This document shows, piece after piece, positions 1 through 40,522 of a stretch of 40,522 nucleotides of DNA. A program made the translations under genes and the position numbers. The DNA comes from a virus. Location of the stretch: the IMG/VR virus record IMGVR_UViG_3300048834_000178, positions 1 through 40,522 of that record, one strand, 5' to 3'. Numbering within the stretch: position 1 is the stretch's first letter; every line of letters begins with the position of its first letter. The notes under the pieces were generated by a model. That model saw only the letters and a program-made list of their open reading frames with translations. It did no database searches and had not been told where the DNA came from.

Positions 1-151
1 GCGCTGACCGCCGAATGGGAAGGCCCACGCCAATGCCTATCGTCGTGACCCCGCCGCCCGGCGACGCCGCCGACGGGCGCCTCCCGGCGCATCTGGTCCG
101 CACGCTCGTATGGCACCGTGCCACCAACGGCTACGACCCCGCCGACGGCGC
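1..151. repeat. Terminal direct repeat, left copy
   Basis: Bases 1-151 match 40372-40522 with a single difference (A at 127, C at 40498), so the contig closes into a circle of about 40,371 bp. Bases 1-48 carry the last codons and stop of the glycosyltransferase gene that starts at 39736, and base 33 begins the next gene. An assembly overlap on a circular or circularly permuted genome explains this. The mismatch changes codon 32 of that gene from Asn to Thr and points to a population variant or a read error. Confidence 0.95.
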
Positions 152-410
152 ACCCGACACGTCGTGGGTCACGACCACGCTCCAGGGGCGCATCGCCCGC
201 CCGGCGACGCAGGAAACCGGCGACGCGGGGCGGCAGTCCTCATCGGCGCGGGTACGCCTGCTGACGAACACGCCGGGCATCGGCACCGCCGACCGGGTAA
301 CCGACCCGCTCACCGCCGACGTGTGGGAAGTGGACGGCGACCCGCAGCCCGTATTCGGCGCCGACGGGCTACACCACTACGAGGCCCCGCTACGGAAGGT
401 GGAAGGCTGA
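33..410 (+). CDS. Head-tail connector (neck/stopper-like) protein
   Basis: A 125-residue protein sits between the head adaptor/glycosyltransferase genes and the tail terminator, where siphoviruses encode the head-closure or stopper protein. The ATG at 33 is preferred over the in-frame ATG at 15 because GGGAAGG lies at 17-23, about 9 bases before it. The gene overlaps the end of the upstream glycosyltransferase. No diagnostic motif is visible; the middle is mixed polar and beta-like, the size suits a small beta-barrel connector, and the call rests on position and size. A second, truncated copy of the 5' end lies in the terminal repeat. Confidence 0.6.
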   Translation: MPIVVTPPPGDAADGRLPAHLVRTLVWHRATNGYDPADGAPDTSWVTTTLQGRIARPATQETGDAGRQSSSARVRLLTNTPGIGTADRVTDPLTADVWEVDGDPQPVFGADGLHHYEAPLRKVEG

Positions 411-413
411 CAC

Positions 414-671
414 ATGCTGAAGGTCAACGCCAAAGCGCTGGACCGCATCGCGCAACGCGAAGCCGCCCCCGCAACACGCAAGATCGCCGACAGGATCGCC
501 GCGTCCGCAGCGGCCCTCGCCGGTTCCGCGCCCGTCCGCGTCATCCGCGACGACGGCAACACCGCGACCCGCGCCCGGTCCGCGATCATCCTCACCGGCC
601 CCAGCCCCGCCGCCCGCAAAGTCGCGCGCGACGCCGGGCTGGCCGCGTTCCGGGCAGCCGGGGGGCAGTGA
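414..671 (+). CDS. Small neck or tail-completion protein
   Basis: This 85-residue basic, Ala/Arg-rich protein starts 3 bases after the upstream stop and ends 1 base before the next gene. It has the pattern seen in short actinophage neck proteins of HK97-gp10 type: an N-terminal helix with Asp-Arg-Ile, then a short VRVIRDDG strand, an R-A-R-S-A-I-I-L-T segment and a C-terminal helix. Assignment is by gene order (connector, gp10-like, tail terminator, major tail protein) more than by sequence. It would act at the head-tail joint during virion assembly. Confidence 0.55.
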   Translation: MLKVNAKALDRIAQREAAPATRKIADRIAASAAALAGSAPVRVIRDDGNTATRARSAIILTGPSPAARKVARDAGLAAFRAAGGQ

Positions 672-672
672 G

Positions 673-1068
673 ATGTTCGACGCGGAATGGCCCGACCCTG
701 TCGCCGAGACCGCCGCCTACCTCACCGCCGCGCTCGACGTGCCGGTGCGCTGGGCCGTCCCCAACCCCCGCCCGACCGCCTTCGTGGTGGTGCGACTGGC
801 CGGTGACGCGGGAGGCCCCCGCTGGGCCGAACGCGCCGCCCTCGACGTGGAATGCTGGCACGGCGCGCCGCACGGCAACCCGAAACCGGCGCATACGCTC
901 TCGTCGCGGGTGAAACGGGCGCTGCTGGCCGCGCCCGCCGCAGACAACCGCATCGGCGACGCCTGGCTCACCGGTCGGGCGTTCATGCCCGACCCCGACT
1001 CGGCGTGCCCCCGCGTCGTGCTCGGCGCCGTGGTGCTGCTACGCCCCTACGCCCCACCGGCACCCTGA
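673..1068 (+). CDS. Tail terminator protein
   Basis: The 131-residue protein begins MFDAEWPDP and contains VPNPRPTAFVVVR followed by LDVECWHG. This arrangement is typical of actinophage tail terminators, which cap the completed tail tube and join it to the head. It lies directly before the major tail protein, as expected. The start ATG at 673 follows the previous stop by one base with a GGGGGCAG ribosome-binding stretch upstream. No membrane or zinc motifs are present. Confidence 0.7.
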   Translation: MFDAEWPDPVAETAAYLTAALDVPVRWAVPNPRPTAFVVVRLAGDAGGPRWAERAALDVECWHGAPHGNPKPAHTLSSRVKRALLAAPAADNRIGDAWLTGRAFMPDPDSACPRVVLGAVVLLRPYAPPAP

Positions 1069-1109
1069 ATGAAACGCAAACCAACCCCAACCCGAAAGGA
1101 ACCCTCACA

Positions 1110-1670
1110 ATGGGTAACGCAGACCTGATCTTCGCTGGCGCCGGGCGGTGCCTGTCCGGCCCCGCCGGAACGACCCTCCCCGCCGACATTGACGACATGG
1201 CGAGCCTGGACCCCGCCCTGGTGGACCTGGGCATCGTGTCCGAGGACGGCCTCGAGCACGCCTTCAACCCCGACAAGACCATCATCAAGGACTGGAACGG
1301 GCGCCCCGTCCGCACCATCGGCACCGCCGTGGAGATCACCTTCAAACTGCGGTTCCTGGAGACGAACGCGGAAGTCGTGCAGCACTACTACGGCACCGAA
1401 GTCCAGTCCGCCGGAACCGGCAGCAAGGTCGTCCTCGGGCAGCCGTCCGACCCGGCGACGGCCCTGGTGATCCCGACGGAGGACGCCGCTACCGGCGCGA
1501 TGCGCGTGTACGTGCTGCCGCGCGCCGAAGTGTCCGACCGGGGCGACCAGACCGTCAAGCCGGACGAGACCGGCTACGAACTCACATTCACGGCCCTCTA
1601 CGACCCGGACCTGGGTTCGTGCGGGTACGTCCTGTACTCCGAGGATCTGACCGCCCTCACCTCGCCGTAG
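1110..1670 (+). CDS. Major tail tube protein
   Basis: A 186-residue protein starting MGNADLIFAGAGR, preceded by GAAAGGA about 9 bases before the ATG. The beta-rich composition and the sequence LEHAFNPDKTIIKDWNG followed by EITFKLRFLETN match the tube-forming protein of siphovirus tails, which is assembled in many copies around the tape measure. It is placed just before the tail assembly chaperones. A 12-bp hairpin after the stop may limit readthrough, so that this abundant protein outnumbers those downstream. Confidence 0.85.
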   Translation: MGNADLIFAGAGRCLSGPAGTTLPADIDDMASLDPALVDLGIVSEDGLEHAFNPDKTIIKDWNGRPVRTIGTAVEITFKLRFLETNAEVVQHYYGTEVQSAGTGSKVVLGQPSDPATALVIPTEDAATGAMRVYVLPRAEVSDRGDQTVKPDETGYELTFTALYDPDLGSCGYVLYSEDLTALTSP

Positions 1671-1684
1671 CCCCCCCCGAAACC

Positions 1685-1723
1685 CCTTGCCGGGGCGCGC
1701 GGGTGGGTGCAGCCCCGGCAAGG
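1685..1723 (+). terminator. Hairpin after major tail protein gene
   Basis: Perfect 12-bp arms (1685-1696 and 1712-1723) enclose a 15-base loop in the 117-base gap between the major tail protein and the first chaperone. No U-tract follows, so a partial terminator or an mRNA 3'-end stabiliser is more likely than full termination, because the tail operon clearly continues. Confidence 0.6.
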
Positions 1724-1787
1724 ACTACCGAACCACACCCACCCCCCTCACCGCACAACCTCCGCACGAAAGGCACCCACCCCGCCC

Positions 1788-2069
1788 ATGAGCACCAACG
1801 ACCTGGCCGCTGTCCGCGCCGAAGCCCTCCAGAAGCCCGCCGAAGTCACGTTCCGTGACGCCAAGTTCACCATCGAACCGCCCGACGGGTGGCTGTTCGA
1901 CTTCGCGCACTACGCCGACCGGCAGCAGATCACCCGCTGCCTCGAAACGGCGCTGGGCGCCGTGCAGTACGAGCAGTTCCGCACGATGACCCCCCGCCCC
2001 ACGATGACCGAGGTAGCGCAACTCATCGAGCAGATCACGTCCCGCTTCAACATCGACCAGGGGGAATGA
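1788..2069 (+). CDS. Tail assembly chaperone, first frame
   Basis: A 93-residue protein lies between the major tail protein and the tape measure, the conserved site of the lambda G/GT-type chaperones. These bind the tape measure and recruit tail tube subunits. It starts MSTNDLAAVRAEAL and contains a WLFDFAHYADRQQITRCLETALG helix-rich core. A GAAAGG ribosome-binding sequence lies about 14 bases upstream, which is rather far. The stop is embedded in GGGGGAATGA, so the second frame can be reached by a -1 slip or by restart at the overlapping ATG. Confidence 0.75.
   Translation: MSTNDLAAVRAEALQKPAEVTFRDAKFTIEPPDGWLFDFAHYADRQQITRCLETALGAVQYEQFRTMTPRPTMTEVAQLIEQITSRFNIDQGE
2060..2066 (+). other. 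Possible -1 frameshift site (GGGGGAA)
   Basis: The heptamer G-GGG-GAA at 2060-2066 ends directly at the stop codon of the first chaperone frame, and the second chaperone frame is the -1 frame. A slip here would join the two frames exactly at the Met codon of the second. GAA would pair poorly after the slip, so this is not an ideal slippery site. The ATGA overlap offers a simple restart as the alternative. Confidence 0.35.
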
Positions 2070-2554
2070 CCCGCCTCTACCGGCTGCTGCGGGACCACGC
2101 CGCAGAGGTAGAGGCAGACCTCCAGCGCTACTACCGGGTTGACCTGCGGGACTTGTGGCGCGGCGGGTTGACGATGCGCCGCCTCCGCGCCCTGATCGAC
2201 GGGCTGCCCGGCGACGCGATGCTGTGGACGGCGGTGCGCCGCCGCCCCGACACCGTACCCGCCCCCGCGAACACCGACGCGCTGCGGTGGGGCACCGACC
2301 AGGAACTCGCCGCCGCCATGATCGACGCGATCCGGGAGGTGACCTGGGCCGTCATGCAGGCCAACGCGCGCGGCGCCGTGAAACGACCTAAACCGTTCCC
2401 CCGGCCCCGCGTCGGCGCCGCCGCGCAGCAACGCACCGGGGGCATGTCGGCGCAGGCCCGCGCCCGCATCGACTCCTGGGTGAAGTCCAGCGGCCTACGC
2501 CGCGCCGGAACCCGCCCACCAACCACAGAAGGGGCGCCGCATGGCCGCAACTGA
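2066..2554 (+). CDS. Tail assembly chaperone, second frame
   Basis: A 162-residue reading frame overlaps the end of the first chaperone by 4 bases (ATGA) and sits in its -1 frame. The protein includes [19 protein letters not shown], typical of the second chaperone of actinophages, followed by a basic Pro-rich C-terminus (PKPFPRPR). In this family the product is usually made as a fusion with the first frame by programmed frameshifting. Either the fused or the separate form is possible here. It overlaps the start of the tape measure gene by 14 bases. Confidence 0.75.
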
Positions 2555-5500
2555 GATCGCCACCGGATACATCAGCATCGTCCCGTCGCTCAAAGGGTTC
2601 TCGGCGTCGTTGAGCGCGCAGATGGCCCCGATGCTGGCGGGCGCGGGGGCGACCGCCGGGCAGCAACTCGGGAACGCCGTAGGCGACAACTACAACAAGG
2701 CCCTCGCGTCGAAACTCGACGGGACCGGCAAGAACCTGACGAAGTTCTTGAGCGTCCCGCTCGCGGCGGTCGGCGCTATCAGCGTCAAGACCGCCGCCGA
2801 CTTCGAGAGTTCCATGAGCCAGGTCGCGCAGGCCATCGGGAAGCCGGGGCAGCCGCTCGCGGAACTCACCGCCCTCGCCCAGCGGCTAGGCGCCGACACG
2901 CAGTACAGCGCCAACGAGGCCGCGCAGGCGATGGTCGAACTGGCGAAGGGCGGCTTCAGCGAGGCGCAGATCAAAGCCGGTGCCCTCAAGACCGCCATGT
3001 CGCTGGCGGCAGCCGGGCAAATGGACCTGGCGGACGCAGCGAACCTCACCGTGCAGGCGATGGGCGCGTTCAAACTGTCGTCGCAGGATTCCGCCGCTAT
3101 CGCCGACGCGCTGGCCGGAGGCGCGAACGCGTCGTCGGCGAGCGTGCACGACCTGGCGCTGGCTTTGTCGCAGGCGGGCGCCGGGGCGTACCAGTCCGGT
3201 ATGACCTTGCAGGAAACCACCGCCGCGCTCGCGGCGATGGCCGACGCGGGGGTGCAAGGTTCCGACGCCGGGACCAGCCTCAAGGTGATGCTGGGCAGGT
3301 TGCAGCCCGAAGGCCGCAAAGTCACCAACATGTTCCGCGACATGGGGCTGCTCGCCGAGGACGGCACCAGCAAGTTCGTCAACGCGAACGGCTCCTTCAA
3401 GTCGATGGAGGAGATCGCCGGGCTGCTGCAAGCGAAACTCGGTGGCCTGTCTGAAGCGCAACGCACCCAGGCCCTGCAAACCATGTTCGGGACGGACGCG
3501 TACCGCGCCGCCGCGATCCTCATGGAGCAGGGCGCCGACGGCATCGCCAAGTACGAGGCGGCCACGGCGAAGGCCGGATCGGCGCAGGAAGCCGCCACCG
3601 CGAACCTCGGGCCGACCTCCCGTGCGATTGAAGAAGCGAAAGGCGCCGCCGAAACGGCTGCTATCGCGTTCGGGGAGGCTCTAGCCCCGGCGGTCAGTAA
3701 GGCCGCGCGCCTGGCGCAGACCGGATTCGCGTGGTTCGGGCGGCTGCCCGGCCCCGTCCGCACCACCACGGCGACGGTAGCGGCGCTGGCCGTGGCCGTT
3801 GGCCCCCTGCTGGTCGTCACCTCGAAGATGATTACGGCTATCGGGGTGGTGCGGGGGGCGCTGCTCGGGGAGAAGGCGGCACTGGTCGCGTCGCGGGTAG
3901 CGTGGCTGGCGCGGCAGGCCGTGTTCGGCGTGCAGGCGCTGTGGGCCGTGGTGACGGTTATCGGCCAGGCGACCGCCGCATGGCTGCTCAACACGGCGCA
4001 AGTCGTCGCGAACAAGGTGGCGTTGGTCGCCACGAACATCGCCATGTACGCGGTGCGCGGCGCCGTCATGGCGTGGACCGCCGCCCAATGGGCCTTGAAC
4101 GTCGCCCTCAACGCCAACCCGATCGGTCTCGTCGTCACGGCTATCGCGGCGCTGGTCGCCATCGTGGTGCTGCTGTGGAACAAGAACGAAGGGTTCCGCA
4201 ACTTCATCCTCGCCGCATGGGACCAGATCAAGGTCGCCGCCGAGGTGATCTGGGGCGCGATCAAAAAGGTGTTCGAGGTCGTCTGGGAGGCTATCGCCTG
4301 GTACGTGCGGACGTACGTGACCGTCGTTAAGACCGTCGTCAAGGCCGTCTGGGACTTCCTGCAACAGGCCACCGATACCGTCTGGGGCGCGATCCGCCGC
4401 GCCATCGAAGTCGTGTGGGACGCCATCGTCTGGTACGTCCGCACCTACATCAACACCGTGAAGACCGTCGTCACAACCGTGTGGAACGGCATCAAGACCG
4501 CCACCAACGCCGCCTGGGACGCGATCAAGTCGCACATCATCGAGCCGATCTACGCCGCGTGGCAACGCGCCGTAGGAATAGTCGGGTCGCTGCGGGACGA
4601 CCTGTCCGGGGTGTGGACCGCCGTAAAGACCCGCGCCGGGAACGCCTGGGACGCGATCAAAGACGCCATCACCGGCCCCGTCCAGGCCGTGTGGGGACTC
4701 ATCCAGTCGGCGCTGGGCATCGGCGACAAAGGCGGCATCGCCGAAGGTGGCCCGCTAAGCATCCTCGTCGGCGTGTTCGACAAGGTCGTCGGGAAGATCG
4801 GCGAGAAGTTCGCCGGGATCAAAGCCGCAATCGTCGCCCCGATAGCCGACGCGTTCGACTGGGTGAACAAGAACGTCATCACCCGGCTCAACGACTCGGT
4901 GCTGGCCGAATTCGGCAACCTCCGCATCCCGCTACTGCCCGTCCCCGACGTGCCTAAGTACGCCACAGGCGGGTGGATCAGCGGGCCAGGCACCGGCACC
5001 TCCGACAGTGTGCTGATGCGCGGGTCGAACGGGGAGTTCGTCGTCAACGCGCGCGCCGCTAAAGCGAACGCGGCGCTGCTAGAAGCAGTCAACTCCGGCG
5101 CGACGGTGCAGTTGCAATCCGCCTACCCGAATTCGCAGCCGGGAGGCCCTTCCATCCCGACTATCCGGGCCATCGCCGACACGCTGTTCCGGAAGGGCGC
5201 CGAGGTAGCGGTCCGGGCTATCGGCGACCCCGCCTTGTCGTTCGTGAAGGCGACGTTCGGGGGGACGGTCGGCGGGGATCTGGCTACCGGCGCGTTCGGG
5301 ACCGTCCTGGATTCGGTGGCGAAGTGGGCCGCGAAGCAGGAGATCGCCCCGACCCCGCTGATGGAGGCCCTGGCGAGCAGGTTCGAGCGGTGGGCCGACG
5401 AAGGCAAATGGGTGGGGGTGTCTACCTGCCTGCGGAACATCAACTTGTCGTTGCAGGAACTCGGGCGCGAATTCGGGTTCACGGTCAACTCCTTCGCGCT

Positions 5501-5975
5501 GGCGGGCACGGCCTACGAGGCCAACCGTGGAGTCGCGGCGTCGGGCATGATGCACCGCAACACGCGCGCGCCGCGCGGCGCCCTCGGGCACTGGGACCCG
5601 GGCATCGGGAACTACGCCGGGCACATCGCGGCGATGGACGGGCGCGGCAACTTCATGAACAACTTCTCGGGGGGGACGGTCGTGAAGTTGCCGCTCGCGT
5701 CGGCGATGAGCGGCTGGATGGGCTGGTCGTACCCTTGGTCGCTGATCGCGGGGGGCGGCAAGTACGACAACGGCGGCTGGCTCCAGCCGGGGTGGTCGCT
5801 GAACTTCAACGGCACGGGCCAGCCCGAAGCGGTGCTGACCGCCGACCAGTGGGACGCGGTGAAGTCCAGCGGCGGCGTCACCAACAACTGGACCGTGTAC
5901 GCCAAGGAAGAACCGACCGTGGACGCCACCATGAGGGCGTGGCGGCAGTGGGAAACGCTACAAGGAGTGGGGTAA
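2541..5975 (+). CDS. Tail tape measure protein with C-terminal Cys/His hydrolase-like domain
   Basis: This is the longest gene (1144 residues). Residues about 75-200 match the TP901-type tape measure core ([17 protein letters not shown], then [20 protein letters not shown]). Hydrophobic stretches at about 405-430 and 525-550 fit the segments that enter the host membrane during DNA injection. Residues about 565-660 hold Trp-rich repeats (W-x2-I at roughly 11-residue spacing, with WYVRTY twice). The last about 190 residues contain [11 protein letters not shown] with Cys963 and YAGHIAAM with His1028, resembling an NlpC/P60 or CHAP-type cell-wall hydrolase. At about 0.15 nm per residue the tail would be near 170 nm. 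Confidence 0.92.
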
Positions 5976-5979
5976 CCGT

Positions 5980-6897
5980 ATGCCTATCGTCGTGCCGTTC
6001 CCCACTCCCCCGTCGACGGTCTACCCGGTCGGGCAGCCGCCCGCGTTGACGTTGACGCGCGGCGCCGACGTGCTACCGCTGACGTTGACGCAAGGCTGGG
6101 TGGTGCTGCCTGGGGTGGAAGGGCTGGACGACCCGCCCCGGTCGCTGATCGAGGTCACCCCGGCGACCGGGGACGGGTCCATCGTCACCGATGCCCGCTA
6201 CACCCCCCGCGAGGTGTTCCTGCCCCTGCACTACAAGGCGGGCACCACGGGGGCGTTGCGGGCGACGCTGCGGGCTGTGGCTTCGCTGATGGACGCGAAG
6301 GCCGGTCCGGTCACCCTCGAAGTCGCGCACGCCGACGGTACCCGCCGCTACTGCGACGGGTACCTGACGCAGCCCTACGGGCAGGCCCTCGGGTCCGGGG
6401 AAGGCGCGGGACTGTGGCGGCAGGTCGGGTTGCGGCTACGCTGCCCCGACCCGTTCTTCGCCGGGGACAGCGCGACCCTTTCCTGGGCGCTGGGCGGCGA
6501 CCCGCCGCCTTTCCTCGGGGGCGAGTTCCTGCCTTTGGGGCTGGCGAATTCGCAGGTTCTCGGCGCCGGGGTGGAAGTCGTCAACGCGGGCGACGCCTAC
6601 GCCTACCCGCTGTGGACGCTGACCGGCCCGTTCGACGCGGCCACAGTGTCGTGCGGCGCGTCGGAGTGGGCCGTCCCCGACGGCCTAGACGAAGGCGAAA
6701 CCCTCGTGATCGACGCCCGCCGGGGCGTCAAGACCTGCACCGTGAACGGCGCGCCCGCCTGGGGCAGGCTAGCGCCCGGCTCCATCATTGAGTCGCTGCC
6801 GCCCGGCCCGACAACCCTCAACGTGGAGGCTGTCGGCGCGACCGCCGCATCATCTATCGCCCTGACGTACCGGGAAAGGTGGCTGACGGCATGGTGA
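5980..6897 (+). CDS. Distal tail protein (Dit-like minor tail protein)
   Basis: A 305-residue protein directly after the tape measure, the usual place of the Dit hub protein that joins the tail tip to the tube. The N-terminal half contains RYTPREVFLPLHYKA and RRYCDGYLTQPYG, and LRLRCPDPFFAGD follows. That pattern of a beta-domain ending in C/A-PDPF is common in siphovirus-type tail component proteins. The C-terminal half is beta-rich. The gene starts 4 bases after the tape measure stop and overlaps the next gene by 7 bases. Confidence 0.8.
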   Translation: MPIVVPFPTPPSTVYPVGQPPALTLTRGADVLPLTLTQGWVVLPGVEGLDDPPRSLIEVTPATGDGSIVTDARYTPREVFLPLHYKAGTTGALRATLRAVASLMDAKAGPVTLEVAHADGTRRYCDGYLTQPYGQALGSGEGAGLWRQVGLRLRCPDPFFAGDSATLSWALGGDPPPFLGGEFLPLGLANSQVLGAGVEVVNAGDAYAYPLWTLTGPFDAATVSCGASEWAVPDGLDEGETLVIDARRGVKTCTVNGAPAWGRLAPGSIIESLPPGPTTLNVEAVGATAASSIALTYRERWLTAW

Positions 6898-8069
6898 ACG
6901 ATGCGGCCTGGCGGCTGGAAGTGTACGACGGGACGACCTTCACGCTGCGCGGCCTGTGCGACGCCTACACGCGCCTTTCCGTCAACCTGAAACACCGCGC
7001 CGGGGGCGGGTGGGCGTTAGAGGTGCCCGCCTCCCACCATCAAGCCGCCCTGTTCTCGGAAGGGGCGCGTATCGCGGTGTGGGCGGAATGGGACCGCGCC
7101 GCGCCGCTGATGAGCGGCCCCGTCACGGCGCTGGCGACCGTCACACCCGACGCTAACCGGCCCGCGATGCTCACCGTCAGCGGCGTGGACGACACTGCCC
7201 TGCTCGCCGACCGCATCGTCCTCCCCGACCCGTCCTCCCCGCCCGACGACCAGGCCGCGGACTCGCATTGGACGTACACCGGCCCGGCGGAAGCCGCGAT
7301 CCGCGAGGCCGTCGGTCGCAACGCGGGCAGGACCGCCCTGCCGTACCGGCGGTTCTGCGACAACGACCCGCACGGGAGGTTAGCGTCGGGCTGTATCGGG
7401 TCGGTGCGGAACGTGTCGGCCAGGTTCGACAACCTGCTCACCCTCGTCAACGACCTGGCCTCGCTGGACAACCTCGCGGTGAGGCTGTACCAGCCGCCCG
7501 GCATCCGCGACCTGCACCTGGACGTCGCCGCTACCACCGACCGCTCGGAAGCGGTGCTGCTGTCGTTCGGGGCGGGTACGCTCAACGCGGCGAACGCCAC
7601 CGTCACCGCCCCCACCGCCACGCATGTCCTGGTCGCGGGAGGGGGGGAAGGCACCGACCGGCTACTGCTGGAACGCGCCGACCCGGCACTGGCCGCAACA
7701 TGGTCACGGCGCATCGAAACGCTACGCGACGCCCGCGACACCGACGACCTCGCGGTCCTCGCCGAACGCGGCGACGAAACCCTCGCGGAGGCGGGCGCGA
7801 CCGCAGGGCTGTCCCTAGACCCGACGGACCTGCCCGGCCAGCAGTTCGGCGTGCACTACCGCCTCGGCGACACGGTACGGGTGACCGTCGCAGGTTCAAC
7901 CTGGACTGACGTGGTGACCGCCGTGCAGATCGACGTGACCGCCGACGGCGGCGCCGCCGTGAAACCGTCCGTCGGGAACCCCGACACCGCCGACCTCAAC
8001 ACCCCCCTGATCTACCGGCGCGTCCGGGACATCATCAGACGCATCGACGCATTGGAGCGCAGGCAATGA
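6891..8069 (+). CDS. Minor tail protein, Gp37-like (tail hub)
   Basis: A 392-residue protein following Dit, with the N-terminal WRLEVYDGTTFTLRGL and the TLTVSGVDDTALLADRIVLP-like region of the siphovirus ReqiPepy6 Gp37-like family, which forms part of the baseplate hub in actinophages. The ATG at 6891 is chosen because AAAGGTGG lies about 8 bases upstream; an in-frame GTG at 6879 is possible but lacks this spacing. A C-terminal helix (RRVRDIIRRIDALERRQ) likely mediates trimer formation. The stop overlaps the next ATG (ATGA). Confidence 0.75.
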   Translation: MVNDAAWRLEVYDGTTFTLRGLCDAYTRLSVNLKHRAGGGWALEVPASHHQAALFSEGARIAVWAEWDRAAPLMSGPVTALATVTPDANRPAMLTVSGVDDTALLADRIVLPDPSSPPDDQAADSHWTYTGPAEAAIREAVGRNAGRTALPYRRFCDNDPHGRLASGCIGSVRNVSARFDNLLTLVNDLASLDNLAVRLYQPPGIRDLHLDVAATTDRSEAVLLSFGAGTLNAANATVTAPTATHVLVAGGGEGTDRLLLERADPALAATWSRRIETLRDARDTDDLAVLAERGDETLAEAGATAGLSLDPTDLPGQQFGVHYRLGDTVRVTVAGSTWTDVVTAVQIDVTADGGAAVKPSVGNPDTADLNTPLIYRRVRDIIRRIDALERRQ

Positions 8070-9016
8070 GCATCACCAGTTGGCCTTTCCACAACGGCAG
8101 CAGCGGCACCCCCGTGTACGAGGACCAGTGGACGCGGATGGCCCGGCAGTGGGCGCCGTCGGGTGTCGTCGGATACCCGCTGGACTCGCAGTTCCAGGTG
8201 TACGCGAACAACTCCGGGCGGGAGGTACACGTGCGGGCGGGGGTGGCGTGCGTACGCGGGCATTGGGTCCGGTCCACCGCCGAGGAAACCCTGCCCGTCG
8301 CGGCGAACCCGTCGGGCGACCCGCGCGCTGACCGGGTGGTGCTGCGGCTCGACCCGTCCGCGAACAGCATCACCTTGGCGGTGCTGACGGGAACCCCCGC
8401 CGGGGGGATCATCGGCCCGCTGCCGCCCACCCCCGAAACCACCGACACCGGCGTCTACGACTTGCCGTTGGCGGTCGTGAACGTAGGGCCAGGGGTAGCC
8501 GCGATCACCGCCCCCGACGTATCCGACGAACGCGTCTACGCCTCGCCCCCGCCGCTGACAGGCGCATCCGGCAGGGTTCCGCTGGACCCTGCCCCCGGAC
8601 AACTCATGAAAGAGGCTGACACCGGGCTGCTGCGGGCGTGGGACGGCGCGCAGTGGGAAACCGTCAACGCCGACCTGCTCGAAGAATGGGTGGTCGTCGC
8701 TGTTGCGGCGCCTTACGCGACCCAGCCTGCCGCTGCTGCCGCGAAGTTCAAATACTGGCGGCGCGGCACGGAAGCGACCCTGGCCGGTTCGCTGAACCGC
8801 ACCGTCTCGGAAGCCTCGAACGCCGTTCTCGTAGCGGCAGGGGCGATGCCCACACCGCAGGCAGAACGCCGGTTCAACGCCTTGGCCGTGAACAACACGA
8901 CCGGCGCGTGGACCGCCGCCCCGTGCCAGATATATACCGACGGGACGCTCGTCGCCTCACTGCCGTCGGCGGGGGCGTACAGCGTGTTCTTCGACTCCTG
9001 CTTCTACACAATCTGA
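8066..9016 (+). CDS. Minor tail/baseplate protein
   Basis: A 316-residue protein begins MSITSWPFHNGSSGTPVYEDQW. Together with the VHVRAGVACVRGHWV and PRADRVVLRLDPSANSITLAV segments, this is characteristic of an actinophage baseplate or upper-fibre protein that links the hub to receptor-binding fibres. The C-terminal about 100 residues are a separate beta-rich unit (FKYWRRGTEATLAGSLNRTV onward) ending in aromatic residues and may contact the host surface. Translation is coupled to the upstream gene by ATGA. Confidence 0.7.
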   Translation: MSITSWPFHNGSSGTPVYEDQWTRMARQWAPSGVVGYPLDSQFQVYANNSGREVHVRAGVACVRGHWVRSTAEETLPVAANPSGDPRADRVVLRLDPSANSITLAVLTGTPAGGIIGPLPPTPETTDTGVYDLPLAVVNVGPGVAAITAPDVSDERVYASPPPLTGASGRVPLDPAPGQLMKEADTGLLRAWDGAQWETVNADLLEEWVVVAVAAPYATQPAAAAAKFKYWRRGTEATLAGSLNRTVSEASNAVLVAAGAMPTPQAERRFNALAVNNTTGAWTAAPCQIYTDGTLVASLPSAGAYSVFFDSCFYTI

Positions 9017-9031
9017 GAGGCTCCCCCCGCT

Positions 9032-11437
9032 ATGAGATTCCTGTACGGGCTTACGTCTGCGGACGTGACAACATCGACCACGGGCATGGTGCTCCCGCAT
9101 GTGCCCGGCCTGACCGTCTGGTACGACCCGGAGCGCAGCGCACGCTGCCTCGACCTGGCTGACCTTGACGGTGCGGAGACGACCTCGCTTACGTCCGACG
9201 GCTACGGCAGGATCGGCTGCTACGGCCCCCACGGGTACAGGGGGAACCTGTGGGTCGATCCCGGCACAGGCGCCCCGCTCGTCTTGCTGCGCCCGGTTGA
9301 CCTGTTCGGCCCGCAGGGGGAGCCTGGCCCCGCCGGTCCTGCAACAATCGGCGGGCTACTCACCGGCAGGGGGGATCTGGCCGTAGGCCGGGGCGACGGG
9401 ACAGCGATTCGGGCAGCCGCTGGCGCTGACGGTGCCGCCGTGGTCTACGACTCCGCTGCTGCGGGCGGGGTCGGCTCGCTCCCGCTATGGACCGGCGTTC
9501 GCAACATTGTTCCGGGAGGCGTTGCTACAACGTCCGACCTCGCAGCGTTCATAGGGGACCGCGCCACCGTCGCACTTGACACTTCGAATAAGCCGAGCGG
9601 GCAGGCCTCCAGCCTCCTTGTGACCGCGACCAGCACGCCCGCGAACGCCTACGCCTGCGGCAATGCCTCTCTCGGCACTCTCGACGTGACCGACCTGGCC
9701 GGCAAAGCCTGTACGTTGTTCTGGGCGGGTCAGTCAAGCGTGCTCAGCGGGACACTGACGTTCCGAATCATGTACTTCCTTGCGGACGGCACCACCGCCG
9801 CCTCGACCCCGTACAACACCAAGACGCTGACCATGAGCGGTGCCTGGCAGGAGAAGGCCGACAGTATCACGATCCCAGCCGACGCCCGGCGGGTCAGTTT
9901 CCGCGCCTACGCGACGACAACGGCAGGCCAGACCTACCGACTGGCGAAGATAGGACTAGCCGAGGGCACGCACGCGACGTGGGTGGCCGGTGCAACGCTG
10001 CTGTCTGGGCCGTTCGTCCCCGACTCGAGCGTCCGCACCGCGTCGATCACCCCCGGGGCTGTGGGCGCCGGGGCGATGGCCGCGCAGGCTGTGGGCCTCC
10101 TGGCGTTGGCAGAGGACGCCCAGGTCGCCGCCGGGGCGCTGGTGTCTTTGGAGGACGCGGCAGGCGTGAGCGTGGTCAAGGCCCGTAGCAACGTGGTCAG
10201 CCAGACCCTCAACAGCAGCCGCAACTTCGTCCAGCAGACCTCGTGGCAGGTCGCCGGGACCACGGTATCCAACGCCAACGACGAGATCGGCCCGATCCGG
10301 CTGGACTACAGGGGCCTGGTCGATGAGTGGATGGGCGCTAATCACGTCGTGCAGGGCTGGGAGGTGCCCGCCGGGTCGCTGACCGCCGCCGACATTGGCA
10401 AGGTGTGGCAGTCGGGCACCCTGCGCATGACACTGCTGGATGTGGCTGGGGGCACCGCGTCCTTCTCGATGCGCCACAATGCGGACGCGACCAGCGCTGA
10501 CAAGACCAAGCCCACCGGGACCTGGACCAGCACTTCAGGCGGCCCGTCCATCGACTTCACGCCATGCACCAGCGGCGGCTACTTGCAGCCCATGACCGTC
10601 AGCGGGCCGCTGTGGACCCCTGGCCGGGCACGCATGCTGGCGCGGGTGTGGACCAACCGCATCGTCGGGTGGGACACCGTCGTCCTGGCGCAGCAGGCGT
10701 CGGTGGGGACGAAGGTGGACTACGCGGCCCTGGCTCCGCTGGCGATCCTGGAGAACATCTGGCGGTGGCCGGGGGACCAGCCGGGGGTCATCATCGTGGA
10801 TTCCAAGGTGACAGCGGGAAGTCAGGGGCTGACCGTGAAGATGTGGAGCGGGTTGCAGGCTGAGGCGCGCTCCCAGCCGTACCGCTTGAGCGCGTTCGTG
10901 GGGACCACGGGCACCGGGATGGACACGTGGGCTGTGCCCACGAGCCAGATTTACGCGGCGCCCGCCAACTGGGTCGGCGGGCAGCCGCCGACCTGCGTCA
11001 TGCACCAGTTCACCTACGGGGTCGGCGGTGGTATCGCTATCGGGTCGCTGGGCTGCTCCCGTGACCGGGGGCTGCTGACCGAACTGGCTGCCCGCACCAA
11101 CGACTCAGGCGGCAAGGCGTACATCGTCGCGGTGGGGGCGGGGAACGGCACGGTCGGGGCGGGTGAGACGGTCTGGCATCGCGGCTTCCGCTCCACGACC
11201 GCCGAACCGGCCACGTCCGACCGTGGCCTGCACATTGTCAAAGACCCCGCCACTGGGGTGGTGCGCTGGTGGCTGATGGCCGGATCGACCGGTGCGGCCA
11301 CTCACCCGGCGGCGATTATGCACGCCGGGAAGCGGCTTGTGAAGGCGCGCGGCACGGCGACCGTTGACCCGCTGGTCACCCCGACCGGCTGCACCGTGAC
11401 CGGTGCCGGGTGGGCCGAAGGCACGGTCGAGTGGTGA
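9032..11437 (+). CDS. Large minor tail protein, probable tail fibre / receptor-binding protein
   Basis: An 801-residue protein that closes the tail gene set. After about 90 residues there is a short collagen-like stretch (GPQGEPGPAGPA), common in phage fibres. The long remainder is Thr/Ser/Gly-rich and beta-like (for example TVSGPLWTPGRARMLARVW), with repeated jelly-roll or lectin-like patterns. The final segment (ARGTATVDPLVTPTGCTVTGAGW) resembles a small C-terminal adhesin motif. Codon choice is less strictly C-ending than in neighbouring structural genes, so the receptor-binding part may have been exchanged. The GAGAGG ribosome-binding site lies about 12 bases upstream of the ATG. Confidence 0.72.
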   Translation: MRFLYGLTSADVTTSTTGMVLPHVPGLTVWYDPERSARCLDLADLDGAETTSLTSDGYGRIGCYGPHGYRGNLWVDPGTGAPLVLLRPVDLFGPQGEPGPAGPATIGGLLTGRGDLAVGRGDGTAIRAAAGADGAAVVYDSAAAGGVGSLPLWTGVRNIVPGGVATTSDLAAFIGDRATVALDTSNKPSGQASSLLVTATSTPANAYACGNASLGTLDVTDLAGKACTLFWAGQSSVLSGTLTFRIMYFLADGTTAASTPYNTKTLTMSGAWQEKADSITIPADARRVSFRAYATTTAGQTYRLAKIGLAEGTHATWVAGATLLSGPFVPDSSVRTASITPGAVGAGAMAAQAVGLLALAEDAQVAAGALVSLEDAAGVSVVKARSNVVSQTLNSSRNFVQQTSWQVAGTTVSNANDEIGPIRLDYRGLVDEWMGANHVVQGWEVPAGSLTAADIGKVWQSGTLRMTLLDVAGGTASFSMRHNADATSADKTKPTGTWTSTSGGPSIDFTPCTSGGYLQPMTVSGPLWTPGRARMLARVWTNRIVGWDTVVLAQQASVGTKVDYAALAPLAILENIWRWPGDQPGVIIVDSKVTAGSQGLTVKMWSGLQAEARSQPYRLSAFVGTTGTGMDTWAVPTSQIYAAPANWVGGQPPTCVMHQFTYGVGGGIAIGSLGCSRDRGLLTELAARTNDSGGKAYIVAVGAGNGTVGAGETVWHRGFRSTTAEPATSDRGLHIVKDPATGVVRWWLMAGSTGAATHPAAIMHAGKRLVKARGTATVDPLVTPTGCTVTGAGWAEGTVEW

Positions 11438-11454
11438 CTCTCGGGGAAGGCTCT

Positions 11455-11793
11455 ATGACGATGACGCAGTACGACGACGCCGTATTCGCCGCCGCCGCCA
11501 TCTTGACGGCGCTCACCGTAATTCTGGGGGCGCTGGTCAAGTTGTACAACGTGGCTAAGCGCATCGACGGGGCGATAGGCGTGGACGATTCAGGCCGCAC
11601 CATCAGTCAGCGCCTCACGTCCGTGGAGGACGCGGTTCTCCCGTCTGGGAAGCAGACCCTCCCGGCGCGCGTCGATCAGATCGAACTGGAGGTGAGGCGG
11701 ATGGCGTTGGAAGTCGGCATCATCCGGGAGGTCGTCGTCGGCGGGAAACACTCGAAACACCTGAACGCATGGAAGGACCGGAATGATACGTGA
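11455..11793 (+). CDS. Membrane protein of the lysis cassette (DUF2746-like)
   Basis: A 112-residue protein with one N-terminal membrane segment at about residues 8-32 (AVFAAAAILTALTVILGALV), then a charged helical tail. It resembles the small DUF2746-type membrane proteins encoded beside actinophage holins and endolysins. The ATG at 11455 has GGGGAAGG just upstream; a second ATG at 11461 gives better spacing and cannot be excluded. The gene overlaps the holin gene by 11 bases. A holin-like or holin-regulating role is inferred from position and topology. Confidence 0.65.
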   Translation: MTMTQYDDAVFAAAAILTALTVILGALVKLYNVAKRIDGAIGVDDSGRTISQRLTSVEDAVLPSGKQTLPARVDQIELEVRRMALEVGIIREVVVGGKHSKHLNAWKDRNDT

Positions 11794-12022
11794 ACCGCTG
11801 TTGAAGAAGGGCGCCCTGCTGGCGGCACTGGGGCCGACGTTGGCCTTGCTGGCCGTGTTCGGGTTGCCGCTTACCGACGCGCAAACGAAGGCCGTCCTGG
11901 CGGCGGTAGCGGCGTGGCTGCCTATCCTGACCGCCTTGTGGGCTAGGGGCGACGTGACGCCCGTAGCCGACCCGCGATCCGCGGACGGGGCGCCCCTCGT
12001 CGTTGAAGAACAGGACTACTGA
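11783..12022 (+). CDS. Holin
   Basis: A 79-residue protein with two predicted membrane segments, at about residues 10-30 (GALLAALGPTLALLAVFGL) and 36-55 (AVLAAVAAWLPILTALWA), joined by a short polar turn. A charged C-terminal tail ends VVEEQDY. Size, topology and position next to the endolysin are those of a class II holin that permeabilises the inner membrane at lysis. The start ATG overlaps the previous gene, and the stop lies one base before the endolysin start. Confidence 0.75.
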   Translation: MIREPLLKKGALLAALGPTLALLAVFGLPLTDAQTKAVLAAVAAWLPILTALWARGDVTPVADPRSADGAPLVVEEQDY

Positions 12023-12023
12023 A

Positions 12024-12569
12024 ATGAGCACCGCAACCGCCCGTAAGGGTAAGGCGCCGCGCGGCGCCGTGAACACGTCCCCGCCGTACCGAATCGTCTG
12101 GTGGGACAACCCGGCCTGGATGGACGACGAACCGGTTGACGAACGCCTCAAGTCCGCACTGCAATGGGTGGAGCGCGAGACGGGCATCAAGGTTCTCGTC
12201 GTGCAGGGCTGCTACAAGGCCAAGTACGGGGGCGGCGCTAACGCTTCGGCCCACACCCACGATGAGGGCGGCGTCGTGGACGTGGCCGTGAAGCATCTGT
12301 CCCGCTGGCAGCGGATTCGGCTGGCGCACGCCTTCAAGCGCGCCGGGTTCGCGCAGTGGTATCGGCGCGGCCCCGGCTGGGTCGGGAACGAGCACTTCCA
12401 TTGCGTGTTGCGGGGCCACCGCAACCTGCACCCCGAGGCGGCTGCCCAGGTGGTGGCCTACGACGCCCGGCGTAACGGCCTCGTGTCGAACCTGCTTGAC
12501 CGGACGTGGCGCCCGAAAGTCAAGCGGCGCTGGTCGCACCGGCAGAACAAGCCGATCCTCGGCAAGTAG
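12024..12569 (+). CDS. Endolysin, M15-like zinc peptidase
   Basis: A 181-residue protein with the zinc-peptidase pattern of the M15 family. HDEGGVVDV at residues 79-87 matches the H-x2-G-x-A/V-x-D ligand motif, and EHFHC at 123-127 supplies the H-x-H ligand/catalytic pair. Such enzymes cut peptide bonds in peptidoglycan cross-bridges or stems. It follows two membrane proteins, giving a standard lysis cassette. The C-terminus is strongly basic (RPKVKRRWSHR), possibly wall-binding; no separate cell-wall-binding domain is visible. The ATG at 12024 is chosen over an in-frame TTG at 12003. Confidence 0.8.
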   Translation: MSTATARKGKAPRGAVNTSPPYRIVWWDNPAWMDDEPVDERLKSALQWVERETGIKVLVVQGCYKAKYGGGANASAHTHDEGGVVDVAVKHLSRWQRIRLAHAFKRAGFAQWYRRGPGWVGNEHFHCVLRGHRNLHPEAAAQVVAYDARRNGLVSNLLDRTWRPKVKRRWSHRQNKPILGK

Positions 12570-12611
12570 GCTTACCCGGTACCACAGTAAGGAGCGTTGC
12601 CCTTCCGGGGA

Positions 12612-12676
12612 GAGACGCAGCAGGCAAAGAAACCCCCCACACCCTTAGCCGGGTGTGGGGGGTTTCTTTGCGTCTC
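12612..12676. terminator. Bidirectional terminator between late and leftward operons
   Basis: Arms of 20 bp at 12625-12644 and 12651-12670 pair perfectly around a 6-base loop (TTAGCC). Six more bases, GAGACG and CGTCTC, can pair beyond a 7-base bulge. A/T-rich stem bases give a U-rich 3' flank in both directions (TTTCTTTG). It sits between the rightward lysis genes and the leftward small-gene operon and likely stops both transcripts. Confidence 0.85.
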
Positions 12677-12687
12677 GGGCAGCCTCG

Positions 12688-12801
12688 TCAATCGTCGGTG
12701 GCTTCGGCCTGGCACTCGTCGCACGGGATGGTGTGCTCTTGCCCGGCTTGTTCCTCGGGGCAGAACTCATCGCAGTGCTGGCAGTGAGGGTAGGTGATCA
12801 T
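12688..12801 (-). CDS. Small zinc-ribbon protein
   Basis: A 37-residue protein starting MITYPHCQHC, with Cys pairs CQHC and CDEC plus further Cys and His residues that could bind one zinc ion. The ATG at 12801 is preferred because GGGGGTG lies about 7 bases upstream; the longer frame beyond it looks like noncoding translation. It is the last gene of the leftward operon before the shared terminator. Function is unknown; small zinc-ribbon proteins of this kind are frequent in actinophage early regions. Confidence 0.6.
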   Translation of the reverse strand: MITYPHCQHCDEFCPEEQAGQEHTIPCDECQAEATDD

Positions 12802-12853
12802 CGGGTTCACCCCCTCTCGGCTGTCGGAGCGGTCGCCGCTTCGAGTGCAGCGC

Positions 12854-13159
12854 TCATCGGGCCGCACCCCCTTCGGCGAGCCAGGCGAGCAGGTCGCAGC
12901 CCGCCCGGTGCCAGCGCTGGCCGACGGGTTCACCGAACCAGGCCGCACCGCAGGCGGGACACGGCCCGTTGGGGCGGTCGCCGCGCGTGTCGGCTAGGTA
13001 CGCGGCGACCTGTTCCGGGGTGCGGGCGGTGGGCGTCCCTTCGGCTGCGATGGCGCAGGAGACGCAGGAGCCGTCACCGCCGCAGAAGCACGTTGTTTCG
13101 CAGGCGGGGCAGTCGTACAAGGCGCCCGGCGCGTGGGGGTAGTCGGCGTGGCGGCTCAC
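12854..13159 (-). CDS. Cysteine-rich hypothetical protein
   Basis: A 101-residue protein starting with GTG at 13159, which overlaps the upstream stop as GTGA and has GGAG upstream. It contains CPAC, then CFCGGDGSCVSC in the N-terminal half and CPAC followed by His and Cys in the second half, suggesting two zinc-binding units. The sequence between (TPEQVAAYLADTRGD) is helical. No family is recognised with confidence. It is translated with the upstream gene and is probably part of the early leftward transcript. Confidence 0.6.
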   Translation of the reverse strand: MSRHADYPHAPGALYDCPACETTCFCGGDGSCVSCAIAAEGTPTARTPEQVAAYLADTRGDRPNGPCPACGAAWFGEPVGQRWHRAGCDLLAWLAEGGAAR

Positions 13160-13542
13160 TTGGTTTCTCCTTGCTCGGCGGCGGGCTTGGGGTCGGTGAC
13201 GCGGGCTGGGCCGTCCATAGGGATCAGCAGCCGGGAGCGGTCGGCGTAGGTCAGCAGGTCGGCGCCGGTGCCGCTGGTGACGGCCACCGCCGCGTCGTAC
13301 AACTGCCAGGCGCTGATGCGCCCCTGCTCCCACAGGCGCAGCATGACGGCTGCCTTGGGGCGGCGGGCCACTCTGGCCCAATGCTTCCTGGTGGGCGAGT
13401 TGGTCTGCGAGTAGCCGAAGGCGCTACCCGTTGCGCGGGCGACGATGGCGGCTTCGCGTGCCTGCTCGCGGCAGGCGGGGCAGCCGTTGTCGTGGAGGGT
13501 GGAGACGGTCTTGAACAGGTCGGTGAGTACGGGAGTGGTCAT
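13156..13542 (-). CDS. Hypothetical protein
   Basis: A 128-residue protein beginning MTTPVLTDLFKTVSTLHDNG, with CPAC near residue 20 and a helical middle (RKHWARVARRPKAAVMLRLWEQG). The ATG at 13542 has AAAGGA about 9 bases upstream and is preferred to an upstream in-frame ATG at 13617, whose extra N-terminus is Arg-rich and looks like out-of-frame translation. It ends in a GTGA overlap with the next gene. Function unknown; the operon position suggests an early host-interaction or regulatory role. Confidence 0.6.
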   Translation of the reverse strand: MTTPVLTDLFKTVSTLHDNGCPACREQAREAAIVARATGSAFGYSQTNSPTRKHWARVARRPKAAVMLRLWEQGRISAWQLYDAAVAVTSGTGADLLTYADRSRLLIPMDGPARVTDPKPAAEQGETK

Positions 13543-13556
13543 GGGCTGGGTTCCTT

Positions 13557-13898
13557 TCAGGAGGCGAGGGACAGGTAGGCGAGGGCTTCGGCGAGGCTGT
13601 CGGCGGTGACGGTCCATTCGGGTGCACCGCCGTTGAGGGAAAGGTCAACCGGGGGGCGGTCCATCAAGTCGTTGAGGAAGTAGCGGCCACCGGTGAAGTT
13701 GCCGTAGGGCCAGGTGACGGGGCGGGCGTCCTCGGGGTAGCGGTCCCAGCAGCGGTCGTCGGCGTCGAAGAACTCGACCATCTTGCGGCCTGTGTCGTTG
13801 ACGACGGTGCCTGCTGGGCCGTACTTCTGACCGGGGGCGATGAGGCGGACGGTGAAGGTGCGGCCCGAGGGGCTGTGGGCGGTAGTGACGGCGGTCAT
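13557..13898 (-). CDS. Hypothetical protein
   Basis: A 113-residue acidic protein beginning MTAVTTAHSPSGRTFTVRL, with a strong AAGGAGG ribosome-binding site upstream. It has a beta-rich N-terminal half (KYGPAGTVVNDTGRKMVEFFDAD) and a region RYFLNDLMDRPPVDLSLNG. Proteins of this style are common in small-gene operons of Streptomyces-type phages, but no function is assigned. No membrane or zinc motifs are seen. Confidence 0.65.
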   Translation of the reverse strand: MTAVTTAHSPSGRTFTVRLIAPGQKYGPAGTVVNDTGRKMVEFFDADDRCWDRYPEDARPVTWPYGNFTGGRYFLNDLMDRPPVDLSLNGGAPEWTVTADSLAEALAYLSLAS

Positions 13899-13901
13899 GG
13901 T

Positions 13902-14198
13902 TCAGGCCTCCTTGGCTTCGTTGGTGCGGCGCAGCAGGAAGGCGATGCTTCCGATGGCTTCGCGGGTGGCGGTGCGCTTGGTTTCGGCGGTGGCGAGGTC
14001 GCGGGCCAGGCCGGGGATGTTGAGCATGGCCGGGAAGTTGGGGTCGTACTGGGCGGCGCGTTCGGCGATCTGCGCGGCGAGTTTGATGCAGTCCTGGGTG
14101 GCCGACTCGTACGTCCAGAGGGTGTGGTCGGCGACCATGTGCAGGTCGCTTCCGTCGAAGTCGGTGCCGTAGGTGTCGGTGAAGGTGGTGGAGAGCAT
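13902..14198 (-). CDS. Hypothetical helical protein, first gene of leftward operon
   Basis: A 98-residue protein beginning MLSTTFTDTYGTDFDGSDLHM with a GAAAGGG ribosome-binding site. After the acidic N-terminus it is mainly helical (LAAQIAERAAQYDPNF, then ATAETKRTATREAIGSIAFLLRR). It is the first gene downstream of the promoter repeat at 14221-14270. No known domain is evident. It lies 3 bases from the next gene, so the two are co-transcribed. Confidence 0.65.
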   Translation of the reverse strand: MLSTTFTDTYGTDFDGSDLHMVADHTLWTYESATQDCIKLAAQIAERAAQYDPNFPAMLNIPGLARDLATAETKRTATREAIGSIAFLLRRTNEAKEA

Positions 14199-14220
14199 TG
14201 CGGTTGCCCTTTCGGTTGGT

Positions 14221-14270
14221 TACTTTGTTACTAGAACTATAACCATATTTCTGATGGGAGGTAAAGCCTT
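14221..14270 (-). promoter_or_regulatory. Leftward promoter with conserved operator-like block (copy 1)
   Basis: Read leftward, TTTACC (14265-14260) and TATAGT (14241-14236) are separated by 18 bases, a fair sigma70-type promoter. About 45 bases match a second copy at 31626-31676, including an 18-base identical block over the -10 box that is more conserved than a promoter alone needs. GTTA...TAAC around the -10 box forms an imperfect inverted repeat. It would drive the operon 14198-12688. Confidence 0.7.
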
Positions 14271-14296
14271 TCGGGCAACCAATTCCGTAAGAACTC

Positions 14297-15142
14297 CTAG
14301 ACGGCCATCGGCAGGCCCGCTACCGCCCGCCCGATCTGCTCGTCGTTGACCTGCGTATACACCTGCGTCGTTTGCAGGTTGGCGTGGCGCATTGACTCCT
14401 GAACCACGCGCATCTGCGCGCCCCCGGCCACGAGTTGCGTCCCGAACCAGTGGCGTAGGCTGTGCGCCGACCCGGCCACCCCGCACCGCTTCATGTGCTC
14501 CGCGACGACCCGCGACACGTTATGCCCGGTGACGTGCTGATCGGCGCGGGCGCCGTAGGCCGGGAACCACCAGCCGCTGTCAGGCATCCCAGCGGCGTAC
14601 CGCGCCAGCGCCGGGTGCAGCGGCAGGACGGCCTCGCGGCGCCCCTTCCCCGTCACGAACAAGTGCCCCTCGACAATGTCCTCCCCGGCGACGGCGGCAA
14701 TCTCCGAGACCCTCAGCCCGGCGTACGCCCCCAGCAGCAGGTAGCCGCGTAGGCGCCGGGTGCGCGCCCGCGCCAGCAGCGCCCGCAACTCGTCGGTGGT
14801 GACGGGGTGCGGCACGCCTGCCGCTACCGCCACGTTGTCTACCTGGCCCATGGGGTTGTCGCCGCGTAGGCCGCGCCGGTGCATCCACCCGAAGAACGCC
14901 CGCAGCGCGTCGGTGTAGGCGCGGCGGGTGCTGGGCTTCCAGGCGGGGTTCGACCCGAGCCACCGTTCGATGGCCCACACGTCGGCGGTGAGGGGGTCCA
15001 GGCCGCTATGGACAACGATGCGGAGGCGTTCCTCAACGGTGCGCGGCGACTTGCCTTGGGCGCGCATAGAAGCCGCCCACAATTCGAGTACCCCCGCCTG
15101 GTTAGTCACGTAAGGGGTTATACCCCTAGCGGGCGCAAACAT
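14297..15142 (-). CDS. int: Tyrosine integrase
   Basis: A 281-residue tyrosine recombinase. The N-terminal half has a SAM-like core-binding domain (LWAASMRAQGKSPRTVEERL). The catalytic domain has Arg144 (AYAGLRVSEIA), Lys166 (VTGKGRRE), His227 and Arg230 (HSLRH), His253 and Tyr262 (TTQVYTQ), so all catalytic residues are present. It integrates the phage at attB, and the adjacent tRNA-Lys-like core suggests a tRNA-Lys target. The gene overlaps the 3' end of the repressor gene by 17 bases. The C-terminus ends PMAV, a non-polar end that might affect stability, but no clear ssrA-like tag is seen. Confidence 0.93.
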   Translation of the reverse strand: MFAPARGITPYVTNQAGVLELWAASMRAQGKSPRTVEERLRIVVHSGLDPLTADVWAIERWLGSNPAWKPSTRRAYTDALRAFFGWMHRRGLRGDNPMGQVDNVAVAAGVPHPVTTDELRALLARARTRRLRGYLLLGAYAGLRVSEIAAVAGEDIVEGHLFVTGKGRREAVLPLHPALARYAAGMPDSGWWFPAYGARADQHVTGHNVSRVVAEHMKRCGVAGSAHSLRHWFGTQLVAGGAQMRVVQESMRHANLQTTQVYTQVNDEQIGRAVAGLPMAV

Positions 15143-15560
15143 GGTGAGATCTCGGCCACACGCGGCAACGCGCCAGGGGGCGCCGTGGCCGCGAACACGC
15201 GCCCTTTGGATTAAAAGTCCGCTGCGCTACCAATTGCGCCATAGGGGCGTCGTCGCGCCGCTTCGGTGGGCGGCGCGTCTGCCCGGCCATCCTACCGCCC
15301 CCCTGCGGCGGGAAAGGGACGAAGCCGTCGAACCCGTTGAGCAACTGGTCTACGGAGCAGTCGAACAGCCCGGATAGGGAAACCAGGTTCTCTACGGTCC
15401 AGTGTGAAGATCCGCGCATGCGGCCCCGGTAGACCTGGTCGGAGACGCCGAGGGCGCGGGCTACGTCGTCGCCGGTCTTGTTGTCGCGGGTCATGAGGAC
15501 GGCGACGGTTTGGCTGATCCAGCGGTGGCGCTGGTCGATGCTCATGGTTGCGTGTTCCAT
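15126..15560 (-). CDS. XRE-type repressor whose 3' end contains attP
   Basis: A 144-residue protein in viral form with a helix-turn-helix region in the first about 80 residues (TGDDVARALGVSDQVYRGRM, then WTVENLVSLSGLFDCSVDQLL). The C-terminal about 40 residues are encoded by the attP core and beyond. The core is read as APMAQLVAQRTFNP, from about residue 105 to 119, and the tail after it is Arg/Cys-rich, ending HVCAR. Integration would separate the gene here and give a shorter repressor with a host-encoded end. This is the known layout of integration-dependent immunity (phages BPs, Charlie, Brujita). ATG 15545 is an alternative start with GGAA upstream; the 15560 start would be nearly leaderless. 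Confidence 0.75.
   Translation of the reverse strand: MEHATMSIDQRHRWISQTVAVLMTRDNKTGDDVARALGVSDQVYRGRMRGSSHWTVENLVSLSGLFDCSVDQLLNGFDGFVPFPPQGGGRMAGQTRRPPKRRDDAPMAQLVAQRTFNPKGACSRPRRPLARCRVWPRSHHVCAR
15205..15248 (-). other. attP: attP core matching the 5' half of a tRNA-Lys (UUU) gene
   Basis: On the minus strand these 44 bases read as a tRNA 5' half: acceptor strand GCCCCTA, T8-G9, D-arm GCGC-AATTGGTA-GCGC, A26, anticodon stem GCGGA, loop CTTTTAA with anticodon TTT, then TCC. The 3' half does not complete the anticodon stem, forms only a 4-bp T-stem with an 8-base loop, and lacks a matching acceptor strand, so this is not a working tRNA. It lies between the DNA-binding part of the repressor gene and int, the expected attP position. 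Exact core limits need the host attB. Confidence 0.75.
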
Positions 15561-15569
15561 GACCGTGAG

Positions 15570-15683
15570 CGTAACGAATTGTTACGGCACGTAACAACAT
15601 GGCGCCCGGGATTCGGGTAAACGCGCCCGGCGCGCCGTTACGGAAACCACTAGCGGCGTTACGTTTCGTAACGTAACGTTACG
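15570..15683. promoter_or_regulatory. Operator region between repressor and divergent early genes
   Basis: Eight copies of GTTACG/CGTAAC lie in 114 bases. Two form matching palindromes: TTGTTACG-GCA-CGTAACAA at 15579-15597 (8-bp arms) next to the repressor start, and CGTTACG-TTT-CGTAACG at 15657-15673 (7-bp arms) just upstream of the rightward gene. Both have a 3-base centre. Other half-sites are at 15570, 15637, 15673 and 15678. This looks like the switch where the repressor binds to control both directions. Confidence 0.75.
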
Positions 15684-15686
15684 GCC

Positions 15687-15887
15687 ATGACCGCTACTGC
15701 AAGCGCGAAACGCGCCCTCATCGAGGACCGGCTGGGCACCCCCGTCGCCCCCCTCATCAGGCAATTCCGCCGCGACGACCGCTCCTGGCGGTGGATCGCC
15801 GCCTACCTGTCCGAGCGGTCCGGTGTTCCGGTATCGCACGTCGCCGTGCGCCGCTACGCGCAGCATTCCGGCGGGGCGGCGGCATGA
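15687..15887 (+). CDS. Small HTH protein, divergent from the repressor (Cro-like position)
   Basis: A 66-residue basic protein with a helix-turn-helix-like segment (SWRWIAAYLSERSGVPVSHV, then AVRRYAQ). It is the first gene of the rightward early operon, divergent from the repressor, with the second operator palindrome ending 14 bases before its start. The position is that of a Cro or early regulator in temperate phages, and in integration-dependent systems a Cro-like gene lies divergent to the repressor. The start ATG has no strong ribosome-binding site, so translation may be near-leaderless. It overlaps the next gene by ATGA. Confidence 0.65.
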   Translation: MTATASAKRALIEDRLGTPVAPLIRQFRRDDRSWRWIAAYLSERSGVPVSHVAVRRYAQHSGGAAA

Positions 15888-16144
15888 TCGACTTCCTGAC
15901 GGCTGAAACCGCACGGATTCTCGCCGAGGCCCGCTCGCAGCAGCGCACCGCCCGCGCCCACGACCGCCACGCCCTCGCCCTCGCCGCCGCGTTCGGCGTG
16001 CTACTGGCGCTGGGGTGGCTCGTCACCGCGACCGTCGTTGCACTGTGGGCGGCGGTACTGCTGCACAGGGCCAACGCGCGCTACCGGCGGGCGCTGGCCC
16101 ACCTCCACCTCGCCGCCTGGCTACAAGGCCGGGTGCCCCAATGA
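15884..16144 (+). CDS. Small membrane protein
   Basis: An 86-residue protein with an N-terminal amphipathic helix (AETARILAEARSQQRTARAH), then a long hydrophobic stretch at about residues 26-56 (ALALAAAFGVLLALGWLV and TATVVALWAAVLLHRA), which could form a helical hairpin in the membrane. The C-terminus is basic and cytoplasm-like. It overlaps both neighbours by 4 bases. Function unknown; early membrane proteins next to the immunity region sometimes act in superinfection exclusion, but nothing here proves that. Confidence 0.6.
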   Translation: MIDFLTAETARILAEARSQQRTARAHDRHALALAAAFGVLLALGWLVTATVVALWAAVLLHRANARYRRALAHLHLAAWLQGRVPQ

Positions 16145-16659
16145 CGGAACACCCGCACCCCGACGACGGCCTCGACCGCGACGGCTTCCACGCCCTCAAC
16201 CCACGCGAAACCTTCTACTACCACCGGTGGTTCGTGCCGGGCGTACCCCAACCCAAAGGCAACCTGCGACGCAACCCGCACACCGGCGCCCTGTACGACG
16301 CCAACCCCCAGTTGCAGACGTGGATGGACAGCATCGTCCTGGTCGTTACCGCATCGCGCCCCGTACCTTTCCCCGCCTCGCAACCCGTCCGGGTAGACCG
16401 GTCGTACGTGATGCCCCGCCCCGCGTCCCACTGGTCCGGGCGTACCGAAGGAACCCTCACCCCCGCTGCGGCCGACACGTACTGGCACCGCACCAAACCC
16501 GACCTCGACAAGTTGGACCGGGCGGTGTTCGACGCGCTTACCCGTTCCGGCCTCATCCGCGACGACTCCCGCATCGCTGGCGGCAACCACTGGAAGGTGT
16601 ACGCCGCCCCAGGGCAGCGCGTCGGGCTGTACCTACGGGTGGCGGGGCTGGCCTCATGA
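16141..16659 (+). CDS. rusA: RusA-family Holliday junction resolvase
   Basis: A 172-residue protein with GVPQPKGNLRRNP near residue 34 and the RusA signature KPDLDKLDRAVFDAL at 119-133, followed by GLIRDDSRIAG. The acidic residues Asp121, Asp123, Asp131 and Asp141/142 match the metal-binding set that cleaves Holliday junctions. It would resolve branched recombination and replication intermediates made with the downstream exonuclease and RecT. The start ATG overlaps the previous stop. The length is slightly longer than typical RusA because of an N-terminal extension. Confidence 0.85.
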   Translation: MTEHPHPDDGLDRDGFHALNPRETFYYHRWFVPGVPQPKGNLRRNPHTGALYDANPQLQTWMDSIVLVVTASRPVPFPASQPVRVDRSYVMPRPASHWSGRTEGTLTPAAADTYWHRTKPDLDKLDRAVFDALTRSGLIRDDSRIAGGNHWKVYAAPGQRVGLYLRVAGLAS

Positions 16660-16799
16660 AGCACGCCGACCATCACGTGATCCGCTGCGGGGGCTGCGGC
16701 GACTGGACGTTCCTCGGCGCCGACTGCGGCACCTGCGGAACCCGCGCCCCCCTCCACCGGCCACACCCGAAACCCACCCGGAAAGGCGCCCCCCAATGA
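16656..16799 (+). CDS. 47-residue zinc-ribbon protein
   Basis: A short protein with CGGC and CGTC Cys pairs around ADCGTCGTR, expected to bind one zinc ion like a rubredoxin-type knuckle, followed by a basic Pro-rich tail. It overlaps both neighbouring genes by 4 bases (ATGA), which strongly supports translation. Function unknown. Confidence 0.6.
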   Translation: MKHADHHVIRCGGCGDWTFLGADCGTCGTRAPLHRPHPKPTRKGAPQ

Positions 16800-16978
16800 C
16801 CACCCCCACCGACCACCACTGCGACGTGGTAGCGCACGTCAACCCCGGCGGGTACGCGGCGCTGCGCTGCGACCGCCACACCCCGGCGCACCCCGGCTGG
16901 CACCACGACCCCGACCGGCGCCTCCTGTGGCGCCTGGACCCCATCGTCGGCCTCATCACCTGCGACGTGGTCCTATGA
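16796..16978 (+). CDS. Small Cys/His protein
   Basis: A 60-residue protein with HHCDVV and then ALRCDRHTPAHPGWHHDP, a C..C-x(n)-H-x(n)-H pattern followed by a Trp. A similar block (ALRCDREPGHFQHDP) occurs in the protein at 18911, so the two are probably paralogues of a zinc-binding domain that is frequent in actinophage early regions. They flank the exonuclease-RecT pair. The gene overlaps both neighbours by 4 bases. Function unknown. Confidence 0.6.
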   Translation: MTTPTDHHCDVVAHVNPGGYAALRCDRHTPAHPGWHHDPDRRLLWRLDPIVGLITCDVVL

Positions 16979-18033
16979 GGGGCACCCGCGTAGGCATCAA
17001 ACCCAACACGCCGACCTGGCTGGCGTGGCGGGCACGCGGCATCACCGCCACCGACACCGCCGCGATCCTCGGGCTGTCGCCGTACAACTCGCCGTTCAAC
17101 CTGTGGTGGCAGAAGGCCGCTACCCGCGCCGCCCTCGCCGCCGGGGAAACCCTCACCGAGGCGCCCCGCTCGCAACGCTTCCAACTCGGGCACGACCTAG
17201 AACCGGTGATCGCGCGGCACTTCACCGCCGACGTGCTCCCCGAAGGCACACGGCTCGCTTCGGGCGGCTGCTGGCAAGGCAAAGGTAAAGACTCCTGGCT
17301 GAGGGCCACCCCCGACCGTGTCCTGTACTCCCGGCGCGGGCGCACCCCCCTGGCCGTAGTCGAGTTCAAGACGGACACCGGCGGGCAGTTCGGCGACGAC
17401 CCCGGCGACGGTGTGCCCGTCATACCGGTGCATTACCGGGCGCAACTGCTCCACCAGATGGTCGTGGCGGGGGTGGCCGAGGGCTGGCTGTCGGTCCTGA
17501 CGGGGCAGTTCTACGTGCGCCACTACTGGGTCGCGGCGCAACCCGGCGAACTCGAAGCCGTCTACAACGCCGCCGCCGCGTTCGAGGATTCCTTACACGG
17601 GCAGGAACCGCCGCCCGTGGACGGGCACGAAGCCACCGCGCAACGCATCCGGGGCCAATACCGGGGGCTGATCGACGCCGAGCAGGAACTACCCGCCGCG
17701 CTCGCCGCCGAATACGCCGGGGTGCTCGCCGCGCAGAAAGCCATCAACGCCTGGGCCGATTCGGTGAAGAACCGTGTCGCCGCCGCGATGGGCGACTACC
17801 GGTACGCCGTCACGCCCGACGGGGAGAAAGTCGCTACCCGCTCGGTGTCCTGGCCGATGCGCCCCGAAGCCGCCTCCTACCGGGAGGCGCTGGAATCCCT
17901 CAACCCCGACTTCCCCTTCGCGCCGAACGTGCTGTCGCGGCGGGCTACCCGGCCCGTCGTCAAGGTGCTGCCCGCGCGGCCCAAGAAACCGGCCAAAGGC
18001 CGGACCATCACCACACAAGGAGAAACCCGGTGA
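16975..18033 (+). CDS. YqaJ-like recombination exonuclease
   Basis: A 352-residue protein with the YqaJ/lambda-exonuclease fold motifs: GITATDTAAILGLSPYNSPF near the N-terminus, LGHDLEPVIARHF, the metal-binding ATPDRVL and VVEFKT around residues 105-125, and YRAQLLHQMVVAGV. It would degrade one DNA strand from double-strand ends to expose single-stranded DNA for the RecT protein, whose gene overlaps its end by 4 bases. A C-terminal extension rich in Lys/Pro (ARPKKPAKG) may contact RecT or DNA. The start ATG at 16975 overlaps the upstream stop. Confidence 0.88.
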   Translation: MRGTRVGIKPNTPTWLAWRARGITATDTAAILGLSPYNSPFNLWWQKAATRAALAAGETLTEAPRSQRFQLGHDLEPVIARHFTADVLPEGTRLASGGCWQGKGKDSWLRATPDRVLYSRRGRTPLAVVEFKTDTGGQFGDDPGDGVPVIPVHYRAQLLHQMVVAGVAEGWLSVLTGQFYVRHYWVAAQPGELEAVYNAAAAFEDSLHGQEPPPVDGHEATAQRIRGQYRGLIDAEQELPAALAAEYAGVLAAQKAINAWADSVKNRVAAAMGDYRYAVTPDGEKVATRSVSWPMRPEAASYREALESLNPDFPFAPNVLSRRATRPVVKVLPARPKKPAKGRTITTQGETR

Positions 18034-18914
18034 ACACCACCCCACCCAAGCGCCCGCAAACCAGCGGGCAGACCGTCACCGACGCCGTAGCCACCCGGCC
18101 CGAACCTGCGGGCGCCGCCCCGGCCCGCGCGGAAGCCGCCGCCCCGCCGTCGATCTTCGACATGGTGCGGAGGGCCAAAGGCGAATTCGCCTCGGTGCTG
18201 CCGTCGCACGTGAAACCCGACGTGTTCACCCGCGTGGCCGTGGGCGCGCTGAAACGCAACGAGGAACTCCAGAAAGCCGCGATCCGTGACGGCGCTTCGC
18301 TGATGCACGCGCTGATGGAAGCGGCCCGGCTCGGACTGGAACCCGGCACCGACGAATACTGGCTGACCCCCAAAGGCGGGCGGGTACTCGGGATCGTCGG
18401 GTACCAGGGCGAGATTGAACTGATCTACAGGGCGGGGGCAGTGTCCGCAGTGAAGGCGGAGATCGTCTGCGAGAACGACGTGTTCCGCTACCACCCCGGC
18501 ACCGACCAGTTCCCCCACCACGAAGTGGACTGGTTCTCCGACCGGGGCGCCCCCAGGACCGCCTACGCCTACGCGGTGATGTTGAACGGGTCGATCTCCA
18601 AACCAGTCGTCCTTGACCAGGCCCGCATCAAACGCGCCATGGAGGCGTCGGCGACGGCAGGCAAGTCACATTCCCCGTGGACGACGGACTACGGCCCGAT
18701 GCTGCTCAAGACCGCCGTGCACGACCTCGCGAAGTGGGTTCCGACCTCGGCAGAGTACCGGCGGGAGCAGTTGCGCGCCGTCGCCGACGTGCAGGCCGAG
18801 CAGTTGCGGGAACGCCCGGCCCGTCCGCCTCGCTTCGTTGACGACGAAACCGGAGAAGTGCTCGACGGTGAGGTGCTGGACGGCGACGTTGCTGATGACG
18901 GCGGTGCGGCATGA
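18030..18914 (+). CDS. recT: RecT-family single-strand annealing protein
   Basis: A 294-residue protein with an unstructured Pro/Ala-rich N-terminus, then a RecT core: SLMHALMEAARLGLEPG, YWLTPKGGRVLGIVGYQGEI and AKSHSPWTTDYGPMLLKTAV-like blocks. It anneals complementary single strands and pairs with the overlapping upstream exonuclease in a Red-type recombination system. The C-terminal tail is acidic, as in many annealing proteins (DETGEVLDGEVLDGDVADD). The GTG start at 18030 has AAGGAG about 7 bases upstream. Confidence 0.9.
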   Translation: MNTTPPKRPQTSGQTVTDAVATRPEPAGAAPARAEAAAPPSIFDMVRRAKGEFASVLPSHVKPDVFTRVAVGALKRNEELQKAAIRDGASLMHALMEAARLGLEPGTDEYWLTPKGGRVLGIVGYQGEIELIYRAGAVSAVKAEIVCENDVFRYHPGTDQFPHHEVDWFSDRGAPRTAYAYAVMLNGSISKPVVLDQARIKRAMEASATAGKSHSPWTTDYGPMLLKTAVHDLAKWVPTSAEYRREQLRAVADVQAEQLRERPARPPRFVDDETGEVLDGEVLDGDVADDGGAA

Positions 18915-19090
18915 GCCGCCCGCGTTGCCCCGAGACGGTCACCGTGCGGGGGGTCGCGTTGCGCTGCGACCGGGAACCGGGCCACTTCCAGCACGACCCG
19001 TACCACTACGACATGCAGCAGGACGCGACCTGGACTCAGCACAACGACACGGTCCTCGTGGAGTTCCGTACCGTCGGGACTGTCGCGTGA
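18911..19090 (+). CDS. Small Cys/His protein (59 residues)
   Basis: Start ATG 18911 overlaps the RecT stop and stop TGA 19088-19090 overlaps the next GTG, a chain that supports a real gene despite its size. The sequence has Cys6, then ALRCDREPGHFQHDP with Cys19, His25 and His28, and a C-terminal beta-like segment (TVLVEFRTVGTV). It resembles the protein at 16796. A zinc-binding role is likely; the function is unknown. Confidence 0.6.
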   Translation: MSRPRCPETVTVRGVALRCDREPGHFQHDPYHYDMQQDATWTQHNDTVLVEFRTVGTVA

Positions 19091-19332
19091 ACGGCCACGG
19101 CCTGACCAGGCTGTCGTCCTGGCATGGGGTGTGCGAGTGCGGCACGGAAGTGTACGGGCGGCTCGGCGACGAATTGTCGTTGCAGCGCGCCCACCGGCTG
19201 CACGTGTGGCACGCCGCCGCGCAAAGCCGTGGCAACGCGCCCACGGCCGCTAACCGCCACCCGGCAGGCCAGCGCGCCCCCCGCGAGGGGGCCCGCCCCG
19301 CGCTACGCCTCGTTACCGGGGGTGCGTCATGA
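19087..19332 (+). CDS. Small zinc-finger-like protein
   Basis: An 81-residue protein from GTG 19087. WHGVCECGTEVYG is followed by a helix with RAHRLHVWH, giving a C-x-C...H-x3-H arrangement typical of a single zinc finger. The C-terminus is Arg/Pro/Ala-rich and disordered. It overlaps both neighbours by 4 bases. Function unknown, but DNA or RNA binding is plausible. Confidence 0.55.
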   Translation: MNGHGLTRLSSWHGVCECGTEVYGRLGDELSLQRAHRLHVWHAAAQSRGNAPTAANRHPAGQRAPREGARPALRLVTGGAS

Positions 19333-19454
19333 GTTGGCGGTCGGTAGAAATGTGGACGGTCGCGTGCGACGCGCCGGGCTGCGATGCCGTGTTCAGTGGC
19401 GGCGACTGCGACGGGATCGTGGCCTGGACGGCCCGGGGCAGCGCCGACCGGTGA
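19329..19454 (+). CDS. 41-residue Cys-containing microprotein
   Basis: Starts MSWRSVEMWTVACDAPGC with three Cys residues (CDAPGC, then GGDC) and ends in a GTGA overlap with the next gene. The start also overlaps the upstream stop (ATGA). The spacing resembles half of a Cys/His domain seen in actinophage small proteins. Function unknown; the overlaps on both sides are the main support. Confidence 0.5.
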   Translation: MSWRSVEMWTVACDAPGCDAVFSGGDCDGIVAWTARGSADR

Positions 19455-19711
19455 GCGGCTACGGCGCGAAGCCTCGCTGGTCGGCCAAGACCGGCTGCTG
19501 CGGAACCGAGCACGCTGGCTCCGAATTGGCGGTGGACCGCGCGGTCAAGAGCCACGTCAAGACGTGCCTGGGCGCGGGGCGCGTCACGTGGCGGGTCGAA
19601 TGCGACTGCGGTTGGGTTCACGTCGGTCAACGCGCCGAGTGTCGTCGCGCCTTCAAGGAACACCTTGCCGAACGCGACTACGAGCCGCTGCCGCTGTTGG
19701 ATGCGCCATGA
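19451..19711 (+). CDS. Small Cys-rich protein
   Basis: An 86-residue protein from GTG 19451. It has CCGTEHAGSE near the N-terminus and VECDCGWVHVGQRAECRRAF, with Cys pairs and a His that could bind zinc, followed by a helix (KEHLAERDY). It overlaps both neighbours by 4 bases. It may be a nucleic-acid-binding early protein; no family is recognised. Confidence 0.55.
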   Translation: MSGYGAKPRWSAKTGCCGTEHAGSELAVDRAVKSHVKTCLGAGRVTWRVECDCGWVHVGQRAECRRAFKEHLAERDYEPLPLLDAP

Positions 19712-19812
19712 ACCGGCTCGCCGACGACGACCCCGAGGAATACCTGCGGTTGAAGGCCGAAGCCGACGAGGCCTGGGCTACGCGCGATTGGAACGTGTGG
19801 GGTGACCGGTGA
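19708..19812 (+). CDS. 34-residue microprotein
   Basis: An acidic helical peptide (DDDPEEYLRLKAEADEAW) ending NVWGDR, with ATGA/GTGA overlaps on both sides. It is too short for a family call. The overlapping chain and coding-like amino acid use support expression. Confidence 0.45.
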   Translation: MNRLADDDPEEYLRLKAEADEAWATRDWNVWGDR

Positions 19813-19982
19813 GCGGCAGGCGGGGCAGGCCGGTTCCTGCCCCGCCGCCGCCCGACGAACCGGGCGGCACGTGGGTGTGCCGCCTGTGCCCCGGCGTGCG
19901 GCCGCAACGCGGCACCCTGGCCGACGCGCACGACCACTACATGCAGGCCCACTACCAACCCGAAAGGATCTCGCCACCGTGA
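19809..19982 (+). CDS. C2H2-type zinc-finger microprotein
   Basis: A 57-residue protein from GTG 19809 with a basic Pro-rich start. A classical-looking finger follows: WVCRLCPGV, a 13-residue spacer, then HDHYMQAH, giving C-x2-C...H-x-H-x4-H. It overlaps the replisome-organizer-like gene by 4 bases (GTGA). It is likely nucleic-acid binding; function unknown. Confidence 0.55.
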   Translation: MSGRRGRPVPAPPPPDEPGGTWVCRLCPGVRPQRGTLADAHDHYMQAHYQPERISPP

Positions 19983-20323
19983 CGTGGTTCAAGATGGACG
20001 ACTCCGCATACGACCACCCCAAGGTGATCGGGCTGTCGGACGGGGCGTTCCGGCTGTGGGTGACGGCGGGGCTGTACTGCTCCCGGCACCTCACTGACGG
20101 GATTGTCGCGCCGGGGGTGCTGCGGGTGTTGCAGGCGAAGCAACGCCACTGCGACGAACTGTGGGCCGCTGGCCTGTGGATACCGCTGCCCGAGGGTGGC
20201 TACCGCTACCACGACTGGGCCGAATACCAGCCTCTGCGATCCGAGGTGGAGGCCCGGCGTAAAGCGACGCGGGAACGGGTCGCCCGGCACCGCGACAAGA
20301 AGAACGGCAGGTTCGGCGGATGA
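19979..20323 (+). CDS. Replisome-organizer-like N-terminal domain protein
   Basis: A 114-residue protein from GTG 19979 with TWFKMDDSAYDHPKVIGLSD, then FRLWVTAGLYCSRHLTDG. This is the winged-helix opening of phage replication-initiation (replisome organizer) proteins, which bind origin DNA and recruit host helicase. The protein ends after a basic helix (RKATRERVARHRDKKNGRFG), and the longer C-terminal part seen in many homologues is absent or lies in another frame. Six 12-bp iterons begin 3 bases after its stop, which supports an origin-binding role. Confidence 0.65.
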   Translation: MTWFKMDDSAYDHPKVIGLSDGAFRLWVTAGLYCSRHLTDGIVAPGVLRVLQAKQRHCDELWAAGLWIPLPEGGYRYHDWAEYQPLRSEVEARRKATRERVARHRDKKNGRFGG

Positions 20324-20514
20324 CCGGTAACAGCGCACGTAACGCGGCATGTAACGCCGTTACTAACGCGCACGGTAACGCCGTTAGTAACGCCCGCCCC
20401 GACCCGACCCGTATATGCAATCACTCGCTGCGCTCGCTCTGCATATCGCCCCCGGCGCTCCGCGCCGTAGGGGGCGTTCATGGCTCGCGAAGCCCTGAAA
20501 GTACATGTAGTTAG
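20320..20514 (+). CDS. Doubtful ORF over the iteron array
   Basis: A 64-codon frame opens with ATGA overlap to the upstream gene. Its first 24 residues are a repeat of Asn-Ala every four residues, simply because the DNA is a 12-bp tandem repeat. The rest covers two hairpins and has no coding character. It may be the degenerate linker of a replication protein or not a gene at all. Confidence 0.2.
   Translation: MTGNSARNAACNAVTNAHGNAVSNARPDPTRICNHSLRSLCISPPALRAVGGVHGSRSPESTCS
20326..20395. repeat. Six 12-bp iterons (GTAACGC-type), candidate replication origin or operator array
   Basis: The triplet AAC recurs at exactly 12-base spacing (20329, 20341, 20353, 20365, 20377, 20389) within units of the form GTAACGCNNNNN. 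The units share the GTAACG half-site with the operators at 15570-15683. The 12-bp pitch would put every site on nearly the same helix face. It lies directly after the replisome-organizer-like gene. Confidence 0.75.
20413..20475. repeat. Two adjacent inverted repeats beside the iterons
   Basis: ATATGCA (20413-20419) and TGCATAT (20440-20446) form a 7-bp outer inverted repeat around a CTCGCTGCGCTCGCTC tandem. A second structure at about 20449-20475 pairs CCCCCGGCGC with GCGCC and GGGGG across a GTA bulge. The A/T-rich ATATGCA arms stand out in this GC-rich region and could melt easily. An origin element or an mRNA terminator are both possible. Confidence 0.5.
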
Positions 20515-20523
20515 GACCGGGAA

Positions 20524-20997
20524 ATGACCGAAACCGACCGGAAACTCGGCTACGCGGCAGCCGTCTCAGCCGCCCGAACCAACACCCAAATGCCACCCAA
20601 CGCCCGCCTATACCTCATCCGCGCATCCCTGTTCTGCGACGACAAAGGACGCACCCGCTACGGCCCCGCCACCTACGCCCGCGACATGTCCGACACCCCC
20701 GAGAACGGCCAGCTCGCCGTCAACTGGCTCACCGCCGCCGGGCTGATCGTCAACGACGTAGACGACAACGGCATCGAATGCTGGCGGCTCACCCACTACG
20801 ACTGGGCAGCGCAAACCCTCATCACCGGCTACGGCCCCGAAGCCGGGCTACCCCGAGACGGCCACCCCCCCGGCTACGGCAAACCCGTCCACATGGCCCT
20901 CACCCCACCCACCGGCAACCTCAACTTCACGCCCCCCACCTGGGACCAGATCGCCCCCACCATCGCCCCCCCACCCCAACCCAAGGAGAACTCATGA
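20524..20997 (+). CDS. Hypothetical protein, possible winged-helix
   Basis: A 157-residue protein beginning MTETDRKLGYAAAVSAARTN. The middle (YLIRASLFCDDKGRTRYGPA, then AVNWLTAAGLIVND and CWRLTHYDW) looks like a winged-helix fold similar to those of DnaD or replication proteins, and it lies after the iteron region. The C-terminus is Pro-rich and disordered. The coding strand is very C-rich. AGGA lies upstream of the ATG. A replication role is inferred from position only. Confidence 0.55.
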   Translation: MTETDRKLGYAAAVSAARTNTQMPPNARLYLIRASLFCDDKGRTRYGPATYARDMSDTPENGQLAVNWLTAAGLIVNDVDDNGIECWRLTHYDWAAQTLITGYGPEAGLPRDGHPPGYGKPVHMALTPPTGNLNFTPPTWDQIAPTIAPPPQPKENS

Positions 20998-21161
20998 CGT
21001 GCCACACCCTCGTCACCGACCGCACCGGCCAAGTGCTCTACTCCTGCGACAACCCCGACTGGCTCCACACCGACGACCACCACGACCCCCGAACCGACCA
21101 ACGCTGGCGCATCATCCACGACAACGGCAGCCTCAACATCATCGTGCGAGGCGCACGATGA
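20994..21161 (+). CDS. Small hypothetical protein (55 residues)
   Basis: Begins MTCHTLVTDRTGQVLYSCDN, with two Cys and several His/Asp residues (HTDDHHDP), and ends with a beta-like NGSLNIIVRG. It is coupled by ATGA to the upstream gene (AAGGAG precedes it) and overlaps the next gene by 4 bases. No function can be assigned. Confidence 0.55.
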   Translation: MTCHTLVTDRTGQVLYSCDNPDWLHTDDHHDPRTDQRWRIIHDNGSLNIIVRGAR

Positions 21162-21937
21162 ACACCGACAACCCCCTGTGCACCGGCACCCACACCGAAC
21201 CCACCCTGCCGCTACCCGGCCTCGCCTACTGCGGAGGCTGCCTCAACCGGCTACACCACCACCTCACCGACCTCGCCCACCACCGCGCCATCCTCCCCGC
21301 CTTCACCCGGCCAGGGCGGCGCGCCCCATCCGGTCCCAAGACCGGCCCCAGCGGCAAACCCGCCCCGCCAGCCCCCGCCAACCTCGACGTCCTCGCCGCC
21401 CTCGACCCACGCAGCAAACCCGAACCCGGACAATGGCCCATCGACGCCACCATCCGCGCCTGGTTCACCCACTGGATGCAGGCCATGAACGCCCGGCCCC
21501 CCTACAACACCGACCCCCTCATCCAACTCACATGGATGATCGAATCCGCGGACTGGATAGCGACCCACCCGACCGTCGCCGAATTCCACACCGCCATACG
21601 GCACACCGCCGCCGCCGCCCGCCGCCTCACCGCCGACACCCCAACCCCGCCCGTCGGCTCCTGCCCCGAATGCGCCGGGCGCCTACACCCCCGCTACGGC
21701 GCCGTCGCCTGCCGCGACTGCGGAACCCACTGGCACCACCACCAACTCCACGACCTCATCGGCACCGTCCAACCCGACCGGCCCATCCCCATCCAAACCG
21801 CCTGGGTCGCCAACCACCTCGGCATCCCCGAACGCACCCTCCGCTACTGGGCAGCCAAAGGCCACATCCGCCGCCACGGACGCGGATACATCGACTACGG
21901 CGACGTCCTACGCATCATCAAAGGCGCCGCAGCATGA
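21158..21937 (+). CDS. Zinc-ribbon and MerR-like HTH protein
   Basis: A 259-residue protein. The N-terminus has CTGTH and CGGCLNRLHHHL, and residues about 165-190 form a zinc ribbon (CPECAGRLHPRYGAVACRDC). The C-terminal about 45 residues are a MerR/AlpA-like helix-turn-helix (WVANHLGIPERTLRYWAAKG, then a short wing GRGYIDYGD). It probably binds DNA, as an early regulator or a replication accessory. The central region is Pro-rich. It sits in the strongly C-biased segment and overlaps a 9-codon ORF downstream. Confidence 0.6.
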   Translation: MNTDNPLCTGTHTEPTLPLPGLAYCGGCLNRLHHHLTDLAHHRAILPAFTRPGRRAPSGPKTGPSGKPAPPAPANLDVLAALDPRSKPEPGQWPIDATIRAWFTHWMQAMNARPPYNTDPLIQLTWMIESADWIATHPTVAEFHTAIRHTAAAARRLTADTPTPPVGSCPECAGRLHPRYGAVACRDCGTHWHHHQLHDLIGTVQPDRPIPIQTAWVANHLGIPERTLRYWAAKGHIRRHGRGYIDYGDVLRIIKGAAA

Positions 21938-21963
21938 GCAGGATGCTACGGGGTGAATCATGA
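21934..21963 (+). CDS. Nine-codon coupling ORF
   Basis: ATG 21934 overlaps the stop of the upstream gene and the stop TGA 21961-21963 overlaps the next ATG at 21960. The peptide would be MSRMLRGES. It probably only passes ribosomes from one gene to the next, or contributes a Shine-Dalgarno-like ACGGGGTGA. Confidence 0.3.
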   Translation: MSRMLRGES

Positions 21964-22196
21964 GGACGGTGACACGCCGACAGGAAGCCCAGATGCTTGA
22001 CCAAACCCCAGCCATCTGCCTACCTTGCCGTTTGTCGGGGTACACGCACGCCCAGACACAAACGCTCGCGGGCAGTCCCGCACCGCCGGAACTAGGGGCA
22101 CCGGCCCACGCGGGGAGCAAGGCCCACCCCCCGCCGCGCGGAAACAGGGCCACCCCGCCAGTCGGCACGGCAGCGGGACCAGGGCGCCACGCATGA
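21960..22196 (+). CDS. Small hypothetical protein
   Basis: A 78-residue protein beginning MRTVTRRQEAQMLDQTPAIC with one CLPC pair. The remainder is Pro/Ala/Gly-rich and looks disordered. It is linked by 4-base overlaps to the 9-codon ORF upstream and the HNH gene downstream. The GC-rich tail is not clearly protein-like, so the exact end of a functional product is uncertain. Confidence 0.4.
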   Translation: MRTVTRRQEAQMLDQTPAICLPCRLSGYTHAQTQTLAGSPAPPELGAPAHAGSKAHPPPRGNRATPPVGTAAGPGRHA

Positions 22197-22483
22197 CCAG
22201 GCGTAGCCAGCCGCTCCCCTCCGACTGGCCCCAACTCCGAGCACTAACCCTGGCCCGCGACAACTACGTGTGCCAACTCGCCTACCCCGGCTGCACCCAC
22301 ACCGCCAGCCACGTAGACCACATCATCCCCGCCAGCCAAGGCGGCACCGACCACCCAACCAACCTCCAATCCGCCTGCCCCAACTGCCACAACCGCAAAA
22401 CCGCAGCCGAAGCCAACACCGCCCGCTGGGCAAACGCCCCCCGCCGCACCCGGCCACCAGAACAACACCCAGGACTGCTATGA
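22193..22483 (+). CDS. HNH endonuclease
   Basis: A 96-residue HNH nuclease. VDHIIPASQGGTDHPTNLQS provides the His-Asn core and CPNCHNRKTAAE the final His and a Cys pair that, with YVCQLAYPGC upstream, forms the structural zinc site. Such small HNH enzymes often act with the terminase in DNA packaging, but those are usually encoded next to it; this one is about 10 kb away, beside the DNA-modification cassette. It could also be a homing-type nuclease. It starts with ATG 22193 in an ATGA overlap. Confidence 0.85.
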   Translation: MTRRSQPLPSDWPQLRALTLARDNYVCQLAYPGCTHTASHVDHIIPASQGGTDHPTNLQSACPNCHNRKTAAEANTARWANAPRRTRPPEQHPGLL

Positions 22484-22629
22484 ACAACGGCGCCGACTTC
22501 ACACTCGCCCTCCTTGACGAGTGCCCCACCGACCCCATGAGCGACGCCCTCCACGCCCTCACCGCAGCCCTCAAAGCCGAAAGCCCGCTACAGCGCAGCC
22601 ACCCGAGCGGGTGGGGGGTAACCCCCTGA
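22480..22629 (+). CDS. Small hypothetical protein (49 residues)
   Basis: Starts MNNGADFTLALLDECPTDPM in an overlap with the HNH gene stop. An amphipathic helix follows (SDALHALTAALKAES) and the C-terminus is Gly/Pro-rich. It is the last gene of the C-biased early segment. Function unknown. Confidence 0.5.
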   Translation: MNNGADFTLALLDECPTDPMSDALHALTAALKAESPLQRSHPSGWGVTP

Positions 22630-22728
22630 CCGCCCCCCGCGACGGCCCCGGGACGGCATAGGCGCTCGGACCCTGTACGGGTTTGCTGGTTTCTGATCCA
22701 CCGATTAACCCCCCTGGAAGGCCCCCCA
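22630..22728. other. Junction between early operon and 7-deazaguanine cassette
   Basis: This 99-base gap is the only clear spacer before the modification cassette and marks a sharp change from a C-rich to a G-rich top strand. It contains TGGAAGG before the GTG of the next gene and a weak ACCC/GGGT hairpin near 22670. I see no convincing -35/-10 pair, so transcription may simply read through. Confidence 0.5.
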
Positions 22729-23298
22729 GTGATTGCTCCTGATCTTGTTCCGTTGGCTGTGCCGATTGATTCGTTGCGTGAGTTGCCGGGGAATCCGCGT
22801 CGGGGTGATGTGGGGGCGGTGGCTGGTTCGTTGCGGCGGTTCGGGCAGCGGAAGCCGATTGTGGTTCGTCAGGATGGGACGATCATCGCGGGGAATCACA
22901 CGTGGAAGGCTGCGCGTGAGTTGGGGTGGGATCAGATCGCTGTGGTGCGTGTCGCGGACGACGATCAGGAGGCGTTGGCGTTCGCGTTGGCGGATAACCG
23001 GACTGGCGACCTGGGCGTGTACGACGATGAGGCGCTGTTGGACCTGCTGAACGAGGTGGATACCGGCCCTTCGGGGTTGGCGGGCACTGGCTACACCGAC
23101 GATGATCTAGCCGCGCTGCTGCATCTGATTGAGCCGCCTGACCTGGATGATCTGGCCGACACGATTGGCGACCCGACTGAGGACGACGGGCTGGTGCGTG
23201 TGCCTGTGCGGCTGCCAGCCGAGTTGGCGAAGGCGTTTGAGGACGCGCTGGGCAATGACCATGTGGCGGCTGTGAGTAGGTGGCTTGATGGGGGCTGA
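22729..23298 (+). CDS. ParB-like nuclease-domain protein
   Basis: A 189-residue protein from GTG 22729 with the ParB/Srx N-terminal fold: VPIDSLRELPGNPRRGDVGA, then RFGQRKPIVVRQDGTIIAGN and HTWKAARELGW, and the ALADNRTGDLGVYDDEALL segment usual in phage copies. In phages these proteins often stand next to DNA-modifying enzymes such as methyltransferases. Here it overlaps the DpdA-like gene by 11 bases, so it may help choose or open DNA sites for base exchange; that role is inferred. The catalytic state (CTPase or nuclease) cannot be judged. Confidence 0.8.
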   Translation: MIAPDLVPLAVPIDSLRELPGNPRRGDVGAVAGSLRRFGQRKPIVVRQDGTIIAGNHTWKAARELGWDQIAVVRVADDDQEALAFALADNRTGDLGVYDDEALLDLLNEVDTGPSGLAGTGYTDDDLAALLHLIEPPDLDDLADTIGDPTEDDGLVRVPVRLPAELAKAFEDALGNDHVAAVSRWLDGG

Positions 23299-24178
23299 CG
23301 GTATCGAGTTCCCCGTCAACACTTTGGCGAGTTTCTTCTACTACCGGCAGCAGGACATGGCCGCGCTGCACGGTCTGGGGATGCGCATCATCGGGGACTC
23401 CGGGGCGTTCTCCGCTGACTCGCAGGGGGCACCGATTGACCGCGACGAGTTCTTTGCGTGGGCGCGTAGGTGGCGCCCGAACTTGCATTGGGTCGCTGCT
23501 CTTGACGTGATCGGCGATGCCGAGCGGACGTGGCGGAACTGGCGTGCCAGCCCGGTCGATCTGGGCTTGGTCCCGACGCTGCATTACGGCTGCGACCCGC
23601 GCGAGATGGACCGGTATGTCGCCGAGGGTGTGAGCCTGATGGGGCTTGGCGGGATGGTGAGGTTCCGTGCCGAACCGAAGCGGCTGCTGCGCTGGTGTTT
23701 GAAGGTGATGCGGTATGCGCGGGACACACACCCGCACGTGCGGTTCCACGGCTGGGGGGTCAGTAACCCCGAACTGCTCATGAACCTGCCGTGGTGGTCC
23801 GTGGATTCTTCTGGGTTCGGCGCCGCGTACCGTTTCGGTCGGTTGGCTTTGTGGGACCCCGCAACCAAGAAGCACCGAGGCGTCGCGATGGACGGTCGGC
23901 AGTCTGCTGGGGTGGCCGCGTTGCTGCGGCAACACTACGGGGTGCGGTGGGACGAGATCACCCGTTCAACGTCGGCTACCCGCCGCACGGTCATTCGTGT
24001 GTCGATCAGGTCGATGCAGCTGCAAGAGGCGTACTTGCAGCAGCGTTGGCAGGTCGCGCCGCCCCCGTCGCTTGAAGGCGACGGGGTGGGTCCACAGATT
24101 CACTTCGCGGATTCAGCCCCCAGGAATTGGCTAATGGCGCTGACACCACCACTAGGGAACGAGGAAACAGCATCGTGA
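23288..24178 (+). CDS. dpdA: DpdA-like DNA guanine transglycosylase
   Basis: A 296-residue protein of the tRNA-guanine transglycosylase superfamily. GDSGAFSA with Asp37 matches the Asp of the TGT substrate pocket, GLGGMVR at 119-125 matches the TGT GGL loop, and SVDSSGFG with Asp173 is the likely nucleophile. The C-x-C-x2-C zinc site of tRNA TGTs is absent and the protein is shorter, as in phage DpdA enzymes, which insert preQ0 or its derivatives into DNA. A full preQ0 pathway follows in the same operon. ATG 23288 (AGTAGGTGG upstream) overlaps the ParB-like gene by 11 bases; an in-frame TTG at 23285 is less likely. Confidence 0.85.
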   Translation: MGADGIEFPVNTLASFFYYRQQDMAALHGLGMRIIGDSGAFSADSQGAPIDRDEFFAWARRWRPNLHWVAALDVIGDAERTWRNWRASPVDLGLVPTLHYGCDPREMDRYVAEGVSLMGLGGMVRFRAEPKRLLRWCLKVMRYARDTHPHVRFHGWGVSNPELLMNLPWWSVDSSGFGAAYRFGRLALWDPATKKHRGVAMDGRQSAGVAALLRQHYGVRWDEITRSTSATRRTVIRVSIRSMQLQEAYLQQRWQVAPPPSLEGDGVGPQIHFADSAPRNWLMALTPPLGNEETAS

Positions 24179-24834
24179 CGATCTGGCTATCACTGTCAGG
24201 CGGGATGGATTCGGCAACATTGCTCGCCGAGGCTGTGTCTACCGGCGACGAGGTGCGCCCGGTCGGGTTCGACTACGGGCAGCGGCATAGCCGCGAGCTG
24301 CTTAACGCCGCGCAGCTGGCCGAGCACTACGGCTGTCCTTTCCGTGTGGTGGGGTTGTCCCGTCTGCGTTCCCCGGCGCTCACGGACGGCGCCCAGGTGC
24401 CGCACGGGCACTACGCGGCTGACACGATGACCGCGACCGTGGTGCAGGGCCGGAACTTGTTGTTCGTGGCGCAGCTTGTCGGGTTGGCCCAGCCGCAGGA
24501 CGAGGTGTGGGTGGGTGTCCATGCTGGCGACCACGCGATCTACGCCGATTGCCGCCCGGCGTTCGTTGAGCCGCTGGCCGCGGCTGTGCAGCATGGCTAC
24601 GGGGTGACGTTACGGGCGCCGTTCCTGACCATGACGAAGGCGCAGATAGCGCAGCGGGGCGGTGTCCTCGACGTGCCCTACGGGCTTACGTGGTCGTGCT
24701 ACGAGGGCGGCGAGTCGCATTGCGGTCGGTGTGGGACATGCGTGGAGCGCGCCGAAGCGTTCCACCTGGCGGGTGTGGACGACCCCACCCACTACGCCGA
24801 TCCGGGCTACTGGCGGACGCAGGTCGAAGCATGA
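24175..24834 (+). CDS. queC: 7-cyano-7-deazaguanine (preQ0) synthase
   Basis: A 219-residue protein from GTG 24175. SLSGGMDS at 6-13 is the PP-loop that activates the carboxylate with ATP, and CYEGGESHCGRCGTC places zinc-binding Cys at 175, 183, 186 and 189. It converts 7-carboxy-7-deazaguanine and ammonia to preQ0, the last step before DNA insertion. The GTG overlaps the dpdA stop (GTGA) with GAGGAAA upstream; an in-frame start inside dpdA would add residues absent from the family. All family motifs are intact. Confidence 0.93.
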   Translation: MTIWLSLSGGMDSATLLAEAVSTGDEVRPVGFDYGQRHSRELLNAAQLAEHYGCPFRVVGLSRLRSPALTDGAQVPHGHYAADTMTATVVQGRNLLFVAQLVGLAQPQDEVWVGVHAGDHAIYADCRPAFVEPLAAAVQHGYGVTLRAPFLTMTKAQIAQRGGVLDVPYGLTWSCYEGGESHCGRCGTCVERAEAFHLAGVDDPTHYADPGYWRTQVEA

Positions 24835-25226
24835 TCGTCGTGGCCTGCGGTAAGAAGAAGAAGAACGCGCCTGCCGCCGCGAAGGACTTGTACATCGGCA
24901 CAAGTTTCGTGTTGGCGCGTAAGGCTGCCGAGGCGACTGGTGAGCCGTGGATGATCCTGTCGGCACGGCACGGCCTGGTATCCCCGGACCTTGTGCTCGC
25001 CCCGTACGACCAGACGTTGCGTACCAGGGCCGACGCTGCCCGGTTGACGGCACTTCTTCGACGTCAGCGGCTCCCGCTGGCGGTCGTGTCCTGGTGCCCC
25101 GATCTTTACAACCGTGCGCTGGAAGGCGCAGGCGTGCGTGTGGCGGAACCGTTGCGCGGAATGCGGTTCGGGTACCGCAGTCAGTATTGGGCGAGGATCG
25201 CCGCGCGACGACGGGGGGCTGCGTGA
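24831..25226 (+). CDS. DUF6884/YaaA-like protein inside the preQ0 operon
   Basis: A 131-residue protein starting MIVVACGKKK with Cys6, then DLYIGTSFVLARKAAE, and MILSARHGLVSPDLVLAPYD at 41-60. I recognise the CGKKK...SAxHGL...PYD pattern of DUF6884-type proteins. The ILS-x-x-x-GL-x-x-P-x-x-x-x-x-PY order also resembles the YaaA (DUF328) family. It is locked between queC and queD by 4- and 3-base overlaps, so it probably acts on preQ0, its nucleotide or modified DNA (for example a tailoring or DNA-handling step). No activity can be named from sequence. Confidence 0.65.
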   Translation: MIVVACGKKKKNAPAAAKDLYIGTSFVLARKAAEATGEPWMILSARHGLVSPDLVLAPYDQTLRTRADAARLTALLRRQRLPLAVVSWCPDLYNRALEGAGVRVAEPLRGMRFGYRSQYWARIAARRRGAA

Positions 25227-25645
25227 TGTGGGTAATCAGCAAGGAGCATTCGTTCTCCGCGTCGCATGTGCTGGCAGGGCTCCCGGAAGGGCACCCGTGC
25301 GGACGGTTGCACGGGCATAACTACAATCTGCGGATCACGGTGAGCGCCGATGAGCTCGACGCTACGGGGTTCGTTGTGGACTATCACGACCTGGCACACT
25401 TCACCGGCTGGGTGGATGAGCGGCTGGACCACCGACACCTTAACGACGTCGAGGTGCTGCACCGTATCCACGCGGACCTGACGGGCTCCGTGGAGGACTG
25501 GCACCGCATGAACCCCACTGCGGAGAACCTGTCCATGGTGCTGTCGCGGGTGCTGCGTAACAGTCTGAGCGCTGAGGCGCGCGGGCTCACTGTCGCCGTG
25601 GCCGTGTCGGAAACGCCGAAGACGTGGGCGACATGGCAGTCCTGA
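25226..25645 (+). CDS. queD: 6-carboxy-5,6,7,8-tetrahydropterin synthase
   Basis: A 139-residue member of the 6-pyruvoyl-tetrahydropterin synthase family. Zinc ligands are His14 (SASHV), His29 and His31 (RLHGHNYNL), and the catalytic Cys is Cys25 (HPCGRLHG). LDHRHLND and PTAENL are the further conserved blocks, with Glu129 near the C-terminus. It converts dihydroneopterin triphosphate to 6-carboxytetrahydropterin. The ATG overlaps the previous stop by one base, and its own TGATG stop/start leads into queE. Length and motifs are complete. Confidence 0.93.
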   Translation: MWVISKEHSFSASHVLAGLPEGHPCGRLHGHNYNLRITVSADELDATGFVVDYHDLAHFTGWVDERLDHRHLNDVEVLHRIHADLTGSVEDWHRMNPTAENLSMVLSRVLRNSLSAEARGLTVAVAVSETPKTWATWQS

Positions 25646-26352
25646 TGCGCGAGTGGACGTTACCGGTCGCGGACGTCTTCGGGCCGGTGTGGCAGGGTGA
25701 AGGCCCCCATGCTGGTTTGCGCTGCTCGTTCCTGCGTCTGGGGTTGTGCAACCTGCATTGCGAGTGGTGTGACACGGCGTACACGTGGGACCGTGACCGG
25801 TTCGATGTGCAGGCGGAATGCCCGCCGCGTGACGCCGCCTGGATACGCGGCGAGCTGGCAGGTCACGGCACCGACCGGCTCGTGTTGACCGGTGGTGAGC
25901 CGTTGATTCACCGCCGCAATGAGGCGCTGCTGGACGTGCTGACGTGGTGGCGGGCAGCCGGTCGCACGGTCGATGTGGAAACGAACGGAACTCTGCCGCC
26001 CCCGGCGTGGCACCAGTGGATTGATCTGGCTGCGGTGTCCCCGAAACTCGGCCAGAGCGCCGACGCGTACGACCGGAGGATCAGGCCCGATGTGCTCGCC
26101 GAATGGGCGGGACTGCCCCAGGCCGTCCTCAAGGTGGTGTGCCGTGACGGCACCGACGTCGCCGACCTGGCACGCAAACTGCATACATGGGGCGACTGGT
26201 CGCCTGACCGGGTGTGGGTGATGCCCGAAGGTGACAGCGCCAGCGACGTGCTCGACACGGCGCGGGAGATCGAGGAGTCGGTGACCGACTGCGGGTTCAA
26301 CTTGACCTTGCGGATGCACACCCTCATCTACGGGAAGGAGCGTGGCCGGTGA
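25645..26352 (+). CDS. queE: 7-carboxy-7-deazaguanine synthase (radical SAM)
   Basis: A 235-residue radical SAM enzyme with CNLHCEWC (Cys35, Cys39, Cys42) binding the iron-sulfur cluster, the [11 protein letters not shown] opening typical of QueE and [10 protein letters not shown] (GGEP at 83-86) for SAM binding. It rearranges 6-carboxytetrahydropterin to 7-carboxy-7-deazaguanine. ATG 25645 in a TGATG overlap is chosen because the family starts just before this GEG motif; GTG 25624 and ATG 25633 would extend into queD. Confidence 0.92.
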
Positions 26353-26960
26353 GCTGGCCTGAGGACCACATGCGTGACGTGATCGACGCGATGCCAGACG
26401 CCGATGTGGCGCTGCTGGGGGTGCGGGCGTTGCTGCGCCTGGCCGGGCGGGACCCGGACGAGCCGGGCATCGTTGACACCCCGGCGAGGGTGCTGCGCGC
26501 ATGGTCGGAGCAGACATCGGCGCCGGGCGACCCGGCGCAGCTGCTGGCGGTGCAGTTCCCCGACGCGGCGCAGTATGACCAGATGATCGCGGTCGGGCCG
26601 GTGCCGTTCGCGTCGGTGTGCGAACACCATCTGCTGCCCTTCACCGGTCACGCGTGGGTCGCCTACATACCCAACGGTAAAGGCGTCGTCGGGTTGTCGA
26701 AACTGGCGCGGCTTGTGGAGCATTACGCACGCCGACCGCAGATCCAGGAACGGCTCACAGCGCAGATCGCCGACGCGCTGGTGGAGCACCTGGACCCTGT
26801 GGGTGCCGGGTGTGTCGTGCGGGCCTCGCACACATGCATGACGTTACGGGGGGTGCGTAAGGACGGGGCGCTCATGACCACCTCGGCTATCCACGGTGAG
26901 TTGAAGGACCAGCCTGCCGCGCGTGCCGAGTTCATGGCTCTCGTCGGGCTAGGACCCTGA
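26349..26960 (+). CDS. folE: GTP cyclohydrolase I
   Basis: A 203-residue protein with [18 protein letters not shown] (zinc ligands Cys91 and His94), [20 protein letters not shown], and [12 protein letters not shown] (Cys163, third zinc ligand). It converts GTP to 7,8-dihydroneopterin triphosphate, the entry step of deazaguanine synthesis. A phage copy would raise precursor supply beyond host folate needs. The GTG at 26349 overlaps the queE stop and has AAGGAG upstream; ATG 26370 is a weaker alternative. It closes the cassette. Confidence 0.94.
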
Positions 26961-27076
26961 GGCGCGCGTGGCCGCACTGGAGGCCAGCAATTCACCGGGG
27001 GGTCTGGGCGACGCACCCGGGTGACCCGGTGCCACAGTGGCGCGTGTCGGTGGACTCGTGGGCTGAGAGCGGCGTC

Positions 27077-27814
27077 ATGGGCGAGGCGGAAGACCCGCTG
27101 GCCGCTGTGCTGTGGCTCCTGCATCGGGTGTCGCTGCTCCAGGGGGTCGATCATAGCGAGGTCGCTGACGCGCTCGCCCGCATCGTCGCGGTGTGTGAGG
27201 GCCAGGTCGGTGACGGCTGGAAGGCCGACCCTGACGGCATTGTGCTGGAGCGTGTCGTCCAATGGCTGCTGGATCCTCTGAGCCGCAATGACTGGAAGTG
27301 CGTGGCCGACCGCGCCGCCGCGTGGTTGCGCTCTCTGACGGACGGTGCGTCATTGAGCGGGGCGTGGGCGCGAGATGCCGATAACGAACGGGGGCACATG
27401 CTAGGCAGGACAGGGGCGGTCATGAGTGAGTGGAGAGGGCTGCACAACCCGGAGCGGCACGAGGCGTTCACAGTGGGCGGCGCGAACCCTTGCGTCTCAT
27501 GCAACATCCTATGTGACAGCGAGTACCCCTGCCGCTGCTGTCTGCAAGCCGAAGTCGAGCGGCTGACCGGCAACTGGGAGGATGCCATCCTGCGGGGCAA
27601 AGACCTGATTCGCCAAGTCATCGATCTTGAGGCTAAAGCAAAGCGACTGACCGTCAAGATCGAGCAGGTCAAGCAGGCCGCTGCCGAGTCCCTGGCCGAC
27701 CGTGACCGGCGCATCGCGGCGGCGCTGGCGCTGCTGCAACCTGACGCAGGTGGGTGGTGCGACTGCCTCGCACATCGCATCGGACGCGCCCTGCGGGGTG
27801 AGTCCGATGAGTGA
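27077..27814 (+). CDS. Hypothetical protein, apparent fusion of two modules
   Basis: A 245-residue frame. The first about 115 residues are helical (LAAVLWLLHRVSLLQGVDHS; DRAAAWLRSLTDGASL). From Met 27423 the sequence MSEWRGLHNPERHEA starts a second module with Cys pairs (CVSC, CRCC), a coiled coil (QAEVERLTG; EAKAKRLTVKIEQVK) and a terminal GGWCDCLAH. The second module is a paralogue of that starting at 28135. ATG 27423 may serve as an internal start of a separate 130-residue product. Upstream GTG 27029 is another possible start. Unknown function. Confidence 0.5.
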   Translation: MGEAEDPLAAVLWLLHRVSLLQGVDHSEVADALARIVAVCEGQVGDGWKADPDGIVLERVVQWLLDPLSRNDWKCVADRAAAWLRSLTDGASLSGAWARDADNERGHMLGRTGAVMSEWRGLHNPERHEAFTVGGANPCVSCNILCDSEYPCRCCLQAEVERLTGNWEDAILRGKDLIRQVIDLEAKAKRLTVKIEQVKQAAAESLADRDRRIAAALALLQPDAGGWCDCLAHRIGRALRGESDE

Positions 27815-27959
27815 GTGCACCTGCACCCTGACCCGCCACTGGGTCGATGGCAGCGCCATCATCACCTGCGACGACGACTGCCAGTGCGTCCCGTGCGGTT
27901 GCGCCAGGACACGGCCCTGCGACTGCGACAACTGCGACGACATGGCAATGCGGGGTTGA
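27807..27959 (+). CDS. Cysteine-rich microprotein with CTC...CQC motif
   Basis: A 50-residue protein with 10 Cys (MSECTCTLTRHW; DDDCQCVPCGC; CDCDNC). The ECTC and DDxCxC blocks recur in the proteins at 27963 and 28478, so the three form a tandem paralogous set. The many Cys could bind one or two metal ions. It overlaps the previous gene by 8 bases. Function unknown. Confidence 0.55.
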   Translation: MSECTCTLTRHWVDGSAIITCDDDCQCVPCGCARTRPCDCDNCDDMAMRG

Positions 27960-27962
27960 CGG

Positions 27963-28481
27963 ATGAACGGCATCCCACTCGGTCGCGTGGACTGGTGGTC
28001 AATCCGCCCCGGGCCACTCGACCCACCCGACCCCGAAGCCTGCACCTGCTGGTGGACGCGCGGCGACGACGGGCAGGCCGAATGCGGCGACGACTCGTGC
28101 CGCTGCCATGAGCACTGCGAGCAGGAGACACCGATGAGCAAGTGGAGAGGGCTGCACAACCCCGACTGGCATGATTCCGTGGGTGTCCGCGCCTGGTGCC
28201 GGTGCGGGACGTGGTGCTCCGAAAGCGCAGAGTGCGACTGCTGCGAACTGGTGGAATTGCGCGCCGAGGTGGAGCGGCTGACCGCAGCGAACGAGGTCCT
28301 GGTGGTCATATCGGTCAAGGCCGGGAAGGGCATGGCCCAACTGACCGATCAGGTGGACGCTGTGCGCCGGGTGCTGGCCGAATCCCAGACCGGCATCGTG
28401 GCTGAGTTGCGGGAGCAGATCGAGGCGGCGTTGCGTGGCGAGGACGAGTGGACGATCGAGGCTGAGCGGGGTGAGTCGTGA
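27963..28481 (+). CDS. Two-module protein: Cys-rich domain plus MSxWRGLHNP coiled coil
   Basis: A 172-residue protein. Residues 1-57 hold the Cys-rich module (EACTCWWTRG; CGDDSCRCHEHC). From Met58 (base 28135) a second module, MSKWRGLHNPDWHDS, is followed by CRCGTWC and ECDCC, then a coiled coil (ELRAEVERLTAANEVL; DQVDAVRRVLAES) and an acidic tail. The second module is paralogous to that at 27423 in the gene two places upstream. An internal start at 28135 is possible. No known domain is recognised; the arrangement suggests a metal-binding head on an oligomerising stalk. Confidence 0.55.
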   Translation: MNGIPLGRVDWWSIRPGPLDPPDPEACTCWWTRGDDGQAECGDDSCRCHEHCEQETPMSKWRGLHNPDWHDSVGVRAWCRCGTWCSESAECDCCELVELRAEVERLTAANEVLVVISVKAGKGMAQLTDQVDAVRRVLAESQTGIVAELREQIEAALRGEDEWTIEAERGES

Positions 28482-28660
28482 TCCGCCCCGAGGACTGCAC
28501 GTGCCCACGCTGGCAGCCGACACAGTGCGGACCTGACGGCACACCGGAGGACTACTGCTGCCCGGACGATGCGTGCCGATGCCCGGTGCACTGCTGGGAC
28601 GAGGATGAGGACCGCCCGATGTGGGAGACCTTCGAGGCGCTGGCGGTGGCCGATGAGTGA
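28478..28660 (+). CDS. Cysteine-rich microprotein, third copy of the CTC/DDxCRC module
   Basis: A 60-residue protein from GTG 28478 (GTGA overlap) with PEDCTCPRW, CCPDDACRCPVHC and an acidic tail (WDEDEDRPMWETFEAL). It is closest to the N-terminal module of the preceding gene. It probably binds metal; the function is unknown. The stop overlaps the next gene by 8 bases. Confidence 0.55.
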   Translation: MIRPEDCTCPRWQPTQCGPDGTPEDYCCPDDACRCPVHCWDEDEDRPMWETFEALAVADE

Positions 28661-29132
28661 CCACTACGTCGCCTACCTCCAGGCGCACCTTCGTGAGGTG
28701 ACGGCCGAGCGTGACCGTGCCGTGGCGCGTGCTGAGCGGCTGCAAGCCGGGCTTGACGCGCATGATCGCACGGGTGCACCCGAAACACGACGAAAGCGCC
28801 TGAACCGATGTGTGATCCAGGCGCTTTGTCGTACCCCTGCGCTACCCTGCCCCTTTTTGTTGGCCTGCCTCCCCGCCCTTCCCCCGCCCCGGCCTCGTCC
28901 TGAGCCAGCGCCCGGATGGTGGCTTCCTTCCACACCCTGGGCGTCCCGCTGGCCCGCCGCGCCGCGCGCGGCACCCGGCAGAATCCGCGGCATGGGTCGC
29001 CGGGCGGGCCACCCCGGCGCCCGCAACCTGGCCGACGCGTGGCCTTGCATACACGTAGACAGCGGCCACCTGAACCCTGCACAGGTGGCCGCTGTCGTAG
29101 CGGAAGTTAGCGGGATGCGCCGCGCCGCTTAG
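28653..29132 (+). CDS. Short coiled-coil protein; frame runs on through two hairpins
   Basis: Codons 1-45 look real: MSDHYVAYLQAHLREVTAER continues as a coiled coil with LQAGLDAHD, related in style to the coiled coils upstream, and the start overlaps the previous gene. The frame then passes through the terminator at 28788-28831 and a Pro/Arg-rich stretch with no coding character, to a stop at 29130-29132 inside the leftward operon end. The 3' part may be noncoding, with the true end lost by a frameshift or the gene degrading. From 28832 to 29057 I see no convincing separate gene. Confidence 0.35.
   Translation: MSDHYVAYLQAHLREVTAERDRAVARAERLQAGLDAHDRTGAPETRRKRLNRCVIQALCRTPALPCPFLLACLPALPPPRPRPEPAPGWWLPSTPWASRWPAAPRAAPGRIRGMGRRAGHPGARNLADAWPCIHVDSGHLNPAQVAAVVAEVSGMRRAA
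28788..28831 (+). terminator. Terminator-like hairpin ending the rightward transcript
   Basis: Arms 28788-28802 and 28818-28831 pair over 14 bases with one bulged G around a 15-base loop; the core is AAAGCGCCTG/CAGGCGCTTT. The A- and T-rich stem ends fit a factor-independent terminator in either direction. It lies at the end of the early/modification operon. Confidence 0.65.
29058..29096. terminator. Convergent terminator hairpin
   Basis: A perfect 15-bp stem (29058-29072 and 29082-29096) with a 9-base loop stands 11 bases from the 3' end of the leftward operon. Together with the hairpin at 28788 it separates the rightward and leftward transcripts. Confidence 0.75.
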
Positions 29133-29352
29133 GCGGGCGCCCCGCCCCGTAGCCTTGACCGGGGCGCCGCGCGATCCACGCCTCGATAGTCACCGCGTCC
29201 CAGATGGGGCTGTTGCCGACCCTGCCGTCCGGTGGGGGAAGGTCGCCGGGGCGCGGCTTCCCGGCGCGGCGGCGCTGCTCGGCCCTGCCGTGGTAGGTGC
29301 GCGCCGACCCGACGGTGATCCCCAGCCGTTCGGCGATGGCCGCGAGGTCCAT
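29107..29352 (-). CDS. Excisionase-like HTH DNA-binding protein
   Basis: An 81-residue protein starting MDLAAIAERLGITVGSARTY, an AlpA/Xis-type winged helix-turn-helix, followed by IWDAVTIEAWIARRPG and a basic tail (RPPKRRG). The ATG at 29352 has AAAGGA about 9 bases upstream; the longer frame beyond it is Arg-rich noise. Such proteins act as recombination directionality factors or as small regulators. It is about 14 kb from int, so an excisionase role is only a possibility. Confidence 0.65.
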   Translation of the reverse strand: MDLAAIAERLGITVGSARTYHGRAEQRRRAGKPRPGDLPPPDGRVGNSPIWDAVTIEAWIARRPGQGYGAGRPPKRRGASR

Positions 29353-29375
29353 TATTGTGGTTCCTTTCACGCTAA

Positions 29376-29702
29376 CTAGATTGACACGTCCGGGCCGTCT
29401 AACGCGAGCGCCGCGCCCCCCCGCAACGCCACGCGCAGCGCCTGAATCGCGGCGGAGCGGGTGGCGCCGGTTGCGTCCTCGTAGTCGAGGCCGTCGGCGC
29501 CGAACCGCACGGCGATCCATTCAGCGCCTTCCGGCGCTTTCTGCCGCAACTCTGTGTACAGAAACCCGCCGTCGGGCAGCCGCACCGCGCTGCGCTGCGT
29601 ACTGCCGAAGAACTCCAGCGCACCGGCGCTGAAGTAGTAGTGCCCGGCCTGCCTATTGAGCCGTTCTAACGCCTTGAGCGGCGTCACGTCTGAGGTGGTC
29701 AT
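29376..29702 (-). CDS. Hypothetical protein
   Basis: A 108-residue protein beginning MTTSDVTPLKALERLNRQAG with AAAGGA upstream. An alternating pattern suggests a small beta-sheet fold (HYYFSAGALEFFGSTQRSA, then GGFLYTELRQKA and WIAVRFGADG). No family is recognised. It lies in the leftward operon between the DUF932-like gene and the HTH gene. Confidence 0.6.
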   Translation of the reverse strand: MTTSDVTPLKALERLNRQAGHYYFSAGALEFFGSTQRSAVRLPDGGFLYTELRQKAPEGAEWIAVRFGADGLDYEDATGATRSAAIQALRVALRGGAALALDGPDVSI

Positions 29703-29732
29703 TACGGTGGTCCTTTCCGGTTGGATATACGC

Positions 29733-29776
29733 CGGAAGGGGGGCGGGGGCGGTTCGCGCGCCCCCGCCCCCTTCCG
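29733..29776 (-). terminator. Strong GC hairpin after the DUF932-like gene
   Basis: Arms at 29733-29751 and 29759-29776 pair over 18 bases with one bulged G around a 7-base loop. It lies directly downstream of the DUF932-like gene in the leftward direction. It probably attenuates transcription into the last two genes or protects the 3' end of the abundant upstream message. Confidence 0.65.
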
Positions 29777-29788
29777 TTGGGGGTCGGG

Positions 29789-30892
29789 TCAGACCGCGAG
29801 GCTCATGGCCTGCACGGCGGTCGTCTCCATGAACCAGGCATCGTCGGTGCCGTAGTTCTGCGCGGCGGCGGTGATGGCGTGCATCAGCCCGCCGCTGGTG
29901 CGCTGCCCGCCGTCGATGAAGTAGTTGAGGATGTCGGCCTGCATCGCCTCGGTGTAGGCCAACTTCTTCCCCAGCGCCTCGACGGACTTCTGCGGGTCGG
30001 CGATCTCGCGCCCGGCCTCGGCCTCAAGCCGGGCGATGGTGCGGGCCATGTACTCGGTGTCCAGGAACGTCGCCACCGAGTCGCGAGCCTGGGCCGTAAC
30101 CAGCGCCAGGTTCTTTTCGTGCGTGTCGCTTGACCAGCGCACCAGGCCCTCGCCCATCTTCGCGCCGAGGTGCACCGACCGGGAGGCGTCCTTCGTGATC
30201 GTCATGCCGTTGTCGCAGACCTGAACGACGAGCCTGGGCGTGATGGCGAAGGCGCCGTTCCCGACCTCCGAGTTAGAGACCACGAACCCGGCGAACACCG
30301 TGGGGTTGTCGTCTCCGGTCTGGCCGCTGAACGGGCTGCGGTACCCCTTGAGCAGGGTCGGGGCCAGCGCCTTGACTTCCTCGGCGACGACCCGCACCGT
30401 CATCCGGTTCTCGGACAGGTCGCCTGTGATGCGCGGGGTGATCCCGGCCTGCTTGATGCCTTCCAGCGCCGCCATCAACACGTCAAGGTTGTCGATGATG
30501 CGGTAGGAGTCGGTGAGCAGCGCCCGGACGACGGCCCCGTCGGTTTCCCCGCGCGGGTCTTGGGTCAGGGTGCGGACCAGGAACTTGCGGGCGTCGCCTT
30601 CAAGCCAGGAGTTGATGTTCTCGGCGTACAGGTCGGGGCGCTGCTGCTTCATCCGGCGCAGGTAGGCGCGGGGGATCTGCAACTTGTCGGACACGCCGTT
30701 GTCGAACGTCTCCCAGGTGGTGTGTTCGACGGTCGGGGTGGTGACGCCGTCGTCGGCGAGGACCGGTTCGCCGTCGAGCATGAGCCGGGTGCCTTCCATG
30801 CGGAGCAGGCCAGCCGGGGCGATCACGTCTCGGCGGGCGCCGTGCCAGGTGGTCAACTCGGCGTGGAGGGCGGGGAGGGTTGCGTTACGCAT
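29789..30892 (-). CDS. DUF932-like phage/plasmid protein
   Basis: A 367-residue protein beginning MRNATLPALHAELTTWHG, with AAAGGAA upstream of the ATG at 30892. It has the DUF932 pattern: an N-terminal region with FDNGVSDKLQIPRAYLRRM, the ALLTDSYRIIDNLDVLMAAL block, SENRMTVRVVAEEVKALAP, then FVVSNSEVGNGAFAITPRLV and QVCDNGMTITKDA. Such proteins are common in actinophages and plasmids and act in an unknown way, perhaps during DNA replication or early takeover. It is the largest gene of the leftward operon and is well spaced from its neighbours by two hairpins, so it is likely expressed strongly. Confidence 0.75.
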   Translation of the reverse strand: MRNATLPALHAELTTWHGARRDVIAPAGLLRMEGTRLMLDGEPVLADDGVTTPTVEHTTWETFDNGVSDKLQIPRAYLRRMKQQRPDLYAENINSWLEGDARKFLVRTLTQDPRGETDGAVVRALLTDSYRIIDNLDVLMAALEGIKQAGITPRITGDLSENRMTVRVVAEEVKALAPTLLKGYRSPFSGQTGDDNPTVFAGFVVSNSEVGNGAFAITPRLVVQVCDNGMTITKDASRSVHLGAKMGEGLVRWSSDTHEKNLALVTAQARDSVATFLDTEYMARTIARLEAEAGREIADPQKSVEALGKKLAYTEAMQADILNYFIDGGQRTSGGLMHAITAAAQNYGTDDAWFMETTAVQAMSLAV

Positions 30893-30916
30893 GATGCGTT
30901 TCCTTTCGGGGTTGGT

Positions 30917-30933
30917 GGGGGCGGGGCGCCCCC
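30917..30933 (-). repeat. Small GC hairpin before the DUF932-like gene
   Basis: GGGGGCG (30917-30923) and CGCCCCC (30927-30933) form a perfect 7-bp stem with a 3-base loop in the gap upstream of the DUF932-like ribosome-binding site. It could attenuate or stabilise the message; no U-tract follows. Confidence 0.4.
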
Positions 30934-30948
30934 GGGTTGGGGTTGGGT

Positions 30949-31194
30949 TTAGGCAGTGGGGACGAGGGTGGCTTCGTAGCGGTGACCGCCGTACGGGTCG
31001 CCGCACAGGTCGCAAGGACTCCACGAGAAGAAGCCCTCGCCGCCGGTCCCGAGCGCCACGCGGTAGCCGTCCTCGGCCAGCGACGCGACGGCGGCGGCGT
31101 AGTTGTCGCAGGCCTCGCACGGCTCGTCGCACGGCGCGTGCTCGCCGTTCGCGACGAGCACCAGGCAGGTCTCGCAGATGTTGATGTTGTCCAT
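30949..31194 (-). CDS. Cys-containing hypothetical protein
   Basis: An 81-residue protein with CETCLVLVANGEHAPCDEPC in the first half and FFSWSPCDLCGDPYGGHRYE in the second; the six or more Cys plus His suggest zinc binding. The SPCDLCGDPYGGHRYEA block is one I associate with small proteins of Streptomyces-type phages. The GGGAGG ribosome-binding site lies about 11 bases upstream. Function unknown. Confidence 0.65.
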   Translation of the reverse strand: MDNINICETCLVLVANGEHAPCDEPCEACDNYAAAVASLAEDGYRVALGTGGEGFFSWSPCDLCGDPYGGHRYEATLVPTA

Positions 31195-31200
31195 GAGGGT

Positions 31201-31404
31201 TCAGGCCTCCCTGGCGATCAGTTCGAGGGCGTGCATGACGTTGGCGAGCAGTTCTTCGTTCTGCGCGGTCCGCACGGGGAGTTCGTGGTGGCCGTCTACC
31301 GGGTCAACCTCGACGAGCGAGGCGACGCCCTTAGCGTTAACGATCCGGGCGTAGATCACGCCGTTGACGGTGGCGGTGACGGCTGGCATCTGCGGCTTCT
31401 TCAT
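31201..31404 (-). CDS. Hypothetical protein (67 residues)
   Basis: Starts MKKPQMPAVTATVNGVIYAR, beta-rich, with an acidic C-terminal helix (EELLANVMHALELIAREA). The ATG at 31404 follows AAGGAGG about 9 bases upstream. It is 6 bases from the next gene in the leftward operon. No family recognised. Confidence 0.6.
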   Translation of the reverse strand: MKKPQMPAVTATVNGVIYARIVNAKGVASLVEVDPVDGHHELPVRTAQNEELLANVMHALELIAREA

Positions 31405-31409
31405 GGTGC

Positions 31410-31601
31410 TTACGCCTCCTTGACGACGAAGATGGGGTCGCCGTCGAGAATGTGGACCTGGCGGGTGCGGCCTGCGGCCCACTCGACGGTGGCGCGCATC
31501 CCGGCGGGCGACGGCTTGCAGGTGAGGACGGTGTAGTAGTTACCGGCGCCCCACTCGATACGCATGCCCGGCTTGATCTGGGCTGGTGTGATCTGGCGCA
31601 T
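31410..31601 (-). CDS. Hypothetical beta-rich protein, first gene of second leftward operon
   Basis: A 63-residue protein, MRQITPAQIKPGMRIEWGAG then YYTVLTCKPSP and VHILDGDPIFVV, looking like a small SH3- or KOW-like barrel. The AGGAGG ribosome-binding site is strong. It is the first gene after the promoter repeat at 31626-31676. Function unknown. Confidence 0.65.
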   Translation of the reverse strand: MRQITPAQIKPGMRIEWGAGNYYTVLTCKPSPAGMRATVEWAAGRTRQVHILDGDPIFVVKEA

Positions 31602-31625
31602 TGCGGGCCTCCTTGGTGCGGCTCA

Positions 31626-31676
31626 ACTTGTTATTAGAACTATAACCATATTTCGGGGGGGAAGTAAAGCCTTTCC
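31626..31676 (-). promoter_or_regulatory. Leftward promoter with conserved operator-like block (copy 2)
   Basis: Read leftward, TTTACT (31668-31663) and TATAGT (31644-31639) are 18 bases apart, as in copy 1 at 14221-14270. The 18-base block over the -10 box is identical and GTTAT...ATAAC forms a 5-bp inverted repeat around it. It drives the operon 31601-29107 and probably shares one regulator with copy 1. Confidence 0.7.
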
Positions 31677-31707
31677 GCGAAACAAGTTTCAGGAGTTCCC
31701 CGGCGTC

Positions 31708-31974
31708 ATGACCGCACCCAACCCGCCGCGCCCCCTCGGCACCGAAGGCACCAAAGTCTGGAACGCGTGGTGCCGCCGCGTTGACGACCGCGACCGCCTA
31801 CTCGCCCTGTGCGAAGCCGTAGACGAACGCCTGTTCCTCCGCACCAAAGTCCTGCGCGGCGAAGTCGTCCCCGCCGAACGCGACGGCCTGCGCAAACTCG
31901 ACCGCGAAATCGAAGCCGCCCTGACCGCCGTCCGCAAAGACGCGCAGTGGCGCGCCTACGCCCGACGCCGGTAA
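31708..31974 (+). CDS. Hypothetical protein upstream of terminase
   Basis: An 88-residue helical, charged protein beginning MTAPNPPRPLGTEGTKVWNA, with helices DRDRLLALCEAVDERLFLR and LRKLDREIEAALTAVRKD. AGGAG lies about 12 bases upstream. Position and helical nature resemble the small proteins that precede or assist terminase small subunits in actinophages. It is the first gene of the late operon. Confidence 0.6.
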   Translation: MTAPNPPRPLGTEGTKVWNAWCRRVDDRDRLLALCEAVDERLFLRTKVLRGEVVPAERDGLRKLDREIEAALTAVRKDAQWRAYARRR

Positions 31975-32003
31975 CCGAACCTGAGAAAGGGGGCGCACCA
32001 CCC

Positions 32004-32417
32004 ATGCGCGGACCCATCCCCAAACGCACCGAGACCCGCCGCCGCCGCAACGACACCGGCGTAGAGGCCGTCACCGTGGACGACGGCCCCATCTCCGAGG
32101 CCCCGCCTTTACGCGACGGCCTGCACCCCCTCGCCGTCGCCTGGTACAACGCCCTCGCCGAATCCGGGCAGGCCCGCTACTACGAGCCGTCCGACTGGAT
32201 GCAGGCGCAAGTCCTGGCCGAGGCCGTCGCCGAATTCGCCGAGAACCCGTCCAAAGCCGCCATGCTCAACGCGATCCTGTCCGGTTCAACGTCGCTGCTC
32301 GTCACGGAAGGGGACCGCCGCCGCCTGCGGCTCGAACTCACACGTACAGGACCGGACCCCGATGAAGAAGCCGCCGTCCTCGCCATCGCCGACTACCAGC
32401 AGCGTCTCGGTTCATGA
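32004..32417 (+). CDS. terS: Terminase small subunit
   Basis: A 137-residue protein with MRGPIPKRTETRRRRNDTG, a common opening of actinophage small terminases, then AWYNALAESGQARYYEPSDW and a helical middle (AQVLAEAVAEFAENPS), and LLVTEGDRRRLRLELTR near the C-terminus. It recognises phage DNA and feeds it to the large subunit. AAAGGGGG precedes the ATG. The gene overlaps the large subunit start by 56 bases. Confidence 0.82.
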   Translation: MRGPIPKRTETRRRRNDTGVEAVTVDDGPISEAPPLRDGLHPLAVAWYNALAESGQARYYEPSDWMQAQVLAEAVAEFAENPSKAAMLNAILSGSTSLLVTEGDRRRLRLELTRTGPDPDEEAAVLAIADYQQRLGS

Positions 32418-34032
32418 CCGCCTCGTCACCATCCCGCAGGAACTTCCCCGGCTAACCCTCGGGTGGGAAGTCGTACGGTGGGCCACCACCTACCTACGCC
32501 ACCCCAACGGCCCCCGCGCGGGGCAGCGGTGGCGGTTCGTTGACTCGCAAGTGCGGTTCCTGCTGCACTGGTACGCCGTCAACGAGGATGGCACCTGGGT
32601 GTACCGGCACGGCGCCCGCCGCCTCGCGAAAGGCAGCGGCAAGTCGCCGTTCGCGGGGCTGATGGCGCTGGCCGAGTTCACCGCCCCCGTCCGCCTCAAG
32701 GACTTCGACCCGAAGGCGCCCGGCGGCTGCGTCGGCAAGCAAGTCCCCATGCCGCTCGTGCAACTCGCCGCCGTATCCGAGTCCCAAACCACCAACACCA
32801 TGCGGCACGTCCGCGCCATGGCCCCGAAAGGCTCCCGGCTGGTGCGCGAGTTCGGGCTAGACGTAGGCAAGACCATCTTCTACCGCCCCGACGGCGGCGC
32901 CCTCCAGGTCATCACGTCCGCCGCCGAGTCCGCTGAGGGCGCCGAACCGTCGTTCCTCGTCGCCGACGAAACGGAACACTGGCACGCCAGTAACGGCGGC
33001 ATCGAGTTCAACCAGACCCTGGACCGTAACCTCCGCAAGTCGGGGTCGCGGATGCTGGAGACCTGCAACGCGTGGGAACCCGGCATTGATTCGGTAGCCG
33101 AGGCCACCTGGGATTCCTACGTGGCGCAGGAGGAAGGCCGCACGCGCGGCGAATCGTCCATCCTGTACGACGCGCGCATCGCACCCCCGGACACGAACCT
33201 CGCCGATGAGGCGTCCCTGACCGCCGCGTTGGAGCACGTGTACGGCGACTGCTTCTGGGTGCCGACCCGGGAGATCAGGGAAGCAATCTGGGACCCGCGC
33301 ACCCAACCCGACAAGTCCCGCCGGTTCTACCTCAACCAGCCCACCGCCGCTATCGACGCGTGGGTCACCCCGCAGGAATGGTCGGCGCTGGCGCGCCCGG
33401 AAACGCAAGTCGCGCACGGCGACGAGGTCGCCCTGTTCTTCGACGGGTCTAAGAGCGGCGACGCTACCGCCCTCGTAGGCTGCCGCATCTCCGACGGGCA
33501 CCTGTTCCTGGTCGCCGCGTGGGAACCCGGCCCCAGCCGCGACCCCGTACCGGTCCTAGAGGTCGATGCGGCCGTGGCGTTGGCGTTCGCGACGTACCGG
33601 GTGCGGGCGTTCTTCGCCGACGTGCGGGAGTGGGAATCGTTCACGAAAGTGTCCTGGCCCGAGGAACACGGCGACGACCTCGACGTGTGGGCGGAATCCG
33701 CGACCGGGAAAGACCCGCAGCGCATCGCCTGGGACATGCGTAACCACACGATGGACTTCACGAAGGCCTGCGAACTGATGCACGCCGAGATTCAGCAGGG
33801 CGCCCTCACCCATGACGGGTCGGACGTGCTGCACCGGCACATCGTCAACGCGCGGCGCCGCCTCAACAAGTGGGGCACGTCTATCGGGAAAGACTCGCCC
33901 GGCTCCCCCCGGAAGATCGACGCCGCCGTCGCCGCCGTCGGGGCGCGCATGGTGCGGCGGCGTGTCCTCGCCGAGGACGCCCGTAACGGCGCCAAGAAAC
34001 GCACCCGCAGCGGGCGCGTCGTCGGATTCTGA
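32362..34032 (+). CDS. terL: Terminase large subunit
   Basis: A 556-residue packaging motor and nuclease. RRLAKGSGKSP at about 86-96 is the Walker A loop and FLVADETEHW at about 195-205 the Walker B region with catalytic Glu. The nuclease half has acidic residues in ALFFDGSKSGDATALVG, RAFFADVREWE and RKIDAAVAAVGARM. It moves DNA into the procapsid and cuts the concatemer. The ATG at 32362 lies inside the small-subunit gene; no closer in-frame start precedes the conserved region. Confidence 0.93.
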   Translation: MKKPPSSPSPTTSSVSVHDRLVTIPQELPRLTLGWEVVRWATTYLRHPNGPRAGQRWRFVDSQVRFLLHWYAVNEDGTWVYRHGARRLAKGSGKSPFAGLMALAEFTAPVRLKDFDPKAPGGCVGKQVPMPLVQLAAVSESQTTNTMRHVRAMAPKGSRLVREFGLDVGKTIFYRPDGGALQVITSAAESAEGAEPSFLVADETEHWHASNGGIEFNQTLDRNLRKSGSRMLETCNAWEPGIDSVAEATWDSYVAQEEGRTRGESSILYDARIAPPDTNLADEASLTAALEHVYGDCFWVPTREIREAIWDPRTQPDKSRRFYLNQPTAAIDAWVTPQEWSALARPETQVAHGDEVALFFDGSKSGDATALVGCRISDGHLFLVAAWEPGPSRDPVPVLEVDAAVALAFATYRVRAFFADVREWESFTKVSWPEEHGDDLDVWAESATGKDPQRIAWDMRNHTMDFTKACELMHAEIQQGALTHDGSDVLHRHIVNARRRLNKWGTSIGKDSPGSPRKIDAAVAAVGARMVRRRVLAEDARNGAKKRTRSGRVVGF

Positions 34033-34066
34033 CGCACAACCCAAAGACCGAAAGGGGCAAGCCGCC

Positions 34067-35512
34067 GTGCTTGACGTGGAAACCAGCATCGACACCGCAG
34101 CGGCCCGTACCGTCACCCCGGAACAGGTCGGCGAAGCCCGCGCCGTCGTCGCCGAACTGATGGCGGCCCGCACCGCGGAACAGGCCCGCTTCGAGAAGAT
34201 CCGCAGATACCTACGCGGCAAGCACGACAGCGTTTACGTGCCGCCCAAAGCCGCCACCGAGTTCGAGTGGCTCGTGGAACGCGCGAAAGTGAATCTGCTC
34301 CCGCTGATCGTGGACACCCCGGCGCAGGCGATGTTCGTGGACGGCTACCGCAGCATCGAGGCGACCGAGAACATGCCCGCCTGGGAAGGCTGGCAGGCGA
34401 ACCGGATGGACGCCCGGCAGACCGGGCTACACCGCGCCGCGCTGGCCTACGGGACCGCCTACAACCTTGTGCTGCCCGGCGCGCCCGTGCCGGTGTGGTA
34501 CCCGCTGTCGCCACGCGCGTGCACCACCGCCTACGAGGACGTGACGCAGGACGAATGGCCCGTGTACGCGCTCATCTACAAGGCCCTCCGGTCCCACGTC
34601 GAAGTGACGCTCGTGGACGACCGGGCGCTGTGGAGATTCGCTGGCAAACACCCGGAAGAAGGGCAGACGGTCGCGCTGGAGTTCCAGCAGGTCGAATACC
34701 ACGACCTGGGGGTGTGCCCGGTGGTGCGGTACGTCAACCGGTACGACCTCGACGGGGAGATCGTCGGGGAAGTCGAACCCATCATCCCCGTGCAGGATCA
34801 GGTGAATTTCACGACGTTCGGGCTGCTGATGGCGCAGCAGTACGCCGCGTTCCGGCAGCGGTGGGTAACCGGCATGGCCATCCCGACCGACCCGTCCGGG
34901 AACCCCGTCGAACCGTTCAACTCGGCAGTGAACCGGCTGTGGGTCGGGGAGGACCCGGACACGAAGTTCGGGGAGTTCGGGCAGACGGCCCTCGACGGCT
35001 ACCTAGCAAGCCGGGATTCGAGCATGCGGAGCATGGCGACGATGGCGCAGTTCCCGCCACACCACCTGATGGGGCCGATGAGCAACATCAGCGGGGAAGC
35101 CCTCAGCGCCGCCGAGATTCAGCAGACCCGCATGGTTACGGAGCGTAAGCAACTCGCAGGAGAATCGCACGAGCAGTCGTTCCGGCTGCACGCCCTCGCC
35201 GCCGGTGACACCGCCGGATGGGAGGACACCACCGCGCAAGTGATCTGGCGGGACGTGAACAACGTCAACCTGGGGGCGGTCGCCGACGCCTGGGGGAAGA
35301 TCGCCACGCAACTCAAGGTGCCTGTGGAAATGCTGTGGGAGAAGATTCCCGGCTGGACCCAGGCCGACGTGGAACGCGCCCGCGCCATGACCGAAGCCGC
35401 CGCCGGGGACTCCATGACGCAACTCATCGGCGCCCTCAACGAGCAGACCCAGGCCCTCACCGCCCAGCAGCCCGCCCCGGAGGTACCGGCCAATGGAGAC
35501 AAGCCCGCTTGA
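34067..35512 (+). CDS. Portal protein
   Basis: A 481-residue protein directly after the terminase with actinophage portal features: FEKIRRYLRGKHDSVYVP, VNLLPLIVDTPAQAMFVDGY, GTAYNLVLPGAPVPVWYPLS, the long helix QDQVNFTTFGLLMAQQYAAF and MAQFPPHHLMGPMSNISGEA. The portal is the dodecameric ring through which DNA enters and leaves. The GTG at 34067 has AAAGGGG about 9 bases upstream. The C-terminus overlaps the MuF-like gene by 20 bases. Confidence 0.9.
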   Translation: MLDVETSIDTAAARTVTPEQVGEARAVVAELMAARTAEQARFEKIRRYLRGKHDSVYVPPKAATEFEWLVERAKVNLLPLIVDTPAQAMFVDGYRSIEATENMPAWEGWQANRMDARQTGLHRAALAYGTAYNLVLPGAPVPVWYPLSPRACTTAYEDVTQDEWPVYALIYKALRSHVEVTLVDDRALWRFAGKHPEEGQTVALEFQQVEYHDLGVCPVVRYVNRYDLDGEIVGEVEPIIPVQDQVNFTTFGLLMAQQYAAFRQRWVTGMAIPTDPSGNPVEPFNSAVNRLWVGEDPDTKFGEFGQTALDGYLASRDSSMRSMATMAQFPPHHLMGPMSNISGEALSAAEIQQTRMVTERKQLAGESHEQSFRLHALAAGDTAGWEDTTAQVIWRDVNNVNLGAVADAWGKIATQLKVPVEMLWEKIPGWTQADVERARAMTEAAAGDSMTQLIGALNEQTQALTAQQPAPEVPANGDKPA

Positions 35513-36272
35513 GGTGGGGCGTATCCTCGCCGCGAAGCGCGCCGAACAGGTCGCCGTGGCCCGCGCGGTTCAACGCCAAACCGCGATCCTGTGGCGCGTC
35601 ATGCAGGCGGCAGACCTCCAAGCCCGGCACGCCGAATGGGTGGCCGCGCAGACCGCCGCGATTGTCGCGGGGCGCCGCGCCGCCGCCACTTCCGCCGCGA
35701 AGTGGTACAACCGGCAGCGCATCGCCGAGACGGGGCAGCCCCTCCCGGCGGACCTACCGGGCTTGCAGCCCCTCCCTGCGGGCGGGGCAGTCCCAGCGGC
35801 AGCCCTACAGTTCGGCCCGGACCTCGCGCAGCAGATCGCCACGTCGCTGCGGGTCACCGGACCCGTGCGCGTCAAGCGTGCCATCGCCGCCGGGAACCCG
35901 GTCGCAGCGGCAATGAACTCGGGCCTGACCGGGGTGACCGCCGCCACTCAACGCCTCGTGCTGGACGGCGGCAGGGAAGCCGAGATAGACCTGATCGGCG
36001 CCGACCCGCTCGTCACCTACTACGCGCGGGTGGCCTCGCCCACGGCCTGCTCCTTCTGCAAGATGCTGGCGTCACGCGGCCCCGTCTACACGGCTACGTC
36101 CGGGGCGTTCCGGTCCCACGACGGGTGCGACTGTGGGCTGCAACCCGTGTTCCGGTCCGAGGCGCGCCGCCGCGTCAACACCGGCTGGCCGGGGCGCAAG
36201 TCGAAGGTCACGGTCTACCCCAACCGGGTAGACCTGGCCGGGCTTACCGCAGGGAAGGCGGCAACCCCGTGA
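35493..36272 (+). CDS. MuF-like minor capsid protein
   Basis: A 259-residue protein after portal. The N-terminal half is helical (AKRAEQVAVARAVQRQ). The C-terminal half has TACSFCKMLASRGPVY, FRSHDGCDCGLQPVF and a basic end. The C-x2-C...H...C-x-C pattern is that of the MuF/Gp7-type minor head protein found between portal and scaffold, often annotated as capsid maturation or minor capsid protein in actinophages. It probably enters the procapsid with the portal. The Cys/His set may bind zinc. Confidence 0.78.
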   Translation: METSPLEVGRILAAKRAEQVAVARAVQRQTAILWRVMQAADLQARHAEWVAAQTAAIVAGRRAAATSAAKWYNRQRIAETGQPLPADLPGLQPLPAGGAVPAAALQFGPDLAQQIATSLRVTGPVRVKRAIAAGNPVAAAMNSGLTGVTAATQRLVLDGGREAEIDLIGADPLVTYYARVASPTACSFCKMLASRGPVYTATSGAFRSHDGCDCGLQPVFRSEARRRVNTGWPGRKSKVTVYPNRVDLAGLTAGKAATP

Positions 36273-36412
36273 CCGCGCTCGACAATTACCCGCTTGAACG
36301 CTGGCCGACCGCCGCCCTGGAGGCCGCGTGGCGGCAGTGGCGCGGCCCCGCCGTGGGCGCAGAACTTGAACGCCGCCGCAACACACCCCCACCCGAAAGG
36401 AACCAGCAGTGA
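36269..36412 (+). CDS. Small hypothetical protein in head operon
   Basis: A 47-residue protein from GTG 36269 (MTALDNYPLERWPTAALEAA), helical and basic, with GTGA overlaps at both ends. Conserved position between MuF-like and scaffold genes supports expression; function unknown. Confidence 0.5.
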   Translation: MTALDNYPLERWPTAALEAAWRQWRGPAVGAELERRRNTPPPERNQQ

Positions 36413-36903
36413 GCGACACGCAAGACGCCCAGCCCGGCACCGACCAGCCGCCCGCGCCGCAGCCGGAGGGCGGCACCCCGCCCCCCGGCCCGGACACCCC
36501 CGACTACTGGCGCGCTCAAGCCGAAGCCAACGCCAAAGCCCTCGCCGACTTCCGCAAGGAGATCGAGGACAAAGACAAGACCGAGCAGCAGCGCCTCAAC
36601 GACGCCCTGACCGCAGCGCAGACCGCCGCCGAACAGGCCCAAGCCGAAGCCCTGCGGTACCGGATCGGCCTCAAGCACGGCCTCCCCCCGCAGTGGATTC
36701 CGCGCCTGCAAGGCGCAACGGAAGCCGAGCTGGAAGCCGACGCCGCCGAACTCGCGAATTCCATCCCGCCCGCCTCCCCGCAGCAGCCCGCCCCGCGTAA
36801 GCCGCTCGCCACGCTGCAACTCGGTGGGACGGGCGCCGACAGCGGCGAGCAGCAGCCCGACTCCAACGAGACGTTCCGCACCCTGTTCCTGCCCCGCAAG
36901 TAA
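36409..36903 (+). CDS. Scaffolding protein
   Basis: A 164-residue acidic protein: a disordered Pro-rich start, a central helix (KALADFRKEIEDKDKTEQQR and DALTAAQTAAEQAQAEALRY), then a Pro/Gln-rich region and a C-terminus ending FLPRK. This composition and its position just before the major capsid gene are those of a phage scaffold, which guides capsid assembly and is then removed. The GTG start overlaps the upstream stop, with GAAAGGAA before it. Confidence 0.82.
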   Translation: MSDTQDAQPGTDQPPAPQPEGGTPPPGPDTPDYWRAQAEANAKALADFRKEIEDKDKTEQQRLNDALTAAQTAAEQAQAEALRYRIGLKHGLPPQWIPRLQGATEAELEADAAELANSIPPASPQQPAPRKPLATLQLGGTGADSGEQQPDSNETFRTLFLPRK

Positions 36904-36943
36904 ACCCGCAACACAACCCAACCCCAACCGAAAGGAGTAGGCG

Positions 36944-37876
36944 ATGCCTACTTACAACCACGTGATCGAGCGCGGCACCGACGGCGACCCGCTGATCCCC
37001 GAGCCGATGGTGGCAGAGGTCGTCAAGGAAGCCGTCAAGGCGTCCGCACTGCTGTCCCACCCGGCGGTCCGTAAGGTCCGCATGTCCACCAAGACGCAGC
37101 GCCAGCCGGTCCTTTCCGTGCTGCCGCAGGCCTACTGGGTGTCGGGCGACACCGGCCTCAAGCAGACGTCCAAGGCCGAGTGGGAGAACGTCGTCCTGAC
37201 CGCCGAGGAACTGGCGGTGATCGTGCCGGTGCCCGAGGCGTACATCGCCGACAGCGGCATCCCGATCTGGGACGAGGTGCGCCCCCTCATCGGGCAGGCG
37301 TTCGGGCAGAAGATCGACGCGGCGTGCATCTTCGGTGACGACGCCCCCGCCACCTTCACCACCAACATCTACGACCTGGCCGACGACGCGGACAACGTCG
37401 TCGTGGCGGGCACCGGGGCGGACCTGGCGGTGGACGTTGCCAGCATGGGCGAGACCCTCGCCACGCAGGGCTACTCTCTCAACGGGTTCATGAGCCGCCC
37501 CGGCTTCCAGTGGCGTCTGCGGGGCCAGCGCACCAACGACGGCCACCCCATCTACACCGAGAGCACCGGCCTGTACGGGATGCCGCTGAACGAGGTGGAG
37601 AACGGCGCCTGGGACGCGAACAACGCGGACCTGATCGGCGGCGACTTCTCCAAGGCCATCGTCGGCATCCGGCAGGACATCACCTTCAAGGTGTTCACCG
37701 AGGGTGTCATCTCCGACGGTGCCGGGAACGTCCTGCTGAACCTCATGCAGCAGGACAGCGTCGCTTTGCGGGTCGTGGCCCGCTACGGGTTCGCCACCGC
37801 GAAGCCGGTGACCACGCTCGAAGCCGACGACGCGCAGCGCGCCCCGTTCGCGATCCTGTCGCCCGGTTCCGCCTAG
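36944..37876 (+). CDS. Major capsid protein
   Basis: A 310-residue HK97-fold capsid protein. It has MPTYNHVIERGTDGDPLIPE, VVKEAVKASALLSHPAVRK, PQAYWVSGDTGLKQTSKAEW and the long-loop/P-domain blocks (ELAVIVPVPEAYIADSGIPI, QAFGQKIDAACIFGDD). GAAAGGAG lies upstream of the ATG. No protease or N-terminal delta domain is fused, in line with the separate scaffold. It should form the icosahedral shell. Confidence 0.9.
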   Translation: MPTYNHVIERGTDGDPLIPEPMVAEVVKEAVKASALLSHPAVRKVRMSTKTQRQPVLSVLPQAYWVSGDTGLKQTSKAEWENVVLTAEELAVIVPVPEAYIADSGIPIWDEVRPLIGQAFGQKIDAACIFGDDAPATFTTNIYDLADDADNVVVAGTGADLAVDVASMGETLATQGYSLNGFMSRPGFQWRLRGQRTNDGHPIYTESTGLYGMPLNEVENGAWDANNADLIGGDFSKAIVGIRQDITFKVFTEGVISDGAGNVLLNLMQQDSVALRVVARYGFATAKPVTTLEADDAQRAPFAILSPGSA

Positions 37877-37938
37877 CCCCCGACCCGAACCCCGACCCCC
37901 ATCCAGCCGCCCCCCCGGCAGAAAGTAGAGGCGCGCCG

Positions 37939-38532
37939 ATGCCTGCCCTAGCCACTATTGACGACGTGACCGCGCTGGGCGCCGACCCCGGCGCGGTCAC
38001 CGCGCAGATGTTGGAGCAGGCTTCGGCGCGTTTCCGGACCGAAGCCGGGGGCAACCAGATCGAGGTCACCGAATACGCGATGGTGTTGACCCCGTACGGC
38101 GGGGCGGTCGTGCTGCCGCACACCCCCGTCGTGCAGATCGGGCAGGTACGGTCCCTCAACGACGACGGTACGCCCGGCGCCGCGATCACCGGCTGGGTGT
38201 TCGACGGCAAGCAGGGACTCAACGTCCGCGGACTCGGGGAAGTATGGGTGAACGGCCCGGCCTACCGGTACGAGTACCGCAACGTGCACGTCACCTGGAC
38301 CGCCGGGTACGACCCCATCCCGGAGGATGTGCGCTGGACGGTGGCGGCGATGGTGAAACGGGCTGCGGAGGCAGGCCCTTCAGGGGTCACGTCAGAGCAG
38401 ATCGGGGACTTCTCCCGGTCGTTCGGCTCCTACACGGCCTCGGGCGCCTTCTCCATGACGAAGGAGGAACGCGCCGTAGCGGCCCGCTACCGCGCCGCGC
38501 GCGGCCTCACCATGCCGGTGGGGCAGGGGTGA
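37939..38532 (+). CDS. Head-tail connector (adaptor, Gp6-like)
   Basis: A 197-residue protein with MPALATIDDVTALGADPGAV, LEQASARFRTEAGGNQIEVT, the RSLNDDGTP loop and VRWTVAAMVKRAAE. These features and its position after the major capsid protein match the adaptor that docks on the portal after DNA packaging. The C-terminal FSRSFGSYTASGAFSMTKEE is common in such adaptors. The ATG at 37939 is chosen because the upstream frame is unlike protein. The stop overlaps the first glycosyltransferase gene (GTGA). Confidence 0.82.
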   Translation: MPALATIDDVTALGADPGAVTAQMLEQASARFRTEAGGNQIEVTEYAMVLTPYGGAVVLPHTPVVQIGQVRSLNDDGTPGAAITGWVFDGKQGLNVRGLGEVWVNGPAYRYEYRNVHVTWTAGYDPIPEDVRWTVAAMVKRAAEAGPSGVTSEQIGDFSRSFGSYTASGAFSMTKEERAVAARYRAARGLTMPVGQG

Positions 38533-39185
38533 CCCCCGACGTAGCGGTGCTGGTGCCGATGCTCGGCAGGGCGCACCTGATGGGCGGGCTGAGGGATTCC
38601 CTGCACGCTACCTGCCCGTCAGCGCAGATCGTGTGGCTGGCGACCGCCGGGGACACGGACGTGGCCCGCGCCGCGCGGCTGCCCGACGAACGCCTGCTGC
38701 TGTTGCCACCGCGCCGGTACGGCGACTACGCCCGCAAAGTCAACTACGGGGTACAGGCGACCGGTAGCCCGCTGCTGTTCCTCGGCGCGGGCGACATACT
38801 GTTCCGGCCCGGCTGGTACGAGGCGTGCCTCGCCGCCCTCGCCCCCGGGATCGGGGTGGTCGGCACTAACGACCTGGGCAACCCGCGCACCGCCGACGGC
38901 AGGCTGTCCACGCACAGCCTCGTCACCCGGGACTACACCGAGCGCGGCACCGTGGACGATCCCGGCGTGCTGCTGCACGAAGGCTACTGGCACGAGTACG
39001 TGGACGACGAGTTCATCGGCACCGCTAAGGCGCGCGGCGCCTACGCGCACGCCCCCGACGCCCACGTCGAACACCTCCACCCCGCCTGGGGTAAACGCCC
39101 GCCCGACCGGCTAGACCACGAAGGGGCGCGGCGGATGGCCTACGGGCGGCGGCTGTTCAAGGCGCGGAGGCACCTATGGACGTAA
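38529..39185 (+). CDS. Glycosyltransferase-like protein 1 (GT2-type)
   Basis: A 218-residue protein from GTG 38529. VAVLVPMLGRAHLMGGLRDS is a GT2-like opening, RKVNYGVQATGSPLLFLGAG and DILFRPGWYEACLAAL give the nucleotide-sugar binding part (GAGD in place of the usual DxD), and HEYVDDEFIGTAKARGAYAH follows in the acceptor half. It probably transfers a sugar to a virion protein. It begins an unusual run of three such genes between the head adaptor and the neck proteins and is translationally coupled to the adaptor. Confidence 0.75.
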   Translation: MTPDVAVLVPMLGRAHLMGGLRDSLHATCPSAQIVWLATAGDTDVARAARLPDERLLLLPPRRYGDYARKVNYGVQATGSPLLFLGAGDILFRPGWYEACLAALAPGIGVVGTNDLGNPRTADGRLSTHSLVTRDYTERGTVDDPGVLLHEGYWHEYVDDEFIGTAKARGAYAHAPDAHVEHLHPAWGKRPPDRLDHEGARRMAYGRRLFKARRHLWT

Positions 39186-39742
39186 CCGTGGTCGTCGGCA
39201 CGTACGGCGACCGGCGCTGGATCGACCTGGCCGAATCCCGCGCCCTCCCGTCGGCACGCGCCCAGGGCTGCCCCGTGATCCACGTGCACGGCGATACCCT
39301 CGCGCAGGCCCGCAACGCCGCCATCGAACTGGCGGAAACCACATGGGTGACGGTGCTCGACGCCGACGACGAACTGGCCCCCGGCTTCTGCTCCGGTCTG
39401 CTCGCCGGGACGGCCGATATTCGCGCCCCCCGCCTGGTTCGGGTGGATGCGGCGGGGCGCCGCTACCCGGTGCGCGGGCTGCCGCAGCGCAACATTGAGC
39501 GGCTGAACCCGTTACCGGTGTGCTCCCTGGCCCGGCGCGGGCAGGTGCTCGCCGCCGGGGGGTTCCGCGAATGGCCGCATTGGGAGGATTGGGGGCTGTG
39601 GCTCACGATGGTGCGCCGGGGCGCCACCTACGAGCACCTCACCGGCGCCACCTACTACTGGCATGTCAGCGCCGATTCCCGTAACCGCACGGTGCGTAAC
39701 CCCCGCAGGCTTCACCGGCAGATCAAGGAAGCGTCATGGTAA
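39176..39742 (+). CDS. Glycosyltransferase-like protein 2 (GT2-type)
   Basis: A 188-residue compact GT-A type protein: VTVVVGTYGDRRWIDLAESR, LAQARNAAIELAETTWVTVL and LDADDELAPGFCSGLL with the DxD metal site (DADD). A WPHWEDWGLWLTMVRRG block resembles the ED acceptor-side motif. It overlaps the first glycosyltransferase by 10 bases and the third by 7. A virion-protein glycosylation role is inferred. Confidence 0.78.
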   Translation: MDVTVVVGTYGDRRWIDLAESRALPSARAQGCPVIHVHGDTLAQARNAAIELAETTWVTVLDADDELAPGFCSGLLAGTADIRAPRLVRVDAAGRRYPVRGLPQRNIERLNPLPVCSLARRGQVLAAGGFREWPHWEDWGLWLTMVRRGATYEHLTGATYYWHVSADSRNRTVRNPRRLHRQIKEASW

Positions 39743-40419
39743 CCGTCGTCATGCCCCGTTCCGGGCGGGAAACCGCCGCGCGGGAAGCCGTACGCGCGTA
39801 CGTCGCCGACCGGTACCGGCGGCTGCACCCCGAATGGGCGCTCGTGCACGCCGAAGCGCCCGGCGCCCGGTTCAGCAAAGGCGCCGCCGTCAACCCGCAC
39901 CTCACCGGCGACGGCGTACTGATCGTCGCCGACGCCGACTCCTACACCGACCCGCGCGCCCTCACGCAGGCCGTAGAAGCCGTCGAGGCGGGCGTAGCCG
40001 CGTGGGCTGTACCTTTCACCGTCGTCAAGCGGATAGGGAAGGAGAGCACCGCTCTCGTCCTTTCTGGGGCTACCGTCGCCCGGCCACGCATCGAGCGCGC
40101 CGCGCGGGCGCTGCCTGGTGGCGGGATCGTCGTCGCTTCCGCCGAGGCGTGGGCCACCGTCAACGGGTACGACCCGCGTTTCCGGGGGTGGGGCGGGGAG
40201 GACGCCGCCGTCGGCACCGCACTGAGGCTGCTCGTCGGCCCGGCGCTCACCCCTACCATGCCGACCACGCTGTGGCACCTGTGGCACCCGGCTACGCGCC
40301 GAGTCGCCCCCGCCAACCGGGCGCTGTGGGACCGGTGGAGAGCCGCCCGGCGCGACCCCGCCGCCGCCGCCGCGCTGACCGCCGAATGGGAAGGCCCACG
40401 CCAATGCCTATCGTCGTGA
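39736..40419 (+). CDS. Glycosyltransferase-like protein 3 (GWGGED type)
   Basis: A 227-residue protein with GVLIVADADSYTDPRALTQA (DxD metal site) and VNGYDPRFRGWGGEDAAVGT. The GWGGED motif is that of the galactosyltransferase C-terminal domain family. It ends in the terminal repeat and its last bases are duplicated at 1-48. The third glycosyltransferase of the set, it overlaps the next structural gene, so all three are expressed with the virion genes. Confidence 0.82.
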   Translation: MVTVVMPRSGRETAAREAVRAYVADRYRRLHPEWALVHAEAPGARFSKGAAVNPHLTGDGVLIVADADSYTDPRALTQAVEAVEAGVAAWAVPFTVVKRIGKESTALVLSGATVARPRIERAARALPGGGIVVASAEAWATVNGYDPRFRGWGGEDAAVGTALRLLVGPALTPTMPTTLWHLWHPATRRVAPANRALWDRWRAARRDPAAAAALTAEWEGPRQCLSS

Positions 40420-40522
40420 CCCCGCCGCCCGGCGACGCCGCCGACGGGCGCCTCCCGGCGCATCTGGTCCGCACGCTCGTATGGCACCGTGCCACCACCG
40501 GCTACGACCCCGCCGACGGCGC
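40372..40522. repeat. Terminal direct repeat, right copy
   Basis: Matches 1-151 apart from C at 40498 in place of A at 127. It holds the end of glycosyltransferase 3 and the first 119 bases of the connector gene. Confidence 0.95.
40404..40522 (+). CDS. Head-tail connector, 5' fragment (second copy of gene at 33)
   Basis: The first 39 codons of the connector gene, cut by the window end. Codon 32 is ACC (Thr) here and AAC (Asn) in the copy at 33. On the closed circle there is only one gene. Confidence 0.85.
   Translation, partial: MPIVVTPPPGDAADGRLPAHLVRTLVWHRATTGYDPADG

What the first reader, a model, noticed from the sequence alone, without database searches (positions are those of the whole stretch)
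15126..15560. attP inside the repressor gene: likely integration-dependent immunity switch
The tRNA-Lys-like core lies in frame in the 3' part of the repressor gene, between its HTH domain and the overlapping int gene, and a small HTH gene is divergent. This is the architecture of integration-dependent immunity known from mycobacteriophages BPs, Charlie and Brujita, where integration shortens and stabilises the repressor. Here the viral form is 144 residues and the prophage form would lose the last about 25, replaced by host-encoded residues. The viral tail ends HVCAR rather than an ssrA-like LAA, so a different degradation signal, or none, would be needed.
Basis: partly seen in the sequence, partly recalled or inferred. 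Interest (0 to 1): 0.8.

Follow-up and report, generated by a model that had tools for sequence, protein, structure and literature searches.

The report
Backwards tRNA attachment site in repressor
This phage hides its chromosome-docking site inside the gene for its own repressor, as a known group of phages does, but it copies the opposite half of a host transfer-RNA gene in the opposite direction, so that after docking the host's lysine tRNA would probably have to be transcribed together with the phage repressor.

Summary
Window 15208-15248 (minus strand) is a perfect 5' half (nt 1-41) of a tRNA-Lys(UUU) gene, in frame (codons 105-118) in an HTH repressor ORF just upstream of an integrase of the Brujita Gp33 family (5vfz, E 9e-51). 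The architecture is that of integration-dependent immunity, but reversed: in the relatives examined the core is a tRNA 3' half antisense to the repressor; here, and in two other IMG/VR phages (L015, L096), it is a 5' half in sense, read in frame 1. For L096 a matching tRNA gene exists (41/41 identical); joining the two puts a TAG stop directly after the core (viral 125 aa, prophage 102 aa), as described for phage BPs. The same tRNA type would cut the window repressor from 144 to 118 aa, but the window's own host tRNA was not found, so its junction is unproven. No ssrA-like tag is visible (Rep ends VCAR, Int PMAV), whereas about 20 antisense-core repressors end AA or VA. The flip should put the rebuilt tRNA-Lys gene under phage transcription. 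A new variant of a known kind; whether immunity really depends on integration is untested.

The parts
15126..15560 (-). Repressor gene, viral form, 144 aa
   Evidence: ORF; HTH and phage-repressor families
15342..15479 (-). HTH domain, residues 28-73
   Evidence: Pfam HTH_3 E 1.8e-4
15208..15248 (-). attP core: tRNA-Lys(UUU) 5' half, nt 1-41, sense to rep, codons 105-118
   Evidence: BLAST to tRNA-Lys genes, Rfam, grammar scan, frame
15126..15206 (-). Viral C-terminal tail KGACSRPRRPLARCRVWPRSHHVCAR plus stop, predicted lost on integration
   Evidence: Sequence; no AA/VA end, unlike antisense-core relatives; openness expected by chance
14297..15109 (-). Tyrosine integrase, 270 aa from GTG 15109 (281 aa from ATG 15142), ends PMAV
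   Evidence: Pfam PF00589 3e-19; 5vfz Gp33 E 9e-51; phage relatives
15687..15887 (+). Small divergent gene, 66 aa, Cro- or excisionase-like position
   Evidence: weak HTH; similar to the L096 divergent gene
15570..15595 (.). Operator-like repeat, rep side (CGTAACGAATTGTTACGGCACGTAAC)
   Evidence: Repeat scan; 8 GTTAC/GTAAC in 126 bp against 0.11 expected
15658..15683 (.). Operator-like repeat, divergent-gene side
15568..15597 (-). Candidate repressor promoter TTGTTA-18-TACGCT, ending 7 nt before the ATG and overlapping the rep-side repeat
   Evidence: Read by eye from the sequence; a consensus resemblance only, not reported by the sigma-70 scan

Best explanation
It is a reversed-core variant of integration-dependent immunity. 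Int recombines attP (15208-15248) with a host tRNA-Lys(UUU) gene, probably in or near the anticodon loop. On the repressor side the junction then reads rep codons 1-104 followed by a complete tRNA-Lys: 5' half from the phage, 3' half from the host. The repressor loses its viral tail. With hosts whose tRNA continues ...AATCCGTAG it stops right after the core (118 aa); with other tRNA-Lys types it reads on through the tRNA. The junction form would be the repressor that maintains immunity; the long form, made together with Int before integration, would be weaker or short-lived. Because the shared sequence stops at tRNA nt 1 and the tRNA is sense to rep, the rebuilt tRNA is cut off from its host promoter and must be transcribed from the prophage, most simply from the repressor promoter, while the old host promoter now faces int. 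Shown: core, frame, gene order, family, operator-like repeats, and the predicted truncation for L096 with a matching tRNA gene. Inferred: use of this core as attP, crossover point, truncation in this phage, any difference in stability or activity, and the source of tRNA transcription.
For: Perfect tRNA-Lys 5' half, unique in the window. Integrase of the family of Brujita and its kin, whose relatives carry a tRNA core inside the repressor ORF upstream of int. Two further phages with the same sense 5'-half layout, L015 and L096. All three are read in frame 1; frames 2 and 3 are closed by stops in the window and L096 cores. L096 core identical 41/41 to a complete tRNA-Lys in L107, with a TAG right after the core on joining: 125 to 102 aa; same stop with a Nonomuraea tRNA-Lys. 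No complete tRNA gene in the window that could replace a broken host tRNA. Operator-like repeats in the divergent region.
Against: Host tRNA of this phage not found, so attB and junctions are unseen. No ssrA-like end on Rep or Int. Many tRNA-Lys genes have no stop after the core in this frame, in which case the prophage form need not be shorter. Viral tail shows no clear codon-position bias and its openness is expected by chance. L015 has an extra T in its core that ends the viral ORF there.
Confidence: 0.6

Rival explanations
1. [quoted passage not shown] Integration replaces a dispensable tail, both forms repress equally, and immunity does not depend on integration.
For: No degradation tag on Rep or Int; the tail is open by chance level and weakly biased.
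Against: Same gene order and integrase family as proven integration-dependent systems (PMC4557955, PMC9262239); all three sense-type phages read the core in the only open frame; L096 gains a stop exactly at the core end and loses a tail ending in LSA.
Confidence: 0.3
2. The tRNA half is a relic of an older attachment site or of a transduced tRNA gene, and the phage integrates elsewhere or not at all.
For: No genome searched carries the exact core.
Against: Stem pairing of the core is intact; it sits exactly between the HTH-coding part and int as in the relatives; it is the only tRNA-like site in the window.
Confidence: 0.08

Closest known systems
Integration-dependent immunity of mycobacteriophages BPs, Charlie, Brujita and of Gordonia phages (Broussard et al. 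2013, as cited in PMC9262239; PMC4557955; PMC5559632)
   Same: attP core copied from a tRNA gene lies inside the repressor ORF, int follows directly, small gene diverges, integrase of the same family, junction can create a stop at the core edge
   Different: There the core is a tRNA 3' half antisense to rep and both proteins bear ssrA-like tails; here it is a 5' half in sense and no tag is visible
pTN3-like archaeal integrative elements and the 159 of 3919 Islander islands with a 5' tDNA fragment (PMC8371274, PMC4383910; Zhao and Williams 2002, not held, cited in PMC6563490)
   Same: The element supplies the tRNA 5' half, so the rebuilt tRNA lies next to element DNA on its promoter side
   Different: pTN3-like integrases carry the site in the integrase gene, not in a repressor gene; no immunity role is described
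tRNA-dependent lysogeny (Fionnbharth and others, tRNA-Lys-TTT; PMC10865867)
   Same: Same tRNA isotype; prophage and host tRNA supply are linked
   Different: Those phages share only about 10 bp with attB and carry a whole tRNA gene; here the phage carries an exact half and no tRNA gene

Membership tests
Integration-dependent immunity (BPs/Charlie/Brujita type) | attP core within the repressor coding sequence | tested here: met
   tRNA half in frame at codons 105-118; its use as attP is inferred
Integration-dependent immunity (BPs/Charlie/Brujita type) | int directly downstream of rep, same strand, of this integrase family | tested here: met
   5vfz Gp33 E 9e-51
Integration-dependent immunity (BPs/Charlie/Brujita type) | Core contains the tRNA 3' end, antisense to rep | tested here: not met
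   5' half, sense; relatives are antisense 3' half
Integration-dependent immunity (BPs/Charlie/Brujita type) | ssrA-like C-terminal tag on the viral repressor (and usually on Int) | tested here: not met
   VCAR and PMAV against AA or VA in about 20 antisense-core repressors
Integration-dependent immunity (BPs/Charlie/Brujita type) | Integration yields a truncated repressor | tested here: inconclusive
   Predicted for L096 with a matching tRNA gene; the window's host tRNA was not found
Integration-dependent immunity (BPs/Charlie/Brujita type) | Prophage form active, viral form unstable or inactive | not testable with these tools
   Needs lysogens and protein half-life measurement
5'-half tRNA integrators (pTN3-like and Islander 5' type) | Element carries the tRNA 5' half | tested here: met
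   Shared sequence begins at tRNA nt 1 and ends at nt 41
5'-half tRNA integrators (pTN3-like and Islander 5' type) | Rebuilt tRNA expressed from an element promoter | not testable with these tools
   Follows from the layout; no transcript data

The most novel reading that the evidence does not exclude
In the lysogen, repressor and host tRNA-Lys(UUU) come from one transcript started at the autoregulated repressor promoter. RNase P release of the tRNA removes the repressor's stop codon, so each transcript yields mainly repressor or tRNA, and shutting the repressor promoter also starves the cell of tRNA-Lys(UUU). Immunity and an essential host tRNA would be one regulatory unit.
Probability: 0.25. 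Interest if true: 0.85.

Novelty: new variant of a known kind. Interest (0 to 1): 0.56.

Why it matters
The known integration-dependent switches rebuild the host tRNA from its 3' half, so the tRNA keeps its own promoter. A version with the tRNA half flipped shows that the switch tolerates either orientation of the target. It would force a coupling between phage immunity and the supply of a host tRNA, and it offers a test of whether a proteolytic tag is needed for such a switch at all. It also gives a simple sequence signature (tRNA 5' half, sense, frame 1, inside rep) for finding more cases.

Tried and rejected
Host search by exact 41-mer and by a 31-base degenerate core in GTDB genomes: no match; in IMG/VR the degenerate core hits only tRNA-Lys genes in seven large phage contigs. 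So the window's own attB was not seen. The genome search could not be centred on a virus or plasmid record. Single-sequence scans of IMG/VR with the window Int and Rep found nothing; alignment-based scans worked. Gordonia phages Jeanie and GRU3, which target tRNA-Lys, were checked as possible earlier cases of the flipped core: they are antisense 3' half. An independent promoter for the rebuilt tRNA: a TAGGAT lies at 15289-15294, 40 nt upstream of the core, but no matching -35 was seen; undecided. Special RNA structure of the viral core region: none (z 0.30). The resemblance of the window repressor to the GRLGESNPRP motif of the relatives was rejected as homology, because in the relatives this stretch is encoded by the antisense tRNA T-arm. 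BPs itself is not in the phage collection under the two accessions tried; its layout is taken from PMC9262239. Zhao and Williams 2002 and Broussard 2013 are not held.

Full report
WHAT IS THERE. The window is an IMG/VR virus record of 40,522 bp with rep, core and int contiguous, so it is the unintegrated form. On the minus strand a 144-aa ORF (15126-15560) is followed by a tyrosine integrase (14297-15109 from GTG, or to 15142 from ATG); a 66-aa ORF diverges at 15687-15887. The 144-aa protein has a helix-turn-helix at residues 28-73. The 126-bp divergent region holds 8 GTTAC/GTAAC pentamers (0.11 expected), arranged as two operator-like repeats at 15570-15595 and 15658-15683. A TTGTTA-18-TACGCT promoter candidate ends 7 nt before the repressor ATG and overlaps the rep-side repeat; this was read by eye and is a resemblance only (the sigma-70 scan does not list it).

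THE CORE. Reading with the repressor, 15248 to 15208 is GCCCCTATGGCGCAATTGGTAGCGCAGCGGACTTTTAATCC: nucleotides 1 to 41 of a tRNA-Lys(UUU) with intact D-stem and anticodon stem. BLAST matches to tRNA-Lys genes of actinobacteriophages mostly begin near nt 1 and stop at nt 40-41. A tRNA-half grammar matches only here in the window (0.01 per shuffled window). ARAGORN finds no tRNA gene in the window. The core begins at codon 105 in phase 0.

RELATIVES. The integrase matches the solved Gp33 integrase 5vfz at E 9e-51; its best phage hits are WST1, Rem711, QueenHazel, Purky and Brujita, all with a repressor gene directly upstream. I collected 80 IMG/VR loci with this integrase. Most loci with enough upstream sequence hold an antisense T-arm there, that is, a tRNA 3' half read backwards. 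This includes Charlie (L039/L114) and Brujita, and also the tRNA-Lys-targeting Gordonia phages Jeanie and GRU3. Two loci are like the window: L015 (IMG/VR 3300048837_000774, Int 55% identical) and L096 (3300036835_000168, Int about 42%). Both carry a tRNA-Lys(UUU) 5' half in sense inside the repressor. In a tree of 64 integrases the window and L015 are sisters (99/99); L096 is a separate long branch, so one or two origins are possible.

FRAME. All three cores are read in frame 1 (APMAQLVAQRTFNP, APIAQLAELRTF, GPLAQLAELRTFNP). Frames 2 and 3 are closed by stops in the window and L096 cores. L015 has one extra T in the anticodon loop, which ends its ORF there with TAA; an assembly error cannot be excluded.

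WHAT INTEGRATION DOES. For L096 a matching target exists: the complete tRNA-Lys(UUU) in L107 (IMG/VR 2588254172, nt 871-944) is identical at all 41 core positions; identity extends one base to the left and none to the right. The next bases of that tRNA are GTAG, so the joined frame reads ...RTFNP-stop: the repressor goes from 125 to 102 aa and loses ESRSAKVINFPAGRRRSSVKLSA. A tRNA-Lys of Nonomuraea gerenzanensis gives the same stop. This matches the solution described for BPs, where the host base next to the core creates a stop (PMC9262239). The same tRNA type would give the window a prophage form of 118 aa, losing 26 residues. Most other tRNA-Lys(UUU) genes seen read on past the core in this frame, and the window's host was not found, so the outcome in this phage is open.

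THE FLIP. In the known systems the core includes the tRNA 3' end (PMC9262239), so the rebuilt gene keeps the host 5' half and promoter. Here the phage supplies the 5' half, and the shared sequence ends at tRNA nt 1 (L096: one further base). No upstream host sequence is carried, so in the lysogen the rebuilt tRNA-Lys lies directly downstream of rep and in sense with it and must be transcribed from prophage DNA, while the old host promoter faces int. Expression of a rebuilt tRNA from an element promoter is described for archaeal pTN3-like integrases and called seldom in bacteria (PMC8371274); 159 of 3919 mapped islands carry a 5' fragment (PMC4383910). I found no report of it inside a repressor gene in the papers held. 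That the repressor transcript also yields the tRNA, and that RNase P cleavage would then strip the repressor's stop codon, follow from the anatomy but are untested.

DEGRADATION TAG. About 20 distinct antisense-core repressors end in AA or VA, and most of their integrases in A, AA or AS/VS. The window Rep ends VCAR and Int PMAV; L096 ends LSA and VGA. The tag, a defining feature of the known systems, is not met in the window. The viral tail shows no clear codon-position bias and its openness is expected by chance, so equal activity of both forms remains a real alternative.

VERDICT. Observation confirmed; interpretation partly supported. By anatomy the site works like integration-dependent immunity, but two defining features (3'-half core, ssrA-like tag) were tested and not met, so it is described as a new variant that works like that system, not as a member.

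Noticed in passing
L107:871-1333: A canonical prophage (antisense type) sits in the same tRNA-Lys(UUU): its repressor (905-1333, minus) reads into the tRNA 3' half and ends ...WGSNPQPTD-stop in the anticodon loop, so both core orientations exploit the same kind of target.
   Followed up: partly
L015:2853-2893: The core of L015 has five T instead of four in the anticodon loop, which creates a TAA stop in the repressor and would give an 8-nt anticodon loop; real mutation or assembly error unknown.
   Followed up: partly
L104 (GRU3), reverse complement of 5101-6800, around 585 and 662: GRU3 carries two tandem copies of its tRNA-Lys attP core 77 bp apart in the rep-int region.
   Followed up: no
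L023:3836-3909, L044:3815-3888, L074:3833-3906, L089 near 3877: Several relatives carry complete tRNA-Lys(UUU) genes just past the 3' end of int, as in tRNA-dependent lysogeny.
   Followed up: no
15126-15207 (-): The bases after the core weakly resemble a decayed tRNA 3' half (AGG at the variable loop, CGTG-TTCGCGGC-CACG hairpin), which Rfam uses to complete its hit; not seen in L015 or L096, probably chance.
   Followed up: partly
15111-15130: GGGGTATAACCCC inverted repeat directly before the GTG start of int; role unknown.
   Followed up: no

What the first reader, a model, noticed from the sequence alone, without database searches (positions are those of the whole stretch)
22729..26960. Complete GTP-to-preQ0 pathway plus DpdA-like enzyme: predicted 7-deazaguanine modification of phage DNA
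Seen: seven overlapping genes encode a ParB-like protein, a TGT-superfamily enzyme without the tRNA-type zinc motif, QueC, a DUF6884-like protein, QueD, QueE and FolE, each with its key residues. Known: phages with DpdA plus these enzymes carry 2'-deoxy-7-deazaguanines in DNA that block many restriction enzymes. Inferred: because no QueF, amidotransferase or ArcS-like gene is present, the likely base is dPreQ0, unless the DUF6884 protein changes it. The cassette is self-sufficient from GTP.
Basis: partly seen in the sequence, partly recalled or inferred. Interest (0 to 1): 0.85.

Follow-up and report, generated by a model that had tools for sequence, protein, structure and literature searches.

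The report
Phage DNA-disguise cassette with extra gene
This phage carries a complete set of genes that builds an altered guanine from GTP and swaps it into its own DNA, a known disguise against bacterial restriction enzymes, plus one extra gene, found in the same place in six other phages or prophages, that may turn the altered base into a different one.

Summary
Seven overlapping genes (22729-26960) encode ParB-like, DpdA, QueC, DUF6884, QueD, QueE and FolE proteins. The DpdA aligns with the validated phage 9g DpdA (profile E 1e-43; D72, H196 and D215 pair with D38, H155 and D174), has no tRNA-type zinc motif, and its confident model best matches a TGT. The contig has a 151-nt terminal repeat, so it is probably a complete 40.4-kb genome, with no QueF, ArcS or amidotransferase. 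Without DUF6884 this is the dPreQ0 cassette of Rosebush-type mycobacteriophages (known since 2019).

The new part is the DUF6884 gene. Of 23 related cassettes with queC and queD, 7 divergent ones carry it exactly between those genes. Bacterial DpdC, reported to convert dPreQ0 to dADG, has this domain at its N-terminus (hhalign 95.7%). I therefore expect a nitrile-tailoring step, most likely giving dADG, at about even odds. Against this, Rosebush-group phages carry a DUF6884 gene outside the cassette, yet Rosebush DNA is almost purely dPreQ0; DUF6884 also occurs in phages without DpdA; and the phage proteins lack DpdC's C-terminal half.

The parts
22729..23298 (+). ParB-like (ParB_N) protein, first gene of the cassette, as in Bclasvirinae and Gordonia phage Sour
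   Evidence: PF02195 3.3e-8; phrog_723 4e-41; same position in L005, L007, L008; not a DpdB/DndB (PF14072 absent)
23285..24178 (+). DpdA: TGT-fold enzyme predicted to exchange guanine for preQ0 in DNA (start TTG 23285 or ATG 23288)
   Evidence: phrog_7068 1.8e-73; family HMM matches 9g DpdA at 1.3e-43, with D72/H196/D215 paired to D38/H155/D174; AF2 pLDDT 93, best PDB match TGT 4gh3, prob 1.00, E 4.5e-3
24175..24834 (+). QueC, 7-cyano-7-deazaguanine (preQ0) synthase
   Evidence: PF06508 1.3e-49; TIGR00364 above its cut-off; SGGMDS and zinc cysteines
24831..25226 (+). DUF6884 (YaaA-fold) protein, homologous to the N-terminal domain of DpdC; predicted tailoring enzyme acting on the nitrile of preQ0/dPreQ0
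   Evidence: PF21818 2.5e-24; PADLOC DpdC 1.1e-9; AF2 pLDDT 96, best PDB match YaaA 5caj E 9.9e-4; hhalign to real DpdCs 95.7%, E 1.1e-8; same slot in 7 cassettes
25226..25645 (+). QueD, 6-carboxytetrahydropterin synthase
   Evidence: PF01242 1.5e-30; motifs
25624..26352 (+). QueE, radical SAM 7-carboxy-7-deazaguanine synthase
   Evidence: phrog_2076 3e-49; TIGR03365 1.8e-24, below its cut-off; CxxxCxxC, GGEP
26349..26960 (+). FolE, GTP cyclohydrolase I
   Evidence: PF01227 2.7e-59; NF006826 above its cut-off
1..151 (.). Left copy of the terminal direct repeat, indicating a probably complete circular or terminally redundant assembly
   Evidence: 99% identical to 40372-40522, one mismatch
40372..40522 (.). 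Right copy of the terminal direct repeat

Best explanation
The cassette is a phage 7-deazaguanine DNA-modification system. FolE, QueD, QueE and QueC make preQ0 from GTP, and DpdA exchanges selected guanines in phage DNA for preQ0. This part is near-certain from homology (about 0.93), but its activity was not shown here. The extra DUF6884 protein, translated directly behind QueC, then most likely acts on the nitrile of dPreQ0 (or preQ0). Its invariant Cys and Lys (C-x3-K) are candidate catalytic residues, and the most likely product is the amide dADG, the reaction attributed to bacterial DpdC. The result would be a phage-contained GTP-to-dADG route that protects phage DNA from restriction. The DUF6884 step is an inference. 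The confidence given is for the whole statement including that step.
For: Pathway and DpdA; dPreQ0 measured in Rosebush with the same gene set (PMC6884629). DUF6884: bona fide DpdCs (L077, beside annotated dpdA/dpdB/dpdD/dpdK/dpdJ; L061, beside DndB-type DpdB and preQ0 genes) share its motifs, and PADLOC DpdC models match it. It lies exactly between queC and queD in 7 of 23 cassettes with DpdA 43-54% identical to the window's, including a Nocardia contig, and directly next to DpdA in archaeal virus HRTV-29. In this DpdA family DUF6884 occurs in 14 of 17 sufficiently long records with a stand-alone queC and in 0 of 4 without one (Fisher p 0.006, not corrected for kinship). Other cassettes carry a different tailoring enzyme: Gat-QueC in L016, QueF in Rinkes.
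Against: Rosebush-group phages (35 records incl. Rhinoforte, gp8) carry a DUF6884 gene, yet Rosebush DNA has 28% of G as dPreQ0 and only 0.003% dADG; the Rosebush record itself was not available, so its gene is inferred from its species group. DUF6884 is also in many phages without any DpdA found, e.g. cluster G mycobacteriophages. The phage proteins (122-142 aa) lack the C-terminal half of DpdC. Salmonella phage 7-11 and Campylobacter phage CP220, reported to contain dADG (PMC8306585), have no DUF6884, so dADG can arise without it. The structural hit to YaaA and DNA glycosylases fits DNA binding or base flipping as well as nitrile chemistry.
Confidence: 0.5

Rival explanations
1. The final base is dPreQ0, as in Rosebush and. 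DUF6884 does not change the base; it is a DNA-binding or base-flipping helper, reader or repair factor for DpdA-modified DNA.
For: Rosebush: same gene set, dPreQ0 measured, and its species group carries DUF6884. The fold matches YaaA and the uracil-DNA-glycosylase family. Pfam describes a DNA-binding cleft and a predicted flipped base for DUF6884 member YfjM (PMC11701544).
Against: The Rosebush-group gene is a solitary reverse-strand gene with SAKYG and CA in the motifs, while all 7 in-cassette copies have CGxxK and S-A/G-x-H-G and are co-directional with the cassette genes. CAjan makes dPreQ0 without DUF6884, so it is not needed for insertion.
Confidence: 0.32
2. DUF6884 converts preQ0/dPreQ0 to something other than dADG (for example an amidine or amine adduct, by analogy with ArcS), giving a base not yet catalogued.
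For: Foldseek lists AF0587 among YaaA-like hits. ArcS adds lysine to the preQ0 nitrile (PMC11298593); that ArcS carries a C-x3-K-type motif is my recollection, not tested.
Against: No ArcS-type DUF5591 in the contig. The closest characterised relatives by sequence are DpdCs, not ArcS.
Confidence: 0.1
3. DUF6884 is an unrelated mobile 'moron' gene that happens to sit in the operon.
For: DUF6884 genes occur as solitary reverse-strand genes between structural genes in several phages, in phages with no DpdA nearby, and commonly on plasmids.
Against: Same queC/queD slot in 7 divergent cassettes, motifs conserved in all of them, and patchy gain or loss of the gene at that slot on the DpdA tree.
Confidence: 0.06
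4. The cassette serves tRNA queuosine or a secondary metabolite rather than DNA.
For: preQ0 is shared by those pathways (established knowledge; no tool result here favours it).
Against: The transglycosylase is of the DNA type: 9g-like residues, no zinc motif. The contig encodes no QueF, and a Rosebush-like gene set is proven for DNA.
Confidence: 0.02

Closest known systems
Rosebush-type dPreQ0 cassette of Bclasvirinae mycobacteriophages and Gordonia phage Sour
   Same: Same gene order ParB-DpdA-QueC-QueD-QueE-FolE, same DpdA family, overlapping genes
   Different: Those cassettes have no DUF6884 between queC and queD; in the Bclasvirinae examples a DUF6884 gene lies elsewhere on the reverse strand, and Sour has none
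Bacterial Dpd island (DpdA, DpdB, DpdC)
   Same: A DpdA, the DpdC N-terminal domain, and preQ0 genes as in L061/L062
   Different: No DndB/DGQHR-type DpdB; ParB_N protein instead; no restriction genes seen; DUF6884 protein lacks the DpdC C-terminal half
Enterobacteria phage 9g dG+ system
   Same: Homologous DpdA and preQ0 enzymes
   Different: 9g uses Gat-QueC to make dG+ and has no DUF6884
HRTV-29 (genus Dpdavirus) DUF6884-DpdA pair
   Same: DUF6884 directly next to DpdA
   Different: Archaeal virus, different DpdA type, no preQ0 genes in the 16 kb viewed

Membership tests
Phage DpdA (DNA preQ0 transglycosylase) | TGT fold | tested here: met
   AF2 model pLDDT 93; best PDB match TGT 4gh3, prob 1.00 but E only 4.5e-3
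Phage DpdA (DNA preQ0 transglycosylase) | Homology to 9g DpdA with its catalytic Asp pair and His196 | tested here: met
   Family HMM E 1.3e-43; D38, D174, H155 aligned to D72, D215, H196
Phage DpdA (DNA preQ0 transglycosylase) | No tRNA-type zinc site | tested here: met
   Two Cys only, no CxCxxC
Phage DpdA (DNA preQ0 transglycosylase) | Inserts preQ0 into DNA | not testable with these tools
   Needs LC-MS
Complete GTP-to-preQ0 pathway | FolE, QueD, QueE and QueC with active-site residues | tested here: met
DpdC (dPreQ0 to dADG) | DUF6884/YaaA-fold core with C-x3-K, LY, S-A-G and Y | tested here: met
DpdC (dPreQ0 to dADG) | Conserved C-terminal region of about 150-190 aa | tested here: not met
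   Window protein is 131 aa; DpdCs are 283-341 aa
DpdC (dPreQ0 to dADG) | Gene linked to dpdA | tested here: met
   Same operon in 7 cassettes
DpdC (dPreQ0 to dADG) | Linked to DpdB (DndB/DGQHR) | tested here: not met
   PF14072 absent from the window
DpdC (dPreQ0 to dADG) | dADG formation | not testable with these tools
   Needs LC-MS; Rosebush data argue against it for a distant relative
dG+ or dPreQ1 producers | Gat-QueC, ArcS or QueF present | tested here: not met

The most novel reading that the evidence does not exclude
A phage-borne, stand-alone DpdC-like enzyme has entered the same queC/queD slot of DpdA cassettes, possibly more than once. It would give phages a self-contained GTP-to-dADG (or other nitrile-derived base) route not described in the papers I could read.
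Probability: 0.42. Interest if true: 0.6.

Novelty: new variant of a known kind. Interest (0 to 1): 0.45.

Why it matters
How phages acquire dADG is unexplained for several phages; PMC6884629 could only suggest an unknown protein or an ArcS-like activity. A small (131 aa), well-folded, cassette-linked candidate related to DpdC makes that question directly testable by adding or removing one gene. It would also give a first role to part of DUF6884, a large family of unknown function that is common on phages and plasmids.

Tried and rejected
A direct single-protein scan of viral contigs with DUF6884 found no relative, so alignment queries were used. Sequence searches of the PDB gave nothing for DpdA, DUF6884 or DpdC. 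I first took L024 (67,188 bp) for Rosebush itself; its length suggests the related phage Qyrzula (from memory). The Rosebush record is not in the collection, so its DUF6884 gene is inferred from 35 near-identical records of its group. Independent recruitment of DUF6884 to the slot was tested: in-cassette copies fall in three groups in the tree, but one origin is not rejected (AU p 0.06), so it is not claimed. QueF in the window was rejected: the hit is the FolE T-fold, below cut-off. A tRNA role was rejected. The key papers on new phage 7-deazaguanines (Cui 2023) and the 2024 review were not held, so a published phage DpdC cannot be excluded.

Full report
Observation. The window is a single viral contig. 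Its ends are a 151-nt direct repeat with one mismatch, so it is probably a complete genome of about 40.37 kb, although IMG/VR classes it as linear. It has siphovirus-type genes (tape measure, minor tail proteins, RecE/RecT-like proteins, terminase, portal, major head protein) and 69% GC. Seven + strand ORFs at 22729-26960 overlap head to tail and encode ParB_N, DpdA, QueC, DUF6884, QueD, QueE and FolE proteins, with the expected motifs.

DpdA. The 297-aa protein has no Pfam hit but matches the PHROG of mycobacteriophage DpdAs at 1.8e-73. A profile of its relatives matches the experimentally validated 9g DpdA at 1.3e-43 and pairs D72, H196 and D215 with D38, H155 and D174. The protein has two Cys and no CxCxxC. 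The AF2 model (pLDDT 93) has a tRNA-guanine transglycosylase as best PDB match, with probability 1.00 but a modest E-value of 4.5e-3.

Known counterpart. Mycobacteriophages Saguaro, Quesadilla and Rhinoforte (Rosebushvirus) and Gordonia phage Sour have the same gene order without DUF6884. Hutinet et al. 2019 (PMC6884629) predicted and measured dPreQ0 in Rosebush (28% of G) with this gene set and showed restriction resistance. The cassette as such is therefore a new member of a known kind.

The extra gene. DUF6884 (131 aa) begins in an ATGA overlap with queC. Mapping of related loci shows DUF6884 exactly between queC and queD in 7 of 23 distinct cassettes: the window, L006, L013, L014, L042 (Nocardia transvalensis contig), L045 and L047/L055. 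Their DpdAs are 43-54% identical to the window's. All seven keep C-G-x-x-K, LY, S-A/G-x-H-G and Y. On the DpdA tree the presence of the gene changes at least four times on well-supported branches. Whether it entered the slot once or several times is open.

Relation to DpdC. GATOR-GC (PMC11888242) links DUF6884 with DpdC; PMC12839542 calls DpdC a DUF328/YaaA protein that hydrolyses dPreQ0 to dADG. I recovered DpdCs from islands with DpdB-type and other dpd or preQ0 genes (L061/L062; L077) and a third candidate, L079, in an unannotated record. The phage DUF6884 profile aligns with their N-terminal region (hhalign 95.7%, E 1.1e-8), including C-x3-K in the two that retain it, LY, SA-x-x-GL and Y. 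Two caveats apply: DpdCs have a further 150-190 C-terminal residues that the phage proteins lack, and the L077 protein as annotated starts after the C-x3-K region. The AF2 model of the window protein (pLDDT 96) matches YaaA best, then uracil-DNA glycosylase relatives.

Counter-evidence. Whole-record searches show DUF6884 elsewhere in the genomes of Saguaro, Quesadilla, CRB2, Rinkes, the Rosebush group, L015 and L050, often as a solitary reverse-strand gene. Rosebush DNA has only 0.003% dADG. DUF6884 also occurs in mycobacteriophage cluster G and on thousands of plasmids when a DpdC query is used. Conversely, Salmonella phage 7-11 and Campylobacter phage CP220, reported to contain dADG, lack it. 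So DUF6884 is neither sufficient nor necessary for dADG in phages. Still, within this DpdA family it occurs in 14 of 17 sufficiently long records with a stand-alone queC and in none of 4 without one (p 0.006, not corrected for kinship), and other cassettes carry Gat-QueC or QueF, as expected of a preQ0-linked tailoring slot.

Verdict. That the cassette puts a 7-deazaguanine into phage DNA is about 0.93 likely. That DUF6884 converts the nitrile, most likely to dADG, is about 0.5. Unaltered dPreQ0 is about 0.32. No activity was shown here.

Noticed in passing
L010 (Mycobacterium phage Rinkes) 1299-1691: Gene 2, annotated as GTP cyclohydrolase, is a QueF-like protein (PF14489 1.9e-14), so Rinkes is predicted to carry dPreQ1; its DpdA belongs to a separate, deeply diverged branch.
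   Followed up: partly
L047 5109-6847 (also L055): Two different DpdA genes in tandem: one of the window's family and one grouping with the Rinkes DpdA, in a cassette that also has DUF6884.
   Followed up: partly
L006 9135-10121 and L046 9759-10709: FolE carries an N-terminal extension with a weak phosphoribosyltransferase match, a possible PRTase-FolE fusion in two preQ0 cassettes.
   Followed up: partly
L053 4998-5405, L054 7735-8271: Cassettes without QueC have a conserved ~130-aa protein of no known family between DpdA and QueD; possibly an enzyme making a different base (CDG- or DG-type).
   Followed up: no
L016 6763-8154: Glutamine-amidotransferase-QueC fusion in a cassette of this DpdA family: predicted dG+.
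   Followed up: partly
L003 (HRTV-29) 7935-9060: DUF6884, annotated as peroxide stress protein YaaA, lies directly before DpdA in an archaeal tailed virus.
   Followed up: partly
window 14195-14282 and 31598-31685: An 88-nt imperfect direct repeat (75%) sharing TAGAACTATAACCATATTT, possibly a promoter or regulatory element.
   Followed up: no
window 9032-11437: 801-aa ORF downstream of the tail genes with no PHROG or Pfam match; possibly a receptor-binding or tail protein.
   Followed up: no
L077 (Enterobacter cloacae plasmid pPOL9A) 5986-6837: The hypothetical protein upstream of dpdA in a plasmid dpd island is an unannotated DpdC; its annotated start may be too far downstream, since the C-x3-K region is missing.
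   Followed up: no

Follow-up and report, generated by a model that had tools for sequence, protein, structure and literature searches.

A stand-alone DUF6884 protein within a viral preQ0 cassette, a candidate enzyme for tailoring the preQ0 nitrile

What does a 131-residue DUF6884 protein do when its gene is locked between queC and queD in a viral preQ0 cassette, and could it act on preQ0 itself? The gene lies in a 40,522-bp metagenomic viral record (IMGVR_UViG_3300048834_000178), whose full length we refer to as the window.

A DUF6884 gene overlapping queC and queD

The window encodes tape measure, minor tail and Dit-like proteins, a terminase, a portal protein, RecE and RecT, and is of siphophage type. 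Scans with Pfam and PHROGs profiles revealed an uninterrupted plus-strand cassette at 22729-26960, in the order parB, dpdA, queC, DUF6884, queD, queE and folE (Table 1). The group 2 phage preQ0 DNA-modification cassette has been described as DpdA plus FolE, QueD, QueE and QueC, with no amidotransferase (PMC6884629), and this is the gene set of the window, which combines DpdA with FolE, QueD, QueE and a QueC devoid of a GATase domain. The window dpdA is 40-45% identical to the best-matching actinophage genes annotated as "queuine tRNA-ribosyltransferase." A parB gene also adjoins dpdA in contigs L010, L033, L034, L043 and L048 and in phages Finch, Saguaro, Sour, Quesadilla and Nicole72, an arrangement reminiscent of the ParB-like DpdB; the PADLOC DpdB model did not match the ParB-like protein of the window. 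Two dpdA-like genes per cassette were seen in L033 (3756-6155, with a parB ORF between them) and in Nicole72 (gp2 and gp4, L061 670-2751).

Table 1. Genes of the window cassette, with positions in the window, and loci of a four-gene operon that contains a DUF6884 fusion, with positions in the respective locus
Feature	Position	Strand	Profile matches and remarks
parB-like (ParB N-terminal domain), first gene of the cassette	22729..23298	+	PF02195 E 3.3e-8; phrog_723 E 4.1e-41
dpdA, DNA guanine transglycosylase-like (queuine tRNA-ribosyltransferase family)	23285..24178	+	phrog_7068 E 1.8e-73; phrog_887 E 5.2e-26
queC, single-domain, without amidotransferase domain	24175..24834	+	PF06508 E 1.1e-49; phrog_1550 E 1.9e-63
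DUF6884 gene (131 aa), proposed dPreQ0 nitrile-tailoring enzyme	24831..25226	+	PF21818 E 8.3e-25
queD, 6-pyruvoyl tetrahydropterin synthase (PTPS) family	25226..25645	+	PF01242 E 1.5e-30
queE, radical SAM	25645..26352	+	phrog_2076 E 7.2e-49, scanned from 25648; start probably the ATG at 25645, judging from a TGATG overlap
folE, GTP cyclohydrolase I	26349..26960	+	PF01227 E 2.7e-59
Four-gene operon, L105 (Pseudomonas rhizoryzae)	5324-9339		
Four-gene operon, L128 (Burkholderia sp.)	5312-9330		
Four-gene operon, L013 (contig classed as viral)	4701-8701		

The first-pass annotation of this DNA had placed here a 131-residue protein overlapping both neighbors, and this was borne out: the ATG start shares 4 nt with the end of queC (ATGA, queC stop TGA at 24832-24834), and the queD ATG at 25226 creates a TGATG overlap of 1 nt. 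An alternative in-frame ORF begins with a GTG at 24690, but the coordinates 24831-25226 stand, because homologues align from the ATG at 24831 and not from this GTG.

The protein matches the Pfam family DUF6884 (PF21818) over its full length, scoring 87.9 bits where the cut-off is 30 (the genome search gave 86.3 bits), and the PADLOC model PDC-M57A with an E value of 9.3e-17. It carries the two motifs reported for DUF6884 (PMC11701544), CxxxK (C6-K10) and LSAxxG (L43-S44-A45-R46-H47-G48). Among 119 DUF6884 domains, S44 and Y59 are invariant, K10 and Y21 are kept in 118, and C6, A45, G48 and Y93 in 117. The single cysteine described in the first-pass annotation is in fact one of two, C6 and C89, of which C6 alone is a family residue. 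The window protein thus has the same motifs as the rest of PF21818, which includes Bacillus subtilis YfjM and PADLOC PDC-M57A, whereas dpdA or queC is absent nearby in most members, unlike in the window. A single-sequence phmmer search of the PDB with the window protein returned chance matches only (best, SMUG1, E 0.33), and a uracil-glycosylase reading was dropped, as the SMUG1/UdgX rows in Foldseek and VIA-align (Z about 3.3) did not rise above background.

Recurrence of DUF6884 beside deazaguanine genes

Seven of 50,697 deposited phage records matched the window protein, and a cassette of the window's kind was seen in none of the seven. Two of them, an original record and a RefSeq copy, belong to Halorubrum virus HRTV-29, whose gp32 (“YaaA”) is a DUF6884 gene that overlaps the DpdA gene, gp33; DpdA of HRTV-29 has been reported without a preQ0 pathway, its YaaA being listed separately (PMC8651126). 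Beside the DUF6884 gene of Kronos no deazaguanine gene was matched, and no dpdA was seen near those of Naby, BDU-MI-1 and Kronos. A scan of viral contigs with the window protein as the lone query found no relative, while a three-sequence alignment (window, HRTV-29 and Kronos) retrieved 44 DUF6884 contigs, several of which are near-copies of each other and one of which (L016) carries the gene of HRTV-29. QueC is present in 9 of these 44 contigs, compared with 0 of 50 arbitrary ones (Fisher P 7e-4, near-copies counted separately), and DpdA in 8 of 44; the window and L048 are not among the 44. The 50 control contigs were picked, mainly by length, from the 80 listed for a 14-mer that was chosen arbitrarily; a phrog_1362 protein of the window (only 2 contigs) and a 17-mer (18 contigs) were set aside as alternative controls.

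The same slot is occupied in other viral contigs. L010 and L034 show parB-dpdA-queC-DUF6884-queD-queE-folE, an order identical to that of the window, and L015 shows it from dpdA onward; in L017 the DUF6884 gene lies one gene earlier, giving dpdA-DUF6884-queC. L048, which was found through the window DpdA alone (58% identical), has the full window order, its DUF6884 gene being confirmed by Pfam. In all six (the window, L010, L015, L017, L034 and L048), the DUF6884 start overlaps the preceding gene, by 1 to 14 nt. The DpdA proteins of L034 and L015 are just 23-24% identical to that of the window and the cassette DUF6884 proteins pairwise 20-44% identical, so that these cassettes do not represent one recent phage. 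Together with HRTV-29, these contigs give a positive answer to the survey that the first-pass annotation had proposed as a test of the association with deazaguanine genes, and its assignment of the gene to the deazaguanine cassette holds.

Elsewhere, the linkage is looser or lacking. The cassettes of L033 and L043 have no internal DUF6884, the gene lying about 2 kb off, and in L040 and L046 it lies about 16 and 31 kb from the cassette. QueC was not found in 35 of the 44 contigs, nor was a queC match found in flanks of up to 6 kb at 78 of 80 bacterial or archaeal DUF6884 loci. Since most DUF6884 genes lack dpdA or queC, the family has other roles, and the cellular loci show that the family in its entirety cannot be counted as a deazaguanine family. 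One of the nine QueC-positive contigs, L013, has a different operon, which occurs at three of three loci (Table 1) and comprises four genes encoding a QueC-like protein, a DUF6884-PDC-M57B fusion, a SIR2-like protein with an AAA-like part, and a nucleoside 2-deoxyribosyltransferase. This operon looks like a QueC-containing defence system. PDC-M57A and PDC-M57B are candidate defence models of PADLOC, and a PADLOC scan did not recognize the full set of four genes as a known system.

We also searched 18 named viruses with PF21818 (CAjan, CP220, 7-11, nt-1, HVTV-1, Finch, Saguaro, Sour, StAugustine, Nicole72, Bipper, Me-ZS1, Ares, MED16, Quesadilla, 9g, Dp-1 and HRTV-29); the searches also covered ChaoS9, HRTV-8, BDU-MI-1 and Naby, which had been selected because they carry DUF6884 and are not counted here. 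DUF6884 was found in five, namely Finch, Saguaro, Ares, Quesadilla and HRTV-29, or in 4 of 17 when HRTV-29, itself chosen for having DUF6884, is left out. The Rosebush-type dPreQ0 cassettes (parB-dpdA-queC-queD-queE-folE) of Ares, Finch, Saguaro, Sour and Quesadilla have their gene order in common with the window, but nothing stands between queC and queD, where the window, L010, L015, L034 and L048 have DUF6884; in Finch, Saguaro, Ares and Quesadilla the DUF6884 gene lies outside a cassette whose order is otherwise that of the window. The genes of two of these cultured actinophages, Ares (5921-6391 in L070, gp8) and Finch (gp203, L057 2527-3006), are unannotated DUF6884 genes near a preQ0 cassette. 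Sour and StAugustine have complete dpdA-queC-queD-queE-folE cassettes and no DUF6884 match anywhere in their records, and DpdA therefore does not need DUF6884. Small ORFans that differ from one another precede queD in Nicole72 (L061 4129-4775), Bipper (L062 2047-2472, without queC) and Me-ZS1 (L063 4411-4812); none matched DUF6884 or had a significant Pfam match. The site before queD may serve more generally to accommodate tailoring enzymes.

The expectation that every phage with dADG carries DUF6884 failed. Some dADG has been reported in CP220 (where all G is replaced), MED16, 7-11, nt-1 and HVTV-1 (PMC8306585, PMC6884629), and none of these five records had a DUF6884 match with PF21818; other routes to dADG therefore exist. 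CAjan, with under 6 dADG per million nucleotides according to PMC6884629, likewise had no match. Finch, Saguaro, Ares and Quesadilla, together with L031, L032, L033, L037, L040, L043 and L046, belong to a subfamily II that is marked in the alignment by VIPCxxxK ... KMGD and usually lacks the C-terminal P...GIG motif; L048 lies nearby. The Ares protein (Ares is a Rosebushvirus) keeps C6, K10, S44, G48 and Y59, and Rosebush DNA is reported to contain about 28% dPreQ0 of G and 0.003% dADG, or 9 dADG per million nucleotides (PMC6884629). If Rosebush carries the Ares gene, subfamily II does not hydrate efficiently.

In a quick tree of the 119 DUF6884 domains, in which 19 of 116 inner branches are starred and 55 are open, eight of the 11 rows of one clade (support 92) come from dpdA genomes. 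Placing the six cassette rows takes five label changes, at least two of them forced by starred branches. As the copies found in cassettes are not united in a single clade, the uptake of DUF6884 into preQ0 cassettes was probably a repeated event, which would be rare for a bystander gene. The alignment has few columns, so that the tree should not be pressed further.

Relation to DpdC and resemblance to YaaA and ArcS

The first-pass annotation had also stated that the protein is not a known step of the pathway. This needs to be qualified, given that in dpd islands DUF6884 is the Pfam-based annotation of bacterial DpdC, which is needed for dADG in Salmonella Montevideo (PMC11888242) and is described as converting dPreQ0 in DNA to dADG (PMC11888242, PMC12839542). 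The PADLOC DpdC model PDLC02815 matches the window protein with an E value of 6.1e-10, at positions 48-107 of 312, and the cassette copies of L010, L034 and L048 with E values of 2e-6 to 5e-4. DpdC was reportedly found to act by itself on preQ0-DNA (Gedara, 2023). We compared profiles with hhalign, using the 119 DUF6884 domains, three DpdC sequences drawn from bacterial genomes (L311, with an E value of 1e-96; L321; and L322, which is partial), eight ArcS DUF5591 sequences from archaeal genomes and one E. coli YaaA. DUF6884 aligned with DpdC with a score of 46.4 (E 4.4e-7, probability 92.6), compared with at most 18.2 for six unrelated families, at most 20.4 (DpdC) and 18.9 (ArcS) for 20 column shuffles, and 10-12 for reversed profiles. 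On these profile matches, the window protein is related to DpdC. The two share the CxxxK motif and a VSAxxGLV...Y core (CTNRK/CSNRK and VSAGLGLV...Y in DpdC), and DpdC likewise works beside DpdA and preQ0 genes. They differ in that DpdC is about 310 aa long with an extra C-terminal part, the similarity spanning about 60-95 of its positions, and belongs to a bacterial modification-restriction island, whereas the phage gene sits inside a preQ0 biosynthesis operon, with no restriction genes seen beside it. Because the phage protein has 131 aa and about a fifth of the 312-position model is matched, we call it “DpdC-like” rather than DpdC.

An AlphaFold model of the window protein (mean pLDDT 94.5) was compared with known structures. 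In Foldseek, E. coli YaaA (5caj) was the sole structure under E 0.001 (E 8.5e-4, probability 1.00); among predicted viral proteins, eight structures matched under this threshold, DUF6884 and “YaaA” proteins included. VIA-align ranked 5caj first (Z 7.3, 127 aligned, rmsd 4.1) and 2q07 second (Z 7.0, 112 aligned, rmsd 4.2), the next row having a Z of 4.3. A model of the L048 protein, built from subfamily II sequences (pLDDT 83.6), gave the same two structures (5caj, Z 8.6, 109 aligned, rmsd 3.3; 2q07, Z 7.2, 103 aligned, rmsd 3.4; next row, 5.0), a Z of 7 being a value that may by itself reflect a common arrangement. The YaaA-like block noted in the first-pass annotation is real: ILSARHGLVSPDLVLAPYD of the window protein aligns onto LSGLYGVLRPLDLMQPY of E. 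coli YaaA with an E value of 0.001, YaaA is the best match in a profile search of the PDB (E 7e-4), and hhalign of DUF6884 against E. coli YaaA gave a score of 28.9 (E 4.9e-4). PF03883 (DUF328), the family of YaaA, did not match the window protein up to E 1, and matched the homologues from L015 and L017 at 4e-4, below the curated cut-off. YaaA thus shares the fold and the LS-x2-G...PY block with the window protein, but has twice the length and is linked to peroxide stress.

The structure prediction that had been suggested as a check yielded a YaaA match from a confident model and, unexpectedly, the ArcS-type structure 2q07. This entry (AF0587, “unknown function”), which we take to be a TgtA2/ArcS homologue, is a DUF5591/ArcS relative that matches an archaeal ArcS domain with an E value of 5e-29 at chain positions 17-156, which would fit the range 261-394 of the model in entry numbering if the offset is 244. 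ArcS has the signature PCx3KPYx2Sx2H, and the DUF5591 sequences that we examined show strings of this type. The hhalign match of DUF6884 with ArcS was weak (E 1.1e-3, probability 19.9, score 25.9, 117 columns), and its path pairs C6 and K10 of DUF6884 with the Cys and Lys of ArcS CSxxKPY; when DpdC was set against ArcS alone, the match was limited to 12 columns (score 19.4). PF17884 (ArcS DUF5591) did not match the window protein up to E 1. With CSARK and TSPIGVV...YD as the ArcS core, the C-x3-K, S-x2-G (S/T-x2-G in ArcS) and Tyr positions appear to be common to DUF6884, DpdC, YaaA and ArcS DUF5591. The fold and these positions of ArcS may correspond to those of the window protein, whereas ArcS, an archaeosine synthase, is multi-domain, acts on tRNA, to whose preQ0 it transfers lysine (PMC11298593), and has weak sequence similarity to the phage protein.

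Candidate reaction and competing explanations

Given its relation to DpdC and its resemblance to ArcS DUF5591, the protein is best read, on these sequence and model comparisons, as tailoring preQ0, as proposed in the first-pass annotation. We put an even chance on the DUF6884 protein being a minimal stand-alone domain that acts on the preQ0 nitrile after insertion by DpdA, most likely as a hydratase converting dPreQ0 to dADG. Several results weigh against this view: the many DUF6884 genes away from dpdA and queC, the five dADG viruses with no match, the Ares copy set beside the base content of Rosebush DNA, the limited stretch of DpdC that is matched, and the weak sequence link to ArcS. The substrate, reaction, product and catalytic roles that we infer would be as follows. 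DpdA would exchange G for preQ0 in phage DNA, and the DUF6884 domain would flip the modified base into its basic cleft, where a thioimidate could form by attack of Cys6 of C-x3-K on the nitrile carbon. Lys10, the S44-A-x-H47-G48 loop and Tyr59 would position the base and a water molecule, and hydrolysis of the thioimidate to the amide would turn dPreQ0 into dADG. The term “new biochemistry” used in the first-pass annotation is too strong, the likeliest reaction being already known from DpdC: the chemistry is probably not new, unless the ArcS-like branch of the hypothesis is right. What is new is that viral cassettes have built in DUF6884 as a single free-standing domain of about 130 aa. In the literature searched, neither DUF6884 in phage preQ0 cassettes nor a link between ArcS and DUF6884 was described, and further papers could contain either.

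The nitrile might be tailored without water, by addition of another nucleophile (ammonia, an amine or an amino acid, as with the lysine of ArcS), or free preQ0 might be acted on before insertion, the base then being other than dADG. The model matches 2q07 about as well as YaaA (Z 7.0 vs 7.3, and 7.2 vs 8.6 for L048), C6 and K10 pair with the ArcS residues, and ArcS provides a precedent for lysine transfer (PMC11298593), but the sequence similarity to DpdC is far above that to ArcS (E 4e-7 vs 1e-3) and no possible partner, for instance a radical SAM lyase, accompanies it in the window cassette apart from QueE, so we consider this improbable. An unlikely, though slightly more credible, explanation is a noncatalytic accessory, that is, a domain binding DNA, flipping bases or reading the modified base, which would aid DpdA, shield the DNA or regulate the cassette. 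YaaA co-purifies with DNA (PMC4834066), B. subtilis YfjM (DUF6884) is among reported DNA-lesion interactors (PMC11701544), the fusion to PDC-M57B in the L105, L013 and L128 homologues would fit a reader module, and an accessory would also fit the dPreQ0 result for Rosebush. Against it, the conservation of C6, K10, S44, G48, Y59 and Y93 in 117-119 of 119 domains is more like that of an active site than of a binding face, and DpdA does without DUF6884 in the complete cassettes of Sour and StAugustine. Nothing was found in support of the earlier proposal that the protein helps to open DNA for base exchange.

DUF6884 could also merely travel with the cassette while serving an unrelated role, for example in DNA repair or anti-defence, which might also be the task of other DUF6884 proteins of phages. 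The 35 QueC-negative contigs of 44, the DUF6884 genes of Naby, BDU-MI-1 and Kronos with no dpdA nearby, and the location outside the cassette in Finch, Ares, Saguaro and Quesadilla would all agree with such a role. We nevertheless regard it as doubtful in view of the five contigs in which the gene lies, with overlap, between queC and queD, the position next to DpdA in HRTV-29, the scatter of these genes on the tree, and the 0 of 50 control contigs with QueC.

Beyond preQ0 tailoring by the window protein, a broader and rather speculative proposal, to which we give little weight, is that DUF6884, DpdC, YaaA and ArcS DUF5591 form one superfamily, whose C-x3-K ... S-x2-G ... Y site would handle the nitrile, or a related group, on a 7-deazaguanine of nucleic acids, through lysine transfer in ArcS and hydration in DpdC. 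Between queC and queD, phages would then have a pluggable slot for tailoring, filled repeatedly by DUF6884 and elsewhere by other small proteins, and the product in the window might be an undescribed DNA base.

The mechanism of dADG formation in phages has been called poorly explained (PMC8306585), and in several viruses the enzyme making dADG was left unassigned in the account of PMC6884629. A candidate of 131 aa that is locked in an operon and small enough for co-expression with dpdA in E. coli makes this step in phages directly testable, and the virus of the window may carry a further chemical step that disguises its DNA. If the relation to ArcS is true, archaeosine synthesis in tRNA and deazaguanine tailoring in DNA share an ancestral nitrile-handling domain, and the YaaA and DUF6884 families gain a concrete biochemical hypothesis.
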